A DNA stretch of 64,000 nt from assembly GCA_017549205.1 (NCBI GenBank), contig JAFYVH010000002.1, positions 1 through 64,000 on the forward strand. Direction: 5' to 3'. Source of the DNA: Clostridia bacterium. GTDB lineage: Bacteria > Bacillota > Clostridia > UBA1381 > UBA9506. Shown here piece by piece: positions 1 to 64,000 of this stretch (the stretch's first letter is position 1; each line of letters opens with the position of its first letter). The notes below the pieces were generated by a model that did no database searches, was not told the origin of the DNA, and was given only the letters and a program-made list of their open reading frames with translations. A program made the position numbers and the translations under genes.

Positions 1-1
1 A

Positions 2-304
2 CAAAAGCAGAACTATATGCTATTATGGGATTATCAAGATGCAGGCTTTTCCCATTATTGCCTTTTAACAGAGGGAGAAAACTGTGATGATTGTAATCAT
101 TTAGCAGGTCGGATTTTTTCCATTAGTGAAGCACGGGTGGGTGAGAATTTTGCACCGATGCATTCGAACTGCAACTGTCGGGTTGGGATTTTAGATGATG
201 CAGGGCAAGTGGCTTACATTATCGATGAGGGCAAGGCAGAAAAGGAAGAAAGACACAAGGGATGGTTCTATTGTGTTTGGTATAAGGCTTTGCTATGCAG
301 ATAG
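2..304 (+). CDS. C-terminal fragment of a phage minor-head (MuF-like) protein
   Basis: The reading frame is open to the left edge of the window, so only the C-terminal end is present. It contains a CDDC pair followed about 30 residues later by HSNCNC. This spacing of CxxC and HxNCxC is typical of the C-terminal putative metal-binding knuckle of phage Mu gpF-like minor head proteins. The last 30 residues are charged and then aromatic and do not look conserved. No other phage gene follows; the next gene is a host-type transporter. It could be the end of a prophage or a degraded remnant. The family call rests on the Cys/His pattern only. Confidence 0.45.
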   Translation, partial: QKQNYMLLWDYQDAGFSHYCLLTEGENCDDCNHLAGRIFSISEARVGENFAPMHSNCNCRVGILDDAGQVAYIIDEGKAEKEERHKGWFYCVWYKALLCR

Positions 305-378
305 CCCCTCTTTCTTCAGTGGATTTCTTGCATCATTTTTAACAAAAAGATTTCTTAAAATTTATCTATTTTTTCCTC

Positions 379-407
379 TTGCATTTTGCAAAAACCCGTT
401 GTAAAAT
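379..407 (+). promoter_or_regulatory. Probable sigma-A promoter of the MFS gene
   Basis: TTGCAT and TAAAAT are separated by 17 nt, about 30 bases before the start codon. A strong Shine-Dalgarno site (AAAGGAGG) follows. Confidence 0.5.
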
Positions 408-437
408 GAGCATAATGACAAGAAAGGAGGCGGCGCC

Positions 438-1745
438 ATGATTGATCCAAAGACACTGACTTCGTCGGAACTGCAAAAAATCAACAAAAATGCGCAGGCT
501 GCCAACATTGCAATCTGTGCTATTGAATATTTTGCATCCATATTAGTTTCCGGAGTGTTCTTGGCATCCTTGCTGACAAGAATTGGTGTGCCGGATGCAG
601 TGGCCGGCATTGTTGCTTCGCTGACCTCTTTTGGCGCTTTTGCACAAATTGCGGCGTTGTTTTTTACCAGCCGTATTCGCTCGCCAAAACGCATAGTCGC
701 TATAACGCAGATTGGTTCAATGTTGTTGTTTATAACCCTTTACCTCGTTCCGTTTTTTCAGGTGTCGCAGGGGATAAAAACGACTTTGTTTATTGTCTTA
801 TATTTAAGTGCTATTTTCTCCAAATCACTGGTTGCCCCCATTTACACCAGCTGGGCTATGAGCTATGTGGATAAGCGTAGCTGGGGCGACTTTACGGCTA
901 CCAATGAGATAGTTTCTCTGATTGGAGGCATGATGTTTTCCTGGGTGATGGGTCTTTTGATTGACCACTATAATAGCATAGGAAAACCCGGCGTTGGCTT
1001 TATCCTTTCGGGTGTTACGCTTTTTGTTTTGTGTCTGTTAATCATTCTGTGTTTTATCCCCATTAAAGAGCTAAAACCCACTGAGGTAGAGAAAGAGAAA
1101 ATTTCGTTTGTTGTGACGTTGAAAACCATAATAAAGGATCAAATCTTTCGTAAAATTACCTACATGAAACTGATTTGGAGCGTTGCCGTTGGCATTGCAG
1201 CCCCTTTCTATGGTACATATTTGTACAATGAGCTGAACATCAGCCTGGCGACGGTTTCGATTATTGCAGCGGTTGCATGCACCGTGCGTGTCCTTGCCTC
1301 ACGTCCCATTGGTCGAATGGCAGACCGCACTTCACGAGTCAAGACCCTTTATCTCTGCCTGGGGGCAAGTGCTTTGGCTGCAATTGCGATGACTTTTGCC
1401 ACACCGGTAAACGGTATGGTGATGTACATTATTTTTTCTGTTTTAGAAGCGATTCATGCTGCCGGCGCCACCAATGGTGTTAGCTATATGGTGTTTGAAT
1501 TTGTGGCGCCTCCGATGCGCACCGACGCGTTTGCCATTCAGGGCGCGCTCAGCGGAGGTATCAGCCTGTTTTCGGCCTTAATAGGCGCTAAAGTTGTATC
1601 CGTCATGCAGGCAAGCGGCAACACGCTTTTTGGCATCACGGTTTATCCTCAACAAGTACTTTCGTTTGTTGCATGTTTGGTGATGGTTATACTGATTGTT
1701 TATGTTAAGACAGTTATTGAGAAGTTAGAGCATGTAGAGGAATAA
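438..1745 (+). CDS. MFS family transporter
   Basis: A 435-residue integral membrane protein with about twelve hydrophobic segments, the normal size and layout of a major facilitator superfamily carrier. A loop near residue 290 reads GRMADRTSR, a good match to the MFS loop motif (GxxaDrxgrr) that connects helices at the start of a six-helix half. The first 25 residues are polar and cytoplasmic. The start is fixed by AAAGGAGG eight to ten bases upstream. The gene is monocistronic, with its own promoter and a strong terminator. The substrate cannot be deduced from the sequence; neighbours give no hint. Confidence 0.8.
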   Translation: MIDPKTLTSSELQKINKNAQAANIAICAIEYFASILVSGVFLASLLTRIGVPDAVAGIVASLTSFGAFAQIAALFFTSRIRSPKRIVAITQIGSMLLFITLYLVPFFQVSQGIKTTLFIVLYLSAIFSKSLVAPIYTSWAMSYVDKRSWGDFTATNEIVSLIGGMMFSWVMGLLIDHYNSIGKPGVGFILSGVTLFVLCLLIILCFIPIKELKPTEVEKEKISFVVTLKTIIKDQIFRKITYMKLIWSVAVGIAAPFYGTYLYNELNISLATVSIIAAVACTVRVLASRPIGRMADRTSRVKTLYLCLGASALAAIAMTFATPVNGMVMYIIFSVLEAIHAAGATNGVSYMVFEFVAPPMRTDAFAIQGALSGGISLFSALIGAKVVSVMQASGNTLFGITVYPQQVLSFVACLVMVILIVYVKTVIEKLEHVEE

Positions 1746-1763
1746 CAGGGATTTTAAATAGAG

Positions 1764-1801
1764 AATCGGACATTCATTGTTATGAGTGTCCGATTTTTTT
1801 A
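1764..1801 (+). terminator. Rho-independent terminator of the MFS gene
   Basis: The arms AATCGGACA and TGTCCGATT pair perfectly, the stem extends inward, and a run of T follows. Confidence 0.85.
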
Positions 1802-1832
1802 TTTTCTGTTTTTTATTTTATAAAGAAAAGGT

Positions 1833-1861
1833 TTGATTTCTTTTTATTAATATGATACAAT
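1833..1861 (+). promoter_or_regulatory. Sigma-A promoter of the sodium symporter gene
   Basis: TTGATT and TACAAT are 17 nt apart. The expected transcription start near 1868 leaves an unusually long leader of about 150 nt before the gene. I found no recognisable riboswitch in that leader. Confidence 0.55.
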
Positions 1862-2021
1862 ATGAAAAGTTATTTTGTTGCAGACAAAGTGGCTATGTGT
1901 ATTTAATAAATAATCAGGGAAAACTGATACTATTATAACAGCAAAACTTAGGTTGTTTTCATAACGCAAAACAAAGGTCTATGAAAAGCGAACATAAGAG
2001 AAATGCAGAATTGAGGTTTTT

Positions 2022-3401
2022 ATGGAGAAAAAAAGAGGAACATTTACAGGCGGATTGGGGTTTGTTTTAGCGGCAGCCGGCTCAGCGGTTGGATTGGGAA
2101 ACTTATGGCGATTTCCTTATCTTGCGGCGAAGCATGGTGGCGGTGTGTTTTTGTTTGTGTATATTTTCATGGCACTCACCTTTGGCTTTACCCTTATGAT
2201 AACCGAAATTGCCATTGGGCGCAAAACAGGCCGCAGTGCCATCAAAGCCTATGCGCAGCTGAATAAAAATTTTAGGTTTTTAGGCTATTTAGCCTCCGTT
2301 ATTCCGTTTGTTATTTTTGCCTATTACTGCGTCATTGGTGGCTGGGTCATGAAATATATGGCCGATTTTATGGTGGGCAACGGCATGCAAACCGTTGCGG
2401 ACGGATATTTTCAGGGCTTTATGAAGAGCCTCTGGTCGCCGATTTTCTGGATGGCGGTGTTTATGCTCATTAGTGCTGTTATTGTCTATTTGGGCGTTGA
2501 TAAGGGCGTTGAAAAGTTTTCAAAAATCTTCATGCCGGTTTTGTTTGTTTTGATTATTGGCATTGCGGTTTTCACCATGACCTTAAAAGGTCCTCACGGA
2601 ACGGCCTTTGAAGGTCTTGCCATTTATCTCATTCCTGATTTTACCGGCATGACGGTTGGCAAGTTTTTTACGGTTTTGCTGGATGCAGCCGGCCAGATTT
2701 TCTACTCAATGAGCATCGCTATGGGCATTATGATTACCTATGGTTCTTACATGCCGAAGAACACAAACCTTGTTAAATCGGTTAACCAGATTGAAATATG
2801 TGACACGGGTGTGGCACTCTTGGCCGGTATGATTATGGTTCCTACGGTGTTTATCTTCCAAGGGGTAGCCGGTCTGGAACAATCCGGCCCCGGTCTTTTG
2901 TTCATCGCGCTGCCCAAGGTTTTTGAAGCAATGGGTTTTGCCGGCAATTTTGTGGGTGTGGCGTTCTTCCTCTTGGTTGCCTTTGCAGCACTTACCTCGT
3001 CAGTTTCACTTCTTGAGGCTGTGGTTTCCATTGTGGTTGACAAAGTGCCCTCCTGCAGCCGTAAAAAAGCATGCACCTATGTGCTTGTGCTCTCTTTGAT
3101 ATTGGCGTGCGTCACCTGCCTGGGCTATAATGTGCTTTATTTTGAATATACTTTGCCTAACGGTGTAACCGGTCAGCTTTTAGACATTATGGATTATGTA
3201 TCCAACAATGTGCTGATGCCCATTGTTGCACTTGCAACTTGCATTTTAGCCGGTTGGGTTTTAAAACCCAAAGAGATGATTGATGAAATTAAAAGCAACG
3301 GCGAAAGCTTTGACAGAGAAAGAATTTATGCAGTTATGCTTCGCTATATTGCACCATTCTTTTTGATTTTGATTTTCTTATCGGCGTTTCTCACGGCATA
3401 A
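2022..3401 (+). CDS. Neurotransmitter:sodium symporter family (LeuT/MhsT-like) amino-acid transporter
   Basis: A 459-residue membrane protein of the NSS (SNF) family. The first helix carries the family signature GSAVGLGNLWRFPY at about residues 20-33, which forms the unwound sodium and substrate site. About eleven hydrophobic segments follow, as in bacterial homologues such as MhsT and Tyt1 that take up hydrophobic or aromatic amino acids together with sodium. The protein lies in the cytoplasmic membrane. The start has only a modest Shine-Dalgarno site (GAGG). The gene stands alone behind its own promoter and long leader. The exact substrate is not visible; amino-acid uptake is inferred from the family. 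Confidence 0.88.
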   Translation: MEKKRGTFTGGLGFVLAAAGSAVGLGNLWRFPYLAAKHGGGVFLFVYIFMALTFGFTLMITEIAIGRKTGRSAIKAYAQLNKNFRFLGYLASVIPFVIFAYYCVIGGWVMKYMADFMVGNGMQTVADGYFQGFMKSLWSPIFWMAVFMLISAVIVYLGVDKGVEKFSKIFMPVLFVLIIGIAVFTMTLKGPHGTAFEGLAIYLIPDFTGMTVGKFFTVLLDAAGQIFYSMSIAMGIMITYGSYMPKNTNLVKSVNQIEICDTGVALLAGMIMVPTVFIFQGVAGLEQSGPGLLFIALPKVFEAMGFAGNFVGVAFFLLVAFAALTSSVSLLEAVVSIVVDKVPSCSRKKACTYVLVLSLILACVTCLGYNVLYFEYTLPNGVTGQLLDIMDYVSNNVLMPIVALATCILAGWVLKPKEMIDEIKSNGESFDRERIYAVMLRYIAPFFLILIFLSAFLTA

Positions 3402-3465
3402 AAAGCCTGCTAGATGGGTAAAAAATGTAATATGTGAAAAATTTGACAAAAATTTAACAAAGAGC

Positions 3466-3494
3466 TTGCATTTATAATATTCTTGTGATATACT
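3466..3494 (+). promoter_or_regulatory. Promoter of the hydrogenase-system regulator
   Basis: TTGCAT and TATACT are 17 nt apart, giving a very short leader. A TTGACA also lies at 3443-3448 but has no matching -10 at proper spacing. Confidence 0.5.
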
Positions 3495-3516
3495 AAAGAT
3501 AAGGGAGGGGATTTCT

Positions 3517-3762
3517 TTGGAGACCCGTGTGGCAGTTATCAGTATCATTGTAGAAAAGCCGGATTGTATTGGGCGGCTGAATGAACTTTTGCATGATTAC
3601 GGCGCCTATATCATTGGTCGAATGGGCATTCCCTACCAGGCAAAGGGCATTAACATCATCAGCGTTGCTATTGATGCACCGCAGGATGTGATTAACGCCT
3701 TAACAGGCAATTTGGGTAAGCTTGACGGCATTACCGCAAAGGCGGCTTATTCCAAGGTTTAA
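3517..3762 (+). CDS. TM1266-type putative [FeFe]-hydrogenase system regulator
   Basis: An 81-residue ACT-like protein matching the small family typified by TM1266, which is found beside H-cluster maturation genes and is thought to regulate the hydrogenase system. Recognisable features are the opening VAVISIIVEKPD, the central YGAYIIGRMGIPY and the conserved GINIISVAIDAP segment. The start is a TTG codon, supported by a strong GGGAGGGG site six bases upstream; no ATG is available nearby. It is followed by an attenuator-like structure and then hydG, which agrees with the family's usual position. Its ligand and mode of regulation are unknown. Confidence 0.85.
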   Translation: METRVAVISIIVEKPDCIGRLNELLHDYGAYIIGRMGIPYQAKGINIISVAIDAPQDVINALTGNLGKLDGITAKAAYSKV

Positions 3763-3780
3763 CTATTATAAATTAATAAA

Positions 3781-3886
3781 AATCCCTCTGACGCTAAAGC
3801 AAATGCTAAGGTGAAAGTGACGGATTGCGGAAACAGACAGAATATAGCTGCATCTTTCACTTTTTGCGTGGAGGATGCAGTTTTTT
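3781..3886 (+). promoter_or_regulatory. Candidate attenuator RNA / terminator between the regulator and hydG
   Basis: A 13-bp hairpin (3848-3860 with 3868-3880, including G-U pairs) with a 7-nt loop is followed by six T, forming a strong intrinsic terminator. Upstream, GTGAAAG at 3811-3817 is a perfect complement of CTTTCAC at 3854-3860 inside the terminator arm, so a competing structure is possible. Further short pairings exist (TCTG 3787-3790 with CAGA 3834-3837; CGC 3792-3794 with GCG 3827-3829; AGC 3798-3800 with GCT 3805-3807). I could not match it to a riboswitch class I know. It may be only the terminator of the preceding gene. Confidence 0.5.
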
Positions 3887-3912
3887 ATTAATTAAAAATG
3901 TCAAAAACCTTG

Positions 3913-3941
3913 TTGCATTTATAAAGATGAAAGCATATAAA
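3913..3941 (+). promoter_or_regulatory. Probable promoter of hydG
   Basis: TTGCAT and TATAAA are 17 nt apart, just past the hairpin. The TTGCATTTATAA start is shared with the promoter at 3466, which suggests the two units are expressed alike. Confidence 0.45.
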
Positions 3942-3959
3942 AAGAAAGGGTGAATTTAA

Positions 3960-5405
3960 ATGGCAGTATATAATAAAAATTCCCGTAAGGCTGAGGAATT
4001 TATTAATCATGAAGAAATTTTGGCAACACTTGCCTATGCCGAAGAGCATAAAAACGATGTGGAATTAATCGATGCCATTTTAGACAAAGCAAGACCGCAA
4101 AAAACAGAAACAGGTGTTCATTGTGAGGGGTTATCTCACAGAGAGGCTTCTGTGCTTTTGGCGTGTGAGATTCCTGAAAAAATTGAGGAAATGTATAAAA
4201 TTGCCGAAGAAATTAAGTTGGCTTTTTATGGCAAGCGTATTGTTATGTTTGCGCCTCTTTATCTGTCTAACTATTGCGTTAATGGCTGTGTTTACTGTCC
4301 TTATCATTTGCAGAACAAAACCATTCCCCGCAAAAAGCTGACACAAGAAGAGGTCAAAGCAGAGGTCATTGCCCTGCAGGATATGGGACATAAAAGACTT
4401 GCCATTGAGGCAGGAGAGCACCCCATCCACAACCCCATTGAATATATTTTGGAGTGCATTAAAACCATTTACAGCGTACACCATAAAAATGGTGACATCC
4501 GCCGTGTGAATGTCAATATTGCCGCCACAACAGTTGAAAACTATCGCAAGCTAAAAGAGGCGGGCATTGGCACCTATATTCTGTTTCAGGAAACCTATCA
4601 CAAGGAAAGCTATGAGACTCTGCATCCCACAGGCCCCAAGCATGATTATAACTACCACACAGAAGCCATGGACAGAGCTATGGATGGTGGCATTGACGAT
4701 GTGGGACTGGGCGTTTTGTTTGGTCTTGAGCTTTACAAATATGAATTTGCAGGACTCCTAATGCATGCAGAACATTTGGAGGCCGTTCATGGCGTGGGCC
4801 CTCATACCATTAGCGTACCCCGTTTAAAACGCGCCGAAGATGTTGACCCCGATGCGTTTGATAATGGCATTTCGGATGAAATCTTTACCAAAATCATTGC
4901 CTGCATTCGCATGGCAGTGCCCTACACCGGTATGATTATTTCCACCCGTGAATCAGAAGAAGTGCGGGCAAAGGCGCTGCGCGTGGGCATTTCTCAAATC
5001 AGCGGTGGCTCCAGAACAACGGTGGGCGGCTACGCAGAAGAAGAACGCCCCCACGACACAGAGCAGTTTGAGGTTTCAGACCAGCGTACCTTGGATGAAG
5101 TGGTTTGCTGGCTGATTAAAATGGGCTTTATTCCCTCTTTCTGCACGGCTTGCTATCGCGAAGGCAGAACGGGTGACCGTTTTATGAGCCTTTTAAAAAC
5201 AGGGCAGCTTTGCAATGTTTGTCAGCCCAATGCCCTCATCACTTTGAAAGAGTTTGCAACAGATTATGGCACAGAGCCTACCCAAAAAGCGGCTGAAGAG
5301 CTGATTGCAAAAGAACTTGAAACCATTAAAAATGAAAAAGTTCGTGCCATGACAGAGAAGTTTTTACAAGCGATTGAAGACGGAAAGCGTGATTTCCGCT
5401 TCTAA
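3960..5405 (+). CDS. hydG: [FeFe]-hydrogenase H-cluster maturase HydG (radical SAM tyrosine lyase)
   Basis: HydG cleaves tyrosine by radical SAM chemistry and builds the iron-CO-CN synthon for the H-cluster. The radical SAM cluster motif CX3CX2C is at C106, C110 and C113. The C-terminal auxiliary-cluster motif CX2CX22C, which separates HydG from the thiamine enzyme ThiH, is present at C395, C398 and C421. At 481 residues the length is normal. The start follows an AAAGGGTG site. The gene lies just after the TM1266-type regulator and 13 bases before hydF, a maturation operon. hydE, the third maturase gene, is not in this window. Confidence 0.96.
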   Translation: MAVYNKNSRKAEEFINHEEILATLAYAEEHKNDVELIDAILDKARPQKTETGVHCEGLSHREASVLLACEIPEKIEEMYKIAEEIKLAFYGKRIVMFAPLYLSNYCVNGCVYCPYHLQNKTIPRKKLTQEEVKAEVIALQDMGHKRLAIEAGEHPIHNPIEYILECIKTIYSVHHKNGDIRRVNVNIAATTVENYRKLKEAGIGTYILFQETYHKESYETLHPTGPKHDYNYHTEAMDRAMDGGIDDVGLGVLFGLELYKYEFAGLLMHAEHLEAVHGVGPHTISVPRLKRAEDVDPDAFDNGISDEIFTKIIACIRMAVPYTGMIISTRESEEVRAKALRVGISQISGGSRTTVGGYAEEERPHDTEQFEVSDQRTLDEVVCWLIKMGFIPSFCTACYREGRTGDRFMSLLKTGQLCNVCQPNALITLKEFATDYGTEPTQKAAEELIAKELETIKNEKVRAMTEKFLQAIEDGKRDFRF

Positions 5406-5418
5406 GGAGGCTAAAACC

Positions 5419-6618
5419 ATGCACACAACAACTCTCAATCAAACCCCCATGGCCATGCGCCTCGCCATTGGTTTTTTTGGGCGCACAAACAGTGGTAAAT
5501 CCTCACTTTTAAACGCATTGGCAGGGCAGGAGGTTTCTTTGGTTTCTGCCGTTTCGGGCACAACAACCGACCCGGTGGCAAAACCCATTGAAATCTATCC
5601 TTTAGGTCCCTGTGTGCTCCTTGACACAGCCGGATTCGGCGACGAGACGGAGCTGGGTGCTTTGCGGATGAAGCGCACCCTGGAGGCTATGGATAAAACC
5701 CATGTGGCTCTTTTGGTGCTTGCCCCTGATAATGAAGACTTTAAAGAAGAGCAGGCTTTGCTTTTGGCTTTGCAAAAGCGGAATATTCCCGTGATTTTGG
5801 TGCAGAATCAGATTGACCGCATAGACAATATAGACAGTCGACTTTTGCAGGTGGAAAAGGCACTGTCGCAGAAACCCCTTTTAGTCAGTGCAAAAGAGGG
5901 CAAGGGGCTCTCGCTCCTAAAGGAAGAGCTGGTGAAAAAAGCACCGGCTGATTTTGAAAACGAGAGCATTGTGGGTCATCTGGTTAAAGAAAATGACCGG
6001 GTGCTTTTGGTGATGCCTCAGGATATGCAGGCGCCAAAGGGGCGCTTGATTTTGCCGCAGGTGCAGGTGATTCGTGATTTGTTAGACCACGGCGCTGTTG
6101 TCACCTGTGTCACACCGGCACAGCTGCCGGCAGCTCTTTCAGACAACACGCCGGATTTAATCATTACAGATTCCCAGGTGTTCCCCCTTGTGTATGCACA
6201 AAAACCGGCAGAAAGCAGTCTAACCTCATTCTCTGTGCTGCTTGCCCGGTATAAAGGCGATATTGATGCATATGTGAAGGGTGCGGCGGCGGTGCACACC
6301 TTAAAAGCCGGTGACAAGGTGCTCATTGCAGAGGCCTGCAGCCACCAGCCTTTAGACGGCGATATTGGTCGTGTTAAAATTCCCAACTTAATACACAAAA
6401 AACTGCATCCGGACATTGAAGTGCAAGTGGTTTCGGGAAATAATTTCCCCGAGGACTTATCGCCTTATGCTCTGGTGATTCACTGTGGTGGCTGCATGTT
6501 TGGCAGACGCCAGGTGATGAGCCGTGTGATGCGGGCAGTGGAGCAGGGCGTTCCCATTACCAATTACGGAATTTTTCTTGCGGAAATGTCCGGCATTTTA
6601 GATAAGGTGGTTATGTAA
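5419..6618 (+). CDS. hydF: [FeFe]-hydrogenase maturation GTPase HydF
   Basis: HydF is the scaffold that carries the diiron subcluster and delivers it to the hydrogenase. The N-terminal GTPase domain has a P-loop (GRTNSGKSS, residues 21-29), a DTAGFGD switch II motif and NQID as the G4 motif. The iron-sulfur cluster motif CxHx45HCxxC is complete (C307, H309, H355, C356, C359). The frame is open 15 codons further upstream, but the AAGGAGG site at 5404-5410 points to the ATG at 5419, giving 399 residues. It is co-transcribed with hydG. Confidence 0.95.
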   Translation: MHTTTLNQTPMAMRLAIGFFGRTNSGKSSLLNALAGQEVSLVSAVSGTTTDPVAKPIEIYPLGPCVLLDTAGFGDETELGALRMKRTLEAMDKTHVALLVLAPDNEDFKEEQALLLALQKRNIPVILVQNQIDRIDNIDSRLLQVEKALSQKPLLVSAKEGKGLSLLKEELVKKAPADFENESIVGHLVKENDRVLLVMPQDMQAPKGRLILPQVQVIRDLLDHGAVVTCVTPAQLPAALSDNTPDLIITDSQVFPLVYAQKPAESSLTSFSVLLARYKGDIDAYVKGAAAVHTLKAGDKVLIAEACSHQPLDGDIGRVKIPNLIHKKLHPDIEVQVVSGNNFPEDLSPYALVIHCGGCMFGRRQVMSRVMRAVEQGVPITNYGIFLAEMSGILDKVVM

Positions 6619-6656
6619 AACAGAGGGTGCATAATGTGCAGAAAGGAGCTATTTCC

Positions 6657-8066
6657 ATGATTCTTGATATGCTGAAAGAACATAAAAAGCGGGAAGCCGC
6701 TTCCTTTCACATGCCAGGGCACAAAAACGGAAACGGATTTTTGGGCACGGCTTTAGAGAGTCATTTGTTCAGCTTTGATACAACTGAACTTTGTGATACA
6801 GATGCACTCATACAGCCAAGTGGGGCGATTTTGGAGGCAGAGCAAAGAGCAGCGTCACTTTATGGTGCCCGTCACAGCTTTTATTTGGTAAATGGCTCCA
6901 CAGGTGGCATTTTGGCTATGCTTTATGCAGCCTTTTCAGCAGGAGATATGGTGCTTGTTGACCGCAACTGTCACCAGTCGGTGCTTCACGGGTGCATGTT
7001 GCTGGGACTTCAGCCTGTTTACATAACGCCAAGAGCGTCAAGGCTTCCGGGTCTTCCCGGTGTGCTTGTGGCAGAAGATGTGCAATCGGCATTAAATGAG
7101 TATCCCGCAGCAAAAGGCTTGATTATCGCAAGTCCTACCTATTATGGTGAAGTGGCTGATTTGTGTGCCATTTCGAAAGTTCTTCACAAACATGGCGCAC
7201 TTTTATTGGTAGATGAGGCACATGGTGCACACTTTCCCTTTTCCGAGCTTTTTCCCAAAACAGCTATGGAGCAGGGGGCAGATTTAAGCGTTACCAGTCT
7301 TCACAAAACCATGTCGGCACCCAATCAGACCGCATTATTACATATGAGTGACACTTTTGAAATTAACGGGGTGCGAAAGGCAGTGAACATGTTCCAGACC
7401 AGCAGCCCGTCTTATCTGCTTTTGGCTGCGATGGAGCAAGCACTTTGTTTTGGTGCAGAGCAGGGAGCAGCCAAAACAGAAGAGATACTAAAGAGTCTTT
7501 CTAAAATTGATTGCCCTCGGCTTGATGACCCCTTTAAGCTGTTGCCCAACTTTAATTATGAAGATTTGTCATCCGCCGATGCAGACAAAATTTTTAGAGA
7601 AAAGTTTGGAATCTATGCAGAAATGACAACCCCTTGCGGTTTGCTTTTGATGGTTTCTTGGTGCAACACACAGGCGGATTTGGATTTGCTGCAGAAAGCC
7701 TTGGATTACTGTAATGGTGCATCTAAAGGAATGGAGCTAAGTCCGACGCCGTATGCACCACAAAAAATGCTGAACAAAAGCCTGGTGCCTTTGTGTGATT
7801 TAAAGAAGATTTCCACAGAAGAAGTGCCTTTTGATGCGGCAAAAGGGCGCATTTGTGCTTCGCCCGTATCGGCGTTTCCGCCCTGCGTTCCCATTCTGCT
7901 GCCGGGTGAAAGAATTGGGACAGAAGAAATTGAACAGTTGCATCAGCTTAAAATGCAGGGTGCAACCATTACAGGCGGGGGAGAAAAGGTCTCTGTTTTG
8001 TGTGAATCTCGTGCGAAAAAATGTAAAAAAATTGTTGAAAATAAATTGACATATCAAAAAAATTGA
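6657..8066 (+). CDS. Orn/Lys/Arg decarboxylase-family PLP enzyme (SpeA/YaaO-like)
   Basis: A fold-type I PLP enzyme of 469 residues. It opens with the family signature HMPGHK (residues 18-23), has LLVDEAHGAH as the cofactor-binding aspartate region and SLHKT with the likely Schiff-base lysine K217. The size fits the short Bacillus SpeA/YaaO group, which decarboxylate arginine or lysine in polyamine synthesis. Substrate cannot be told from sequence alone. AAAGGAG supports the ATG at 6657; an in-frame ATG 30 bases earlier lacks a site. It lies 38 bases after hydF and may be its last operon member, an unusual pairing. Confidence 0.85.
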   Translation: MILDMLKEHKKREAASFHMPGHKNGNGFLGTALESHLFSFDTTELCDTDALIQPSGAILEAEQRAASLYGARHSFYLVNGSTGGILAMLYAAFSAGDMVLVDRNCHQSVLHGCMLLGLQPVYITPRASRLPGLPGVLVAEDVQSALNEYPAAKGLIIASPTYYGEVADLCAISKVLHKHGALLLVDEAHGAHFPFSELFPKTAMEQGADLSVTSLHKTMSAPNQTALLHMSDTFEINGVRKAVNMFQTSSPSYLLLAAMEQALCFGAEQGAAKTEEILKSLSKIDCPRLDDPFKLLPNFNYEDLSSADADKIFREKFGIYAEMTTPCGLLLMVSWCNTQADLDLLQKALDYCNGASKGMELSPTPYAPQKMLNKSLVPLCDLKKISTEEVPFDAAKGRICASPVSAFPPCVPILLPGERIGTEEIEQLHQLKMQGATITGGGEKVSVLCESRAKKCKKIVENKLTYQKN

Positions 8067-8074
8067 TGTATAAT
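8046..8074 (+). promoter_or_regulatory. Consensus sigma-A promoter of the glutamate dehydrogenase gene
   Basis: A perfect TTGACA, 17 nt, TATAAT promoter that overlaps the stop codon of the preceding decarboxylase gene. The leader is about 125 nt and contains a small TTGCG-ttg-CGCAA hairpin near 8170. Confidence 0.8.
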
Positions 8075-8206
8075 ATAAAAAGATTTTATTTGATGGAAGT
8101 TTTTGACACGGTCGAAATACATCAAAATGGCATAATAATAAGTATAAAACAATGTAGTGCAAAAAGCATTGCGTTGCGCAAATAAAGAAAGGAAGTTTTG
8201 TTTATC

Positions 8207-9460
8207 ATGGCTTACGATCCCTATCAAAATGTCCTGCATGTAGTTGATACAGCAGGTAAAATGCTGGGCTATGAACCCAGCGAGTATGAAACTTTAAAAC
8301 ATCCCGAGAGAGAACTTAAGGTGTCCATCCCCATCGAAATGGATGATGGTTCTGTTCGTGTTTTTGAAGGTTACCGCGTGCAACATTCAACAGTAAGAGG
8401 TCCTGCTAAAGGTGGAATTCGTTATCATCAGAATGTTGATATTAATGAAGTTAAAGCATTGGCTGCTTGGATGACCTTTAAATGTGCCGTTGTTAATATT
8501 CCTTATGGTGGCGGTAAGGGTGGTATTATCGTTAACCCCTCTGAACTGTCTAAAGGCGAGCTGTGCCGCATGACAAGACGCTTTACAACCATGATTTCCC
8601 CCATTATTGGTCCTGACAAAGATGTTCCTGCGCCTGATGTTGGAACAAATGGCGAAATTATGGGTTGGATTGTGGATACCTACAGCCTGCTTAATGGTCA
8701 CAGCGTTCCCGGTGTTGTTACCGGTAAACCTGTTGGCATTGGCGGTTCTTTGGGACGCTTAGAGGCCACCGGCCGTGGCATTATGCTCACAACAAAGCAT
8801 ATTTTAGAAAAATTAGGCAAAAAGCTGTCAGAATCCACCATTGCCGTCCAGGGCATGGGTAATGTGGGCAGCATCACCGCCAAACTCGTTTCAGCAGAGG
8901 GTGGCCGCGTGGTGGCAGTCAGCGATGTATCCGGCGGTATTTACAAAGAAGATGGTTTGGATATTCCTGCTATTTTGGCTCACATTTCTGTCCGTGGTCA
9001 GCTTTTAGATAGCTATGAAGAAGCAGGCATTAAGCGCATCAGCAATGGCGAACTGTTAGAGTTGCCTGTTGACATTTTGGTGCCTGCAGCTTTGGAAAAT
9101 CAGATTAACGCTGACAATGCAGATCGAATTCAGGCAAAACTCATTGTGGAGGGTGCAAACGGACCTACCACTGTTGAGGCTGATGAAATTTTAGCTAAAA
9201 AAGGCATTGTTTTAGTGCCGGATATTTTAGCCAATGCCGGCGGCGTTGCTGTTTCTTACTTTGAGTGGGTACAAAACCTGCAGTCTATGTACTGGACTGA
9301 AGAAGAAGTAAATTCCCGTCTTGAAGGCATTATGAAACGCGCATTTGATGAAGTTTATGATGCTGCACAAGAATATAACACCAGCATGCGTATGGGTGCA
9401 TACTTAGTTGCAATCCGCCGCGTTGTTGAAGCCAACAAAATGCGTGGCTTGTGGCCCTGA
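8207..9460 (+). CDS. gdhA: Glutamate dehydrogenase (Glu/Leu/Phe/Val dehydrogenase family, RocG-like)
   Basis: A 417-residue enzyme catalysing reversible oxidative deamination of glutamate to 2-oxoglutarate with NAD(P). It carries the substrate-site signature RGPAKGGIRYH, the catalytic-lysine region with K92 followed by PYGGGKGG, a conserved PAPDVGTN segment, and the Rossmann motif QGMGNVGS for the dinucleotide. Size and sequence fit the hexameric RocG/GudB type rather than the longer NADP-specific GdhA. The ATG at 8207 is preferred; a TTG at 8198 lies too close to the AAAGGAAG site. The gene is monocistronic, with a consensus promoter and a strong terminator, which suggests high expression. 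Confidence 0.93.
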   Translation: MAYDPYQNVLHVVDTAGKMLGYEPSEYETLKHPERELKVSIPIEMDDGSVRVFEGYRVQHSTVRGPAKGGIRYHQNVDINEVKALAAWMTFKCAVVNIPYGGGKGGIIVNPSELSKGELCRMTRRFTTMISPIIGPDKDVPAPDVGTNGEIMGWIVDTYSLLNGHSVPGVVTGKPVGIGGSLGRLEATGRGIMLTTKHILEKLGKKLSESTIAVQGMGNVGSITAKLVSAEGGRVVAVSDVSGGIYKEDGLDIPAILAHISVRGQLLDSYEEAGIKRISNGELLELPVDILVPAALENQINADNADRIQAKLIVEGANGPTTVEADEILAKKGIVLVPDILANAGGVAVSYFEWVQNLQSMYWTEEEVNSRLEGIMKRAFDEVYDAAQEYNTSMRMGAYLVAIRRVVEANKMRGLWP

Positions 9461-9483
9461 TTTTTAAGGTGATAATGTTGATG

Positions 9484-9524
9484 GCCGGCAATTCTTTGGG
9501 TAAAGAGTTGCCGGCTGTTTTTTT
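9484..9524 (+). terminator. Terminator of the glutamate dehydrogenase gene
   Basis: GCCGGCAA pairs with TTGCCGGC, followed by seven T. Confidence 0.88.
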
Positions 9525-9581
9525 GTGAGAAACTATTGGAAAACAAGTGAATTTTTTGTGTGAATTTTTTATGAAAATTTA

Positions 9582-9610
9582 TAGACACGGGTTAAAAGAT
9601 GTGTTATAAT
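9582..9610 (+). promoter_or_regulatory. Promoter of mgsA
   Basis: TAGACA and TATAAT are 17 nt apart. The leader to the chosen start is about 120 nt. Confidence 0.6.
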
Positions 9611-9735
9611 AAAAAAGACGGAATGTATCCCTTTTCCGTTACGAAATTTATAATTTGGTAGCAGGGGTTATGCCATGTGTGTTGCCCCAAACAGTCGCAA
9701 CAAGCATTACAACAGAAAAGAAGGGAAGACAAGTT

Positions 9736-10140
9736 ATGAACATTGCGCTCATTGCCCATGATAAGAAAAAGGAATTGATGATTCAGTTTTGCATAGCCTA
9801 TAAAGGCATTTTAGAAAAGCACATGCTTTGTGCTACAGGCACAACAGGTGGCTTGATTACTGAGGCAACCGGTCTTGAAATTCATCGGTTTTTATCCGGC
9901 CCCCAGGGTGGCGATCAGCAAATTGGCGCCAGAATTGCCTATAATGAAATTGATTTGGTGCTCTTTTTCCGTGACCCGTTGACAGCTCAGCCTCATGAGC
10001 CGGATGTTACGGCGCTTTTACGGCTTTGCGATGTGCACAATGTGCCACTTGCCACCAATGTTGCAACAGCTGAAGTGCTGGTTCGTGGTTTGGACCGGGG
10101 CGATTTGGATTGGCGCGACATTGTGAATCCCAAATCTTGA
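9736..10140 (+). CDS. mgsA: Methylglyoxal synthase
   Basis: This enzyme converts dihydroxyacetone phosphate to methylglyoxal and phosphate, a bypass of lower glycolysis used when phosphate is short or sugar phosphates pile up. The 134-residue protein shows the family landmarks [10 protein letters not shown] at the N-terminus, TGTTG for phosphate binding, [11 protein letters not shown] around the active site and FFRDPL further on. The start at 9736 follows GAAGGGAAG; the open frame extends 27 codons upstream but the family begins here. It is a single-gene unit. Confidence 0.93.
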
Positions 10141-10162
10141 TTTTAAGTCAGAACATGAATGA

Positions 10163-12223
<2,061 letters not shown>

Positions 12224-12231
12224 AAACAAAA

Positions 12232-12274
12232 AAAGGGGCTGTTTAAAACCAATAGGTTTTAAACAGCCCTTTTT
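12232..12274. terminator. Bidirectional terminator between ligA and the HPr-like gene
   Basis: A long stem (AAAGGGGCTGTTTAAAACC with its complement, 4-nt loop) flanked by A and T runs serves both converging genes. Confidence 0.88.
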
Positions 12275-12284
12275 AAGTACAAAC

Positions 12285-12515
12285 TTATTTCAGCTTGAAT
12301 GCTTCCATTTCAGCGATGAAAGCAGCCGCATCGTCAGAGTGAACTTCAACCTTGATGGGCTTGCTTAAATCTAAGCTGAAGATGCCCATGATGGATTTAG
12401 CATCAACCACATAGCGGCCGGAAGCCAAATCAACATCAAAGTTATACTTGTTGACAATATTCACAAAGTTCTTAACATCATTAATGGAATTTAACATGAT
12501 ATCAAAAGTGTTCAT
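12285..12515 (-). CDS. HPr-like protein lacking the phosphorylatable histidine
   Basis: A 76-residue protein of the HPr fold. The region around the regulatory serine is well kept (DAKSIMGIFSLDL, S41 equivalent to Ser46 of HPr), but the GLHARPA loop that carries the active-site histidine is absent and replaced by LNSINDVKNF. It therefore cannot pass phosphate in the sugar phosphotransferase chain in the usual way. This resembles Crh of Bacillus, which also lacks the histidine and acts in carbon regulation through serine phosphorylation. A strong AGGAGG site and its own promoter support real expression. The function is inferred; such HPr-like proteins also occur in other Clostridia. Confidence 0.8.
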   Translation of the reverse strand: MNTFDIMLNSINDVKNFVNIVNKYNFDVDLASGRYVVDAKSIMGIFSLDLSKPIKVEVHSDDAAAFIAEMEAFKLK

Positions 12516-12550
12516 CGTAGCAGTCCTCCTAAAAATATATTCTTGTTATT

Positions 12551-12579
12551 ATCATACACTACAAAACTATCTTCGTCAA
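12551..12579 (-). promoter_or_regulatory. Promoter of the HPr-like gene
   Basis: Read on the minus strand, TTGACG and TATGAT are 17 nt apart. Confidence 0.55.
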
Positions 12580-12665
12580 GTAAAAAAGAAAAAAGTTCAT
12601 ACAATATTTACCTTTTTTCTGGAGCAAAACAGAGAAAAAGCACCCATTAAAAGAGCTTGCCTTAG

Positions 12666-12694
12666 TTGACTTATGGGGCGGAAATTGGTATAAT
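12666..12694 (+). promoter_or_regulatory. Promoter of ymdB
   Basis: TTGACT and TATAAT with a 17-nt spacer, 44 bases before the start codon. Confidence 0.75.
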
Positions 12695-12738
12695 TGATAT
12701 GGAGATATGCAAACGAGCATTAGAAAGGAATTAAAACC

Positions 12739-13506
12739 ATGAATATATTAGCCATTGGTGACATTGTTGGTGATGCGGGAACGGAGATGTTCCTCTCGAA
12801 TATTGATGAGTTAAAACGGCAATATGCCGTGGATTTTTGCATTGTCAATGGTGAAAATGCTTGCACGGGCAACGGCATCAGCCGCAAAAAAGCCGAACAG
12901 CTTTTAGAGGGCGGTGCCGATGTTTTAACCATGGGCAACCACACCTTCCGGCAAAAAGAGGCAGCCGGCCTGCTTGCTCATAACGAGCGGATTATCCGCC
13001 CCTTAAACTATCCTGCCGGCACGCCGGGGCGTGGCGCTTATGTTTATAATGCAGGTGGCGTGCGCATTGGTGTTGTGAATTTATTGGGCAGGATTTATAT
13101 GGACTATTTAGATTGCCCCTTTCAGGCGGTTGATAAGGCACTGGAAAGCCTTAAGGCCGACTTGATTTTTGTTGATTTTCATGCCGAGGCCACCAGTGAA
13201 AAAATCTCTATGGGTTGGTATTTAGACGGTCGTGTCACCGCTATGTTCGGCACCCACACCCATGTGCAAACGGCTGATGCCTGGGTGCTCCCCAAGGGCA
13301 CGGGTTACATTACCGATTTGGGCATGACCGGCCCCATTTATTCCTGTCTGGGCGTGAAAAAAGAAATCACTTTGGAACGGTTTAAAACCTGCATACCCCA
13401 GCGGTTTGAATTTGCAGACGGCAAGTCACGGCTTTGCGGTGCTCTTTTTTGTGTGGATGAGGCAACCGGTAAAACGCTGGAGGTGAAAAGCATTTGTCTA
13501 ATGTGA
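12739..13506 (+). CDS. ymdB: YmdB-family metallophosphoesterase
   Basis: A 255-residue dinuclear metal phosphodiesterase of the YmdB family; the Bacillus member hydrolyses cyclic nucleotides and influences biofilm and motility decisions. Metal-binding motifs are in order: GDIVGDAG at the N-terminus, NGENA, GNHTF, DFHAEATSE and GTHTHVQTAD. In many Firmicutes ymdB follows rny, but here rny lies about 36 kb away. It has its own promoter and an AAAGGAATT site, and its 3' end overlaps the next gene by 13 bases, so the two are translationally coupled. Confidence 0.92.
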   Translation: MNILAIGDIVGDAGTEMFLSNIDELKRQYAVDFCIVNGENACTGNGISRKKAEQLLEGGADVLTMGNHTFRQKEAAGLLAHNERIIRPLNYPAGTPGRGAYVYNAGGVRIGVVNLLGRIYMDYLDCPFQAVDKALESLKADLIFVDFHAEATSEKISMGWYLDGRVTAMFGTHTHVQTADAWVLPKGTGYITDLGMTGPIYSCLGVKKEITLERFKTCIPQRFEFADGKSRLCGALFCVDEATGKTLEVKSICLM

Positions 13507-14054
13507 GCAAAGAAACCATGCGTCAGTTTTTTATGGCAAAGCGCAATGGGACAGATGTAAAACAGTTGGAAGAGTGGTCTTGTTCCATCACGAATCACAT
13601 TTTGGATTATGTTATGCGGTACCATTTGGGTACGGTGATGGTTTATGCCGATTTTCGCCGTGAACCCAAAACAAGTGCGCTTATTGAAAAGCTTTTAGAA
13701 CTTGGGGTGCGGGTCTGTTTGCCCAAATGTGAAAAAGACGGAAAGATGGAAGCCTATACCATTGAGTCGGTGAGGGAGCTGACACCGGGGCGGTTTGGCA
13801 TTTTAGAACCGGCCGGGGAAATCGTGTTAAAACCGGAAGAAATTGAGCTTGTGCTTGTGCCCGGCTATGGCTTTGACAGAAGCAGAAACCGCCTGGGCTA
13901 CGGCGGTGGCTATTATGACCGGTTTTTGCCCAGGTGCACAAAAGCTGTTATTGCCGGCGTTTGCTATGGTAATTGTTTAGTTGAATCGTTACCTGCAGAT
14001 CCCTTTGATGTGAAAATGGACTTGTTAATAACAGAAGACGGCTGTTTAATTTAA
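13494..14054 (+). CDS. 5-formyltetrahydrofolate cyclo-ligase
   Basis: This enzyme converts 5-formyl-THF to 5,10-methenyl-THF with ATP, returning the storage form of folate to the one-carbon pool. The 186-residue protein has the C-terminal family signature LVPGYGFDRSRNRLGYGGGYYDRFL and a middle MVYADFRREP segment typical of the family. The start is a TTG codon, placed seven bases after GGAGGTG inside the end of ymdB; a GTG at 13503 is a weaker choice. It is the second gene of a two-gene unit closed by a terminator. Confidence 0.9.
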   Translation: MSNVSKETMRQFFMAKRNGTDVKQLEEWSCSITNHILDYVMRYHLGTVMVYADFRREPKTSALIEKLLELGVRVCLPKCEKDGKMEAYTIESVRELTPGRFGILEPAGEIVLKPEEIELVLVPGYGFDRSRNRLGYGGGYYDRFLPRCTKAVIAGVCYGNCLVESLPADPFDVKMDLLITEDGCLI

Positions 14055-14062
14055 AGCACAAT

Positions 14063-14105
14063 CGGAATTATCTGATGCATCTTGCACGAGATGATTCCGT
14101 TTTTT
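14063..14105 (+). terminator. Terminator after the folate cyclo-ligase gene
   Basis: CGGAATTATCT pairs with AGATGATTCCG (one G-U), followed by six T. Confidence 0.8.
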
Positions 14106-14153
14106 GCTTGCAAAATTTTGTTGTGAATAAAGTGTAAAATCTTAAATCCTTAA

Positions 14154-14182
14154 TTGAAAATTTGGAAATAATATGATATACT
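14154..14182 (+). promoter_or_regulatory. Promoter of the cinA-recA operon
   Basis: TTGAAA and TATACT are 17 nt apart. No SOS box (GAACN4GTTC type) was seen near it. Confidence 0.6.
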
Positions 14183-14244
14183 AAATATGTATAAGCTTTT
14201 ATAGGACGAAATCTTACATTATACAAAACGAAAAGAGGATGGAA

Positions 14245-14802
14245 ATGGACACTTTTTTAGAATATTTAATGCGTAAAAAACCCACGGGAAAAGATGTTTT
14301 AAACAAACTTTTTTTGGTTGTGACGGCAATTTTTATCTGCATTTTACTGGTGGGCTGGGCACATATTTTAGGCACCATTGCCTTTTTTGGCATTGTGGCT
14401 GTGGTATATGGTTTAATGGTTTTGCTCCGTCGCTACAATTTGGAGTTTGAATACATATTCACAAACGGCGATTTGGATGTTGATGTGATTCAGGCCCGTC
14501 AAAACCGAAAACGGCTCATTAGCCTTTCTTGTAAGGATATTGAGGTGATGGCATCGGCAAAAAATGCTGACCATAAAAGTGCTTTTGAAACCCCCTCGAT
14601 TTCTAAAAAATATGATGCGGTTTTTGACTATGCTAAAGGCGGCATTTATCACATTTTATTCGTGCATGATGGTGAACAGCTTTTGTTAACCTTTCAGCCA
14701 CCGGCAAAGCTTTTGGCTGCGATGCAAAAAATGAATCCCCGTTGCGTTTTTGTGGATGCAGAAGATAAAGAAATAAGCGAAACCACGCCGGTGAATAAAT
14801 GA
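14245..14802 (+). CDS. Membrane protein of unknown function (possibly DUF6106)
   Basis: A 185-residue protein with two adjacent membrane helices (about residues 22-40 and 44-63) and a C-terminal soluble domain rich in beta-type sequence, probably cytoplasmic. The layout resembles a small clostridial family that I recall as DUF6106; I am not certain. The ATG at 14245 has AAAAGAGG at a good distance, while the ATG at 14239 overlaps that site. It is the first gene of the operon, 22 bases before cinA. No catalytic motif is visible. Confidence 0.7.
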   Translation: MDTFLEYLMRKKPTGKDVLNKLFLVVTAIFICILLVGWAHILGTIAFFGIVAVVYGLMVLLRRYNLEFEYIFTNGDLDVDVIQARQNRKRLISLSCKDIEVMASAKNADHKSAFETPSISKKYDAVFDYAKGGIYHILFVHDGEQLLLTFQPPAKLLAAMQKMNPRCVFVDAEDKEISETTPVNK

Positions 14803-14824
14803 ATCCTTGGAAAGAAGGAAAGGT

Positions 14825-16051
14825 ATGAAAGCAGAAATTATTGCTGTCGGCACTGAAATTTTAGTGGGCGACATTGTGAACACAAATGCACAGTTTATCT
14901 CTCGTGAGCTTTTTTCACTGGGCATTGACATGTATTATCAAACTGTGGTGGGCGACAACAAAAAGCGCCTAACAGATGCGATTGCCCAAGCGTTTGAGCG
15001 GGCTGATTTGGTTATTTTTTCCGGCGGTTTGGGACCCACAGAAGACGACTTGACAAAAGAAACCGTGGCAGCCTATTTTGAAGCACCGCTTTATTATGAT
15101 GAGGCCATTGGTGAGGACATTAAGACTTATTTTAAAAACCGAAAATGTCCCGAGAGCAACATGAAGCAGGCTCAAATTCCCCAAGGGGCGATGGTTTTAG
15201 CTAATAACCATGGCACAGCCCCCGGCGTTATTTTACAAAAAGAGGGAAAAATTGCGGTACTTTTGCCCGGACCACCCAGAGAGCTGATTCCCATGTTTAC
15301 CCAGCAGGTCATGCCCTTTTTAAAATCCCGCTCTGATTATGTTATGGAATCGTTAACCCTGCGTCTTTTTGGTGTTGGCGAATCGGCAGTGGGCGAAATG
15401 CTTTCCGATTTGATGGCAGGCAGCAACCCCACGGTTGCACCCTATGCGAAAGATCATGAGGTCACCCTGCGCATTGCGGCCAAGGCTGAAACAAAAGATG
15501 CAGCTCTTTCTTTGATTGAGCCTGTGCATCAGGCAATTAAAGACCGTTTGGGTGAATATATTTATGGCTATGATGAAGAGGATATGCCCAAAACGGTTGC
15601 CGGGCTTTTGTTAGAAAAAAAAATTACCATTGCCTGCGCCGAGTCTTGCACGGCGGGGCTCTTAACCGGAACATTGGGTAACATTCCCGGCATTTCGGCG
15701 GTGCTCAATGAGAGTATTGTGACCTATTCTAACGAGGCGAAAATCAAATATTTAGGTGTTTCGCCCGAAACCCTTGAAAGATGCGGAGCTGTCAGTTCTG
15801 AAACAGCCGGAGAGATGGCAGTTGGCATAGCAAAGACGGCGAAAACGGACATTGGTGTTTCGATTACAGGGATTGCAGGACCCGATGGCGGCACAGAGGA
15901 AAAACCCGTAGGTCTTGTTTATGTAGGTGTTTGTTATCACGATCAGGTGACCGTCCAAAAATTGACTTTAAAAGGCAATCGTCAAAAAATTCGTCAGGCG
16001 GCGGTGCTTAATGCGTTAAACCATGTGCGAAAACGAATTTTGGCTGAATAA
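14825..16051 (+). CDS. cinA: CinA family protein (competence/damage-inducible, NMN amidohydrolase-like)
   Basis: A 408-residue two-domain protein. The N-terminal half is a molybdopterin-binding-like (MoCF) domain with GTEILVGDIVNTN and FSGGLGPTEDDLT; the C-terminal half is the CinA/PncC domain with CAESCTAGLL and GIAGPDGGTEEKPVG, linked to deamidation of nicotinamide mononucleotide in characterised members. The start follows AAGGAAAGG; an in-frame TTG 18 bases upstream is less likely. cinA directly before recA is a classic Firmicutes arrangement. Confidence 0.95.
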   Translation: MKAEIIAVGTEILVGDIVNTNAQFISRELFSLGIDMYYQTVVGDNKKRLTDAIAQAFERADLVIFSGGLGPTEDDLTKETVAAYFEAPLYYDEAIGEDIKTYFKNRKCPESNMKQAQIPQGAMVLANNHGTAPGVILQKEGKIAVLLPGPPRELIPMFTQQVMPFLKSRSDYVMESLTLRLFGVGESAVGEMLSDLMAGSNPTVAPYAKDHEVTLRIAAKAETKDAALSLIEPVHQAIKDRLGEYIYGYDEEDMPKTVAGLLLEKKITIACAESCTAGLLTGTLGNIPGISAVLNESIVTYSNEAKIKYLGVSPETLERCGAVSSETAGEMAVGIAKTAKTDIGVSITGIAGPDGGTEEKPVGLVYVGVCYHDQVTVQKLTLKGNRQKIRQAAVLNALNHVRKRILAE

Positions 16052-16101
16052 ACAGTAATATTTTTCAAAAGAAAAAATAGGAGAAAAGGGTGGAGAGAAA
16101 G

Positions 16102-17130
16102 ATGGATAAAAAAATTGGAACACCGGTTATGCCAAAAAGAGATACAGATGAGCGCAGAGAAGCGCTGGATATGGCGATGAAACAAATTGAAAAAACCTAC
16201 GGCAAAGGTGCCATTATGCGCCTGGGCAGTAATGAACGCATGAATGTGGAAACCATATCAACAGGCGCTTTAAGTCTTGACATGGCGCTGGGCATCGGCG
16301 GACTTCCTAAAGGTCGTATTGTAGAAATTTATGGTCCTGAATCATCTGGTAAAACCACAGTGGCTCTGCACTGCGTGGCAGAAGCGCAAAAGCTGGGTGG
16401 TAATGTGGCTTTTATTGATGCCGAGCACGCCTTAGACCCCTTATATGCCGAAAAGCTGGGCGTTAATGTGGCCGATTTGATGGTAGCGCAGCCGGATACC
16501 GGTGAACAGGGTCTTGAAATTGCCGAAATGTTGGCGCGCAGCGGTGCAGTTGACCTTTTGGTTGTAGACTCTGTTGCAGCTTTGGTACCCAAAGCAGAAA
16601 TCGAGGGTGACATGGGCGATTCTCATGTGGGTCTTCATGCCCGCTTAATGAGTCAGGCGCTGCGTAAATTGGCAGGCGTCTTAAGCAAGTCAAACACAGT
16701 GGCGATTTTTATCAATCAGCTGCGTGAAAAGGTTGGCGTTATGTATGGCAATCCCGAGGTAACAACCGGCGGTCGTGCGCTTAAGTTTTATGCCTCTGTG
16801 AGAATGGAAATCCGCAAGCAGGAATTTATTAAAAACGGAACCGAAAATATTGGTGTGCGCACCAAGGCTAAAGTGGTAAAAAACAAAATGGCACCGCCTT
16901 TCCGTGAAGCCGAGTTTGACATTATGTATGGCGAGGGTATTTCAAAGGCCGGTTGCATTTTAGATGTGGCTACCGATATGGAAATTTTACAAAAAAGCGG
17001 TACCTGGTATAACTATGGCGAAATCAGACTGGGTCAGGGTAGAGAAAATTCCAAAAAGTACCTTTTGGACAATCCGGAGCTTGCCAATGAGATTGAAAGC
17101 AAGGTGCGCGAGCAGTTAAAGAGTCTGTAA
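16102..17130 (+). CDS. recA: Recombinase RecA
   Basis: RecA forms filaments on single-stranded DNA, drives strand exchange and triggers LexA cleavage. The 342-residue protein has Walker [10 protein letters not shown] (from residue 78), the Walker B region [13 protein letters not shown], the L1/L2 loop regions and [15 protein letters not shown]. It is close to the usual length, with a short acidic tail. GGTGGAG six bases upstream supports the ATG at 16102; a GTG at 16090 overlaps that site. It lies 50 bases after cinA and 32 before ppx in one operon. Confidence 0.98.
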
Positions 17131-17162
17131 AAAGAGACGAAAGTGACAAAGGAGGAGCGTAT

Positions 17163-18050
17163 ATGACATATGCAGTTATCGATATAGGAACCAATACCGT
17201 CCGACTTTGTTTATATCGCATAGAGAACGGCAAACCCAAAATGGTGTTAAATCGTCGAGTCATGGCTCTTTTAGGGTCTAAAGTGGAGGACGGAGCTCTA
17301 ACAAATCAAGGAATTGATGCTGTGTGTGGAGCGCTGGAGTCTTTAATGGCTCAAATTCGCAATGAAAAGGTGAATCACACGCTGGTGTTTGCCACGGCGG
17401 CACTGCGCAACATTACCAACACGGAGGCAGTTGTTTTGGCGATACGGGAACGGGTTGGTTTAGATGTGCATGTGTTAAGTGGTGAAGAAGAGGCGCTTTT
17501 GACCTTTAAAGGCGCTTCAAAAGAGCAGGAAATCAGCGAAGGCTTAATTGCCGATATTGGTGGCGGCAGCACGGAACTTGTACTGATAAAAGACGGCGGT
17601 GTAGTGCAAACCGCCAGTCTGCCCATTGGCTCTTTAACGGCCTTTGTGCAGTTTGTGAAAGAGCGTCCGGTACATGCTGACGCCATTTTGGCCATTCGCA
17701 GCTATGTTCGTTCTATGATTAAAGACCACTTTTCGCAAGAGGCAAAAGCAACAGTGCTTTATGGCATTGGTGGTGCTGCCAGAACAGCCATGGAGCTTGA
17801 AAAGATTTTATATCCCGGTGCCGGCGGCGCCATTCAAACTTTAGAAACACTTTTAGCACGGCTTTTAGACGACGAAAAACTGGCCGAAACCAGCATTTTA
17901 AAAGCGAGCCCCGAGAGGCTGGATGCGGCGCTGCCCGGTGTGGCAATTTTATGTGAGGTGGCAGCCTTGTTTGGCTGCGAGCGCTTAGGCGTGTGCCGTG
18001 GCGGCGTCAGAGAAGGTTACTTGTGGGAACAACTTGAAAAAATTGGTTAA
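17163..18050 (+). CDS. ppx: Ppx/GppA-family exopolyphosphatase
   Basis: A 295-residue protein of the ASKHA phosphatase group acting on polyphosphate or pppGpp. It has the N-terminal phosphate motif AVIDIGTNTVRL, the FATAALRN segment, SGEEEALLTF and the second ATP-type motif ADIGGGSTEL near residue 140. It corresponds to the short, catalytic-core form without the C-terminal HD domain of E. coli Ppx. A strong AAAGGAGG precedes the start. The choice between polyphosphate and pppGpp as substrate cannot be made from sequence. Confidence 0.9.
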   Translation: MTYAVIDIGTNTVRLCLYRIENGKPKMVLNRRVMALLGSKVEDGALTNQGIDAVCGALESLMAQIRNEKVNHTLVFATAALRNITNTEAVVLAIRERVGLDVHVLSGEEEALLTFKGASKEQEISEGLIADIGGGSTELVLIKDGGVVQTASLPIGSLTAFVQFVKERPVHADAILAIRSYVRSMIKDHFSQEAKATVLYGIGGAARTAMELEKILYPGAGGAIQTLETLLARLLDDEKLAETSILKASPERLDAALPGVAILCEVAALFGCERLGVCRGGVREGYLWEQLEKIG

Positions 18051-18078
18051 GTTTTGGTTGAAGGAAAGAGAGAAACCC

Positions 18079-19371
18079 ATGGAAAAAACAGTGGCATTTT
18101 GCACATTAGGCTGTAAAGTGAATCAATATGAATCAGAGGCCGTGCTGGAGCAATTTACAAAACGGGGATACCTGTCTGTAGATTTTTCAGAAAAAGCAGC
18201 GGTTTATGTGGTGAACACCTGCACGGTAACCCATTTGAGCGACAGAAAGTCACGGCAGATGATTCGTCGCGCCAAGCAAAAAAATCCCGACAGCGTTTTG
18301 GTGGTAATGGGCTGCTATGCGCAAATCTCACCTGAGGTGGTTTCTTCTATTCCTGATGTAGATATTGTCATTGGCACAAGTCACAGAGGTGAGACGGTGG
18401 ATTTGGTTGAAGATTTTTTGCAAAATCGCAATCGTGTCAACCGTGTTTTAGAAACCGAAACCTGCTTTGAACCACTGCAAATTGATGGCACAGGTCAGGT
18501 GCATACAAGGGCATTTTTAAAGGTGCAGGACGGCTGCAATCAATTTTGTTCTTATTGCATCATTCCCTATGCCCGTGGTCGTATTCGTTCCCGCAGTATA
18601 GCGGACTCTGTCAGCGAGGCACAGCGGCTTGCAAAGGCTGGATTTAAAGAAATTGTTTTAACGGGCATTCACTTAGCTTCCTGGGGCAAGGATAGTGGCG
18701 AGGGTAATCTATTGGTGCTGCTTAAGGCATTGCAAGAGGTGGATGGACTTTGCCGCATTCGCCTGGGTTCATTGGAGCCTACCTTGTGTGATGAGGCCTT
18801 TGTGCAGGGTGTTGCAGCTCTTTCTAAGGTGTGTCACCATTTTCATTTGTCTTTGCAAAGTGGATGCGACGCAACGCTAAAGCGTATGAACAGAAAATAT
18901 ACCACCGCAGAATATGCCATGGCGGTGGAGCGGATTCGGACATTAATGCCTGATGCGGCCATTACAACAGATATTATCGTGGGCTTTCCCGGAGAAACAG
19001 AAGAGGAGTTTGCCGAAACGGTGGCTTTTGTAAAAACGCTTCGTCTGGCAGATGCCCACATTTTCAAATATTCACCCAGAAAGGGTACACCGGCAGCGGT
19101 CATGAAAGAGCAGATAGCGCCGGAGATAAAAGAAGAAAGAAGCCGTCAGCTTTTAAAGCTAACGGAACAGCATAAAAAAGACTTTTGTGAAAGTTTCATT
19201 GGTCAGAAGAAAGAAGTTTTGTTTGAACAGATTACGGATTCGGGATTGTGTGAGGGCAAAACGGAAGAGTATTTAACTGTATATATAGAGAATGCAGAAG
19301 AACTGGTTGGGCAAATACATACAGTTGATTTAAAAGAATGTAAAGGAGAAGGCTTGTTGGGAAGTCTTTAA
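18079..19371 (+). CDS. mtaB: tRNA t6A37 methylthiotransferase MtaB
   Basis: MtaB is a radical SAM enzyme that adds a methylthio group to t6A at position 37 of tRNAs reading ANN codons. The 430-residue protein has the N-terminal methylthiotransferase cysteines (FCTLGCKVNQYES, NTCTVT, MGCYAQ), the radical SAM cluster CX3CX2C at C153, C157 and C160, and a C-terminal TRAM domain. The FCTLGCKVNQ opening distinguishes MtaB from MiaB. The frame is open upstream into ppx, but AAGGAAAGAG supports 18079. It sits in the recA operon. Confidence 0.94.
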   Translation: MEKTVAFCTLGCKVNQYESEAVLEQFTKRGYLSVDFSEKAAVYVVNTCTVTHLSDRKSRQMIRRAKQKNPDSVLVVMGCYAQISPEVVSSIPDVDIVIGTSHRGETVDLVEDFLQNRNRVNRVLETETCFEPLQIDGTGQVHTRAFLKVQDGCNQFCSYCIIPYARGRIRSRSIADSVSEAQRLAKAGFKEIVLTGIHLASWGKDSGEGNLLVLLKALQEVDGLCRIRLGSLEPTLCDEAFVQGVAALSKVCHHFHLSLQSGCDATLKRMNRKYTTAEYAMAVERIRTLMPDAAITTDIIVGFPGETEEEFAETVAFVKTLRLADAHIFKYSPRKGTPAAVMKEQIAPEIKEERSRQLLKLTEQHKKDFCESFIGQKKEVLFEQITDSGLCEGKTEEYLTVYIENAEELVGQIHTVDLKECKGEGLLGSL

Positions 19372-19446
19372 TGGGCGCTTCTCTATGCATAGAAAAAAGA
19401 CACCGGGAATAGAATAAAACCAAAGCTTTTTTGGGAGCGGTGTCTG

Positions 19447-20163
19447 ATGTTAATCTTTATTAAAAAGTGGAATGCCTGTCTGTTATTTGGCGTATTTTTG
19501 CTGGGGGTTTTGTCCTTAGGACTTGCTCTTGGACCGGAAAAGGTTACAAAAACCGCAGCGACTCCGGGTTTTAGCAAACTGATTGTATTAGATGCAGGTC
19601 ACGGCAATCCCGATGGCGGTGCAGTGGGCAGTCAGGGCGTTTTAGAACAAGAGCTTAATTTAAAAATTGCACAACTGGTGCAGCAATATGCAGAGCAGGG
19701 TGGCATTCAGGTTTTGGTCACCCGTGCCGACAGCGAGGGCATTTATGACCCAAACAGCAAAACCATTAAGCAAAAAAAACAATCGGATATACATAACCGT
19801 GAAAAACTGATGAACGAATCGGGTGCTGATTTGTTTGTCAGCATTCATATGAACAAGTTTACAGAGCCGCAGTATAGCGGCCCGCAGGTGTTCTATTCAA
19901 AAAATGACGAGGCATCTCAGATGGCGGCAAGAGCCGTGCAACAGTCTATGATCGACATTTTAAAACCTGTGTCAGAGCGTGAAATCAAGCAGGCAGGAAA
20001 GGAAATCTATCTGCTGAAAAAAGCAAAAATTCCTGCCATTTTAATAGAATGTGGGTTTTTATCTAACCCGCAGGAAGAAAAGCTTTTACTTGATGAAGCC
20101 TATCAAAAGCAAGTAGCCTGGGCTATTTATTGCGGTCTGGTCCAATATTTTGCACTCATATAA
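19447..20163 (+). CDS. cwlD: N-acetylmuramoyl-L-alanine amidase CwlD (spore cortex)
   Basis: CwlD removes peptide stems as the first step of muramic-delta-lactam formation in spore cortex, the mark read by germination enzymes. The 238-residue protein has an N-terminal signal anchor (residues 10-30) and an Amidase_3 domain with zinc ligands in DAGHGNPDGG, QELNL (Glu) and SIHMN, and the catalytic glutamate in IECGFLSNP. The start is supported by GGGAGCGG. It is transcribed with mtaB (75 bases). CwlD assignment over a general amidase follows from its length and lack of extra binding domains; it is the best sign of sporulation here. Confidence 0.85.
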   Translation: MLIFIKKWNACLLFGVFLLGVLSLGLALGPEKVTKTAATPGFSKLIVLDAGHGNPDGGAVGSQGVLEQELNLKIAQLVQQYAEQGGIQVLVTRADSEGIYDPNSKTIKQKKQSDIHNREKLMNESGADLFVSIHMNKFTEPQYSGPQVFYSKNDEASQMAARAVQQSMIDILKPVSEREIKQAGKEIYLLKKAKIPAILIECGFLSNPQEEKLLLDEAYQKQVAWAIYCGLVQYFALI

Positions 20164-20196
20164 AGTCAAGTCATGTCATTACAAAGGAGCGGAACT

Positions 20197-21336
20197 ATGA
20201 AAAAAATTAAAATTCCCTATCTGAATGTGTTGCCGGTTTTATTCATCGCTTTTTTGCTTTTTAAACTGGTTAATAACACCGAACTCTCTTTTGGCGGCGT
20301 GTTTCAAACGCTGTATAGCTGCATAGCTTATTTTGTTTCGGGCTTTGTTGTGGCGTACTTATTAAATCCGGCAATGAATTTTTTTGAAAAACTCATTGCA
20401 TCCACAAAAGATTCGGCTCAAACACGCAACATAAAAAGAACAGGAGTTATTGCTTTTTTATACTTATTGCTAATTGGTTGTGTGACAATCTTTGTTGTTG
20501 CCATTATTCCCATTATAAGTAACGGCTTTCGCGAGCTGGCAGATAAAATCCCTTCTGTTATGGTTGCTCTTGAGGAATGGGTTTCAGACTTTGGCAGCAA
20601 GACAGGTTCTAAGGTATTGGTTTCAGAAAGCTGGTTTGAAGACGGTTTTAAAATACTTTATAACTGGTTGCGCGATCACGACTTTTCTACCATTGGCGGC
20701 GCCGTAACATCCGGTGTCAGCTCTGTTGCAACGGGGCTCATCCGCTTTGGTTTTGGCCTTGTTATTTCGGTTTATTTTTTATATAGTAAAGAACGCATCA
20801 TTTTGAGCATTAAAAAGTTCTGTTTTGCTGTTTTTGGTAAAAATCGCGGTGAGCGCATTGTTGAAACAGGGCAAAAAATCAACACCATTTTTATGAATTT
20901 CATTGTCAGCAGACTGCTGCAATCCCTCATTATGTTCCTCTTGGGACTTTTGGTGCTTGTGCCCATTCGTGTTCCCTTGGCGCCACTGATTGCACTTTTT
21001 ATTGCAGCGATGAACATGATTCCTTATTTCGGTCCGTTTTTGGGTGGACTCATCAGCGTGGTTTTGGTGCTGTTTTACAGTCCCGTTATGGCTTTATGGG
21101 TGCTCATTTATGCCGTTGGTATTCAGGTTTTAGACAATGTGGTGATTGGTCCTAAAATTGTGTCAGAGCAGATGGGCATCAGCCCTGTGCTTGTTATCTT
21201 AGGTGTTACCTTGGGTGGTATCTTCGGTGGCGTTTTGGGTATGATTTTAGGCGTTCCCTTAGTGGCTGTAGTCAAGCTTGTTTTCTACGATGCCTATATA
21301 GACCGAAAGCTTAAAGATGAAGGCGTAGAGTTTTAA
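20197..21336 (+). CDS. AI-2E family transporter (UPF0118 permease, YtvI-like)
   Basis: A 379-residue membrane protein with about eight helices and a large extracytoplasmic loop around residues 110-170, as in the AI-2E/PerM family. The conserved C-terminal signature is visible as PYFGPFLGG and GPKIVSEQMGISPVLVILG. In Bacillus, YtvI and its relatives have been linked to sporulation or ion homeostasis; transport of autoinducer-2 is proven for only some members. AAAGGAGCGG places the start at 20197; an ATG 24 bases earlier precedes the site. It is the last gene of the recA operon, followed by a short ATACAA/TTGTAT hairpin. Confidence 0.85.
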   Translation: MKKIKIPYLNVLPVLFIAFLLFKLVNNTELSFGGVFQTLYSCIAYFVSGFVVAYLLNPAMNFFEKLIASTKDSAQTRNIKRTGVIAFLYLLLIGCVTIFVVAIIPIISNGFRELADKIPSVMVALEEWVSDFGSKTGSKVLVSESWFEDGFKILYNWLRDHDFSTIGGAVTSGVSSVATGLIRFGFGLVISVYFLYSKERIILSIKKFCFAVFGKNRGERIVETGQKINTIFMNFIVSRLLQSLIMFLLGLLVLVPIRVPLAPLIALFIAAMNMIPYFGPFLGGLISVVLVLFYSPVMALWVLIYAVGIQVLDNVVIGPKIVSEQMGISPVLVILGVTLGGIFGGVLGMILGVPLVAVVKLVFYDAYIDRKLKDEGVEF

Positions 21337-21378
21337 TACAATCGTTCGGTTGTATATTAAATTTTAAAGAAAAATAGC

Positions 21379-21407
21379 TTGCAAAGTAAAAAAATGTATG
21401 TTATAAT
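21379..21407 (+). promoter_or_regulatory. Promoter of rpmE
   Basis: TTGCAA and TATAAT with a 17-nt spacer. Confidence 0.65.
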
Positions 21408-21445
21408 TACTGCGTTATGCTAGATGTTTGAAAGAGGTGAAACAA

Positions 21446-21649
21446 ATGAAGGTAGGTATTCATCCTGATTATAAGGAAACAACCATTAAATGTGCCTGCG
21501 GTAATGTAATTGAAACAGGTTCAACAAAAGAAAATATCCAGGTTGAAATTTGCTCTAAGTGTCATCCGTTCTTCACCGGTAAGCAGAAACTGGTTGATAC
21601 CGGCGGACGAGTTGAGAAATTCAGAAAACGGTTTGGCCTTAGCGAGTAA
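21446..21649 (+). CDS. rpmE: 50S ribosomal protein L31 (zinc-binding form)
   Basis: A 67-residue ribosomal protein beginning MKVGIHPDY. It keeps the cysteines of the zinc-binding (C+) form, CACG and [10 protein letters not shown], so it is the zinc-replete version rather than the zinc-free paralogue. The RFGL end is typical. GAGGTG gives the start at 21446; a TTG six codons upstream is not used in the family. Confidence 0.96.
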
Positions 21650-21703
21650 TAAGGTTTTGATGTGTTTCGGCACCCTTGGAAGAAATGATGGAGGTAATGG
21701 CGT

Positions 21704-21937
21704 ATGTTGTTAGCAGTACAAATTCTGCATATCATCATCACAATTGTCTTGATTGTTGTCGTGCTGTTTCAATCCGGAAAACAGGCCGGCCTGTCAGGCT
21801 CTATCGCCGGTGGTTCTGAAACCTTTTTCGGAAAGAACAAGGGCAGAACAATTGATGCGATGTTAGAAAAATGGACATCTGTGGTTGCTATTTTATTTTT
21901 AGTAACCTCTATTGCGTTGTTCTTTTTAGGGAAATGA
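21704..21937 (+). CDS. secG: Preprotein translocase subunit SecG
   Basis: A 77-residue protein with two membrane helices (about 4-22 and 54-75) and the conserved QSGKQAGLSGSIAGGSETFFGK loop between them, diagnostic of SecG, which assists SecYEG-driven export. GGAGG lies at a good distance. It follows rpmE by 54 bases, probably in one transcript, and a terminator follows. Confidence 0.94.
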   Translation: MLLAVQILHIIITIVLIVVVLFQSGKQAGLSGSIAGGSETFFGKNKGRTIDAMLEKWTSVVAILFLVTSIALFFLGK

Positions 21938-21968
21938 TGCAGGGTTTAGATTGATAAGAAGGTAAAAG

Positions 21969-21997
21969 CCGTGCGTTTTTTAGCGTGCGGTTTTTTT
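21969..21997 (+). terminator. Terminator after secG
   Basis: CCGTGCG pairs with CGTGCGG using two internal G-U pairs, followed by seven T. Confidence 0.65.
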
Positions 21998-22068
21998 ATC
22001 TTTCAGCGCTTTTTTAAGGCTGTTTTTCCGTTTTGATGGGTGCAATTTAAGTTTTTTTGAATTATATC

Positions 22069-22097
22069 TTGCATTTTTTTTCATTTTCGTTTACACT
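22069..22097 (+). promoter_or_regulatory. Probable promoter of efp
   Basis: TTGCAT and TACACT are 17 nt apart. Confidence 0.4.
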
Positions 22098-22131
22098 ATA
22101 TACATATGAATATATAATTTGGAGGTATATT

Positions 22132-22689
22132 ATGATTTCAGCAGGCGAATTTAGAAACGGCGTTACCTTTGAGTTTGAAGGAAATGTTTTTCAGATTGTA
22201 GAATTTCAGCATGTAAAGCCGGGTAAAGGTGCGGCTTTCGTTAGAACAAAGCTTAAAAATGTTATTACCGGGGCAGTGGTTGAAAAAACCTTCCGTCCCA
22301 CAGAAAAAATGCCTAAAGCACATATTGAAAGAAAAAATATGGCATACTCTTATAATGATGGTGATTTGTTCTATTTCATGGACAATGAAACTTTCGACAT
22401 GATGCCTCTTTCTCCCGACCAGTTAGGCGATGCGCTTAAGTTTGTTACTGAGAACATGAATGTTACCGTTCTTTCTTATAAAGGTTCTGTTTTCGGTGTT
22501 GAACCCCCGACCTTTGTTGAGCTTAAGGTTACTGAAACCGAGCCCGGTTTCAAAGGCGACACCAGCACCGGCGCAACAAAGCCCTGCACACTGGAAACAG
22601 GTGCAACCATCAATGTGCCTTTGTTTGTTGATGAAGGCGATGTTATCCGTGTTGACACCAGAACCGGTGAATATATGGAGCGTGTATAA
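22132..22689 (+). CDS. efp: Translation elongation factor P
   Basis: EF-P binds stalled ribosomes and speeds peptide bonds at consecutive prolines. The 185-residue protein has a KOW-like N-terminal domain with the modifiable lysine at K32 in the loop KPGKGAAF, and two OB-like domains ending with [12 protein letters not shown]. The start at 22132 is set by GGAGG; the frame is open 25 codons further upstream without support. No modification genes (epmA, ymfI type) are seen near it. Confidence 0.96.
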
Positions 22690-22772
22690 GGCATCTTTAC
22701 TTGGTTGTGCACCATTACATTGCTTTTCCCAAGCTTTGGTGAGGGATTGATAATCAAGAAAGGAGAACACAT

Positions 22773-23195
22773 ATGGGATTTTTATCAGAAAAAGCCGCCT
22801 ATTTAAGAGGTTTGGCTGATGGACTTAAAATTGATGACAGCAAAGACGAAGGCAAAGTTATTGCCAAAATGCTGGACTTGCTTGAAGAACTGGCCATCAC
22901 CGTTGAAGAGGTTAACGATGTTGTTGAAACCTGCGAGGAGCGCATTGACGACTTAGAAGATTTTGCTGAAGAGTTGTCTGATTGTTTCTCTGATTGCGAC
23001 TGTGGTTGTGATGATGATTGCGACTGTGGTTGCGATTGTGATTGTGATTGCGATTGTGATGATGACCTTGAGTTTTACGAAATTGAATGCCCGCATTGCG
23101 AAGAAAAGGTTTATTTCGACGAAAACATGATTGACAGCGGCAATTTGGTTTGTCCTAATTGCAATGCTAGCATTGAATTTGAAGACGAAGAATAA
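22773..23195 (+). CDS. CD1247-like protein with a Cys/Asp repeat and a zinc ribbon
   Basis: A 140-residue acidic protein in three parts. Residues 1-70 form a helical domain (GFLSEKAAYLRGLADGL, then acidic amphipathic helices) that matches the N-terminal domain of the clostridial CD1247 family. Residues 71-97 are almost entirely Cys and Asp with a few Gly, often strictly alternating. The last 40 residues hold a zinc ribbon with CPHC and CPNC. The gene follows efp by 83 bases and has a strong AAAGGAG site. The central block is encoded by tandem GATTGC/GATTGT codons and is probably variable in length. Function is unknown; metal binding is likely from composition. Confidence 0.8.
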   Translation: MGFLSEKAAYLRGLADGLKIDDSKDEGKVIAKMLDLLEELAITVEEVNDVVETCEERIDDLEDFAEELSDCFSDCDCGCDDDCDCGCDCDCDCDCDDDLEFYEIECPHCEEKVYFDENMIDSGNLVCPNCNASIEFEDEE

Positions 23196-23206
23196 TTGTT
23201 GTGTTT

Positions 23207-23237
23207 AAAAGGCGCAGACTTTTGTCTGCGCCTTTTT
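23207..23237 (+). terminator. Terminator after the CD1247-like gene
   Basis: AAAAGGCGCAGAC pairs perfectly with its complement around a 4-nt loop, with a T tail. Confidence 0.9.
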
Positions 23238-23256
23238 TGTGTAGCAAGAAAATGTA

Positions 23257-23285
23257 TTGCAATTTCTCTGTGAGTGTGGGATAAT
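23257..23285 (+). promoter_or_regulatory. Promoter-like sequence entering repeat copy A
   Basis: TTGCAA and GATAAT are 17 nt apart. The end of the -10 hexamer is also the first part of the sequence shared with the second repeat copy. Confidence 0.45.
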
Positions 23286-23395
23286 AGACACATACAGAAT
23301 TTCGCTTCATAAAAGTCTCATTTAGACGCCATGACAAACGGCAGTGCCTTCTAAATCGCCAGCTGGTTTTAAACGGAGAATGGTCAAGTGTCATT
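23283..23395 (+). repeat. MITE-like dispersed element, copy A
   Basis: Positions 23281-23314 match 28090-28123 at all but four positions (ATAAT, one change, a 16-base identical block, a three-base change, then TTCATAAAA). The ends are imperfect inverted repeats, AATAGACAC and GTGTCATT. A small GTCT/AGAC hairpin lies inside. Later shorter matches to copy B (CGCCAT, CTGGT, GTGTC) suggest the same origin. The element forms most of the leader in front of the methyltransferase-like gene. Confidence 0.55.
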
Positions 23396-23428
23396 AAAGA
23401 GAAAACTTGAATTTGGTGGAGAGCCGAT

Positions 23429-24097
23429 ATGACAAAAAAGCTGTTTACACAAGCAATAACTAAATTTTTATTGGGTATTATTTTAGTCGGTTTATTACTT
23501 TTTTTATCTGCCGGAACTATTTTTGCAAATGGCGTATTGCTTATGGCCGTTTTGTTTTTGCCGATGTTTTTTGCAGGCATTGTTATGATGTTTAAAAATC
23601 CGGAGCTGTTAAAAAAACGGCTACATGCAACAGAGGAACAGCAAGCACAGAGGACAGTTGTGAAATTGAGCGGGCTCATGTTTATATCAGGGTTTATCGT
23701 TGCCGGATTGACAGTTCGCTTCAATTGGGTCGCGTTGCCAAAAGGTGTGGTAATTGCTGCGACGATAGTGTTTTTATTGGGTTATATTCTTTATGCAGAG
23801 GTGCTTCGGGAAAACAGATATCTTTGCCGCAACATCGTGGTTTTGGAAGAACAAAAGGTAATTGATACAGGGTTATACGGCATTATAAGACACCCAATGT
23901 ATAGTGCAACCTTGCTTTTGTTTTTATCAATGCCGCTTGTATTGGGCTCACTATATTCCTTTTTCATTTTTATTGCATATCCATTTATCATTGCCAAAAG
24001 AATAATGCACGAAGAAGAAACTCTCGAAAGGGAACTTGAGGGGTATTGTGCGTATAAGAAAAAAGTGAAATATCGCCTGATACCCTTTGTTTGGTAA
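23429..24097 (+). CDS. Isoprenylcysteine carboxyl methyltransferase-like membrane protein
   Basis: A 222-residue protein with about five membrane helices and a C-terminal signature common to the ICMT/PEMT-type membrane methyltransferases: GLYGIIRHPMYSA, followed by RIMHEEETLERELEGYCAYKKKVKYRLIP. These residues form the SAM-binding and active-site region. Bacterial members are mostly uncharacterised and probably methylate lipids or small isoprenoids. The ATG follows GGTGGAGAG. Its leader is made of repeat copy A, whose promoter-like end may drive it. Confidence 0.8.
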   Translation: MTKKLFTQAITKFLLGIILVGLLLFLSAGTIFANGVLLMAVLFLPMFFAGIVMMFKNPELLKKRLHATEEQQAQRTVVKLSGLMFISGFIVAGLTVRFNWVALPKGVVIAATIVFLLGYILYAEVLRENRYLCRNIVVLEEQKVIDTGLYGIIRHPMYSATLLLFLSMPLVLGSLYSFFIFIAYPFIIAKRIMHEEETLERELEGYCAYKKKVKYRLIPFVW

Positions 24098-24137
24098 AAA
24101 ACAGTTTTTTGACCGGTCTTGACACGAACCGAATGAG

Positions 24138-24818
24138 GTGATTATAATAAAATCAATCATACAAAAAACGCTTATTGCAATGGGCGAAGAAAGCTACAGA
24201 GAATTCAGTGCCAAACTGATGCCTACAGTTGAAAAGAGCAGAGTGATAGGCATACGCGTTCCGGCTCTCAGGCGATATGCAAAAACCTTAGACAATTATG
24301 AAGAATTTTTAAATGAGCTGCCTCATACATATTTTGAAGAAAACAACCTGCATGCTTTTTTAATTGAAAGAGAGCAGAATTTTGAAAAATGCATCGAACG
24401 GCTCAATGTCTTTTTGCCATATGTGGATAACTGGGCAACTTGTGATGGCATGAAGCCCAAGGTTTTGAAAAAAGAACCAGAAAAGCTTTTGGTGCACATT
24501 AAAAAATGGATTGGCTCAAACGATGTTTATACTGTGCGGTATGCCATCAATTTGTTAATGAGCTACTATCTTGATGACAATTTTGATGAAAGCTATCTTT
24601 TAATGGTTGCGGCTGTCAAGTCAGAGGCGTATTATATCAATATGATGCGGGCGTGGTATTTTGCTACGGGCCTTGCAAAGCGCTATGAAGAAACCTTGCC
24701 CTTTATAGAAAACAAGGTGCTTGACCCATGGACACATAACAAAACAATACAAAAAGCAACTGAAAGTTTTCGAATTTCAAAAGAACAAAAACAGTATTTA
24801 AAAACACTTAAAATTTAG
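24138..24818 (+). CDS. AlkD-like DNA alkylation repair protein
   Basis: A helical HEAT-like-repeat protein of about 226 residues in the AlkC/AlkD DNA glycosylase family, which releases bulky or cationic alkylpurines. Family landmarks are YREFSAKLMPT, VIGIRVPALRRYAK, the aromatic and acidic DNA-facing segment with DNWATCD, and NMMRAWYFA. The start is unclear. The only upstream canonical codon is a GTG at 24138 that is itself part of GAGGTG, a good Shine-Dalgarno site. An ATA at 24147, six bases after that site, would begin the protein with the expected MKSIIQ-like sequence. Confidence 0.82.
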   Translation: MIIIKSIIQKTLIAMGEESYREFSAKLMPTVEKSRVIGIRVPALRRYAKTLDNYEEFLNELPHTYFEENNLHAFLIEREQNFEKCIERLNVFLPYVDNWATCDGMKPKVLKKEPEKLLVHIKKWIGSNDVYTVRYAINLLMSYYLDDNFDESYLLMVAAVKSEAYYINMMRAWYFATGLAKRYEETLPFIENKVLDPWTHNKTIQKATESFRISKEQKQYLKTLKI

Positions 24819-24864
24819 TGTTGCAGAGGTGCTTAATCGTGCCGAAAAATGTAACCTTTTTTTC

Positions 24865-24893
24865 TTGACAATTTATAACAGGTAGATTATAAT
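24865..24893 (+). promoter_or_regulatory. Consensus promoter of the pflBA operon
   Basis: Perfect TTGACA, 17 nt, TATAAT. Transcription should begin near 24900, directly before the riboswitch. Confidence 0.85.
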
Positions 24894-24904
24894 GTAACTA
24901 TAAG

Positions 24905-25016
24905 CAAACCATTTGCACAACTGACGGATTTGCGGGTAACCGCAGGGGAGTGTAAATGGATATATGCCGACCGTCTGGGCAATTCAACTTAATGATAAGC
25001 TGGATTGCTCTTTTTT
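24905..25016 (+). promoter_or_regulatory. ZTP riboswitch (pfl motif) with terminator expression platform
   Basis: P1 is formed by 24909-24918 and 24950-24959. Inside it lie the conserved CTGACGG strand, a TGCGG/CCGCA hairpin and GGGGAGTG. The second conserved part reads GCCGACCGTCTGGGCA; its CCGTC (24971-24975) pairs with GACGG (24923-24927) as the pseudoknot. A 10-bp terminator (24977-24986 with 25001-25010) with six T shares the CTGGGCA strand, so ligand binding should prevent termination. ZTP/ZMP signals a shortage of 10-formyl-THF; PFL supplies formate for it. This is the class first named after pfl genes. Confidence 0.95.
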
Positions 25017-25052
25017 AGACGCCAGCCAAATACTGCAGAGGAGGGGATACAT

Positions 25053-27284
25053 ATGAAACATGAAAACTGGACAGGTTTTACCGAAGGTATCTGGCAGGAT
25101 GAAATTAATGTTCGCGATTTTATTCAAAAAAATTATAAAGAATATAAAGGTGACAGTGCATTTTTAGCATCAGCAACAGACCGCACCAAAGAACTGATGA
25201 AAAAGGTTCAAGAGCTTTTTGCGCTCGAGCAAAAGCGTGGTGGCGTTTTGAATGTTGACACCGAAACGGTTTCCTCTCTCACCAGCTATGAGCCGGGCTA
25301 TATTGACAAAGAAAATGAAATTATTGTAGGTCTGCAAACCAATCACCCTTTAGAAAGAGGCATCAACCCCTTTGGTGGTATGAGAATGGTTCGTCAGGCT
25401 TGCGAAGCCTATGGCTATAAGGTGAGTGACAAAATTGAAGAAGAATTTCGTTTCCGTTCCACACATAATGACGGCGTTTTTCGTGCTTACACCGAGGAAA
25501 TGAGAAAGGCCCGCTCAAGCCATGTTATCACAGGCCTCCCCGATGCTTATGGCAGAGGCAGAATCATTGGTGATTATCGCCGTGTCGCCCTTTATGGTGT
25601 TGACAGGCTTATTGAAGAAAAAGTTAAAGATAAGAAAAATCTTGCAAATTACGATTTTAATGCCGATACCATTCGTCTTGATGAAGAGCTTTATAAACAA
25701 ATTGACTTTCTTGGTCTTTTAAAGAAAATGGCGGCTATGCACGGGTTTGATATTTCTGCCCCTGCAAAAAATGCCAAAGAGGCAATTCAATGGACCTATT
25801 TTGGCTATCTGGCGGCCATTAAAGAGCAAAATGGCGCTGCTATGTCCCTTGGTCGTGTCAGCACATTTTTTGATATTTACATTGAACGCGACTTGGCACT
25901 GGGCATTTTAACCGAAGAAGAAGCGCAAGAGCTGATGGATGATTTTGTGATTAAGCTTCGCCTTGCCCGTCATTTGAGAACCCCTGAATATAATGAGCTT
26001 TTTGGCGGTGACCCCATGTGGATTACCGAGGCTGTTGGCGGCATGGGTGAAGATGGAAGAACTTTGGTGACAAAAAACAGCTTCCGCATGCTTAACACCC
26101 TTTACACTCTTGGTTCGTCGCCTGAACCGAACCTCACAATTCTATGGTCGGCGCAGCTTCCTGAAAACTTTAAGCGGTTCTGTGCCAAAGTTTCCGCCGA
26201 CACGGATTCGATTCAATATGAAAATGATGACCTTATGCGTCCCATTTATGGTGACGATTATGCCATTGCCTGCTGTGTTTCAGCTATGAAGATTGGCAAA
26301 CAGATGCAGTTCTTTGGCGCTCGTTGTAATCTGGCAAAGCTTTTATTAATTGCCTTAAACGGCGGTTATGACACATCAAGCAACATACATATCGGCCCTC
26401 AAATGCCGGTCATGGCAGGGGAGAGCCTTGATTTTGATGAAGTGATGAAGCGGTTTGACACATACATCAGCTGGATTAGCCGTCTTTATGTGAACACCAT
26501 GAACATCATTCATTACATGCATGATAAATATGCCTATGAAAAAATTCAGATGGCACTTCACGATACAGAAGTTGAGCGCTTGATGGCCTTTGGTGTAGCC
26601 GGTCTTTCGGTTGTTGCCGATTCTCTCAGTGCCATTAAATATGCCAAAGTTCGTCCCGTGAAAAATGAAGAGGGCTTCATCACCGGTTTTGAAACAGAGG
26701 GTGACTTCCCGAAATTTGGTAACGATGATGACCGTGTTGACTTAATTGCAAAAGACATGACACATAAGGTCATCACAGAGCTTCGCAAAACCGAAACCTA
26801 CAGAAATGCGGTTCACACCCTTTCTGTTCTCACCATCACATCCAATGTTATGTATGGTAAAAACACTGCCGCAACCCCTGATGGCAGAGCAGCCGGAGAC
26901 CCGTTTGCCCCCGGTGCAAACCCCATGCATAACCGTGAAGAAAACGGCGCTTTGGCATCTTTGAACTCGGTTGCAAAAATCAGTTATGACGATTGTCGTG
27001 ATGGCATCTCCAATACTTTCTCCATCACGCCCGATGCTTTGGGTCGAACGGAAGAAGAGCGCATTGCCAACCTGGTTGCGATTTTAGACGGTTACTTTGC
27101 AAAAAAAGCACATCACATCAATGTGAATGTTTTGCATCGTGAAACCCTGATGAAAGCCTATGAAAATCCGGAGGCGTACCCAAACCTCACCATTCGTGTT
27201 TCGGGCTATGCGGTTAACTTCTGCAAGCTTTCCCGGGAACAGCAGCGCGAGGTTATCAGCCGCACTTTCCACGAGGCAATGTGA
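25053..27284 (+). CDS. pflB: Formate acetyltransferase (pyruvate formate-lyase)
   Basis: This glycyl-radical enzyme converts pyruvate and CoA to acetyl-CoA and formate, central to anaerobic sugar fermentation. The 743-residue protein has the catalytic cysteine pair C407-C408 (ACCVSAM) and the radical glycine G718 in RVSGYAVNF near the C-terminus. The N-terminal FNPFGGMR-like segment ([11 protein letters not shown]) is also typical. GAGGAGGGG supports 25053; the longer open frame runs into the riboswitch. Expression is under a ZTP riboswitch, linking formate production to the one-carbon pool, and it overlaps pflA by one base. Confidence 0.97.
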
Positions 27285-27991
27285 TGAAAGAGATACTGGG
27301 CAGAGTTCATTCCATTCAATCAATGGGCACTTTAGATGGACCGGGTGTGCGGTTTGTTGTGTTTTTGCAAGGATGTAGTCTTCGGTGTAAATGCTGTCAC
27401 AATCCTGATACTTGGGAAGAGGGAGGTGGCACCTTATACACGCCGGAGCAGATTGCGGAAAAATCTTTGCATTTTAAAGAATATTTCGGTCATGATGGCG
27501 GCATAACTCTATCGGGCGGTGAGCCTCTTTTGCAGGCGGACTTTACCTGTGAGGTTTTTAGGCTTTGTCATGAAAAGGGCATTAACACCTGTCTGGATAC
27601 CTCCGGCAGCGTTCTTGATGACCGTGTGAAAAAGCTGCTTTCGGTAACAGACCGTGTTCTTTTGGATATTAAATATACTGACGATGCGCTGTATCAGGAA
27701 AATGTGGGTTGCAGTCTTAACTTGCCCCTGAACTTTTTGCGCTATCTCAATGAGCAAAAAATTGCCACAACCCTCCGTCAGGTTATCATTCCCGGTCTTA
27801 ATGATAACAGGGAAAACATAGAGAAGCTGAAAGCTCTTGCCAAAGACCATGCATGTGTGGATAAAGTTGAGCTTTTGCCCTTTAAAAAAATCTGTCAGAC
27901 AAAGTATGACGCTATGGGCATCGAGTTCCCCTTCGCACACATTCCTACGCCTGATAAAAAAACCATGGATGAGCTGGAAAGCTTACTGTAA
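27284..27991 (+). CDS. pflA: Pyruvate formate-lyase activating enzyme
   Basis: PflA is a radical SAM enzyme that creates the glycyl radical on PflB. The 235-residue protein has the cluster motif CX3CX2C at C31, C35 and C38 (CSLRCKCC), preceded by SMGTLDGPGVRFVVFLQGC, and the GGE motif in TLSGGEPLLQ. The ATG overlaps the pflB stop codon, so translation is coupled; a GTG one codon earlier is possible. A strong terminator closes the operon. Confidence 0.97.
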   Translation: MKEILGRVHSIQSMGTLDGPGVRFVVFLQGCSLRCKCCHNPDTWEEGGGTLYTPEQIAEKSLHFKEYFGHDGGITLSGGEPLLQADFTCEVFRLCHEKGINTCLDTSGSVLDDRVKKLLSVTDRVLLDIKYTDDALYQENVGCSLNLPLNFLRYLNEQKIATTLRQVIIPGLNDNRENIEKLKALAKDHACVDKVELLPFKKICQTKYDAMGIEFPFAHIPTPDKKTMDELESLL

Positions 27992-27997
27992 AGTAAT

Positions 27998-28034
27998 ATT
28001 CCTCCTGCAAGAAAAAATTGCAGGAGGAATTTTT
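27998..28034 (+). terminator. Terminator of pflBA
   Basis: ATTCCTCCTGCAA pairs perfectly with TTGCAGGAGGAAT around a 7-nt A-rich loop, followed by T. Confidence 0.9.
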
Positions 28035-28065
28035 GGTTAAAAGGACATAGTTTTAATTTTTTTGT

Positions 28066-28094
28066 TTGTAAAAACTGACACAATATGCTATAAT
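28066..28094 (+). promoter_or_regulatory. Promoter-like sequence entering repeat copy B
   Basis: TTGTAA and TATAAT with a 17-nt spacer. The gene that follows is on the opposite strand, so a transcript from here would consist of the hairpin-rich element only. Confidence 0.45.
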
Positions 28095-28305
28095 TGACAC
28101 ATACAGAATTTTATTTCATAAAATTCTTACGAGCTAGCGCTCTTTTGTGCTCTTTCGAGCACCGTGTCAATTGACGGCGTCGTAAAAACGCCATTGCAAG
28201 CAAACATTTTTACTCCTGGTAAAATTGGAATCTAAATTGTGTCCGGTATTATAAAACCCCTAAAGTCTTTCGGGTTTTTACGGTCTGCTGACCACTGTGT
28301 CAATT
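28092..28305 (+). repeat. MITE-like, hairpin-rich element, copy B
   Basis: The ends are a perfect 10-bp inverted repeat, AATTGACACA (28092-28101) and TGTGTCAATT (28296-28305). The 14-base word GTGTCAATTGACGG occurs at 28164-28177 and 28297-28310. Seven short hairpins follow one another: 28106-28126, 28131-28142, 28147-28162, 28176-28192, 28208-28224, 28253-28278 and 28282-28293. The first 34 bases match copy A at 23281. No open frame is present. It may be a small mobile element or a structured noncoding RNA. The 333-base gap between pflA and the next gene contains only this and the pfl terminator. Confidence 0.6.
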
Positions 28306-28324
28306 GACGGTGCCTTTTTCTGAA

Positions 28325-28726
28325 TCAATCACAGTTATATCTGCAGCGGATCAAGCAGGTTGAACTTGTGATTAAAAGGGAGAAAAAGAACAGCAATAAT
28401 CCGGTTATAATGGCTCCCGTTACACTTGTTGCAGCAAATGTGATTCCCAGGAGAATGACCGAGGTTAAAACTGTTCCTAAAATACCTGCCAAAAGCGTGC
28501 CGAGATTTGTGCAGCAACCTTTTTTGTCGGGGTTACAGGTTGAAGAAGATAAAAGAGTTATGCCCAAAAAACCGATGGCAATTCCAAACAGTACCCACAA
28601 AAATGCAGGTGTTATTGTTACAAGTGCGGTGAAGCGGAAGAATGCCGCCAATATACCAATGATTACACTTGCAATAACAGCTTTACCTGTGCAGCCTATT
28701 TGACAGTTGCAATTTGTTTCAATCAT
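28325..28726 (-). CDS. Cys-rich four-helix membrane protein of unknown function
   Basis: A 133-residue protein with four hydrophobic segments. Cysteines are grouped outside the membrane: CNCQIGC at the N-terminus, CNPDKKGCC in the central loop and CLIRCRYNC at the C-terminus. With four helices all three groups could lie on one side. The start at 28726 follows GGAGGTG; a GTG three codons earlier is part of that site. I do not recognise the family. Metal or cluster binding at the membrane surface is possible from the cysteines but unproven. Confidence 0.65.
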   Translation of the reverse strand: MIETNCNCQIGCTGKAVIASVIIGILAAFFRFTALVTITPAFLWVLFGIAIGFLGITLLSSSTCNPDKKGCCTNLGTLLAGILGTVLTSVILLGITFAATSVTGAIITGLLLFFFSLLITSSTCLIRCRYNCD

Positions 28727-28900
28727 ATTTTTCACCTCCGCTTTATCTTATGACAAATGGAAAGATAAAGTGACTAATTTCGACAGATGTGTGTGGCTTT
28801 TGCGCAGGAAAATTAACTTGAAATTTTAGTTTAAACTTTCAATATAATTTTGGTAAATCTGAATTTGACAAAGCTATAGTCAATCAAAACGGAGGCTCTT

Positions 28901-29926
28901 ATGAATAGCAAAATGAAAAAACGCGGGATGTTCATCTTGGGTGTTGCCATCTGTATAGCTGTGGCAGTTCTGTCAATCATGCTTGAGCGATTGATTCCCG
29001 GAGAAATATTGGGTTCATCCATCATAGCACTGTTTATGGGAACAATCATCAATAGCTTTTTTCACCCGGATTGGATACAGCCGGCGCTCAAGTTTACATC
29101 CAAAAGAATTTTGAAAGTCGCCATTATTTTGCTTGGTGCATCTCTTTCTGTCGGTACCATTATGTCTGTTGGCAAAATGACCTTTTTTGTCATGTTTTTC
29201 ACTTTTGCCATGTGCTTTGGCGGCGGATTTTTTGTTCGCAAGCTGTTTGATTTAAATTGGAAACTGAGCAACCTGATTTCTGCAGGAACAGGCATCTGCG
29301 GTGGCAGCGCTGTGGCAGCCATAGCACCTGTTATTGATGCTGATGATAAAGATATAGCATTTGCTTTGTCTTCTACATTTTTATTTGATATGGTTATGGT
29401 TGCTTTGTATCCCATTATGGGTAAAGCCCTGGGCATGTCTGATATTGCCTATGGCATATGGGCTGGAACATCTGTGAATGATACAGCCAGCGTGGTTGCT
29501 TCAGGATATGCTTTTTCTGAAGCAGCAGGAGATTTTGCAACAATGGTTAAACTCACCCGCACCATTGCAATCATTCCCACGGTGCTGGTTTTTGCCTTTA
29601 TTGGTACACGCATAAAACAAAAAGAGATGCAATCGGTCAGCGGGGGCAAAAAGGTAAATATCTTGAAAATTGTTCCCTGGTTCATCGGCGGTTTTCTGGC
29701 ACTGGCTATCGTAAACAGCGTTGGACTCATTCCCGTTGAAATATCCACTTTTATGAAGAGCGCAAGTAAATTTTTAATGGTAACGGCACTGGCAGCCATT
29801 GGTCTTGGCACCAGCATTACTGACTTTAAAAAGGCAGGACTTTCTCCCATGTTCTATGGTATTACCATTGATACCTTAGTGACATTAACAGCTCTTGTTG
29901 TTATCTGGTTTATGGGTCTGTTGTAA
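28901..29926 (+). CDS. YeiH-family (UPF0324) putative sulfate exporter
   Basis: A 341-residue membrane protein with about ten helices. It carries the UPF0324 signatures KRILKVAIILLGASLS, the AGTGICGGSAVAAIAPVI segment and WAGTSVNDTASVVASG. Some family members have been proposed to export sulfate or sulfonate-derived products; direct evidence is limited. CGGAGG supports the start. TTGAAA and TATAAT lie upstream but 19 nt apart, a weak promoter candidate. It is a single-gene unit. Confidence 0.85.
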   Translation: MNSKMKKRGMFILGVAICIAVAVLSIMLERLIPGEILGSSIIALFMGTIINSFFHPDWIQPALKFTSKRILKVAIILLGASLSVGTIMSVGKMTFFVMFFTFAMCFGGGFFVRKLFDLNWKLSNLISAGTGICGGSAVAAIAPVIDADDKDIAFALSSTFLFDMVMVALYPIMGKALGMSDIAYGIWAGTSVNDTASVVASGYAFSEAAGDFATMVKLTRTIAIIPTVLVFAFIGTRIKQKEMQSVSGGKKVNILKIVPWFIGGFLALAIVNSVGLIPVEISTFMKSASKFLMVTALAAIGLGTSITDFKKAGLSPMFYGITIDTLVTLTALVVIWFMGLL

Positions 29927-30042
29927 TAGGGGCGTATCTGCTACATAGTAATGAAGTTTAGCCCGGACTTGACATGAGCTTTTAATATCGCATTTTAGCC
30001 ACCAAAATATTTTATCAATGTATTTAAGCAGTGAGGTTTTTT

Positions 30043-31359
30043 ATGCAACCCAGAGAAATTGCCCTGAAAATTTTATATGATATTGAAAAAAATCAGGCCT
30101 ATCTGAACATTGCCTTTCAAAATCATGCAAGCCGTGGCGAACTTTCGGGTCGCGATGCGTCTTTTGTGAAAGAGCTGGTTTATGGTTGCTTGCAACATAA
30201 GCTGAGCTTAGACTATGTCATTAGCCGTTTTTCTTCTGTTAAACTGCGGAAACTTGCGCCCTATGTGATTTGCATTTTGCGCATGGGCATGTATCAGCTT
30301 TTTTACATGGATAAGGTGCCCGAGAGCGCAGCGGTGAACGAATCGGTGCGTCTTGCCGGTCGCTATGCGGGGCGCTCAAGAGGCTTTGTGAATGCTGTTT
30401 TGCGGCGGGCGTCTTCTGAAGGCATTTCCCTGCCCGAAGGAAGTGACGACGAAACTTTAGCCATTCGTTATTCCCATCCGGCACCTTTGGTAAAGTGGCT
30501 CAGGCAGCAATTTGGCGAAGAAAAAATGATGAAATTGCTTGAAGAAAACAATCAGGCGCCATCCCTTTGTCTGCGGGTTAACAAAATGAAAACTTCAAGA
30601 CAAGAGTTGCTTGGACGATTGGCGCAAGAGGGTATATCGGCAGATGCCGGCAAGGTGGTGGATTCAGCCATTTTGGTTCATGGCGGTCATGTGCAAAAGA
30701 CCGAGGCTTATCATGAAGGACTCTTTACCGTGCAGGACCAAAGTGCACAGCTTGCAGCCATTGTTTTAGCCCCAAACTCTGGAGAAACTGTTTTTGACCT
30801 TTGTGCTGCACCGGGCGGTAAAACCACCCATTTGGCAGAACTGATGAACGATGAGGGGCAAATTTTTGCCTTAGATATTTATGAAAAGCGCCTTTTATCT
30901 GTGGCAGAAACGGCTAAGCGTTTAGGACTTTCCATCATTACCACAAAGGCAACTGATGCCCGCACGTTTGCGCCGCAAAAACAAGCGGATAAAATTTTGA
31001 TTGATGCCCCTTGCTCAGGTCTTGGCGTCATCAGACGGCGCCCGGACTTGAAATATAAAGAAACGCTTTTGGATTTTGAAGAGCTGGTGCAAACCCAAGA
31101 GGCCATTTTGCAGCGGAGTTATGAACTGCTTAAATCGGGTGGCGAAATGGTATATAGCACCTGCACCATTAACCCTTTGGAAAACGAAATGATGATTCAA
31201 AAGTTTTTGCAAAAGCATCCTGATTGTGCACTGGTGCCTGTCACACATTCTTCCTTGGGCGAAACTGCCCGGAAAACCCTGCAAACAGGCATGGGCACTT
31301 TTTATCCCGAAACAGATTTGGGAGACGGATTTTTTATTGCGAAGCTTAAAAAGGAGTAG
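30043..31359 (+). CDS. rsmB: 16S rRNA (cytosine-967-C5)-methyltransferase RsmB
   Basis: RsmB methylates C967 of 16S rRNA using SAM. The 438-residue protein has an N-terminal NusB-like RNA-binding domain (about 1-140) and a C-terminal Rossmann methyltransferase domain with AAPGGKTTHLAELM, DAPCSGLGVIRRRPDLK (one catalytic Cys) and STCTINPLENE (second Cys). GTGAGG six bases before 30043 supports this start; the GTG inside it is not used. It is the first gene of the conserved rsmB-rlmN-prpC-prkC-rsgA-rpe-thiN block. A TTGACA at 29969 has only a poor -10 partner. Confidence 0.95.
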   Translation: MQPREIALKILYDIEKNQAYLNIAFQNHASRGELSGRDASFVKELVYGCLQHKLSLDYVISRFSSVKLRKLAPYVICILRMGMYQLFYMDKVPESAAVNESVRLAGRYAGRSRGFVNAVLRRASSEGISLPEGSDDETLAIRYSHPAPLVKWLRQQFGEEKMMKLLEENNQAPSLCLRVNKMKTSRQELLGRLAQEGISADAGKVVDSAILVHGGHVQKTEAYHEGLFTVQDQSAQLAAIVLAPNSGETVFDLCAAPGGKTTHLAELMNDEGQIFALDIYEKRLLSVAETAKRLGLSIITTKATDARTFAPQKQADKILIDAPCSGLGVIRRRPDLKYKETLLDFEELVQTQEAILQRSYELLKSGGEMVYSTCTINPLENEMMIQKFLQKHPDCALVPVTHSSLGETARKTLQTGMGTFYPETDLGDGFFIAKLKKE

Positions 31360-31361
31360 CC

Positions 31362-32399
31362 ATGGCAAAGTTATTAGATGTATATTCCATGACAATTGAA
31401 GAACTGTCACAGTTGGCACAAAGTCTTGGCGAAAAGGCCTATCGCGGCAAGCAGATTTTTAAATGGCTCTATGGTGGTGCCACCACTTTTTGCGACATGA
31501 CAGACCTTTCAAAAAAGTTTCGCGAGGCGCTGGCATCTGCCTGCACCATGCATTTGCCAACCATTGAGCGAAAGCAGGTGGCAAAAGACGGCACGGTGAA
31601 ATATGCCTTTCGTCTTGCTGACGGCGAGGTGATTGAAAGTGTGGTTATGTCCTATCGCCATGGCAACACAATTTGTGTATCCACCCAGGCAGGCTGTAAC
31701 ATGGGTTGCAGTTTTTGCGCCTCGGCAGTAGGCGGTAAAACAAGAGACTTAACGGCCGGGGAAATGATAGGGCAAATTATGGTTGCAGAGCGGGATTTAT
31801 CCTGCCGTATTGGTAATGTTGTGCTGATGGGCATGGGTGAGCCCCTGGACAATTTGGAGCAAGTTCTGAAGTTTATGGCCATTTCCAATGATGAAAATGG
31901 TTTTTGCATAGGATATCGACATTTTACCTTGTCAACTTGCGGATTATGTGATAAAATGAATATGTTAGCAGAGCACAAGCTTCCCATCACCCTTTCGGTT
32001 TCGGTACATTCGCCTTTCGATGAAGAGCGAAGCGAGATGATGCCGGTGAATAAAAAGTTTCCGCTGGCCACTCTCGCCAAAACACTGGAACACTATCAGG
32101 CGGTGACGGGGCGGCGCATTAGCTTGGAATATGCCTTGATTCGCGATAAAAACGACAGCCCGGCCCATGCAAAAGCATTAATGAAGTTGTTTGGCGGTCT
32201 TTCTTATCATGTGAATGTAATTCCGGTTAATGAGGCTCGTGAGGGATTTTTAAAAAGCCATCAGGCAAACATCCACCGCTTTTTAGAGTGTTTTGAAAAG
32301 GCCGGTATTCCGGCAACAACGCGGCGGGAGTTGGGTGCTGATATTAGTGCCGCCTGTGGTCAGTTGCGCCATCAGGTGCAAAAGGAAAAAGAGTTATAA
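31362..32399 (+). CDS. rlmN: 23S rRNA (adenine-2503-C2)-methyltransferase RlmN
   Basis: RlmN is a radical SAM enzyme that methylates A2503 of 23S rRNA and A37 of some tRNAs through a methylated cysteine. The 345-residue protein has the cluster motif at C112, C116 and C119 (CNMGCSFC), the MGMGEPLDN segment, STCGL and the methyl-carrying cysteine C332 in AACGQLR. It begins two bases after rsmB with a good AAGGAG site inside the rsmB end. Confidence 0.97.
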   Translation: MAKLLDVYSMTIEELSQLAQSLGEKAYRGKQIFKWLYGGATTFCDMTDLSKKFREALASACTMHLPTIERKQVAKDGTVKYAFRLADGEVIESVVMSYRHGNTICVSTQAGCNMGCSFCASAVGGKTRDLTAGEMIGQIMVAERDLSCRIGNVVLMGMGEPLDNLEQVLKFMAISNDENGFCIGYRHFTLSTCGLCDKMNMLAEHKLPITLSVSVHSPFDEERSEMMPVNKKFPLATLAKTLEHYQAVTGRRISLEYALIRDKNDSPAHAKALMKLFGGLSYHVNVIPVNEAREGFLKSHQANIHRFLECFEKAGIPATTRRELGADISAACGQLRHQVQKEKEL

Positions 32400-32429
32400 A
32401 TAGTTTGGATTTAAAGTTGAGGTGATACT

Positions 32430-33179
32430 ATGTTGGTTTGGAAGGGCTGTACGGATTTGGGCAAAACCAGACCTATTAACGAAGACAGTTATTACATTTC
32501 CGATTACAGCGAAGCGTTAGACGGGTCCTATGCCATTGTGGCAGACGGCATGGGCGGTCACAAGGCCGGTGAAATTGCCAGTAGCATGGCGATTTTTTCC
32601 ATTAGTGAAATGATAAATGAAGAGGCTTTTCGTGGCATAACACCGGCTGAACTTAAAGACCTTTTGGGTCGCGCAATTAAAAAGGCCAATAGTAGCATTT
32701 ATGAAAAAAGCCATGAAGAGTCTGCTTATTACGGCATGGGCACAACCCTCACTCTTTGTTTTGTAATGGGTGATAAAGCCGTGGTGGCTCATGTGGGCGA
32801 TTCAAGGGCTTACCTGCATCGACAGGAAACAATACATCAGATAACCACAGATCATTCTCTGGTGCAAGAGCTTTTGCGAAGTGGTCGCATTACACAAGAA
32901 GAGGCTCAGCACCACCCCCAAAAAAATGTGATTACCCGTGCTTTGGGAACGGACACTGATGTTGAAATTGACATTTATGAATTTTCGGTATGTGCCGGGG
33001 ATGTGCTGTTACTCACCACCGACGGCTTAACCAATCTGCTGTCGGATGAAATGATTGCAGCGGAGCTGACAGAGAGCACCAGTAGCTCTTTAGAAGAGGT
33101 TGCCGAGAAACTGGTGAGCGGCGCAAATCAACATGGCGGTTATGATAATATAACAGCTGTGCTGGGTATTGTGGAATAA
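32430..33179 (+). CDS. prpC: PP2C-type serine/threonine phosphatase (PrpC/Stp)
   Basis: A 249-residue metal-dependent phosphatase that reverses PrkC phosphorylation. Conserved PP2C motifs are RPINEDSYY, VADGMGGHKAGEIAS with a metal-binding Asp, MGTTLTL, AHVGDSRAYL, DHSLVQELL, LLLTTDGLTNLL and YDNITAV at the end. It lies directly before the kinase, the normal pairing. GAGGTG supports the start. Confidence 0.95.
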   Translation: MLVWKGCTDLGKTRPINEDSYYISDYSEALDGSYAIVADGMGGHKAGEIASSMAIFSISEMINEEAFRGITPAELKDLLGRAIKKANSSIYEKSHEESAYYGMGTTLTLCFVMGDKAVVAHVGDSRAYLHRQETIHQITTDHSLVQELLRSGRITQEEAQHHPQKNVITRALGTDTDVEIDIYEFSVCAGDVLLLTTDGLTNLLSDEMIAAELTESTSSSLEEVAEKLVSGANQHGGYDNITAVLGIVE

Positions 33180-33233
33180 ACAGAGATTTCATCCCACTAG
33201 AGAAAAAGGAATGTGCTGAAAGGATTGATATAC

Positions 33234-35000
33234 ATGTTGAATGAGAAATTAATCGGCAATCGATATGAAATTGTAGAAACAATAGGAAAAGGCGGCATGG
33301 CCATTGTGTATAAAGCAAAATGCATGATGCTCAACCGTTATGTTGCCTTAAAGGTCTTGCGCCCGGAATTTAGGGAGGATAAAGATTTTATCAGCCGTTT
33401 TCAGGCAGAGGCTCAATCAGCAGCAAGCTTGTCTCACCCAAACATTGTGTCTATTTATGATGTTGGACAGGACGGGGATTTAGATTACATTGTCATGGAA
33501 TATGTTGAAGGCGTCACCTTAAAGCAATATATTGACGCCCAGGGCATTATTCCGTGGCGTGAAGCAGTGGACTATGCAGCGCAGATTTGCGCGGGTTTAG
33601 AGTGCGCACATAAAAAAGGTATTATCCACAAGGATATTAAGCCTCACAACATTATGATTACCCGTGAGGGCACTTTGAAAATTACAGACTTTGGTATTGC
33701 CAAGGTGATGAGCTCAAGCACCATTGCCACCGGCAACACCACCATGGGCAGCGTGCACTATTTCTCACCGGAGCAGGCGCGGGGCGGTTACACAGACTAT
33801 AAGACAGACATTTATTCTTTAGGTGTTGTTCTTTATGAAATGGTCACAGGTCATCTGCCATTCCAGGGGGACACAGCCATTGCCATTGCCATGCAGCACA
33901 TTGAAAAAGAGCCGGCATCTCCCTGCCAGTTAAATCCTGACATTCCCCAGTCTTTAGAGAATGTCATTTTCCGTGCTATGTGCAAAGAGCAGGCACTGCG
34001 TTATGATTCTGTTACGCAGATGATGGTTGATTTGAAAAAGGTATATACAGGGAACATGGTTGCACCTGTTGAGGACGATATTCCTTTAGTGGCCGCTGAC
34101 AGCAAGAAAAGAAAGAAAGGCATGGTGCCTGACCAGCTGTTAGATTTAGATGGCGGACAAAGCAACCGCAAAAAAGATATTATCGGCGTTTTGGCCGGCA
34201 TTTTTGCAGGTCTGGCCGTTGTGGTAATTTTATTCTTGGTTGGCTACCATTTCATTGGTGGCGGTGGCGGCAGCAATGAAATTGAACTGCCTGATTTTTC
34301 TAACATGTCGGTGGAAGAAGCCGAGAAAATGGTGATTAACAGCCAGCTCAATATTGTTGTTGAAAAGGAAGTGGAAAGCGAAACGGTTGCCCCCGGCGAC
34401 ATTATCTCTCAAAGTCCCGCGGCAGGCAAGCCGGTGAAGGAAAATGCCACAATCATGGTTGTTATCAGCAGTGGCGGAAGAGATTTCCCCATGCCGGACC
34501 TTATTAATCGCAAAGAGTCAGATGCACAACGCATTTTGGACGATAAAAACCTGCATTATTCTATTGTGGGTGAGCCCAGTGACAACATTCCCGAGGGCTA
34601 TGTTGTGCGGCAGACCCCCGAAGTGGGCACATATATTGACAATGCAACCTCTGTAACGGTTTACATCAGCACCGGCAAGGAACTGGTAACTGTTGCTGTG
34701 CCTAACCTGTTGGGTCTTACCGAAAGCGAAGCTAAGGCAACGCTTTTAGATGCAAATCTGACCTGGGGCAAAATTGAAGAGGTTGACAGCACCAAGGCAA
34801 AAGGCGTGGTTGTTTCACAATCCATTCGTGCTGAAGTTGAGGTGAAGGAAAAGACAAGCATTGATTTGCGTATTTCTTCAGGCAGCCGGGCAACACAGAC
34901 TCCCAACACACAACCCGACCCACAACCCAGCGGAGAAACCACAAATCCTCCGGCAACATCCAATCCGCCCATTGTGATTGGACCTCCTAACGCCGGTTAA
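33234..35000 (+). CDS. prkC: PASTA-domain serine/threonine kinase (PrkC-like)
   Basis: A 588-residue membrane kinase that senses muropeptides and controls cell wall, growth and germination. Residues 8-270 are the kinase domain with GKGGMAIVYKA, the ATP lysine K40, the catalytic loop HKDIKPHN (D134) and DFG. The catalytic loop has Lys in place of the usual Arg of HRD. A membrane helix at about 316-338 is followed by three PASTA repeats outside the cell (about 345-410, 413-480, 481-550) and a Pro/Thr/Asn-rich tail. The start at 33234 follows GAAAGGATTG. Confidence 0.94.
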   Translation: MLNEKLIGNRYEIVETIGKGGMAIVYKAKCMMLNRYVALKVLRPEFREDKDFISRFQAEAQSAASLSHPNIVSIYDVGQDGDLDYIVMEYVEGVTLKQYIDAQGIIPWREAVDYAAQICAGLECAHKKGIIHKDIKPHNIMITREGTLKITDFGIAKVMSSSTIATGNTTMGSVHYFSPEQARGGYTDYKTDIYSLGVVLYEMVTGHLPFQGDTAIAIAMQHIEKEPASPCQLNPDIPQSLENVIFRAMCKEQALRYDSVTQMMVDLKKVYTGNMVAPVEDDIPLVAADSKKRKKGMVPDQLLDLDGGQSNRKKDIIGVLAGIFAGLAVVVILFLVGYHFIGGGGGSNEIELPDFSNMSVEEAEKMVINSQLNIVVEKEVESETVAPGDIISQSPAAGKPVKENATIMVVISSGGRDFPMPDLINRKESDAQRILDDKNLHYSIVGEPSDNIPEGYVVRQTPEVGTYIDNATSVTVYISTGKELVTVAVPNLLGLTESEAKATLLDANLTWGKIEEVDSTKAKGVVVSQSIRAEVEVKEKTSIDLRISSGSRATQTPNTQPDPQPSGETTNPPATSNPPIVIGPPNAG

Positions 35001-35015
35001 ACAAACAGGTGAATT

Positions 35016-35891
35016 ATGCTGACAGGAACAATTATTAAGGGAATTGGTGGATTTTATTATGTAAAGACCGAATCGGGCTGCATTGAATGTCGCTCAAGAG
35101 GAAAATTTCGTCAGGCAGGGGAAACACCCCTGGTTGGTGATTTGGTTCACATTCAGTTAACGGCAGAAGATGCAAGCAAAGGCAGTGTTGAAGAAATTTT
35201 ACCGCGAAAAAATGTATTTATAAGGCCACCGGTTGCCAACATTGACCAGCTGATTATTACAGTGGCGGCAAAAAATCCCGAGCCAAATCTTTTGCTGGTA
35301 GACCAACTGGCCATAACAGCAGAGGCGGCAGATGTCCGTCCGGTTATTTGCGTAAACAAACTTGATTTGGACGAAGATTTTGGGCGGAAAATCACATCTA
35401 TTTATGAAAAAGCGGGATATCCCGTGGTGAGTGTCAGCGCCCGTGAAAATTGGGGCATGGAGGCGCTTCGGGAGATTTTAAAGGATAAAACCACAGCCTT
35501 TGCAGGTAATTCCGGTGTGGGTAAGTCCAGTCTCTTAAACCAATTGTGCGACTATTGGGGCCTTGCCACAGGTGATGTGAGCGAAAAAACAAAAAGAGGA
35601 CGCCATACCACCAGACACACAGAGCTTTTTAAGTTGCCCTTTGGTGGCTATGTTTTTGACACTCCCGGCTTTTCATCTTATGAGGCGGGGCATGTTACAG
35701 CGGAAATGCTTTCTTCGCTGTTTCCTGAAATGGTGCCCTATGAGGCGGATTGTCGCTTTAAAGGTTGTGCTCATGTGGCAGAACCGGGGTGCGCCGTGAA
35801 AGAGGCGGTTGAGACAGGTGCTATTGCCAAAGAGCGATATGACAACTACTGCATTTTATATGCCGAGGCAAAAAATCAGAAAAAATGGTAA
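35016..35891 (+). CDS. rsgA: Ribosome small subunit-dependent GTPase RsgA
   Basis: RsgA is a circularly permuted GTPase that checks late maturation of the 30S subunit. The 291-residue protein has an N-terminal OB-fold, NKLD (G4) placed before the P-loop GNSGVGKSS (from residue 164), DTPGFSS (G3) and a C-terminal zinc motif in DCRFKGCAHVAEPGC. The permuted order of motifs is diagnostic. It starts 15 bases after prkC. Confidence 0.96.
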   Translation: MLTGTIIKGIGGFYYVKTESGCIECRSRGKFRQAGETPLVGDLVHIQLTAEDASKGSVEEILPRKNVFIRPPVANIDQLIITVAAKNPEPNLLLVDQLAITAEAADVRPVICVNKLDLDEDFGRKITSIYEKAGYPVVSVSARENWGMEALREILKDKTTAFAGNSGVGKSSLLNQLCDYWGLATGDVSEKTKRGRHTTRHTELFKLPFGGYVFDTPGFSSYEAGHVTAEMLSSLFPEMVPYEADCRFKGCAHVAEPGCAVKEAVETGAIAKERYDNYCILYAEAKNQKKW

Positions 35892-35909
35892 CAAGAAAGA
35901 AGAATGACT

Positions 35910-36557
35910 ATGTCGATTATTATGGCGCCGTCATTGTTGGCGGCGGATTTTTCAAAACTGGATGAAGAAATTCAAAAGGTTGAGTCTGCCGGTGCAGAAT
36001 ATTTACATCTGGATGTGATGGATGGACACCTTGTGCCTAACATTTCCTTTGGCATTCCTGTGATTCAGTCTTTGCGCAAAAAAAGTCAAATGGTGTTTGA
36101 TGCACATTTGATGATCAGTGAGCCACACAAATACATTGAAGCTTTTGCAAAAGCGGGTGCCGATATCATCACCATTCATGTGGAAAGTGACAGTAACATA
36201 GATGAAACTCTGGATTTAATCCACAGTTTAGGCAAAAAAGCCGGACTGGCGCTGAATCCCGATGCAGAGCTTTCCCGTGCCATTCCTTATTTTGATAAGA
36301 TTGATATGCTGCTGATTATGAGTGTTTATGCCGGCTTTGGCGGACAGAAATATATCATGGATGTCAATGATAAAATCAGTGAGGCACGGCGTCTTTTGGG
36401 GCCTGATTTTGATATTCAGGTGGATGGCGGCATCTATCTTCACAATCTGCATGTGCCGGTTTCGGCCGGTGCCAATGTGATTGTGGCAGGCAGCGCTGTT
36501 TTTGGCAGTGAAGATGCGGCGCAGGCCGTGCGCGATTTTAAGGCGGTAACAATATGA
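35910..36557 (+). CDS. rpe: Ribulose-phosphate 3-epimerase
   Basis: Rpe interconverts ribulose-5-phosphate and xylulose-5-phosphate in the pentose phosphate pathway. The 215-residue TIM barrel has APSLLAADFSKL, HLDVMDGHLVPNISFG with metal ligands, DAHLMI, MSVYAGFGGQKYI, QVDGGI and the phosphate-binding NVIVAGSAVFG. An ATG at 35904 is two bases from the AAGAAAGAAG site, so 35910 is preferred. Its end overlaps thiN by four bases. Confidence 0.94.
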   Translation: MSIIMAPSLLAADFSKLDEEIQKVESAGAEYLHLDVMDGHLVPNISFGIPVIQSLRKKSQMVFDAHLMISEPHKYIEAFAKAGADIITIHVESDSNIDETLDLIHSLGKKAGLALNPDAELSRAIPYFDKIDMLLIMSVYAGFGGQKYIMDVNDKISEARRLLGPDFDIQVDGGIYLHNLHVPVSAGANVIVAGSAVFGSEDAAQAVRDFKAVTI

Positions 36558-37174
36558 GAGCGATTGTGATAGCGGGTGGCACCATTGGTGACCCCGCTTT
36601 CTATAAGGAAAAAATTAAATCAGAGGATTTGGTGATTTGTGCTGACAGAGGCTATGTGAATGCGGCAAAAATCGGTGTGACGCCTCAATGCGTGATTGGC
36701 GATTTTGATTCTTCTTGCAGAGAGGGTGTTCCCGAGAGCGCCTGTGTGATAACTCTGCCGGTTGAAAAGGACAAAACCGACCTTCATGAGTGCATTTTAT
36801 ATGCCATGGAAAAAGGAGCAGACGAGATTTTGCTTTTTGGTGCCCGTGGCACAAGGCTTGACCACAGCATGGCAGCCGTCTCTTTGGTATATATGGGGCT
36901 TATGCAGGGTGTTACCATTCGTTTAATGGATGAGCATAATGAAATGTTTATGTTTAAAGACCGGGTGCAAATTGCCAAAAAAGAGGGCTATAAGCTGTCT
37001 TTATTGCCTGTTACAAAAGTGAAGGGCATTACCACCAGCGGATTATATTACAGCCTTTCTGATGCGGAAATGGACTGGGGAGACCCTTATGGTGTCAGCA
37101 ATGAATTTACAGAGGAGATGGCGTGCATTACCATTTGCGAGAGCGTTATGATGGTTATGCTCAGCCGTGACTGA
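36554..37174 (+). CDS. thiN: Thiamine diphosphokinase
   Basis: This enzyme transfers pyrophosphate from ATP to thiamine, giving the active cofactor. The 206-residue protein has CADRG, GDFDSS and KDKTDLHECI in the catalytic domain, GARGTRLDHS, and a C-terminal thiamine-binding beta domain with GITTSGLYYSL and SNEF. Its ATG overlaps the rpe stop region (ATGA arrangement), showing coupling. It is the last gene of the conserved ribosome/kinase block. Confidence 0.94.
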   Translation: MRAIVIAGGTIGDPAFYKEKIKSEDLVICADRGYVNAAKIGVTPQCVIGDFDSSCREGVPESACVITLPVEKDKTDLHECILYAMEKGADEILLFGARGTRLDHSMAAVSLVYMGLMQGVTIRLMDEHNEMFMFKDRVQIAKKEGYKLSLLPVTKVKGITTSGLYYSLSDAEMDWGDPYGVSNEFTEEMACITICESVMMVMLSRD

Positions 37175-37175
37175 A

Positions 37176-37988
37176 ATGATTAAGCTAATTGCATTTGACA
37201 TGGATTACACGCTGCTGCGCACCAATGGCGAACTTTCAAAAGAAACGGAAGAGGTCCTGCGGAAAGCCCATGAACAAGGCATTTACACTGTGCCGGTTAC
37301 GGGGCGCTGCAAAAGAGAGCTTGAGCCTTTTTTGCCCCGGCTGTTTGCTCACTATATTGTGAGCGTAAACGGAGCGCTGGTACAGGATGTTTTTGAAGAT
37401 GAAATTTTATATCACGAAACAGCCAATCAGGAACTGATGCTCAAAATGATAAAAAAAGGGCTTGACCTTGGCTTGTATGTAGAGGTTTACAGCGGCGATG
37501 CTTATACCGACCCTTATTGTTATGAACACATGGAAGAGCTGGGCATGCCGCCGGAGCAGGTGCCCTTGTTTCAGGCAACCCGCATTGTTGTGCCTGATAT
37601 TGTAGAGGTAATGGAGAAAAAGGGCGATATTGACAAGCTGCACATGATTTTTAAAAGTGTGACGGATAAGAAAAACCGCCAACATGTGTTCTTGGGGCAT
37701 CCTGAATTTTCCTATACAGCTGCCTTTATCAATAATTTGGAGTTGTGCTCGAATAAGGTGAACAAGGCTTCGGGTCTTGTAGCCCTGGCACAGCATTTGG
37801 GCATTGACAAGGACGAGGTTATGGCCATTGGCGACGGTGCCAATGATGCCTGCATGCTTCGTTGGGCAGGTCTTGGCGTAGCGGTTAAAAACGCTGTGCC
37901 GGAGGCGAAAGAGGCGGCTGATAGGCTGACATTATCCAATGATGAGGATGGAGTGGCTGCGGCTATCCGGCAATATGCTTTACAGTGA
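37176..37988 (+). CDS. Cof-type HAD-IIB phosphatase
   Basis: A 270-residue haloacid dehalogenase-type phosphatase with the nucleophile motif DMDYTLL near the N-terminus, TGR, a type IIB cap (about 85-190), and motif IV GDGANDACML. Such enzymes act on sugar phosphates, flavin or PLP; the substrate cannot be told. The ATG begins two bases after the thiN stop; a GTG at 37167 would overlap thiN. There is no strong ribosome site, so coupling with thiN is likely. Motif I has Tyr where Gly is most common (DGTL to DYTL). Confidence 0.87.
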   Translation: MIKLIAFDMDYTLLRTNGELSKETEEVLRKAHEQGIYTVPVTGRCKRELEPFLPRLFAHYIVSVNGALVQDVFEDEILYHETANQELMLKMIKKGLDLGLYVEVYSGDAYTDPYCYEHMEELGMPPEQVPLFQATRIVVPDIVEVMEKKGDIDKLHMIFKSVTDKKNRQHVFLGHPEFSYTAAFINNLELCSNKVNKASGLVALAQHLGIDKDEVMAIGDGANDACMLRWAGLGVAVKNAVPEAKEAADRLTLSNDEDGVAAAIRQYALQ

Positions 37989-38000
37989 TTGACGCAATAA

Positions 38001-38034
38001 AAAAGGTGCTATACCGATTGGTATAGCACCTTTT
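38001..38034. terminator. Bidirectional terminator between converging units
   Basis: AAAAGGTGCTATACC pairs perfectly with its complement around a 4-nt loop, flanked by A and T runs. Confidence 0.92.
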
Positions 38035-38064
38035 AATTATAATCCTATACGGTTAGCTGATAAC

Positions 38065-39108
38065 TTACAGAGTTACAAACTTACCGGTTTTGCTGGATTC
38101 ATAAACAGCTTCAACAATCTTCTGATTGAAGATAGCTTCGTTAGCGGGAACAGGTACATCAGTATCATTAATGATGGCGTTGCCAAAACCTTCGATTTCC
38201 TTGGTGTACATGTTACCAAAGGTAACCTCCAGATCCTGAATGTTCAGTTCGGCAACATCCTGCTGTGCGTTATAGCCCAGAGAATCATCGGCGATGCGAA
38301 GTTCAACTTTGCCGGCTTCCACCTGACTTAATGTACCCTCGGCTAAAATGCTGCCGCGTGTACCATAAAGCTCTAAACGGCAGCTGGCAGCGGCGTCGGG
38401 GATGTTGAAGTTTGCTTCGATGTACATAGCAGCGCCGTTATCCATCTTCATAACAGCGTTGCAAGAATCCTCAACTTCATAATTGAAAACGAGGTTAGAA
38501 GCAAAGCCTGCAACGGTTTTAGCCTTTAAGCCTGAAACATATTGCAGAACATCAATGGCATGAACGCCCATGTCTACCATGGAACCGCCGCCGGAGGTAG
38601 CGAACTTCTGACGCCAAGCGCCTTCAATTTCAGGGTACCAGCAGGTAAACTGACCGCGCATAGAAACGATGTTACCCAGTTTGCCTTCGGCAATGATGTT
38701 TTTGATAGCCTGATGATAGGCATGGAAACGCATCATAAAACCAACGCCCAGTTTCACGCCTGCTTTTTTGCAATAAGCTTCAATTTCTTCTGCATCAGCG
38801 GCGGTAAGAGCAACGGGTTTTTCAATTAAAATGTGCTTTTTGGCATCGGCAGCAGCAAAAGCCTGCTCTTTGTGAAAAGCAACAGGAGAAGCAATGTAAA
38901 CAGCTTCGATTTCATCTAAAGCCAAAAGCTCTTTTGCATCAGTAAATGCATATTTTGCATTGTATTTTTCCTTAACGTTTTCAGCAAATTCGGGGTTTGC
39001 ATCCATAACAGCGACAAGCTCTGCATTGTCAGCCAGCATCATGCCGGGCAGAGTTCTTCTGTCGGCAATACCACCGCAGCCGATAACGCCCCATTTAATC
39101 TTTCTCAT
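38065..39108 (-). CDS. Gfo/Idh/MocA-family oxidoreductase
   Basis: A 347-residue NAD(P)-dependent oxidoreductase. It has the Rossmann motif GVIGCGGIADRR at the N-terminus, YIASPVAFH, the family EKPVALT motif with the catalytic lysine, and a C-terminal beta-sheet domain including GVHAIDVLQY with the conserved histidine. Members oxidise or reduce sugars, inositols or amino sugars. It lies 120 bases downstream of a DegT aminotransferase under likely ROK control, so an amino-sugar or ketosugar route is the best guess. A GGAGG site precedes the start. Confidence 0.88.
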   Translation of the reverse strand: MRKIKWGVIGCGGIADRRTLPGMMLADNAELVAVMDANPEFAENVKEKYNAKYAFTDAKELLALDEIEAVYIASPVAFHKEQAFAAADAKKHILIEKPVALTAADAEEIEAYCKKAGVKLGVGFMMRFHAYHQAIKNIIAEGKLGNIVSMRGQFTCWYPEIEGAWRQKFATSGGGSMVDMGVHAIDVLQYVSGLKAKTVAGFASNLVFNYEVEDSCNAVMKMDNGAAMYIEANFNIPDAAASCRLELYGTRGSILAEGTLSQVEAGKVELRIADDSLGYNAQQDVAELNIQDLEVTFGNMYTKEIEGFGNAIINDTDVPVPANEAIFNQKIVEAVYESSKTGKFVTL

Positions 39109-39143
39109 AGTGGGCCTCCTAAAAATATTTTAATAAAAGGATG

Positions 39144-39205
39144 ATGAGATGTAATCAAAATGCCATCTCATGATACTTTTCGGCGCAGGGCAAATGCCCT
39201 GCGCC
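39144..39205 (-). promoter_or_regulatory. Two hairpins in the DegT-oxidoreductase intergenic region
   Basis: A perfect 10-bp GC-rich stem (39182-39191 with 39196-39205, AAAT loop) and an 8-bp stem (39144-39151 with 39164-39171) lie between the genes. Neither has a T run in the direction of transcription, so they look like mRNA processing or stability elements. A weak promoter (TTGATT, 17 nt, TATTAA on the minus strand, 39130-39158) overlaps the second. Confidence 0.45.
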
Positions 39206-39227
39206 TTGTTAAGTATAAATTCTTAAA

Positions 39228-40499
39228 TTACTTTAAGTGTTTAGCTAAAACACTCTTTAAGCCTTCGATGCAACGCTCGATGTGAATTTCTTCCCATGTG
39301 GGATGTAAGAACAGGGAAACAGTTTCAAAACGCAGCTTGTGAGCGTTGGGGCAGTTAACCTTGGTGTAATCGGTAGCAGATGCATCAGCATATTCCTTAG
39401 ATTCAAAGGGGAATTTAGCAGTACCGAAACCACCATGCTCAACATAAGCTTTTTCAAGATAAGCTTCAGGCCACTGAATGCCGTAGCAGGGGATTTTAGC
39501 AGCGCCAAGCTCTTTGATGATAGCAGGAGCATCGCAATCCAGTTTAGACAGGTCTAAGCGGATGGGATACCACCAGTAAGCGCTCTTTCTTTCTTCAGTG
39601 TTTAAAGGCAGAGAAGCGATACCGGGCTGATCTTTGAAAGCTTCGTCATACATCTTAGCATATTTTAATCTTCTTGCAAGGTTCCAGTTGTCAAATCTCT
39701 TTAATTCGTTGAGACCGATTAAGGACTGCATTTCAGTCATTCTGTAGTTGAAACCAACGCGTCTGTGGATGTAGGGGAGAGATTCCTCTAATGCCAGCAT
39801 GTTCATACGCTGTTTTACATCGTAACCATGGTCGCGGAAGGAACGGCATTCCCAACCCAGATCTTCATCGTTAGTAACAACCATACCGCCTTCACCACCG
39901 GTGGTGAAGTGTTTGCTCTGGCAGAAAGAGAAGCAACCAACATCGCCGATTGTACCGGCTTTTTTGCCGTTGAACTCACCGCCGAAGCACTGTGCGCAGT
40001 CTTCGATAACTTTCAGGTTGTGCTTTTTAGCGATTTCCATGATTTTGCCCATGTCGCACATTACACCATAAAGGTGAACAACAACGATACCCTTTGTTCT
40101 GGGGGTGATCAGTTTTTCGATGCAAGCAGGATCGATGGTGTGATCATCAGTTACATCAGCAAATACGGGGATAGCACCAGCCTGTACGATAGAGAAGGAA
40201 GATGCGATAAAGGAATAAGAAGGAACGATAACTTCATCGCCAGGGCCAATGCCTAAGCTTGCGATTGCAATGTGCAATGCAGCGGTACCATTGGTGCAGG
40301 AGATAGCCATTTTAGAGCCAATCCATTTTGCCCAAGCTTCTTCAAATTCCATACCCACTTTACCGGTCCAGTAGCAAACCTTACCGGTCTTTAACAGTTC
40401 TGCAACCTGATCAGGTGTTTCAGGAGCGAATTGGGGCCACATGGGGAAACCGATTTCTTCAATGCCGGCGCCATTCATAACAACTTTTTCGTCTTTCAT
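39228..40499 (-). CDS. DegT/DnrJ/EryC1/StrS-family aminotransferase
   Basis: A 423-residue PLP-dependent sugar aminotransferase-like protein. It shows NGTAALHIAI, GDEVIVPSYSFIAS, the cofactor-binding EDCAQ and the Schiff-base lysine in SFCQSKHFTTGGEGG, then FNYRMTEMQ. Members usually aminate keto-sugars on nucleotides, but many in gut Firmicutes sit in catabolic clusters with Gfo/Idh enzymes, as here. An ATG eight codons upstream exists, but AAAGGATG supports 40499. The neighbouring ROK regulator is encoded directly upstream on the same strand. Confidence 0.88.
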   Translation of the reverse strand: MKDEKVVMNGAGIEEIGFPMWPQFAPETPDQVAELLKTGKVCYWTGKVGMEFEEAWAKWIGSKMAISCTNGTAALHIAIASLGIGPGDEVIVPSYSFIASSFSIVQAGAIPVFADVTDDHTIDPACIEKLITPRTKGIVVVHLYGVMCDMGKIMEIAKKHNLKVIEDCAQCFGGEFNGKKAGTIGDVGCFSFCQSKHFTTGGEGGMVVTNDEDLGWECRSFRDHGYDVKQRMNMLALEESLPYIHRRVGFNYRMTEMQSLIGLNELKRFDNWNLARRLKYAKMYDEAFKDQPGIASLPLNTEERKSAYWWYPIRLDLSKLDCDAPAIIKELGAAKIPCYGIQWPEAYLEKAYVEHGGFGTAKFPFESKEYADASATDYTKVNCPNAHKLRFETVSLFLHPTWEEIHIERCIEGLKSVLAKHLK

Positions 40500-40550
40500 T
40501 TTACAACATCCTTTCATGTTCATTTTTTAAAATATATTTGTCCGATGAAC

Positions 40551-40560
40551 CGACCGGTCG
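40551..40560. promoter_or_regulatory. Palindrome upstream of the DegT gene, candidate operator
   Basis: CGACCGGTCG is a perfect 10-bp palindrome in the 102-base gap between the ROK gene end and the DegT start. A related ACCGAC follows ten bases later. No consensus promoter is visible beside it. Binding by the ROK protein is an inference. Confidence 0.35.
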
Positions 40561-40601
40561 ATATGAAACCGACAGGCTCGTTCTTCGGAAAAACTACAAA
40601 A

Positions 40602-41747
40602 TTATTGAAACCGTATATCAAAGGCATAACGCGCGCCACCTAAAGTGACGGCATTTCCCTCCACAGAGGAAAACTGCACGGGGATGTCTTTGCCAAGTAA
40701 AGTCTTTTCAGCCAAGTGCTGCCGCAGGGGGAGAAGCAGAGCATCGCCAAATTCTTTAATTTCGCCGGAGAGCACAATGAGCTCGGGGTCCAGCAAATTT
40801 AAAACATTGCCAATGCCAAAGGAGAGCACTTTTGCAACCTTCTCTAAAACCGCTTTAACCCTATCGTTACCACCAGAGCATGCGGCATAGGCTTCTTCCG
40901 GCGTTAAGATGAGGCTGGTTTCTTTTTTTATTTCATTTAAAATGGCCGGAATGCTCACCATGGATTCTAAGCAGCCAAAACTGCCGCATTTACATTTCGG
41001 TCCGTTTAAATCAACACTGATGTGACCAAATTCACCTGCCATACCGCTTGCACCGGCATAAATATTGCCATCAATCACAATGCCGGAACCAACACCATCA
41101 GAAATGTCTATGGAAATTAAGTTGCGGGCATGATCACCAAATTCTTTTTCAGCATAGGCGATGAGGCTTGAATCATTGCAAAGCAAAATGGGAATGTTGG
41201 GAAAGATTTTTCTAAGCTCTCCCACGATGTCTTCATCAGAGGTCAATTCTTCTAAAACAGTTGATGAGAGAATTTTGCTGTTTTGTGTATCAATGGCAGC
41301 CGGCACACCAATGGTTAAACCCAAGAGGGGAGCCTGCCGCTCTAAAACATTTGTTGCCTCTTCTACTGTTTTGGCGATTAACGAAGATAAATTTTTCCAG
41401 TTGGTTATGGGACAATGCGCACTCTTTACACGCCGAAACTTCAAATCGTATAAATCAAGACGCAAGGCAGAGCCAATTTTGATGCCACCAAAATATCCAC
41501 CTTCGGGATTAATGCTGAGCAAAACAGCTTTTCTGCCGCTTTTTGTGCTTTCCTTCATGCCTGTTTCAAGAATGAGGTTTTCGGCAAACAGCTCTTCACA
41601 AAGGGCAGAAACCGTTGTAGCAGACAAACCTGTTATTTTTTTAAGGTCTGCACGCGAGATTGGCTCATGCTGACTAATCAGCGAGAAAACCAGCTTCAAA
41701 TTGGCGTCTTTAATCATTTGCTGACTGGTTTTGCTGCGGATTTCCAT
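40602..41747 (-). CDS. ROK-family transcriptional regulator
   Basis: A 381-residue regulator of the NagC/XylR type. An N-terminal winged helix-turn-helix (about 25-80, with ISRADLKKITGLSATTVS) is followed by a ROK sugar-binding domain with LTIGVPAAID, ISDGVGSGIVIDGNIY, EFGHISVD and the zinc motif CKCGSFGCLES. It probably represses the DegT-Gfo genes downstream until a sugar ligand binds. AGGAGG six bases before 41747 sets the start, eight codons inside the open frame. Confidence 0.9.
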   Translation of the reverse strand: MEIRSKTSQQMIKDANLKLVFSLISQHEPISRADLKKITGLSATTVSALCEELFAENLILETGMKESTKSGRKAVLLSINPEGGYFGGIKIGSALRLDLYDLKFRRVKSAHCPITNWKNLSSLIAKTVEEATNVLERQAPLLGLTIGVPAAIDTQNSKILSSTVLEELTSDEDIVGELRKIFPNIPILLCNDSSLIAYAEKEFGDHARNLISIDISDGVGSGIVIDGNIYAGASGMAGEFGHISVDLNGPKCKCGSFGCLESMVSIPAILNEIKKETSLILTPEEAYAACSGGNDRVKAVLEKVAKVLSFGIGNVLNLLDPELIVLSGEIKEFGDALLLPLRQHLAEKTLLGKDIPVQFSSVEGNAVTLGGARYAFDIRFQ

Positions 41748-41803
41748 GAGCTGCCTCCTGCCGTTTATCAATTAATCCAGTGGATGAACAAATCCATAAT
41801 TTA

Positions 41804-41832
41804 ATTATATACTGCGGGGGGCTTAATGTCAA
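41804..41832 (-). promoter_or_regulatory. Consensus promoter of the ROK gene
   Basis: On the minus strand TTGACA, 17 nt, TATAAT. Confidence 0.8.
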
Positions 41833-41960
41833 TGTTTTTTTCAAAATATACATGCAATAGAATGTAAAAAAATAGCTAAAAATTACCCTAAAATTTTAGT
41901 AAAAAAAACAGTTTAAAAAACCTTTTCCACAAACGGACTCGTTGCTAAAAATGTGATTTT

Positions 41961-43091
41961 TTAAATTCTTTTTGCAAGGGTTTCCACGTTAGCTTCTCTA
42001 TAGGCTTCAAAGCGGCCTTCGGCTAAAGCTTCACGGATTTCTGCCATTAAATTGTTATAGAAGTGGAGGTTATGCAGAACAGCCAGACGCATCCCCAGCA
42101 TTTCCCCTGCTTTCATCAGATGTCTTACATAGGCGCGGGAGAACATGCGGCAGGTGGGGCAGTCGCAATCGGGGTCGATGGGCAGACTGTCGGTTTCATA
42201 TTTTTTATTCATGATGTTCATAACGCCATGCTTGGTAAAGAGATGGCCATGGCGGGCATTACGGGCAGGGAGCACACAATCGAAAAAGTCAATGCCGCGC
42301 CAAACACCCTCAATGATGTTGGCCGGTGTGCCGACACCCATTAAATAGCGGGGTTTATCTTCGGGTGCATGAGGCAGCACCACATCTAATACATGGTACA
42401 TTTCTTCATGGGTTTCACCCACCGCCAAGCCACCAATGGCATAGCCGGGCAGGTCAAGCTTGGCAATTTCTTGCATGTGAGCCACTCGAATGTCATCGTG
42501 TATACCGCCCTGGTTGATGCCAAACAAAAGCTGATGAGGGTTCACAGCACCCTCTGACCGATTTAAAGCATCTAACTTGTCTTTGCATCGCTTGAGCCAT
42601 CTTGTTGTCATTTGTGTGCTTTCTAAAGTTTCTTTGTAACCGGTTTTAGAATTTATGCACTGGTCAAAGGCCATGGCAATGGTTGAGCCAAGGTTTGACT
42701 GAATGGTCATGCTTTCTTCAGGACCCATAAAAATCCGGCGTCCGTCAATGTGTGAGTTAAAGGTGACCCCCTCTTCTTTCACCTTGTTAATGGCAGCTAA
42801 AGAAAAGACCTGAAAGCCACCGCTGTCGGTTAAAATGGGTCTGTCCCAATTCATAAACTTGTGCAGGCCACCTAAGGAGCGAACAACCTCGTCACCGGGA
42901 CGCAGGTGCAAATGATAGGTGTTTGAAAGAGCCACCTGACAGCCGACGGTTTTTAAATCCTCGGCAGAGAGTGCACCCTTAATGGCGGCGGCAGTGGCCA
43001 CATTCATAAACACAGGGGTCTTGATGTCGCCATGGACAGTATGAAAAGTGCCCAGACGGGCTTTGTTTTCGGTTGTTAAAATCTTAAACAC
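41961..43091 (-). CDS. tgt: tRNA-guanine transglycosylase
   Basis: Tgt exchanges guanine for the queuosine precursor preQ1 at the wobble position of GUN tRNAs. The 376-residue TIM barrel has the nucleophile region LTDSGGFQVFSL, GGLAVGE, the second catalytic Asp in FDCVLPARNARHG and the zinc site CDCPTCRMFSRAYVRHL...H. The start is GTG with GGAGT upstream. It lies 20 bases downstream of the GH26-like gene on the same strand, so the two may share a transcript, an odd functional pairing. Confidence 0.96.
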   Translation of the reverse strand: MFKILTTENKARLGTFHTVHGDIKTPVFMNVATAAAIKGALSAEDLKTVGCQVALSNTYHLHLRPGDEVVRSLGGLHKFMNWDRPILTDSGGFQVFSLAAINKVKEEGVTFNSHIDGRRIFMGPEESMTIQSNLGSTIAMAFDQCINSKTGYKETLESTQMTTRWLKRCKDKLDALNRSEGAVNPHQLLFGINQGGIHDDIRVAHMQEIAKLDLPGYAIGGLAVGETHEEMYHVLDVVLPHAPEDKPRYLMGVGTPANIIEGVWRGIDFFDCVLPARNARHGHLFTKHGVMNIMNKKYETDSLPIDPDCDCPTCRMFSRAYVRHLMKAGEMLGMRLAVLHNLHFYNNLMAEIREALAEGRFEAYREANVETLAKRI

Positions 43092-43111
43092 AAATAAACT
43101 CCGTTCTATTT

Positions 43112-44791
43112 TTATTTAAAGGCGGCAATGCCTTTTTTAAATGCCTCGGTTGTTTGTCTTGTTTCGTCCAGACGGTAAGGCCGTGCCACCCGGTTATTCT
43201 TGCCGGGGCGTGGGTCTAAATCATCGGCATTAAACCAGACGGCAACCTTTATTTTATCATAATTTTTAATATTTTCAAACATATTTGTAATCCACTGTGG
43301 TTTATTGCCACCAATGGAGCTTGAGCCAAACTCTGTGATAATCCAGGGGAATTTACCGAAATATTCACTCGATTTTTTCTCTATATCGTCATAAAGCTCT
43401 TGGAAAGAAAGCCAGTTTTCCTGATTTTCTTTGATGTAATAAGTGCCTGTGTTATAGCCGGTAACGCCATACATGTGCACATATTCGTTGCCCGGATAAT
43501 AGGCAAGGAAATGGTTGTAATTCTGTGGCGGATAGGAGTTATTATTAGGATTAAAAATCCAGATAGCGTTATGAACGCCCTCTTCTTCAAAAATGTTGTA
43601 AATGTGATGCCAAAGGGCAACGAAAATATCCGGGTCGTTTAAGGTGGCGGTGGCGCCATAGCTCACCCAGTCAGAATTCATTTCGTTGTTTAAGCGGAAT
43701 AAAAAGGGTTTTCCAAATTCCTTGGCATCCTGGGCGAACTTGCGCAGTGTTTCATCGTGCACACCGTCTAAAACCTCTAAGGCAGGATTGTAGCCGGCAA
43801 GGTTTTCATTCATCAGACTTGAAATCTGCATGGTGAGTTCAACGGTTTTGCCCATTTCAGCTGCAAGTTTCATTCCATCTTTGGGGAAAGGCTGGCTAAA
43901 GTTTACATAATCCAAAAGATACTCCAGATTATAGTCGATTTTTTGTTCTAATTTTTCAACAACATCCCGGTTGTTATCCCGTATGGCACCGGAGATGAAG
44001 GCACCCCATTGCACCGTGTCAGATGTGGCAATGGCATCATAGAGTGCTCGTGTTTCGGCAGACCAGCCATCCGGCAAGACAGGATAAAAATCGGCGGTGG
44101 TTTTTGGTGTTCCTTTTTTCTCTAAAGTGTCTGTAAAAGAGTATAAGGTTTTGTAAATCTGTGTGATTAATTCGTCGTTATAGGCGGGGGCTTTAAATAA
44201 AATGCGATAGAAGGTGCTTCGCTCGGGGTAAAGGTAACAATAGACATAGGCGTTATTTGTAACTGTTGACCCCGGTGCAGGCAATCGCTCAAATGCAATG
44301 AACCGCACCGTCATATTCCGAACCTTTTCAGTGGCGTTTTTATGCAGAGTGATGCGGTTATATTCTAAAAACGAGGGCTCTAAAAGGTAACGGTGCATAT
44401 ATTCCTCAATGTAGTCTAAAGGCTCATAGGCAACAGGAACGGTCTCTTGGCTGATGACAATGTCAGCCAATTTACTTTGAAAACGAACCTGTTGAGCAGC
44501 AATGGAAAAATCCGGCTGGGAATCGGCAGGTAGATCAATAGAAAACCCGTGTGGATGGCTTATGTAAGTCAATTTTTCACTATTGTAATGCAGTTCTTTT
44601 ATGTCGGCATTGGTAAAATCGGTTGGTTGCACGCTTTCTGCCAGTTGCCCGTCTTTATAAAACTCCATATGGGGAAACAGAGGGCCTTGCACAGAACTGG
44701 TCTCGCAGGATGCAAGCAAAACGCCCAGCAAAATGCCGAAAATAAAAACGGCAACTGCGATTAAAACGATGTAGATGGTTTTCTTTTTCAT
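43112..44791 (-). CDS. GH26-like glycoside hydrolase, predicted lipoprotein
   Basis: A 559-residue exported protein. The N-terminus is a lipoprotein-type signal (hydrophobic residues 5-27, lipobox LLASC). Residues 45-230 form an uncharacterised domain. The C-terminal half resembles GH26 enzymes, typically beta-mannanases: FRLNNEMNSDW with the likely acid/base E370 and WIITEFGSSS with the likely nucleophile E487. It should sit on the outer face of the membrane. CGGAGG supports the start. Its position between tgt and an EF-G paralogue, both housekeeping, is unusual. Other clan GH-A families cannot be excluded. Confidence 0.78.
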   Translation of the reverse strand: MKKKTIYIVLIAVAVFIFGILLGVLLASCETSSVQGPLFPHMEFYKDGQLAESVQPTDFTNADIKELHYNSEKLTYISHPHGFSIDLPADSQPDFSIAAQQVRFQSKLADIVISQETVPVAYEPLDYIEEYMHRYLLEPSFLEYNRITLHKNATEKVRNMTVRFIAFERLPAPGSTVTNNAYVYCYLYPERSTFYRILFKAPAYNDELITQIYKTLYSFTDTLEKKGTPKTTADFYPVLPDGWSAETRALYDAIATSDTVQWGAFISGAIRDNNRDVVEKLEQKIDYNLEYLLDYVNFSQPFPKDGMKLAAEMGKTVELTMQISSLMNENLAGYNPALEVLDGVHDETLRKFAQDAKEFGKPFLFRLNNEMNSDWVSYGATATLNDPDIFVALWHHIYNIFEEEGVHNAIWIFNPNNNSYPPQNYNHFLAYYPGNEYVHMYGVTGYNTGTYYIKENQENWLSFQELYDDIEKKSSEYFGKFPWIITEFGSSSIGGNKPQWITNMFENIKNYDKIKVAVWFNADDLDPRPGKNNRVARPYRLDETRQTTEAFKKGIAAFK

Positions 44792-44824
44792 AAAGCCTCC
44801 GGGTTGTTTGTTTTATTCATACAG

Positions 44825-44861
44825 AAAAAAGCCGCAGGGGTGCGCGTGGCACTCCTGCGGC
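44825..44861 (-). terminator. Terminator of the cca-EF-G unit
   Basis: On the minus strand GCCGCAGGAGTGC pairs with GCACCCCTGCGGC, then six T. Confidence 0.9.
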
Positions 44862-44873
44862 AGCGTTTGCAGT

Positions 44874-46934
44874 TTATTCCTTAGCGCTCTCTTCAATAAT
44901 TTTTTTAGCAACATGCTCAGGGGCCTGTTCATAGGCGCAGAATTCAAAAGAGAAACTTCCGCGACCCTGGGTCATTGACCGCAGGTCTGTTGCAAATTTA
45001 GCCATTTCAGCCATGGGAACATCGGCTGTGATGGTAACATTGCCGCCGGGCTGCGGGTCGCTGCCCAGAACACGACCACGACGCTTGTTGATGTCACCCA
45101 TAACATCGCCCATGTTTGCATTGGGGATGGTGACGGTCAAAGTGCCGATGGGCTCTAACAAAACAGGAGAAGCTTGCGCTAAACCGGCTTTGTATGCTAA
45201 GTTTGCAGCCATTTTAAAGGCCATTTCAGAAGAGTCAACACTGTGATAAGAGCCGTCATAGAGTGTGGCCTTTAAGCCCACAACGGGGTAACCTGCCAAA
45301 ACACCATGCACCATACTGTCACGAAGACCTTTTTCAACAGCGGGGAAGAAGTTCTTGGGAACAGCGCCGCCAAAAACCTTTTCCTCAAAGACTAAGTCTT
45401 CAGCATCGGTGGGCTCAAATTCAATCCAGACATGACCATACTGACCATGACCGCCGGATTGCTTTTTATGTTTGCCTTCCGCTTTTACAGCCTTGCGAAT
45501 GGTTTCGCGATAGGGTACTTTCGGCTCGGCCAGTTCAACATCAACGCTATACTTTGCCTTTAATTTGCTGACAATAACTTCAATGTGCTGTTCACCAATG
45601 CCGCTGATTACCTGCTGGTGTGTTTCAGCATTGTTTTCCAAGCTGATGGTTTTGTCTTCTTCCATCATCTTATGTAAGCCGGCGCTGATTTTTTCTTCAT
45701 CGCCTTTTGCTTTCGGCATAACAGCCATGCTGATAACCGGAGCAGGAAATTCGATTGCTTCAAAAGTAACGGCATTTGCTTTATCACACAAACTGTCACC
45801 AGTAGATGTTACTGTCAGCTTCGGAACAGCACCAATGTCACCGGCGCAAATGGCGTCAGCCTCAATTTGCTTTTTGCCGCGCATAAAATAAATGCGACCA
45901 ATTTTTTCTTCTGCCTTTTTGTTGGCGTTATAAACAACGGAATCCTTCTTTAAAGTGCCGCGATATACACGGATAAAGGACAAACGACCAATAAAGGGGT
46001 CGGCAATGGTTTTAAAGCATTGTGCAGCCAAAGGACCTGCAGCGTCAGCTTTAATTTCAACAGGCTCGCCACCGGCGTTTTCAGCAACTTTATCAAAGGA
46101 ATCCGGGCCGGGCATGTATTTCATGATAGCATCAAGGAGCAGGCGAGTTCCCTGATTTTTAATGGCACTGCCACAAAGCACGGGAACAATGTCACGACTC
46201 ACGGTGCCGTATTTTAAGCCCTTGTGAATTTCTTCAGCTGTAAATTCTTCACCGTCAAAATATTTTGTCATTAAGTCGTCGTCAGTTTCGGCAACCGCCT
46301 CCATAATCATGTCACGAACAGGGGCGATTTCGTCCATCATGCCATCAGGAATAGGACCATCAACAATTTTATCGCCATCCCAACGACGAGCAATCATATC
46401 AACAACATTCACAAAGCCTTCTACCTGATCACCGTTTTTAATGGGTACAAAGAAAGGCGCAATCTTTTTGCCAAATTTTTCTTTCAGTTCATTTAAAACC
46501 TTGTGATAATCGGCTTTTTCATCGTCCATCTTGTTTATAAAAATCATAAGGGGCATGCCCTTTTTCTCGCAAAGATCCCAAGCCTTTTCAGCACCAACGC
46601 TAACGCCGGATTTACCGCTGACAACCAAAAGACCGCAATCTGCTGCCGCAACAGCCTCGGCTTGTTCACCCACAAAGTCAAAATATCCCGGGGTGTCAAT
46701 CATGTTGATTTTTCCGTCTCCCCATTCTAACGGAAGCATGGAAGCGCCAATAGAACAGAGTCGTTTAATTTCTTCGGCATCATAATCGCTCACGGTGTTA
46801 CCTGCGGCGGTAGTGCCTAATCGTTCAGACGCGCCTGCACAAAACAGCATAGCCTCAACTAAAGAGGTCTTTCCTGCGCGTCCATGACCTAAGAGAACCA
46901 AATTTCTGAGTTTTGCTACCAGATAGTCTTTCAT
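44874..46934 (-). CDS. Elongation factor G paralogue (EF-G2 type)
   Basis: A 686-residue translational GTPase with all five EF-G domains. The P-loop is GHGRAGKTSL instead of the AHVDHGKTT of canonical EF-G, switch II is DTPGYFDF and G4 is NKMD. The second half has the domain III-V features KVPYRETI, SGGHGQYGHVWIEFEP and the C-terminal GRGSFSFEFCAYEQAP. This pattern marks the divergent second EF-G of many Clostridia and Thermus-like groups, not the main elongation factor, which would lie in the str operon. GGAGGG sets the start at 46934. It probably follows cca in one transcript. Confidence 0.9.
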   Translation of the reverse strand: MKDYLVAKLRNLVLLGHGRAGKTSLVEAMLFCAGASERLGTTAAGNTVSDYDAEEIKRLCSIGASMLPLEWGDGKINMIDTPGYFDFVGEQAEAVAAADCGLLVVSGKSGVSVGAEKAWDLCEKKGMPLMIFINKMDDEKADYHKVLNELKEKFGKKIAPFFVPIKNGDQVEGFVNVVDMIARRWDGDKIVDGPIPDGMMDEIAPVRDMIMEAVAETDDDLMTKYFDGEEFTAEEIHKGLKYGTVSRDIVPVLCGSAIKNQGTRLLLDAIMKYMPGPDSFDKVAENAGGEPVEIKADAAGPLAAQCFKTIADPFIGRLSFIRVYRGTLKKDSVVYNANKKAEEKIGRIYFMRGKKQIEADAICAGDIGAVPKLTVTSTGDSLCDKANAVTFEAIEFPAPVISMAVMPKAKGDEEKISAGLHKMMEEDKTISLENNAETHQQVISGIGEQHIEVIVSKLKAKYSVDVELAEPKVPYRETIRKAVKAEGKHKKQSGGHGQYGHVWIEFEPTDAEDLVFEEKVFGGAVPKNFFPAVEKGLRDSMVHGVLAGYPVVGLKATLYDGSYHSVDSSEMAFKMAANLAYKAGLAQASPVLLEPIGTLTVTIPNANMGDVMGDINKRRGRVLGSDPQPGGNVTITADVPMAEMAKFATDLRSMTQGRGSFSFEFCAYEQAPEHVAKKIIEESAKE

Positions 46935-47011
46935 TCTACTTCCCTCCATATTCTCATGCATCATGCATGTAAAAAATCCGTTTTGATTTATTTACCCTTA
47001 TAAAAGCGATT

Positions 47012-48349
47012 TTAATCAATTTTAATATGGCCGGCCTGTATTTTTTTTGTAAGCAGTTTTGTTTGGTTATCTTCTGGATGTTCTAATACATAATTTAAAG
47101 CCTGTTTCAAAACCTTTCCCACAGCGGGTCCTTCAAAACCCAACGCCATCACATCTTGACCGGAGATGGCCAAATCAGCCAGAGAGAGAGGATTGTTTTG
47201 GGCAATGATTTCATTGTAAATTTTTTCAATTTCATCATAGTAATGAAGAGTGTCTAAGAGTCGGTCAGGGTGTTGCCCCTTTGCATCGGCACGCATCAGC
47301 TCTAAAAGGGGCATAAAATACTTTGCACCAACCGTTGCGGCAAGTCGGCGGACCGAAGTTTTGGTTGCCGGTATGCGCCTATCGTGAAAACGAATTAAAC
47401 GAAGGACATCGTCTTTGGTGCGGTTATCAAAGCGCAGGCGCGCCAGAACTTGTTCTGCCAAAGTGACGCTGACGAGGTCGTGACCTTTAAAATGATCCTT
47501 TCCATCTGCGTCAGTGGTTTTTTTATCGGGTTTGCCGATGTCGTGAAGCAGGGCAGCCAGCCGGATTGTTAAATCCATTGGCGCATTACGCAGCACAGAG
47601 AGTGTGTGGTGCCCCACATCATAAATATGATAAATGGAGTTTTGCGCCACATAAAAGCAACGGTCTACCTCCGGTAAAATTAAAGAGAGCAATCCGGTTT
47701 CATGCAAAAGCTCTAGCATAGCCGGTCGGTCAGATAAAAGGATTTTCACCAGTTCATCCCGAATGCGCTCGGCGCTCACAGCAGAAATTAAAGAGGCTCT
47801 CTCTTTGATGGCCACTATAATCGCATCACAAACACTAAAGCCGGTTTGGGCTGCAAAGCGAATGGCACGAAGCATGCGCAGGGCATCTTCATCAAATCGA
47901 ACCAACGGGTCACCAACAGAGCGGATGAGATCATTTTTAATATCCTCCTGCCCGCCAAAGGGGTCAACAACGCCAATTTCGGGGTGATATGCAATGGCAT
48001 TCATAGTGAAATCCCGGCGTGATAAGTCCTCTGTAATGTCCTTTGTGAAAACAACGGCATCAGGTCGGCGGTGGTCCTCATAGCTGCCATCCACCCGAAA
48101 GGTTGTCACCTCAAACCCTGTTTTGTTCATCATCACAGTTACGGTGCCGTGCTTCAGTCCGGTGGGGATACATCGGGGAAAAAGTGCCATGGTTTGTTCC
48201 GGCGTTGCACCGGTGGCGATGTCCCAATCGGCAGGGGTTTTGCCACGAAGAGAGTCGCGAACACAACCGCCCACAATAAACGCCGGATATCCTGCTTTAT
48301 TTAAAGTTTGAATGATGCAAAAAACATCATTTGGTAATTGAATTTTCAT
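47012..48349 (-). CDS. cca: CCA tRNA nucleotidyltransferase (class II)
   Basis: This enzyme adds or repairs the 3' CCA of tRNAs. The 445-residue protein has the nucleotidyltransferase signature GGCVRDSLRGKTPADWDIAT, RRDFTMNAIAY, the RFDEDALRMLRAIRFA helix region and a C-terminal HD domain (LLHDIGKPD) typical of the bacterial class II group with added phosphohydrolase domain. AAGGAG supports the start. The promoter is consensus-like. Its window tRNA has an encoded CCA, so repair rather than synthesis is needed there. Confidence 0.94.
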   Translation of the reverse strand: MKIQLPNDVFCIIQTLNKAGYPAFIVGGCVRDSLRGKTPADWDIATGATPEQTMALFPRCIPTGLKHGTVTVMMNKTGFEVTTFRVDGSYEDHRRPDAVVFTKDITEDLSRRDFTMNAIAYHPEIGVVDPFGGQEDIKNDLIRSVGDPLVRFDEDALRMLRAIRFAAQTGFSVCDAIIVAIKERASLISAVSAERIRDELVKILLSDRPAMLELLHETGLLSLILPEVDRCFYVAQNSIYHIYDVGHHTLSVLRNAPMDLTIRLAALLHDIGKPDKKTTDADGKDHFKGHDLVSVTLAEQVLARLRFDNRTKDDVLRLIRFHDRRIPATKTSVRRLAATVGAKYFMPLLELMRADAKGQHPDRLLDTLHYYDEIEKIYNEIIAQNNPLSLADLAISGQDVMALGFEGPAVGKVLKQALNYVLEHPEDNQTKLLTKKIQAGHIKID

Positions 48350-48369
48350 GTTATAACTCCTTGGCTTAT

Positions 48370-48399
48370 ATTATATATTTTTTTTGCCATATCTGTCAA
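48370..48399 (-). promoter_or_regulatory. Promoter of cca
   Basis: On the minus strand TTGACA, 18 nt, TATAAT. Confidence 0.7.
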
Positions 48400-48524
48400 T
48401 AGTTCGTGAAATATTTAAAAATTTCTGTGCTATTTTAACAAAAAAACAATGAAAAGTTTTGTTATATTTCTTTTCCTATTTAATACTAATAAAAACATAT
48501 TTTTATAAAATGCTTAAAATAGCA

Positions 48525-48553
48525 TTGACAGAATGACAAAAAAAGTGTAAAAT
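48525..48553 (+). promoter_or_regulatory. Promoter of rny
   Basis: TTGACA and TAAAAT are 17 nt apart. A TTATCT/AGATAA hairpin lies in the leader. Confidence 0.7.
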
Positions 48554-48621
48554 AGTCTATATATTGTTATCTAAAACAGATAATAATTTGCAAATATATT
48601 TTTAAAAGGGAGGTACCGAAG

Positions 48622-50181
48622 ATAGATACTATCATCTACATAGTCGCTGTGATTGCATTGATATTAGTCGCCCTGGCTTCTTTAATTGCGTTCCGCCTGG
48701 GTGTTTCTCATAGAAAAAGAATAGCCGAGGCTGCGTTTGGAAGCGCAGAAGCAGAAGCTAAAGAAATCGTACAGCGCGCTAAAAAAGAAGGCGAAAGCAA
48801 AAAACGCGAACTGCTTTTAGAAGCAAAAGAAGAAAACCACAAGCAGCGTCAGGAGTTCGACCGCGAACTTAAAGAACGCAGAGGAGAACTGTCCCGACAG
48901 GAAAGAAGAATTCAGCAAAAAGAAGAAAATCTTGATAAAAAGCTGGAATCCATTGAAGCTAAGGAAGAAAGAATTCAGGCAAGAGAAAAAGAACTGGATC
49001 AACTTCGTGGCGAACTGGAAGAAGTCAAGAAAAAAGAACTGGTTGTTTTAGAGAAACTTTCCGGCCTTTCGGTTGAAGAGGCAAAAAACTTCTTGCTGAA
49101 AAATGTGGAAAGTGAAGTGCGTCATGAGGCAGCTCTTATGGTGAAGGAGATTGAAACCCAAGCCAAAGAAGAAGCCGAAAAGAATGCTAAAAACATTATT
49201 GCAGGTGCCATTCAGAAATGTGCGGCGGACCATGTGGCAGAAACAACTGTCAGCGTGGTGAACCTGCCCAATGATGAAATGAAGGGCCGCATTATCGGTC
49301 GTGAAGGCCGTAACATTCGTACCCTTGAAACCTTGACAGGTATCGATTTAATCATTGATGACACCCCCGAGGCAGTTATATTATCCGGCTTTGACCCTGT
49401 GCGCCGTGAAATTGCCCGTCTTTCATTGGAAAAGCTGATTGTTGACGGCCGTATTCACCCTGCACGGATTGAAGAAATGTATGAAAAAGCCAAAAAAGAG
49501 GTTGAAACCGAAATCAAGCAAGAGGGTGAAAATGCTGTTTTCGAAACAGGTGTGCATGGTCTTCATCCTGAAATTATGCGCTTGTTAGGTAAGCTTAAGT
49601 ACAGAACCAGCTATGGTCAGAATGTGCTGAAGCACTCCATTGAGGTTTCTCACCTTTCCGGTTTGATTGCCGGTGAACTGGGTGCCGATATCACTTTGGC
49701 AAAACGCGCCGGTTTGCTCCATGACTTAGGCAAAGCAGCTGACCACGAAATGGAAGGCTCACATGTTATGATTGGTGCAGACCTTGCCAAGAAATATAAA
49801 GAAGGTCCTGATGTGGTTCATGCCATTATGGCGCACCATGGTGATGTAGAGCCCAACTCACTGGTTGCTGTGATTGTGCAGGCAGCCGATGCTATTTCTG
49901 CAGCGCGTCCCGGAGCTCGTCGTGAGAACATTGAGTCATACATCAAGCGCCTTGAAAAATTGGAAGAGATTGCAAACTCTTTTGAGGGTGTTGAACGCTC
50001 CTTTGCCATTCAGGCCGGCCGTGAAATTCGTATCATGGTTAAGCCCGATGATATTAAGGATGAAGGCATCGTAATGGTTGCCAGAGACATCGTTAAGAAA
50101 ATTGAGAGTGAGCTTGAATATCCCGGTCAGATTAAGGTGAATGTCATTCGTGAGACAAGAGCCATTGACTATGCAAAATAA
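48622..50181 (+). CDS. rny: Ribonuclease Y
   Basis: RNase Y is the membrane-bound endonuclease that starts mRNA decay in Firmicutes. It has an N-terminal membrane helix, a long charged coiled coil (about residues 30-150), a KH domain ([15 protein letters not shown]) and an HD domain ([13 protein letters not shown]). The start is unusual. The first canonical codon is a GTG at 48649, but it lacks a ribosome site and would cut the membrane helix short. A strong AAAGGGAGGT ends eight bases before an ATA at 48622, which would give a full helix and a 519-residue protein. I list the ATA start; the codon choice is inferred. Confidence 0.93.
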
Positions 50182-50193
50182 CGAATTTGAAAG

Positions 50194-50218
50194 CGACGCC
50201 TTTTAGGCGTCGTTTTTT
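50194..50218 (+). terminator. Terminator of rny
   Basis: CGACGCC pairs with GGCGTCG around a 5-nt loop, then six T. Confidence 0.88.
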
Positions 50219-50234
50219 GTTGTTTTTATTTGCC

Positions 50235-50263
50235 TTGACAACCGTTTTGGCAAATGGTACAAT
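50235..50263 (+). promoter_or_regulatory. Promoter of the HprK-like gene
   Basis: TTGACA and TACAAT with a 17-nt spacer; the leader is under 20 nt. Confidence 0.7.
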
Positions 50264-50287
50264 GAAAAGGATTGGAGTGATTTGAGA

Positions 50288-51154
50288 ATGTCCCTTTTTT
50301 ACAAACTGGGTGGCATAACGCTGCAAACTGAAGATTATTTTGATGAAAAAGCAAAGCATGAGCTTTCTTTTTATGAAACAGAGCCTACCGAAAATCCTGA
50401 CATGCGCATTACCATGCATTTTAATTGTGAGGATATCGTGCTTCCCCCATGCACACTGGTGGCAGAGGTTAACAAACGGCATTGGTGCACAACGCCCGAT
50501 GGCGGATATCTCTTTTATGATAAAATCATTGAATATTCTGACAAGATTTTTAACTTAATGGTGACAGATGATGGCTTTCGCAATGTAGAGATTTGGCTTT
50601 GTCCCAAAGAACTTCTTAAGATAACACAGGACCGCAGGCCTTATTACATCATTCAAGAAATTTTGCGCTATGCTATTTTGTTGTATGATGGCTTGATTAT
50701 TCACTCTTCATCTTTGGCATATCAAAATCAAGGGCTGCTGTTTTCGGCGCCTTCCGGCACAGGCAAATCCACCCACACGGGTCTTTGGAAAAAATATGCG
50801 CCCGGCACTGAGATTGTCAATGACGACATGCCCATTATCTGCATAGAAGACGGCACGCCTTATCTATACGGAGCGCCCTGGAGCGGTAAAAGTGTGATTC
50901 ACAAAAATGTGCGGGTACCCCTTAAAGCGATTATTTTTCTTGAACGGGGCGAAACCTGCTCGTTGACAAAAATGGATAGCATTGAGGCTGTGTGGCGTAT
51001 GCTTGCAGCCGTTCGCAAGCCTGCCATTCCGCTGTTGGGCGAAAAGAATTTAGAACTTCTTTCCATCTTGCTTGAAACCCTACCGGCCTATCTTTTGAAG
51101 TGCGACATTTCGGAAGAAGCGGTTAAAACTGCCATGCAGGCCTTGGAACTGTAA
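50288..51154 (+). CDS. HprK/PEPCK-like P-loop protein of unknown function
   Basis: A 288-residue protein. The C-terminal half resembles the catalytic core of HPr kinase and ATP-dependent PEP carboxykinase: a P-loop SAPSGTGKSTHTGLW with K160, then NDDMPII and YGAPWSGK, which match the metal-binding Asp and following loop of that fold. The N-terminal half (1-130) has no HPr kinase signature. Such HprK-like proteins are common and often occur in peptide-modification or regulation loci, but no such neighbours are seen; it stands alone before feoAB. It lacks a recognisable HPr-binding motif, so it is probably not the true HPr kinase. A TTG at 50282 is an alternative start. Confidence 0.72.
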   Translation: MSLFYKLGGITLQTEDYFDEKAKHELSFYETEPTENPDMRITMHFNCEDIVLPPCTLVAEVNKRHWCTTPDGGYLFYDKIIEYSDKIFNLMVTDDGFRNVEIWLCPKELLKITQDRRPYYIIQEILRYAILLYDGLIIHSSSLAYQNQGLLFSAPSGTGKSTHTGLWKKYAPGTEIVNDDMPIICIEDGTPYLYGAPWSGKSVIHKNVRVPLKAIIFLERGETCSLTKMDSIEAVWRMLAAVRKPAIPLLGEKNLELLSILLETLPAYLLKCDISEEAVKTAMQALEL

Positions 51155-51173
51155 ACAGTATTAAATAATGTAA

Positions 51174-51206
51174 AACGGTTACAGCGAAAGCTGTAGCCGT
51201 TTTTTA
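51174..51206 (+). terminator. Terminator after the HprK-like gene
   Basis: AACGGTTACAGC and GCTGTAGCCGTT form a stem capped by a GAAA tetraloop, with six T. Confidence 0.9.
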
Positions 51207-51288
51207 TGTTCAAAACCCTTAACCCCGACACATCACACAACGAAAGAGAAAGCATATAATAAAGTGATGACATAATAAGTGAGGTAAA

Positions 51289-51519
51289 ATGATGAAAAAT
51301 CATACTTTATATAATACACCCGTAGGTGAAACGGTGCGCATTTGCAAGCTACATGCAAAAGGCACCATTCGCCGAAGACTTTTAGATATTGGACTGACCA
51401 AGGGGGCAAAAGCCACTTGTCTTTATCAAAGTCCCGCCGGCGACCCGAAGGCATATTTAATCCGGGGTGCTGTTATTGCTTTGCGGTCGGAACAATCACG
51501 ACAAATCGAAGTGAAATAG
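51289..51519 (+). CDS. feoA: Ferrous iron transport protein A
   Basis: A 76-residue SH3-like protein that partners FeoB in ferrous iron uptake. It begins with a short lead, then LYNTPVGETVRICKL, RRRLLDIGLTKGA and a final LRGAVIALR-like segment (LIRGAVIALRSEQ), the typical FeoA pattern. GTGAGG precedes the start; two consecutive ATG codons are both possible. A TATAAT lies at 51255 but has no clear -35, as expected for a regulated promoter; I could not make out a Fur box. Confidence 0.9.
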   Translation: MMKNHTLYNTPVGETVRICKLHAKGTIRRRLLDIGLTKGAKATCLYQSPAGDPKAYLIRGAVIALRSEQSRQIEVK

Positions 51520-51531
51520 GGAGGCGTTTTT

Positions 51532-53679
51532 ATGGGTTTGACAAACAATTCCACAGGCTCTTCGGCAAATGCCTTTGATTTGGATATTAAAAAAACTTCA
51601 CCAAATGATGTTGTTGTAGCTTTGGCAGGTAACCCCAATGTTGGAAAGAGTACGGTTTTTAACAGTTTGACCGGACTTAAGCAACACACAGGCAACTGGC
51701 CGGGGAAAACAGTAGGCAATGCTCAGGGACATTATACATATAGTGGTAAGACCTATACCCTTGTTGACATACCGGGGGCTTATTCTTTATCTGCCCATTC
51801 CGCCGAAGAGGAAATTGCCCGGGATTTTATATGCTTTGGCGGATCAGATGTAACGGTGGTGGTTTGTGATGCCACCTGCCTTTTGCGAAATTTAAATTTG
51901 GTTTTGCAAACCCTGGAAATTACAAATAAAGTCGTGGTTTGTGTTAATTTAATGGATGAGGCCAAACGGAAAAAAATAGAGATTAACTGCAAAAAACTTT
52001 CAAAAGAGCTTGGTGTTCCGGTTGTGGCAACCAGTGCAAGAGAGGGCAAGGGACTCAAAATTTTGACCGAGGCAATCAGCCGTGTAGCTGCGGCGAATGC
52101 CTTGCCCAAGGGATGCTGGGTGGTGTATCAGCCGGAAATAGAAGAGGCCATAGACATGGTTATGTCGTCTTTAAAAAATTTAAAAGCTCACATAAATCTC
52201 CGTTGGCTTTCCCTTCAATTATTAGACCTTGACGAAAGCTTGCGACATGCACTTATCAGCCATTTGGGGCAAGACCTGATGGCTATACCCAAAATTGCTG
52301 ATGCCATTAAAAAGGCTAAAGAGCATCTTGCGGCGAATGGTTTTGATGAGGTTAGGCTGCGAGATGCGGTGGTAGCCGATATTTATAAAAAGGCAGAGGC
52401 TATTTGCAAGGAGGCGGTTTTGTATTTAGATACAGAATATAATCGGCGTCAGCTTAAAATTGACCGGTTGGTAACAGGCAAGGCAACAGGGATTCCCATT
52501 ATGATTCTTTTGCTTTTATTCGTGTTGTGGTTAACCATCACCGGTGCCAACTATCCATCAGCCCTGTTATCCTCTGCTTTGTTCAAGTTGCAGGATTATC
52601 TGCTTGCGGGATTTGCGGCTGTAGACGTGCCCGCATGGCTTTATGAGCCTTTGGTTTTAGGTGTCTATCGTGTGCTTGCTTGGGTAGTTTCTGTCATGTT
52701 GCCGCCCATGGCAATTTTCTTTCCGCTATTTACCTTGCTGGAGGATTTGGGATATCTTCCCCGGGTGGCCTTTAATTTAGATGCCTGCTTTAAAAAATGT
52801 CATGCCTGCGGCAAACAGGCGCTGACCATGTGCATGGGCTTTGGGTGTAATGCAGCCGGTGTTGTAGGCTGTCGCATTATTGATTCGCCCAGAGAACGCA
52901 CGATTGCCATATTGACGAACTGTTTTGTGCCCTGCAATGGCCGTTTTCCCGGTTTGATTGCCATTATCACCATGTTTTTTGTTGCAAAAACGACCGGCAT
53001 AGTTGCTACGGTTTGGGCTACACTTTGCCTTGCATTTGTTATCTTATTAGGTATTGGCATGACATTTTTTGCTTCGTTCGTATTATCAAAAACGCTGTTT
53101 AAGGGCATACCCTCTGCCTTTACATTAGAACTGCCGCCCTATAGACGACCCCAGATAGGCAAGGTGATTGTTCGCTCGGTTTTTGACAGAACGCTGTTTG
53201 TTTTGGGGCGGGCTGTGGCTATGGCTGCTCCGGCAGGACTTGTCATTTATGTCATGGCAAACCTACAGATAGGCGGGCTCTCCCTGCTGGCTCATTGTGC
53301 TGATTTTTTAGACCCCTTTGCCCGACTTTTAGGTCTTGATGGCGTTATTTTGATGGCGTTTATTTTGGGGTTTCCTGCCAATGAAATTGTGATTCCCATT
53401 GCGGTTATGGCCTATATGTCTACGGGAGTTATAACGGAAATGGAAAGTCTTAATAGTTTGCAGATGGTGCTCCGAGCACAGGGCTGGACCTGGCTGACTG
53501 CGGCCTGTACCATAATTTTTTCTATGTTCCATTGGCCGTGCTCAACCACCTTAATCAGTATTAAAAAAGAAACGGGTAGTTTCTTTTTAACCGCTGTTGG
53601 CTTTCTTTTACCGACTCTTGTGGGTATGCTGCTTTGCTTTTTGCTGCGCAGCTTTGTACATATATTCATGGGATTATAA
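51532..53679 (+). CDS. feoB: Ferrous iron transport protein B
   Basis: FeoB is the GTPase-coupled ferrous iron channel in the cytoplasmic membrane. The 715-residue protein has an N-terminal G domain with GNPNVGKST (from residue 33), the G2 region with NWPGKTV, DIPGAYSL and NLMD, a helical spacer, and a membrane part with two gate domains and conserved cysteines (CHACGKQALTMCMGFGCNAAGVVGCRII, NCFVPCNGRFP). It begins 12 bases after feoA with GGGAGG. The unit fits an anaerobe living on ferrous iron. Confidence 0.96.
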   Translation: MGLTNNSTGSSANAFDLDIKKTSPNDVVVALAGNPNVGKSTVFNSLTGLKQHTGNWPGKTVGNAQGHYTYSGKTYTLVDIPGAYSLSAHSAEEEIARDFICFGGSDVTVVVCDATCLLRNLNLVLQTLEITNKVVVCVNLMDEAKRKKIEINCKKLSKELGVPVVATSAREGKGLKILTEAISRVAAANALPKGCWVVYQPEIEEAIDMVMSSLKNLKAHINLRWLSLQLLDLDESLRHALISHLGQDLMAIPKIADAIKKAKEHLAANGFDEVRLRDAVVADIYKKAEAICKEAVLYLDTEYNRRQLKIDRLVTGKATGIPIMILLLLFVLWLTITGANYPSALLSSALFKLQDYLLAGFAAVDVPAWLYEPLVLGVYRVLAWVVSVMLPPMAIFFPLFTLLEDLGYLPRVAFNLDACFKKCHACGKQALTMCMGFGCNAAGVVGCRIIDSPRERTIAILTNCFVPCNGRFPGLIAIITMFFVAKTTGIVATVWATLCLAFVILLGIGMTFFASFVLSKTLFKGIPSAFTLELPPYRRPQIGKVIVRSVFDRTLFVLGRAVAMAAPAGLVIYVMANLQIGGLSLLAHCADFLDPFARLLGLDGVILMAFILGFPANEIVIPIAVMAYMSTGVITEMESLNSLQMVLRAQGWTWLTAACTIIFSMFHWPCSTTLISIKKETGSFFLTAVGFLLPTLVGMLLCFLLRSFVHIFMGL

Positions 53680-53693
53680 ACTAGAACATAAAA

Positions 53694-53728
53694 AAGGCAG
53701 GATGTGTAAAATGTGCACATCCTGCCTT
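53694..53728. terminator. Terminator between feoB and the ApgM-type gene
   Basis: AGGCAGGATGTG-type 13-bp stem with a 9-nt loop. The T run is best for the minus-strand gene. Confidence 0.8.
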
Positions 53729-53740
53729 GGCTTTTAATCA

Positions 53741-54949
53741 CTATTTTGCTAAAAGCTTTTCCATAAGCTTGCAGCCCTTTTCAACAAACAAGCCGGTTTC
53801 GGCAGCATTTTTCTCGGTATATGAAAGACCGGAGCCATCTTTTTGATTTTTTTCATAAATGGCAAAGGGAACGGGGTCTTTCACATGGGTCATAAGGGCT
53901 AATGGTGTAGGGTGGTCCGGCATAAGCAACACGCGAAAATCTTCGCCACTTTTTTCAAGATAGTCCATGACGGGCCCCACAATTTTTTCGTCAATCAATT
54001 CAATGGCACGCACCTTAAGGTCGCACTGGCCGTGGTGACCACATTCATCAGGTGCCTCCACATGAATATAAACAAAGTCCTGACCGTTTGAAAGAGCACG
54101 GATAGCCGCTTCGGCTTTGCCATCAAAGTTCGTGTCGATATTGCCTGTTACATTGGGCACTTCTGCCACCTGCATACCCGTTCCGCAAGCAATGCCTTTT
54201 AACAGGTCGACGGCGGAAATCATGGTGCCGGAAACACCAAATTTACCCATGAAAGAATCTAAACTGGGTTTTGTTCCCTCACCCCAAATCCACAGGGAGT
54301 TTGCAGGGTTTTTGCCCCTTTTCACACGCTCTTGATTAATGGGATGATTGGACAGGATTTTATGGCTTTGCTCCATAATATCTAAAAGCAATTCGCTTTG
54401 CGCACCTTTGGGCAAGTACTCTGTCACTTTGCGTTTTGAAATGTCGTGAGGTGGTGTTAAACTCACCTTTGTGGTGCCGCCATCCCAAACCAGCAAATGA
54501 CGATAGCTGATGCCGGCGTATAAAGAAAAACCGGGCATGGCAAGTTCTTTCTGCAAGGTAGAAATAAGAGCCGAAGCCTCTTCTGTGGTGATTTCACCGG
54601 CGCTGTAATCTACCATGGTTTTATCGCTATAAGTCGCTTCATCTGACAGGGTGACCAAATTGGCACGAAAAGTTACATCACTGTCTTTAAGCTCCACGCC
54701 GATGGATAAAGCCTCAAGAGGTGAGCGACCGCTGTAATACTTTAAAGGGTCATAGCCCAAAACACTTAAATTTGCCACATCACTACCGGGACTTAAGCTG
54801 TCATCCACCGTTTTGGCAAGACCTAAAGTGCCTTTTTGGGCCAATCTATCCATATGGGGCTTGTGCGCCAGTTCTAAAGGCGTACGGCCGGACAAAGCTT
54901 CACAAGGGAAGTCTGCCATGCCATCCCCTAAAAAAACAACATATTTCAT
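53741..54949 (-). CDS. ApgM-type cofactor-independent phosphoglycerate mutase (or homoserine kinase)
   Basis: A 402-residue alkaline-phosphatase-fold enzyme of the archaeal-type phosphoglycerate mutase family. It has FLGDGMAD at the N-terminus, SPGSDVANLSVLGYDP with the nucleophilic serine, HVEAPDECGHHG and LLMPDHPTPLALMTH with metal ligands. It may interconvert 3- and 2-phosphoglycerate. A related group in Clostridia has been proposed to act as homoserine kinase when found in threonine operons. Here no threonine genes are adjacent, so the question stays open. GGAGGT with a six-base gap selects the second ATG at 54949. Confidence 0.88.
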   Translation of the reverse strand: MKYVVFLGDGMADFPCEALSGRTPLELAHKPHMDRLAQKGTLGLAKTVDDSLSPGSDVANLSVLGYDPLKYYSGRSPLEALSIGVELKDSDVTFRANLVTLSDEATYSDKTMVDYSAGEITTEEASALISTLQKELAMPGFSLYAGISYRHLLVWDGGTTKVSLTPPHDISKRKVTEYLPKGAQSELLLDIMEQSHKILSNHPINQERVKRGKNPANSLWIWGEGTKPSLDSFMGKFGVSGTMISAVDLLKGIACGTGMQVAEVPNVTGNIDTNFDGKAEAAIRALSNGQDFVYIHVEAPDECGHHGQCDLKVRAIELIDEKIVGPVMDYLEKSGEDFRVLLMPDHPTPLALMTHVKDPVPFAIYEKNQKDGSGLSYTEKNAAETGLFVEKGCKLMEKLLAK

Positions 54950-54987
54950 TGTCATACCTCCAAAGAATCTGCAATCATCTAATTTAA

Positions 54988-55016
54988 ATTATATCGGTAA
55001 CTATGAAAAATGTCAA
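54988..55016 (-). promoter_or_regulatory. Consensus promoter of the ApgM-type gene
   Basis: On the minus strand TTGACA, 17 nt, TATAAT. Confidence 0.8.
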
Positions 55017-55061
55017 GAAAAACAAGAAACAGAAGGGGTGGACTTATAAATTAAATTTCAA

Positions 55062-55125
55062 GACAAATTTTTTATATAATATAGTAAAATTTATTATATT
55101 AAATAAAAACATTCAATGCTAAAAT
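55062..55125 (+). promoter_or_regulatory. Shared activator box and promoter of the GH5-like gene
   Basis: The 37 bases at 55062-55098 match 57958-57994 at 34 positions. The box ends 22 bases before an extended -10 (TGCTAAAAT, hexamer 55120-55125), and the -35 region is poor (TATTAA). This is the layout of a promoter that needs an activator next to RNA polymerase, presumably the AraC-family protein encoded nearby. Confidence 0.7.
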
Positions 55126-55155
55126 GGAATATATAACACAAAAGGAGAGATGAAC

Positions 55156-57003
55156 ATGGAATTTATTTTGGGCTCAAACTATTGGGCGTCCAATGCTGGT
55201 GCCGAAATGTGGCGTGATTATGATATTGATGCGATTAAAGAAGATGTAAAACAAATGGCCTATTATTGCATGAAGCACATCCGGGTGTTTCCCAACTGGC
55301 GTGACTTTCAACCGGTTATGCCGCTGCTTGCTGGCGGTGGCGAATTTTATAAATATTGTCTTGAGGGTCAGCGAGAAAGCACAAATGAATATTATCTCGA
55401 TGAGGTGATGCTTTCTCGTTTTGCTGAGTTTTTGGATGTGTGCAAGGAATATAACATTAAGGTTATTGTGGGCCTCATCACAGGTTGGATGAGTGGAAGA
55501 ATGTTTATTCCCCCTGCACTTTATGGAAAGAATGTGATAACCGATACAGAAGCGATATACCTTGAGTTGCTTTTCATCAAGGGCTTTGTTTCGCATTTTA
55601 AAGACAGAGAAGAAATTCATTCATGGGATTTGGGGAATGAATGTAACTGCATGGGGAAGGTAGCAAACCGACTGGAAGCAGCAACATGGACGGCTATGAT
55701 TTCCAATGCCATTCGTGCAGAAGACCCCAGCCGCATGGTCGTTTCAGGCATGCATGGCTTGTATATGGATAAAAAATGGACGATACAAGACCAAGGTATG
55801 TTTACTGACATGTTGACCACCCACCCCTATCCTTTCTGTGGTGAGTTTACAAGAATTGACGAGATTTTGTCTTATCGCACCTCGATGTATCCCACTTGCC
55901 AGACAAAATATTATTCTGAAATCGGCAAAGTGCCCTGCATGGCAGAAGAAATTGGAACCTTTAGCCCTATAATGTGCAGCGATGAAAATGCAGCGGCCTT
56001 TTTAAGACTCAATCTTTTATCTCTGTGGGCAAATGGTGCTTGCGGTCTTATGTGGTGGTGTGCCAACGACCAGGACAAGCTCACCACCTTTCCCTATTCC
56101 ATTGAAATGTTAGAGCGTGAGCTTGGTATGTTCAAATCGGATAGAAAGACAAAGCCTGTTTTGGATGAGATGAAGCGTTTTTCAGAGTTTCTTGACGGCC
56201 TTTCTTTCCGGCTGCCCCCTGCACAGACGGATGCTGTGTGCCTTTTGAGCCGAGACCAAGCGCATTGGGGCGTGGCCTATATGACCTATATCCTGGCAAG
56301 AAGAAGTGGGCTTAACATTCGATTTGCTTATGCCGATGAAGAAATACCCAAAGCAAATCTTTATCTTTTGCCCTCTGTTAACGGCATTAACATTTTGAAT
56401 AAAGACCGGTATAATGAACTTTTGGAGGCTGTCGATAACGGGGCAGACTTGTACATGTCCTTAGATTGCGGATACCTCAGCGGATTTGAAAGCCTGACAG
56501 GATTAAAACCCATTGATTCTTATGAGTATGCCGAAGCGGGCTATACTGAATTTGCAGGCAGACGGTTTGAGTTTGCAAGAGTACGCAATTTAATGACAGA
56601 ATCTGCCGGTGCACAAGTTTTGGCAAAAGACAATAAAGGCTATCCTGCTATCTCGGTGTATAATCATGGCAAAGGTCGTGTCTTTTATGTGAACTTCCCT
56701 CTTGAAAGTGGCCTGCTTGATAAGCACGATGCATTTAACGGTACCCATTATGAAGACATTTATAAAACTCTTTTTGCTGAATATGCAAAAGCCTATCCCA
56801 TTTGCGTCAACGATGAGGATATGGTTTTAACTTATCATGATGGCGAAGACGGAAAATATGCCGTTATTTTAAATCATTCTCATGAGAAAAAGGCACTCGA
56901 CATCTCTTTTGCCAAAGGCTTTAGCATTGACAAAGTCATCTATGGCAATGCAAAGAGCGTTGGTGCATGGGACGGTGTGATTTTAAAACTGAAAACGGAA
57001 TAA
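55156..57003 (+). CDS. GH5-like cytoplasmic glycoside hydrolase
   Basis: A 615-residue protein without signal peptide. Residues 1-330 form a TIM barrel of clan GH-A, closest to cellulase-like GH5: WDLGNECN with the likely acid/base E162 and CMAEEIGTFSP with the likely nucleophile at E264 or E265. A Rossmann-like second domain (about 370-500) recalls the one following the barrel in GH42-type enzymes, then a small beta domain. Being intracellular, it should split imported oligosaccharides or glycosides. The shared box with the isomerase-kinase operon suggests a mannoside substrate. AAAGGAGAG favours 55156 over the ATG at 55150. Confidence 0.8.
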   Translation: MEFILGSNYWASNAGAEMWRDYDIDAIKEDVKQMAYYCMKHIRVFPNWRDFQPVMPLLAGGGEFYKYCLEGQRESTNEYYLDEVMLSRFAEFLDVCKEYNIKVIVGLITGWMSGRMFIPPALYGKNVITDTEAIYLELLFIKGFVSHFKDREEIHSWDLGNECNCMGKVANRLEAATWTAMISNAIRAEDPSRMVVSGMHGLYMDKKWTIQDQGMFTDMLTTHPYPFCGEFTRIDEILSYRTSMYPTCQTKYYSEIGKVPCMAEEIGTFSPIMCSDENAAAFLRLNLLSLWANGACGLMWWCANDQDKLTTFPYSIEMLERELGMFKSDRKTKPVLDEMKRFSEFLDGLSFRLPPAQTDAVCLLSRDQAHWGVAYMTYILARRSGLNIRFAYADEEIPKANLYLLPSVNGINILNKDRYNELLEAVDNGADLYMSLDCGYLSGFESLTGLKPIDSYEYAEAGYTEFAGRRFEFARVRNLMTESAGAQVLAKDNKGYPAISVYNHGKGRVFYVNFPLESGLLDKHDAFNGTHYEDIYKTLFAEYAKAYPICVNDEDMVLTYHDGEDGKYAVILNHSHEKKALDISFAKGFSIDKVIYGNAKSVGAWDGVILKLKTE

Positions 57004-57012
57004 TAAATAAAG

Positions 57013-57040
57013 CGCGACCACAATTTTGTGGTCGCGTTTT
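57013..57040. terminator. Bidirectional terminator between the GH5-like and araC genes
   Basis: CGCGACCACAA and TTGTGGTCGCG form a nearly complete palindrome with AT-rich flanks on both sides. Confidence 0.82.
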
Positions 57041-57053
57041 ATATGCCCCAGGC

Positions 57054-57935
57054 TCACATTTTTTTGTTTCTTGAAGCAAGTGGTGCACAGCCTTTAATGC
57101 TTTTATACACCTTTGAAAAATAAGCAGCGTTGTTAAAACCGCATTCACGGCAAATTTCAGTTGCTGATTTGTTGGTGTTCATAATTAGGTTCTCGGCACA
57201 GTTAATTCGGATGATATTTAAATATTCTTTAAAACTGTTGCCGGTTACGGCTTTAAAGGTGCGGGAGAAGTAACTGTAGCTTATGTTGAGCATGTCGCAC
57301 AGCTTTTGGCAGGTTATGTCTTCTTTAAAATTCTGTGTGATATATTCTGTGGCTTTATAAATGGCTTGTGCCGTTTCTTTTCGAAGGTCTAAGTCAGTGT
57401 TGCAAGCTGCATTGCCGCCGTTTTTTATCATGGACAGAAGAATCATTTCCGTTGCAATTTTTGACAAAACATCTGCATATTTTTTCCCACTGCCAAATTC
57501 GTTTATAAGAAGATTAAATCCGTCTTTTATATGGGCGGCGCTACCTTCCATTTCCTCTTTTTTCCAAACACACTTTGTGTTTTGCCGGTCCATGATAAAG
57601 CTTAAGGCGTATTCTTCTTCGTGGGCGGGAGTTGCAAGATTTTTAATGGCATCGGGTCGGATTTTGAGCACATAGTAAAAGCTGTCTTTTTCCTCGCCTG
57701 CTATAATATAATGAATGGTGTTTGAACGAAACAAAATGGCGTCGCCTGCAAAAAGATGATAGATTTTATCGTCGACGTAAATGGTGAAATGGCCTTTTTG
57801 AATGTAAAGAATTTCCACACTGTTATGCAAATGTGCTTTAATAATAACCTGATGAGGCAGAGAATCTTGTCTGAAGAAGCAGATACCGTTTTGGTATTCG
57901 TCATGGTCATCCCGTTCAATTATATAGTCTCTCAT
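57054..57935 (-). CDS. AraC-family transcriptional regulator
   Basis: A 293-residue regulator with an N-terminal cupin (about 15-100, sugar-binding type, with HLHNSVEILYI and HLFAGDAILF) and a C-terminal pair of helix-turn-helix motifs (about 190-290) with LCDMLNISYSYFSRTFK and ICRECGFNNAAYFSKVYK. It is divergent from the isomerase-kinase operon and convergent with the GH5-like gene, both of which carry the same upstream box. It is therefore the likely sugar-responsive activator. The start at 57935 follows GTGGTG; a longer frame reaches into the box. Confidence 0.92.
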   Translation of the reverse strand: MRDYIIERDDHDEYQNGICFFRQDSLPHQVIIKAHLHNSVEILYIQKGHFTIYVDDKIYHLFAGDAILFRSNTIHYIIAGEEKDSFYYVLKIRPDAIKNLATPAHEEEYALSFIMDRQNTKCVWKKEEMEGSAAHIKDGFNLLINEFGSGKKYADVLSKIATEMILLSMIKNGGNAACNTDLDLRKETAQAIYKATEYITQNFKEDITCQKLCDMLNISYSYFSRTFKAVTGNSFKEYLNIIRINCAENLIMNTNKSATEICRECGFNNAAYFSKVYKSIKGCAPLASRNKKM

Positions 57936-57957
57936 TTTTTCACCACGCCTTTTGTAT

Positions 57958-58021
57958 GACAAATTTTTTATAGAATCTAGTATAATTTATTATAGCATAT
58001 AAAATCAATAAATGCTACAAT
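57958..58021 (+). promoter_or_regulatory. Shared activator box and promoter of the isomerase-kinase operon
   Basis: Second copy of the 37-bp box (57958-57994), again ending 22 bases before an extended -10 (TGCTACAAT, hexamer 58016-58021). The box also lies just upstream of the divergent araC start, so autoregulation is possible. Confidence 0.72.
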
Positions 58022-58053
58022 GATTTATATAAAATCTAAAAAAGGAGATTTAA

Positions 58054-58602
<549 letters not shown>

Positions 58603-59550
58603 ATGAAAAAAACAGATGTAACGGCATTGGGTGAAATTTTAATCGACATGACCTATGCCGGCAAAAGCGAAGCAGGGCAGACCTTGTTTGAGCAAAACCC
58701 CGGCGGAGCGCCTGCCAATGTTCTGGCAGCAATATCAAAGCTGGGCAAAAAAACGGCTTTCATTGGTAAAGTGGGAAATGATATGCACGGTGAATTTTTA
58801 AGAAAAACAGTTAAAAAATATGGCATTGATGACCATAACCTTATTACTACAGATGAAGCATTCACAACCCTTGCCTTTGTATCCCTTTCAGAGAGTGGTG
58901 AAAGAACATTTTCTTTTGCACGTAATCCCGGAGCAGACATTATGCTCTCAAAAGAAGATGTGGATTACGACTTGATTAAAAATAGCTTCATCTTTCACCT
59001 CGGTTCCCTTTCTTTAACACATGAGCCCGCTAGAACAGCCACTTTTTCGGCACTTAGCTGCGCTAAGGAAAACGGCGTTATTGTGTCTTATGACCCCAAT
59101 TACAGAGCTATGCTCTGGAAAAATGAAGAAGCAGCCATCAACGGCATGCGCTCACCTCTTTCGTATGTGGATATCATCAAGCTTTCTGATGAAGAAATTG
59201 AACTTGTGACAGGTCAAAAGACACCGGAAGAGGCTATTGATTATCTTTTGGGCATGGGTGTTTCTTGTGTTGTTGTGACTATGGGCGCGAAAGGCGCAAT
59301 GGTTGGCATTAAATCGGGTAAAATTTTTAAAGAGTCAAAGCCCTGTAAGCATGTGGTGGACACAACCGGAGCAGGCGATTCCTTTATGGGCGGATTTTTA
59401 TATAAACTGTGCGAAAACAATTTACGCCCCGATGAACTGACTTTAGAAAATCTTGCGGAGTTTACGGAGTTTGCCAATAAGGTTGCATCTTATTGCATTG
59501 GCAAGCGGGGCGGCATTAATGCCATGCCGACTTTAGATGAGGTGAATTGA
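58603..59550 (+). CDS. PfkB-family carbohydrate kinase (fructokinase-like)
   Basis: A 315-residue ribokinase-fold kinase starting immediately after the isomerase stop codon. It has GEILIDM, the substrate-loop NPGGAPANVLAA, YDPNYR, and the C-terminal PfkB signature DTTGAGDSFMGGFLY with the catalytic aspartate. The GGAPANV form and overall sequence are close to ScrK-type fructokinases. With the isomerase it would turn mannose into fructose-6-phosphate. The operon ends with a hairpin terminator 28 bases after the stop. Confidence 0.9.
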   Translation: MKKTDVTALGEILIDMTYAGKSEAGQTLFEQNPGGAPANVLAAISKLGKKTAFIGKVGNDMHGEFLRKTVKKYGIDDHNLITTDEAFTTLAFVSLSESGERTFSFARNPGADIMLSKEDVDYDLIKNSFIFHLGSLSLTHEPARTATFSALSCAKENGVIVSYDPNYRAMLWKNEEAAINGMRSPLSYVDIIKLSDEEIELVTGQKTPEEAIDYLLGMGVSCVVVTMGAKGAMVGIKSGKIFKESKPCKHVVDTTGAGDSFMGGFLYKLCENNLRPDELTLENLAEFTEFANKVASYCIGKRGGINAMPTLDEVN

Positions 59551-59575
59551 CTTTTTTCATGTTTTATGATACAAT
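59547..59575 (+). promoter_or_regulatory. Promoter of the downstream membrane protein gene
   Basis: TTGACT and TACAAT with a 17-nt spacer; the -35 overlaps the kinase stop codon. The start point would fall inside the left arm of the adjacent terminator. Confidence 0.6.
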
Positions 59576-59577
59576 TT

Positions 59578-59613
59578 CAGCGTTGCAGCTTTTATGTGCA
59601 ACGCTGATTTTTT
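59578..59613 (+). terminator. Terminator of the isomerase-kinase operon
   Basis: CAGCGTTGCA pairs perfectly with TGCAACGCTG around a 9-nt loop, followed by six T. Confidence 0.88.
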
Positions 59614-59647
59614 GTTATTTGAAAAGTGTACGAAAAGAGAGATTTAT

Positions 59648-60148
59648 ATGAACAAAGAAAAACTAAAATATAGTCTTTTTTGCTTATTCTCCCTTGTTTT
59701 AATGCCTTTTTCCGCGCATGCCAACATGGTTTGGCCCTCTCTTTACATTGCGGAGGGTTTAAGAAGCTGGTATGTGATTTTGATTGGTCTGATTATCGAA
59801 ATTGTATTTGTTAAATGCTTTTTAAAAGAAAGCTTTTTAAAATCAGTTTTAATTGCCTTTGTTATGAATTTAGTTTCTACAGTTTTGGGCGTTGTTTTAA
59901 TCCCCTTAAGCGGATTTATGGGCGAGTTTTTAATGATACCCTTTGACACGGCAACCTTTCATCTCAGTCATTGGCTTTTCAGCTATGTTTTGGCTATGCT
60001 TTCCAATGTGCTGATTGAGGGACTCTGTGTTACAATTATTTTTAAACATAAATTTGGTAAAATATTTTGGTGGCTTTGCGTTGCCAATGCCATCAGCATT
60101 ATCATTTGCATTTTATTTCATGGTCTTACAATGCCTAATCTTATGTAA
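59648..60148 (+). CDS. Membrane protein of unknown function
   Basis: A 166-residue protein with about five hydrophobic segments. The first resembles a signal sequence ending near AHANMVWPSLYIAEG, followed by SWYVILIGLIIEIVFVKC. I do not recognise a named family. No catalytic motif is visible. The ATG at 59648 follows AAAAGAGAGA; the open frame runs 18 codons further upstream through the terminator hairpin. It has its own promoter and is followed closely by dtd. Confidence 0.65.
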   Translation: MNKEKLKYSLFCLFSLVLMPFSAHANMVWPSLYIAEGLRSWYVILIGLIIEIVFVKCFLKESFLKSVLIAFVMNLVSTVLGVVLIPLSGFMGEFLMIPFDTATFHLSHWLFSYVLAMLSNVLIEGLCVTIIFKHKFGKIFWWLCVANAISIIICILFHGLTMPNLM

Positions 60149-60202
60149 TAAGAGGGTTTGTTAAGGCGGCTAAACTATAATCAGAAAGTGACGGTAAACA
60201 GT

Positions 60203-60652
60203 ATGAGAGCGGTATTACAAAGAGTACATCACGCATCGGTTCAGGTTGAAGGAGAGCTTGTGGGCAAAATCGGTAAGGGTCTTCTGCTTTTTTTGGGCGT
60301 GTGTGATGAAGACGACCAAAGCGACATTAGTTATTTAGCTGACAAGGTTTTGGGTCTTCGCATTTTTGAAGATGAAAATGAAAAAATGAATTTAAGCTTA
60401 GAAGATGTGGGGGGCGACATTTTGGTGGTTTCGCAATTCACTCTGTTTGGCGATTGCCGAAAAGGGAAAAGGCCCAGTTTTTCCACCGCGGGCAAGCCGG
60501 ACTATGCTGAGGCTATGTATGAAAAATTCATTGCTTATATAGAGGAAAAGGGGTACAAGGTGCAGCATGGCATTTTTGGTGCCGATATGCAGGTGGAACT
60601 TTTAAATGATGGTCCCGTCACACTTTTGTTAGACTCGAAAAAGCTTTTTTAA
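60203..60652 (+). CDS. dtd: D-aminoacyl-tRNA deacylase
   Basis: Dtd hydrolyses D-aminoacyl-tRNAs and mischarged glycyl-tRNA-Ala, protecting translation. The 149-residue protein has [13 protein letters not shown] at the N-terminus, the [17 protein letters not shown] motif and the Gly-cis-Pro motif NDGPVT near the C-terminus. The ribosome site is weak. In other Firmicutes dtd often follows relA; here it lies before tex. Confidence 0.95.
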
Positions 60653-60674
60653 ACAGTAGAAACGGAGAAAAAAG

Positions 60675-62849
60675 ATGGACATTATTAAAATTTTATCAGA
60701 GGAATTTAAAATTCAGAAAACCTACACGCAAAACATTGTGGATTTGATTGATGCAGATAACACCATTCCATTCATTGCCCGTTATCGTAAGGAAATGACA
60801 GGCTCTTGCGACGACCAGGTGCTCCGTGAACTGAATGAAAGGCTGACCTATCTGCGCAACTTAGAAAAGAGAAAAGAAGAGATTATTTCATCCATCACAG
60901 AGCAAGAAAAAATGACGGATGAAATCATGCAGAGCATTTATGAGGCTACCACTTTGGCAAGACTTGAAGATATCTACCGCCCCTACAAGCAAAAGCGTCG
61001 CACCCGTGCCACTGTTGCCAAAGAAAAGGGCCTTGAGCCCCTTGCTAACCTCATTTATCTGCAAATGGAAAAAGAGGGAAGTTTAGAAGAATTTGCCGCC
61101 CGCTACATCAGCGAAGAAAAAGGGGTTAATTCTGCAGAGGAAGCCATTTTGGGCGCTATGGATATTATTGCCGAAATGGTGTCAGACAGCCCTGAGGCTC
61201 GGGCTATGCTGCGGGAATATATGCATAAATCAGCGGTGATTCGCTCGGTTAATGCCAAAGAAGAGGACTCGGTCTATGCCATGTATTATGACTATGCCGA
61301 GCCGGTTTCAAAGGTGCCCTCTCACAGGGTTTTGGCTATGAACCGCGGCGAAAAAGAAGAGTTTTTAAAAGTGAGCATTGATGTGAGCGAAGAAACCATG
61401 ATTTCCATGCTTTTTACCATGTTTATTAAAGGTGAGAGCGTTGGGAAAAAAGCTATGGAAGATGCGATTGCTGACTCTTACAAACGGTTAATTTTTCCCT
61501 CGATGGAGCGCGAGCTGCGTTCAGAACTCACTGATATGGCAGGGGAGCAGGCCATTAAAATTTTTGGTGTGAATTTAAAACAGCTTTTAATGCAACCACC
61601 GGTCAAAGGCAAAATCACTCTGGGGCTTGACCCGGCTTACCGTACCGGCTGCAAGATTGCTGTTGTGGATGCAACAGGCAAGGTGCTGGATACAACCGTT
61701 GTTTACCCCACGCCGCCTCAAAACAAAACTGAAGAGGCCAAGGCGAAACTGAAAGCTCTCATAAAAAAACACGGGGTTACGGCTATTGCCATTGGTAACG
61801 GTACCGCTTCAAAAGAATCGGAAATTTTTGTTGCCGATTTGATTAAAGAGCTTGACCAAGAGGTTGCATACATGGTTGTGAATGAGGCAGGTGCCTCTGT
61901 TTATTCTGCCTCAAAGCTGGGCGCACAGGAGTTCCCTGACTTTGATGTTTCTTTAAGAAGTGCCGTTTCCATCGCCAGACGCATGCAAGATCCCCTTTCA
62001 GAGCTAGTGAAAATCGACCCGAAATCCGTTGGCGTGGGTCAATATCAGCATGATGTTTCTGAAAAACGACTGGATGAAACTTTAGGCGGTGTTGTTGAAG
62101 ACTGTGTGAACCGGGTTGGCGTTGATTTAAACACAGCGTCGGCATCACTTTTGTCCCATGTCAGCGGATTAAGCAGCGCGGTGGCGAAAAACATTGTGAC
62201 CTATCGGGAAGAAAACGGTGCTTTTGCAGCAAGGAATGGTCTTAAAAAGGTAAGCAAGCTGGGTCCCAAGGCCTATGAACAGTGTGCAGGCTTTTTGCGC
62301 ATTCCCGGGGCTAAAAATGTGCTGGATAACACCTCAGTGCACCCCGAGTCTTACGAGGCAGCAAAACAGCTATTGGACATTTTCTCTTACACCAATCAAG
62401 ATGTAGCAGAAGGCAGATTGGGAGAATTAAGAGACAAGGTAAAGGCAGCGGGCGAAAGCCAGGTGGCAGAAAAATGCGGTGTTGGCGTGCCTACCCTGCG
62501 TGATATTGTGGGCGAACTGATGAAACCCGGCCGTGACCTGCGCGACGAATTGCCACCACCCATGCTCCGCACCGATGTTATGGATATGAAAGATTTAAAA
62601 GAGGGCATGGAGCTCAAGGGCACAGTGCGGAATGTGATTGATTTTGGCGTTTTTGTGGATATCGGCGTGCATCAGGACGGACTTGTGCACATCTCGCAAA
62701 TCACCAATCGTTACATTAAGCATCCCTCTGAAGTGCTGAAGGTGGGCGACATTGTCACCGTTTGGGTTTTGGGCGTGGATGTTAATAAAAAACGAATTTC
62801 TCTCACAATGAAAAAACCTGCTGAAAACACAGCAGGTAATCAAAAGTGA
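60675..62849 (+). CDS. tex: Tex-family RNA-binding transcription accessory protein
   Basis: A 724-residue nucleic-acid-binding protein. It has the helical N-terminal region (TIPFIARYRKEMTG), an RNase H-like YqgF domain around residues 315-440 (LGLDPAYRTGCKIAVVD), helix-hairpin-helix repeats (about 495-560, with LNTASASLLSHVSGL) and a C-terminal S1 domain (about 645-715, GTVRNVIDFGVFVDIGVHQDGLVHIS). The role in bacteria concerns transcription and virulence gene expression, not fully understood. ACGGAG precedes the start, 22 bases after dtd. Confidence 0.95.
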   Translation: MDIIKILSEEFKIQKTYTQNIVDLIDADNTIPFIARYRKEMTGSCDDQVLRELNERLTYLRNLEKRKEEIISSITEQEKMTDEIMQSIYEATTLARLEDIYRPYKQKRRTRATVAKEKGLEPLANLIYLQMEKEGSLEEFAARYISEEKGVNSAEEAILGAMDIIAEMVSDSPEARAMLREYMHKSAVIRSVNAKEEDSVYAMYYDYAEPVSKVPSHRVLAMNRGEKEEFLKVSIDVSEETMISMLFTMFIKGESVGKKAMEDAIADSYKRLIFPSMERELRSELTDMAGEQAIKIFGVNLKQLLMQPPVKGKITLGLDPAYRTGCKIAVVDATGKVLDTTVVYPTPPQNKTEEAKAKLKALIKKHGVTAIAIGNGTASKESEIFVADLIKELDQEVAYMVVNEAGASVYSASKLGAQEFPDFDVSLRSAVSIARRMQDPLSELVKIDPKSVGVGQYQHDVSEKRLDETLGGVVEDCVNRVGVDLNTASASLLSHVSGLSSAVAKNIVTYREENGAFAARNGLKKVSKLGPKAYEQCAGFLRIPGAKNVLDNTSVHPESYEAAKQLLDIFSYTNQDVAEGRLGELRDKVKAAGESQVAEKCGVGVPTLRDIVGELMKPGRDLRDELPPPMLRTDVMDMKDLKEGMELKGTVRNVIDFGVFVDIGVHQDGLVHISQITNRYIKHPSEVLKVGDIVTVWVLGVDVNKKRISLTMKKPAENTAGNQK

Positions 62850-62879
62850 GAGGGTATTATAATAAAACAATGAACAACC

Positions 62880-62911
62880 GTCAATCTTGTATCAAGATTG
62901 ACAGTTTTTTT
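62880..62911 (+). terminator. Terminator of tex
   Basis: GTCAATCTTG and CAAGATTGAC pair around a 3-nt loop, followed by seven T. Confidence 0.85.
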
Positions 62912-62995
62912 CTAAAAGAACAGAACAATAAAGATGTATTGTATTTTAGCTAAATTTTGCAACAAGTTGCAAAGCGAAATTATTGCTCTGCCCTT

Positions 62996-63068
62996 GTAGG
63001 GACAGGCGTCCTCGACTGTCTGTTTCTGAATAAAAGCTTTGCGGACCGTCCGGGAGGCCGGTCCCTAC
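62996..63068. repeat. Inverted-repeat element (GTAGGGAC ... GTCCCTAC)
   Basis: GTAGGGAC at 62996-63003 and GTCCCTAC at 63061-63068 enclose a GC-richer sequence containing GGCGTCCTCGACTGTC and GGACCGTCCGGGAGGCC. The base composition differs from the AT-rich surroundings. It looks like a small palindromic repeat of a kind seen between genes in gut Clostridia. No open frame lies in it. A TTGCAAC/GTTGCAA hairpin lies just upstream, at 62957-62972. Confidence 0.6.
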
Positions 63069-63099
63069 GATTAAATTCGTCATTAAGCGTGCGAAGCAC

Positions 63100-63163
63100 A
63101 TTTAGCTGCTGCAAGTAATTTAGCTGGACTTGTTCAATTTAGCTCGCGTTAGCGAATTTAGCT
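63100..63163. repeat. Four tandem ATTTAGCT units
   Basis: ATTTAGCT occurs at 63100, 63118, 63137 and 63156, a spacing of 18, 19 and 19 bases. The 10-11 bases between units vary; one is a small hairpin (CGC-GTTA-GCG), and GTGC-GAA-GCAC precedes the first unit. A related TTTTAGCT lies at 62944. The function is unknown. Confidence 0.65.
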
Positions 63164-63164
63164 G

Positions 63165-63201
63165 AAAAAAAGCGTACTGAAAAAATTCAGTACGCTTTTT
63201 T
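63165..63201. terminator. Bidirectional terminator next to tRNA-Glu
   Basis: AGCGTACTGAA pairs perfectly with TTCAGTACGCT, flanked by A and T runs. It ends tRNA transcription on the minus strand. Confidence 0.9.
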
Positions 63202-63276
63202 TGGTGACCCGTGGGGGAATCGAACCCCCGATTCCGCCTTGAGAGGGCGGCGTCTTAACCGCTTGACCAACAGGCC
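63202..63276 (-). tRNA. tRNA-Glu (CUC anticodon)
   Basis: A 75-nt cloverleaf on the minus strand. The acceptor stem pairs GGCCTGT with ACGGGTC (with G-U pairs); the anticodon stem CCGCC/GGCGG closes the loop CTCTCAA, giving anticodon CUC for GAG codons. The T arm has GGGGG/CCCCC around TTCGATT. The 3' CCA is encoded. Confidence 0.95.
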
Positions 63277-63306
63277 AATTGCGTGTGTTATCCACACAAC
63301 ATAGAC

Positions 63307-63335
63307 ATTCTACCACAACCTGAATTAAATTTCAA
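63307..63335 (-). promoter_or_regulatory. Promoter of tRNA-Glu
   Basis: On the minus strand TTGAAA and TAGAAT are 17 nt apart, about 30 bases before the tRNA. Confidence 0.6.
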
Positions 63336-63409
63336 GCTTTTTTTAAAAATATTTTTTTGGAAGAGATTGATTTGGAGAATGGATTTTTCGCCACGTTAAT
63401 GGCGATAGC

Positions 63410-63907
63410 TCATGGGTTGTCATAACAAACGGTGGCATTGGGGAAAAATGACTCTAAGGCGGCCACGGTTTTATCTAGCTCTTCCGTGCGGATTAGGGCG
63501 GCGATGGTTGTATCGGAAGAAGAAATGAGAGCCGGCTCTGTGCCGGCTTTTTCCATTGATTTAAAAAAATTTGCAACAATGCCGGTTTCGCGGGGAAAGG
63601 TTTCACCCCGCAAAACAATTTTGGTGTAGCCGCCACAAACCTCAATATCAACCGGCGTATAAAGCTGCTTGAGTTGTGCGATATTTTTTAACACCTTTGC
63701 AAAGTCACAGTCATAAACCGAAAAGGAAAGACCACCCCAAAAAGGGTGGGAGGGAATTAAGCTGATGACATCCACATTAACGCTGTCTTGAGCCAAGGCA
63801 TCAAACAAAGCTGCCATGGCCACGGTATTGTTCTTTTTAGCGGCAATACACACCAAGGTTGCATCAAATTCAATTTTAATGTTTGGTTGTTCGTTTTTTC
63901 GGATCAT
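63410..63907 (-). CDS. Tandem ACT-domain protein (aspartokinase regulatory-like)
   Basis: A 165-residue protein that resembles the two C-terminal ACT domains of aspartate kinase without the kinase domain. The second half has the KIVLRGETFPRETGIVANFF and ALISSSDTTIAALIRTEELDKTVAALESFF pattern typical of lysine- or threonine-binding ACT pairs (compare ISTSEIKIS in aspartokinase). It probably binds an amino acid and regulates a partner. Its ATG overlaps the stop codon of the upstream gene (ATGA), so the two are translationally coupled. The identity of the effector is not visible. Confidence 0.75.
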   Translation of the reverse strand: MIRKNEQPNIKIEFDATLVCIAAKKNNTVAMAALFDALAQDSVNVDVISLIPSHPFWGGLSFSVYDCDFAKVLKNIAQLKQLYTPVDIEVCGGYTKIVLRGETFPRETGIVANFFKSMEKAGTEPALISSSDTTIAALIRTEELDKTVAALESFFPNATVCYDNP

Positions 63908-64000
63908 TCCTCGGTGCCCTCCTCAAACATATTATATTTGCGATAAAATTCTTTTGCCTCCTCGTCCCGATATACAGCCGAACGGTTTTTCTCTAATAAT
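63904..64000 (-). CDS. C-terminal end of a gene cut by the window edge
   Basis: The minus-strand frame running in from the right edge ends at a TGA (63904-63906) that overlaps the ACT gene start. The 31 visible residues include SAVYRDEEAKEFYRKYNMF and are too few for identification. A ribosome site for the ACT gene (GAGGAGGG) lies inside it. The four-base overlap shows that the two are one operon. Confidence 0.7.
   Translation of the reverse strand, partial: LLEKNRSAVYRDEEAKEFYRKYNMFEEGTEE

Follow-up and report, generated by a model that had tools for sequence, protein, structure and literature searches.

A 37-nt box at two promoters as the predicted operator of an AraC-family regulator in a Clostridia genome

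In the araC-araBAD system of Escherichia coli, regulator and operon are transcribed divergently, the activator site lies next to the −35 element, and AraC controls its own gene. MtlR of Pseudomonas fluorescens recognizes at promoter PmtlE a site of at least 37 bp, made up of two blocks of 15 bp each, set 22 bp apart at positions −72 to −58 and −50 to −36 (PMC4514859). The AraC-family rhamnose regulators predicted in Bacillales, Bacteroides and Enterococcus have unique motifs, share the layout of a 21-bp direct repeat, and each governs a local sugar regulon (PMC3870299).

The locus described here lies in a window of 64,000 nucleotides from a Clostridia bacterium (GenBank assembly GCA_017549205.1, contig JAFYVH010000002.1, positions 1 to 64,000 of the forward strand). 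Its two boxes resemble the MtlR site in their 37-bp length, in the 22-bp distance between half-sites and in their location at about −70 to −34, and differ from it in sequence, host and targets; moreover, the predicted operator also serves a second unit and the promoter of araC itself. The repeat layout fits that of the rhamnose regulators, whereas the window AraC is not orthologous to them and probably serves a different sugar. Divergent placement, a site by the −35 position and autoregulation (predicted in the window) are shared with E. coli AraC; in contrast, no looping site was identified in the window, the araC −10 element falls inside the operator itself, and the protein scores 68.5 against the cut-off of 208 of the NCBIfam AraC model. 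It is well supported that this is a small sugar regulon of a well-known, ordinary kind, the overlap between operator and promoter being its only unusual trait. Its interest is that genes lacking annotation, in a gut Clostridia genome that has no closely related studied organism, gain a regulator, an operator motif and a probable pathway. The motif can also help in annotating regulons related to this one, and the way operator and regulator promoter overlap offers a simple, testable feedback design.

The two boxes and their promoters

Box 1 (55062-55098, plus strand; GACAAATTTTTTATATAATATAGTAAAATTTATTATA) precedes the GH5 gene, and box 2 (57958-57994, plus strand; GACAAATTTTTTATAGAATCTAGTATAATTTATTATA) is located in the divergent region between araC and lyxI. 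They are identical at 34 of 37 positions, lie on the same strand, and in both the distance from the box end to the −10 hexamer is exactly 22 positions. The extended −10 element of the GH5 gene is TGC-TAAAAT (55117-55125, plus strand; hexamer starting at 55120) and that of the lyxI-kinase operon is TGC-TACAAT (58013-58021, plus strand; hexamer starting at 58016). The −35 candidates at 15-19 nt spacing reach at most 3/6 at both promoters. The initial annotation, which had noted the shared bases with three differences in one orientation, their constant distance to the extended −10 and the poor −35 regions, was thus accurate on these points.

The likeness is concentrated in the box: identity between the two regions is 9/40 upstream, 34/37 in the box, 15/21 in the spacer and 18/30 from the −10 element on. 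Both boxes are very AT-rich (GC content 8-14%), and 300 dinucleotide shuffles of both intergenic regions gave a best match of 27/37, while 100 shuffles of the window contained no copy of the box. Among the repeat families of the window the pair ranks first (83% over 75 nt). A chance origin of the likeness is excluded. A repeat element, which would also have explained the pair, is excluded too, since a search of 1.39 Mb of the same genome, 92% complete, found only two full copies and none was present in the 19 family relatives searched.

With the transcription start placed about 7 nt downstream of the −10 hexamer, the boxes would span about −70 to −34. In box 2, AATTTTTTATAGAATCTA (half-site 57962-57979) and AATTTATTATAGCATATA (half-site 57984-58001) form an imperfect tandem repeat, identical at 15/18 positions and 22 bp apart. 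Box 1, which has no divergent araC promoter inside it, shows its two half-sites about 22 bp apart with a less well kept period (12/14 positions). In AraC-family operators the half-sites follow each other in tandem at about 21-22 bp, beside or across the −35 position, and we annotate both boxes as predicted operators of this kind.

The regulator, its target genes and the proposed mechanism

The araC gene (57054-57935, minus strand, ATG at 57935) lies between the two units, as had been read initially, and encodes a regulator of 293 amino acids with a cupin sensor at the N-terminus, as is typical of sugar regulators (PF02311 and PF07883, both above cut-off), and a C-terminal double HTH (PF12833, E 4e-20; PF00165 above cut-off). 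It falls below the NCBIfam equivalog cut-offs for AraC, RhaS (59.2 against 288), MelR, ChbR and HpaA. The upstream unit encodes a GH5 glycosidase of 617 amino acids (55150-57003, plus strand; PF00150, 27.1 against a cut-off of 23.5), whose nearest solved relatives, an endo-beta-mannanase (7bob) and the GH5_18 beta-mannosidases, are mannan-active but distant. The other unit begins with lyxI (58057-58602, plus strand), a cupin D-lyxose/D-mannose isomerase by its fold family (PF07385, 23.5 against 20.8) and its structural relatives (7nzo, E 3e-63; 2y0o, E 1e-59), with which the metal and catalytic motifs EHRH, K.ETFR, the H of NTLHWF and SEFS.. are aligned and kept. A fructokinase-like PfkB sugar kinase follows (58603-59550, plus strand); it belongs to the PfkB family, its nearest solved structures are fructokinases, and it scores 212.7 against the fructokinase equivalog cut-off of 450 (NCBIfam PRK09434). 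The kinase gene is followed by a small ORF (59594-60148), rich in hydrophobic residues and with no Pfam or NCBIfam match.

We propose, with a probability of about 0.85, that the box is the operator of this AraC protein, which activates the GH5 and lyxI promoters of a mannoside pathway and regulates its own gene. In the model, an AraC dimer would occupy the two tandem half-sites at about −70 to −34 of both promoters and, together with its inducer, would recruit RNA polymerase to promoters with an extended −10 and no usable −35 element. On box 2 the dimer would cover the extended −10 of araC, blocking araC while activating lyxI. The GH5 enzyme would trim a mannoside, probably a beta-mannoside, the isomerase would convert mannose to fructose, and the kinase would yield fructose 6-phosphate.

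The kinships of the GH5 enzyme, the isomerase and the kinase, together with the mannoside-type neighbours of the module in other genomes, make the use of mannose, probably from mannose-containing glycans, the best guess at the pathway. An isomerase relative from Thermofilum uses mannose at under 2% (PMC8378251), so the substrate of lyxI is not readable from homology. The two-gene lyxI-kinase module also occurs under a different regulator: at locus L028 (2138-7493) of one relative, another AraC-type regulator is followed by a large hydrolase, similar by eye to GH38 alpha-mannosidases, and then by lyxI and the kinase.

The module at homologous regulators and in profile searches

AraC homologues were sought in 20 genomes of the family, 391 of the class and 398 of the phylum; the class and phylum searches scored at most six candidates per genome, and may have missed orthologs. 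No AraC at E ≤ 1e-40 was present in the 19 family relatives, and the phylum search added no further homologue among the at most six candidates scored per genome. The best homologue found among such candidates, 40% identical, belongs to genome G387 of another family of the class, and the protein of its congener G468 is 89% identical to it. The recognition-helix stretches SYSYFSR and FNN..YF.KV are near-identical between these proteins and that of the window, and in both genomes araC has a rightward unit on either side, the arrangement seen in the window. Both carry the module upstream of araC, and G387 has it at its other unit too, with a spacer one base longer; in the homologue promoters the two half-sites recur at a nearly equal distance from TGnTA--AT. 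The divergent regions start with TAGCAAATTTTTTGCATTTCATAGCAAAATTATTGTAGCATA (G387) and TAACAAATTTTTTTTATTTTTAAGCAAAATCATTGTAGCATA (G468), compared with TGACAAATTTTTTATAGAATCTAGTATAATTTATTATAGCATA in the window, and the distance between GCATA and the extended −10 that follows it (TGGTACTAT, TGGTATTAT, TGCTACAAT) is 13 nt in all three. The recurrence of the module at the divergent promoter of AraC homologues in other species ties the box to this regulator and to no other factor; the initial annotation's single AraC regulator for both units is thereby upheld, with activation as the probable mode. Footprinting here draws on few and distant sites, the closest ortholog found being 40% identical.

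Pairwise matches between window and G387 are weak on their own in such AT-rich DNA, and profiles were therefore used. When built from just the window pair, a profile lacked specificity in AT-rich DNA. Circularity was limited by building a profile from three non-window sites, picked for their position beside homologous araC genes. In the window it ranked 57955-58026 (plus strand) first (E 1e-5), the minus strand of the araC-lyxI region second (E 5e-5) and the GH5 box at 55062 third (E 0.004); scores as high were reached by 0/2000 shuffles of the araC-lyxI region and 4/2000 of the GH5 region. A second profile without window sites also placed 57955-58026 first in the whole genome, at an E value of only 0.015. 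When the window sites were included, the profile gave two sites outside its training set. One (E 9e-7) is the same operator at an araC paralogue in G387 and the other (E 0.007) lies, in the same-genus genome G018, between an araC homologue (28% identical) and lyxI (75%).

The AraC-type regulators of these genomes are alike in operator-promoter module and divergent placement and differ in their targets: GH99-like and MGH1-like glycosidases adjoin those of G387 and G468, and the targets at the G018 locus are lyxI and a GH42 enzyme, compared with GH5, lyxI and the kinase in the window. G468 has a weaker site (E 4e-4; L157, about 1501-1567) in front of a GH99-like gene, which may be a further regulon member there. 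The reading frame of the G387 paralogue (L128, 4093-5025) is interrupted, and its divergent neighbour likewise seems to be broken; a GH38 reading of that ORF found no confirmation in Pfam. Upstream regions of lyxI homologues that lack this AraC (L027-L038) were aligned and contain no box, consistent with a site that follows the regulator. The GH5 homologues of other families were discarded as regulon members, their loci having neither a close AraC homologue nor a site, and a match at G094:C52 (E 1.5e-4), flanked by unrelated genes, was taken as chance.

Within its own genome the regulon appears limited to the two boxes. The next matches had E values of at least 0.3 (R1), about 0.1 (R2) and 0.07 (R3), none of them convincing; a weak match at C14:82860 covers the proximal half only, beside genes unrelated to sugar use. 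Further members, above all a sugar transporter, had been anticipated, and the searches of the 92% complete assembly found none with the box. The expected transporter is either not regulated by AraC, or encoded in the missing 8%, or preceded by a site too diverged to see.

Autoregulation of araC and alternative readings

The predicted extended −10 of araC (TGCTATAAT, 57989-57997, minus strand) is located about 54 nt before the araC ATG, within the promoter-proximal half-site of box 2, and is the mirror image of the extended −10 of lyxI. This strengthens the initial suggestion that araC might control itself. In an alignment of seven sites, ATTRTANCA is present in 5/5 divergent araC regions, giving TGnTAYAAT towards araC, and both sites without a divergent araC, box 1 (ATTATATTA) and the second G387 unit (TTTATAGCG), have lost the TG. 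Small as the sample is, this pattern would be expected if the half-site doubles as the −10 element of araC. Such doubling would account for the matches of the region on both strands, the minus-strand match covering the lyxI promoter region at 57981-58043, and the restriction of the TG to divergent sites implies that araC is autoregulated, most likely by repression. A bolder and tentative proposal, to which we give somewhat less than even odds, is that these proteins form an undescribed AraC subfamily in which the proximal half-site also serves as the extended −10 of the regulator gene, in mirror image to the target −10. A single bound dimer would then activate the target and shut off araC, and the module would be kept across Clostridia families while the mannoside-degrading targets change.

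The same overlap could be read in the opposite sense. If AraC bound the box as a repressor relieved by the sugar, a site covering the −35 position of both promoters and the −10 of araC would be well placed, and promoters with an extended −10 can function in the absence of a −35 element; nevertheless, a box end at about −34 is where activator sites of the family usually lie (PMC4514859), and the −35 regions of both promoters are poor, scoring 3/6 at most, which makes repression of the two units unlikely. The extension of the likeness beyond the box, to 83% over 75 nt, might instead suggest a recent copy of a promoter segment, by duplication or gene conversion, with no shared regulator site. This is highly improbable, given that conservation is far higher in the box than in spacer and flanks and that the module is conserved at araC homologues of 40% identity in other species, and yet the second site could still have arisen by copying. 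Scarcely any weight, slightly less again, goes to the site of another global factor, a sigma-factor element or an AT-rich UP-like element: the boxes are indeed AT-rich and just upstream of promoters, but a global element would be frequent, whereas the genome holds only two copies, both flanking araC. The earlier reading, an AraC operator shared by both units, is thus supported.

Elsewhere in the window, intergenic DNA had been described as otherwise not conserved. The box pair does stand first among its repeats, but a second intergenic repeat (23281-23318 and 28090-28127, 87% over 38 nt) begins at a TATAAT-like hexamer and contradicts the general statement. The segment 28094-28250 folds well as RNA (z −3.9), has no Rfam match, and may be a structured leader or a small RNA. 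A ZMP/ZTP (pfl) riboswitch (24907-24987, Rfam RF01750) is located upstream of a gene named from its sequence as pyruvate formate-lyase-like (25005-27284).
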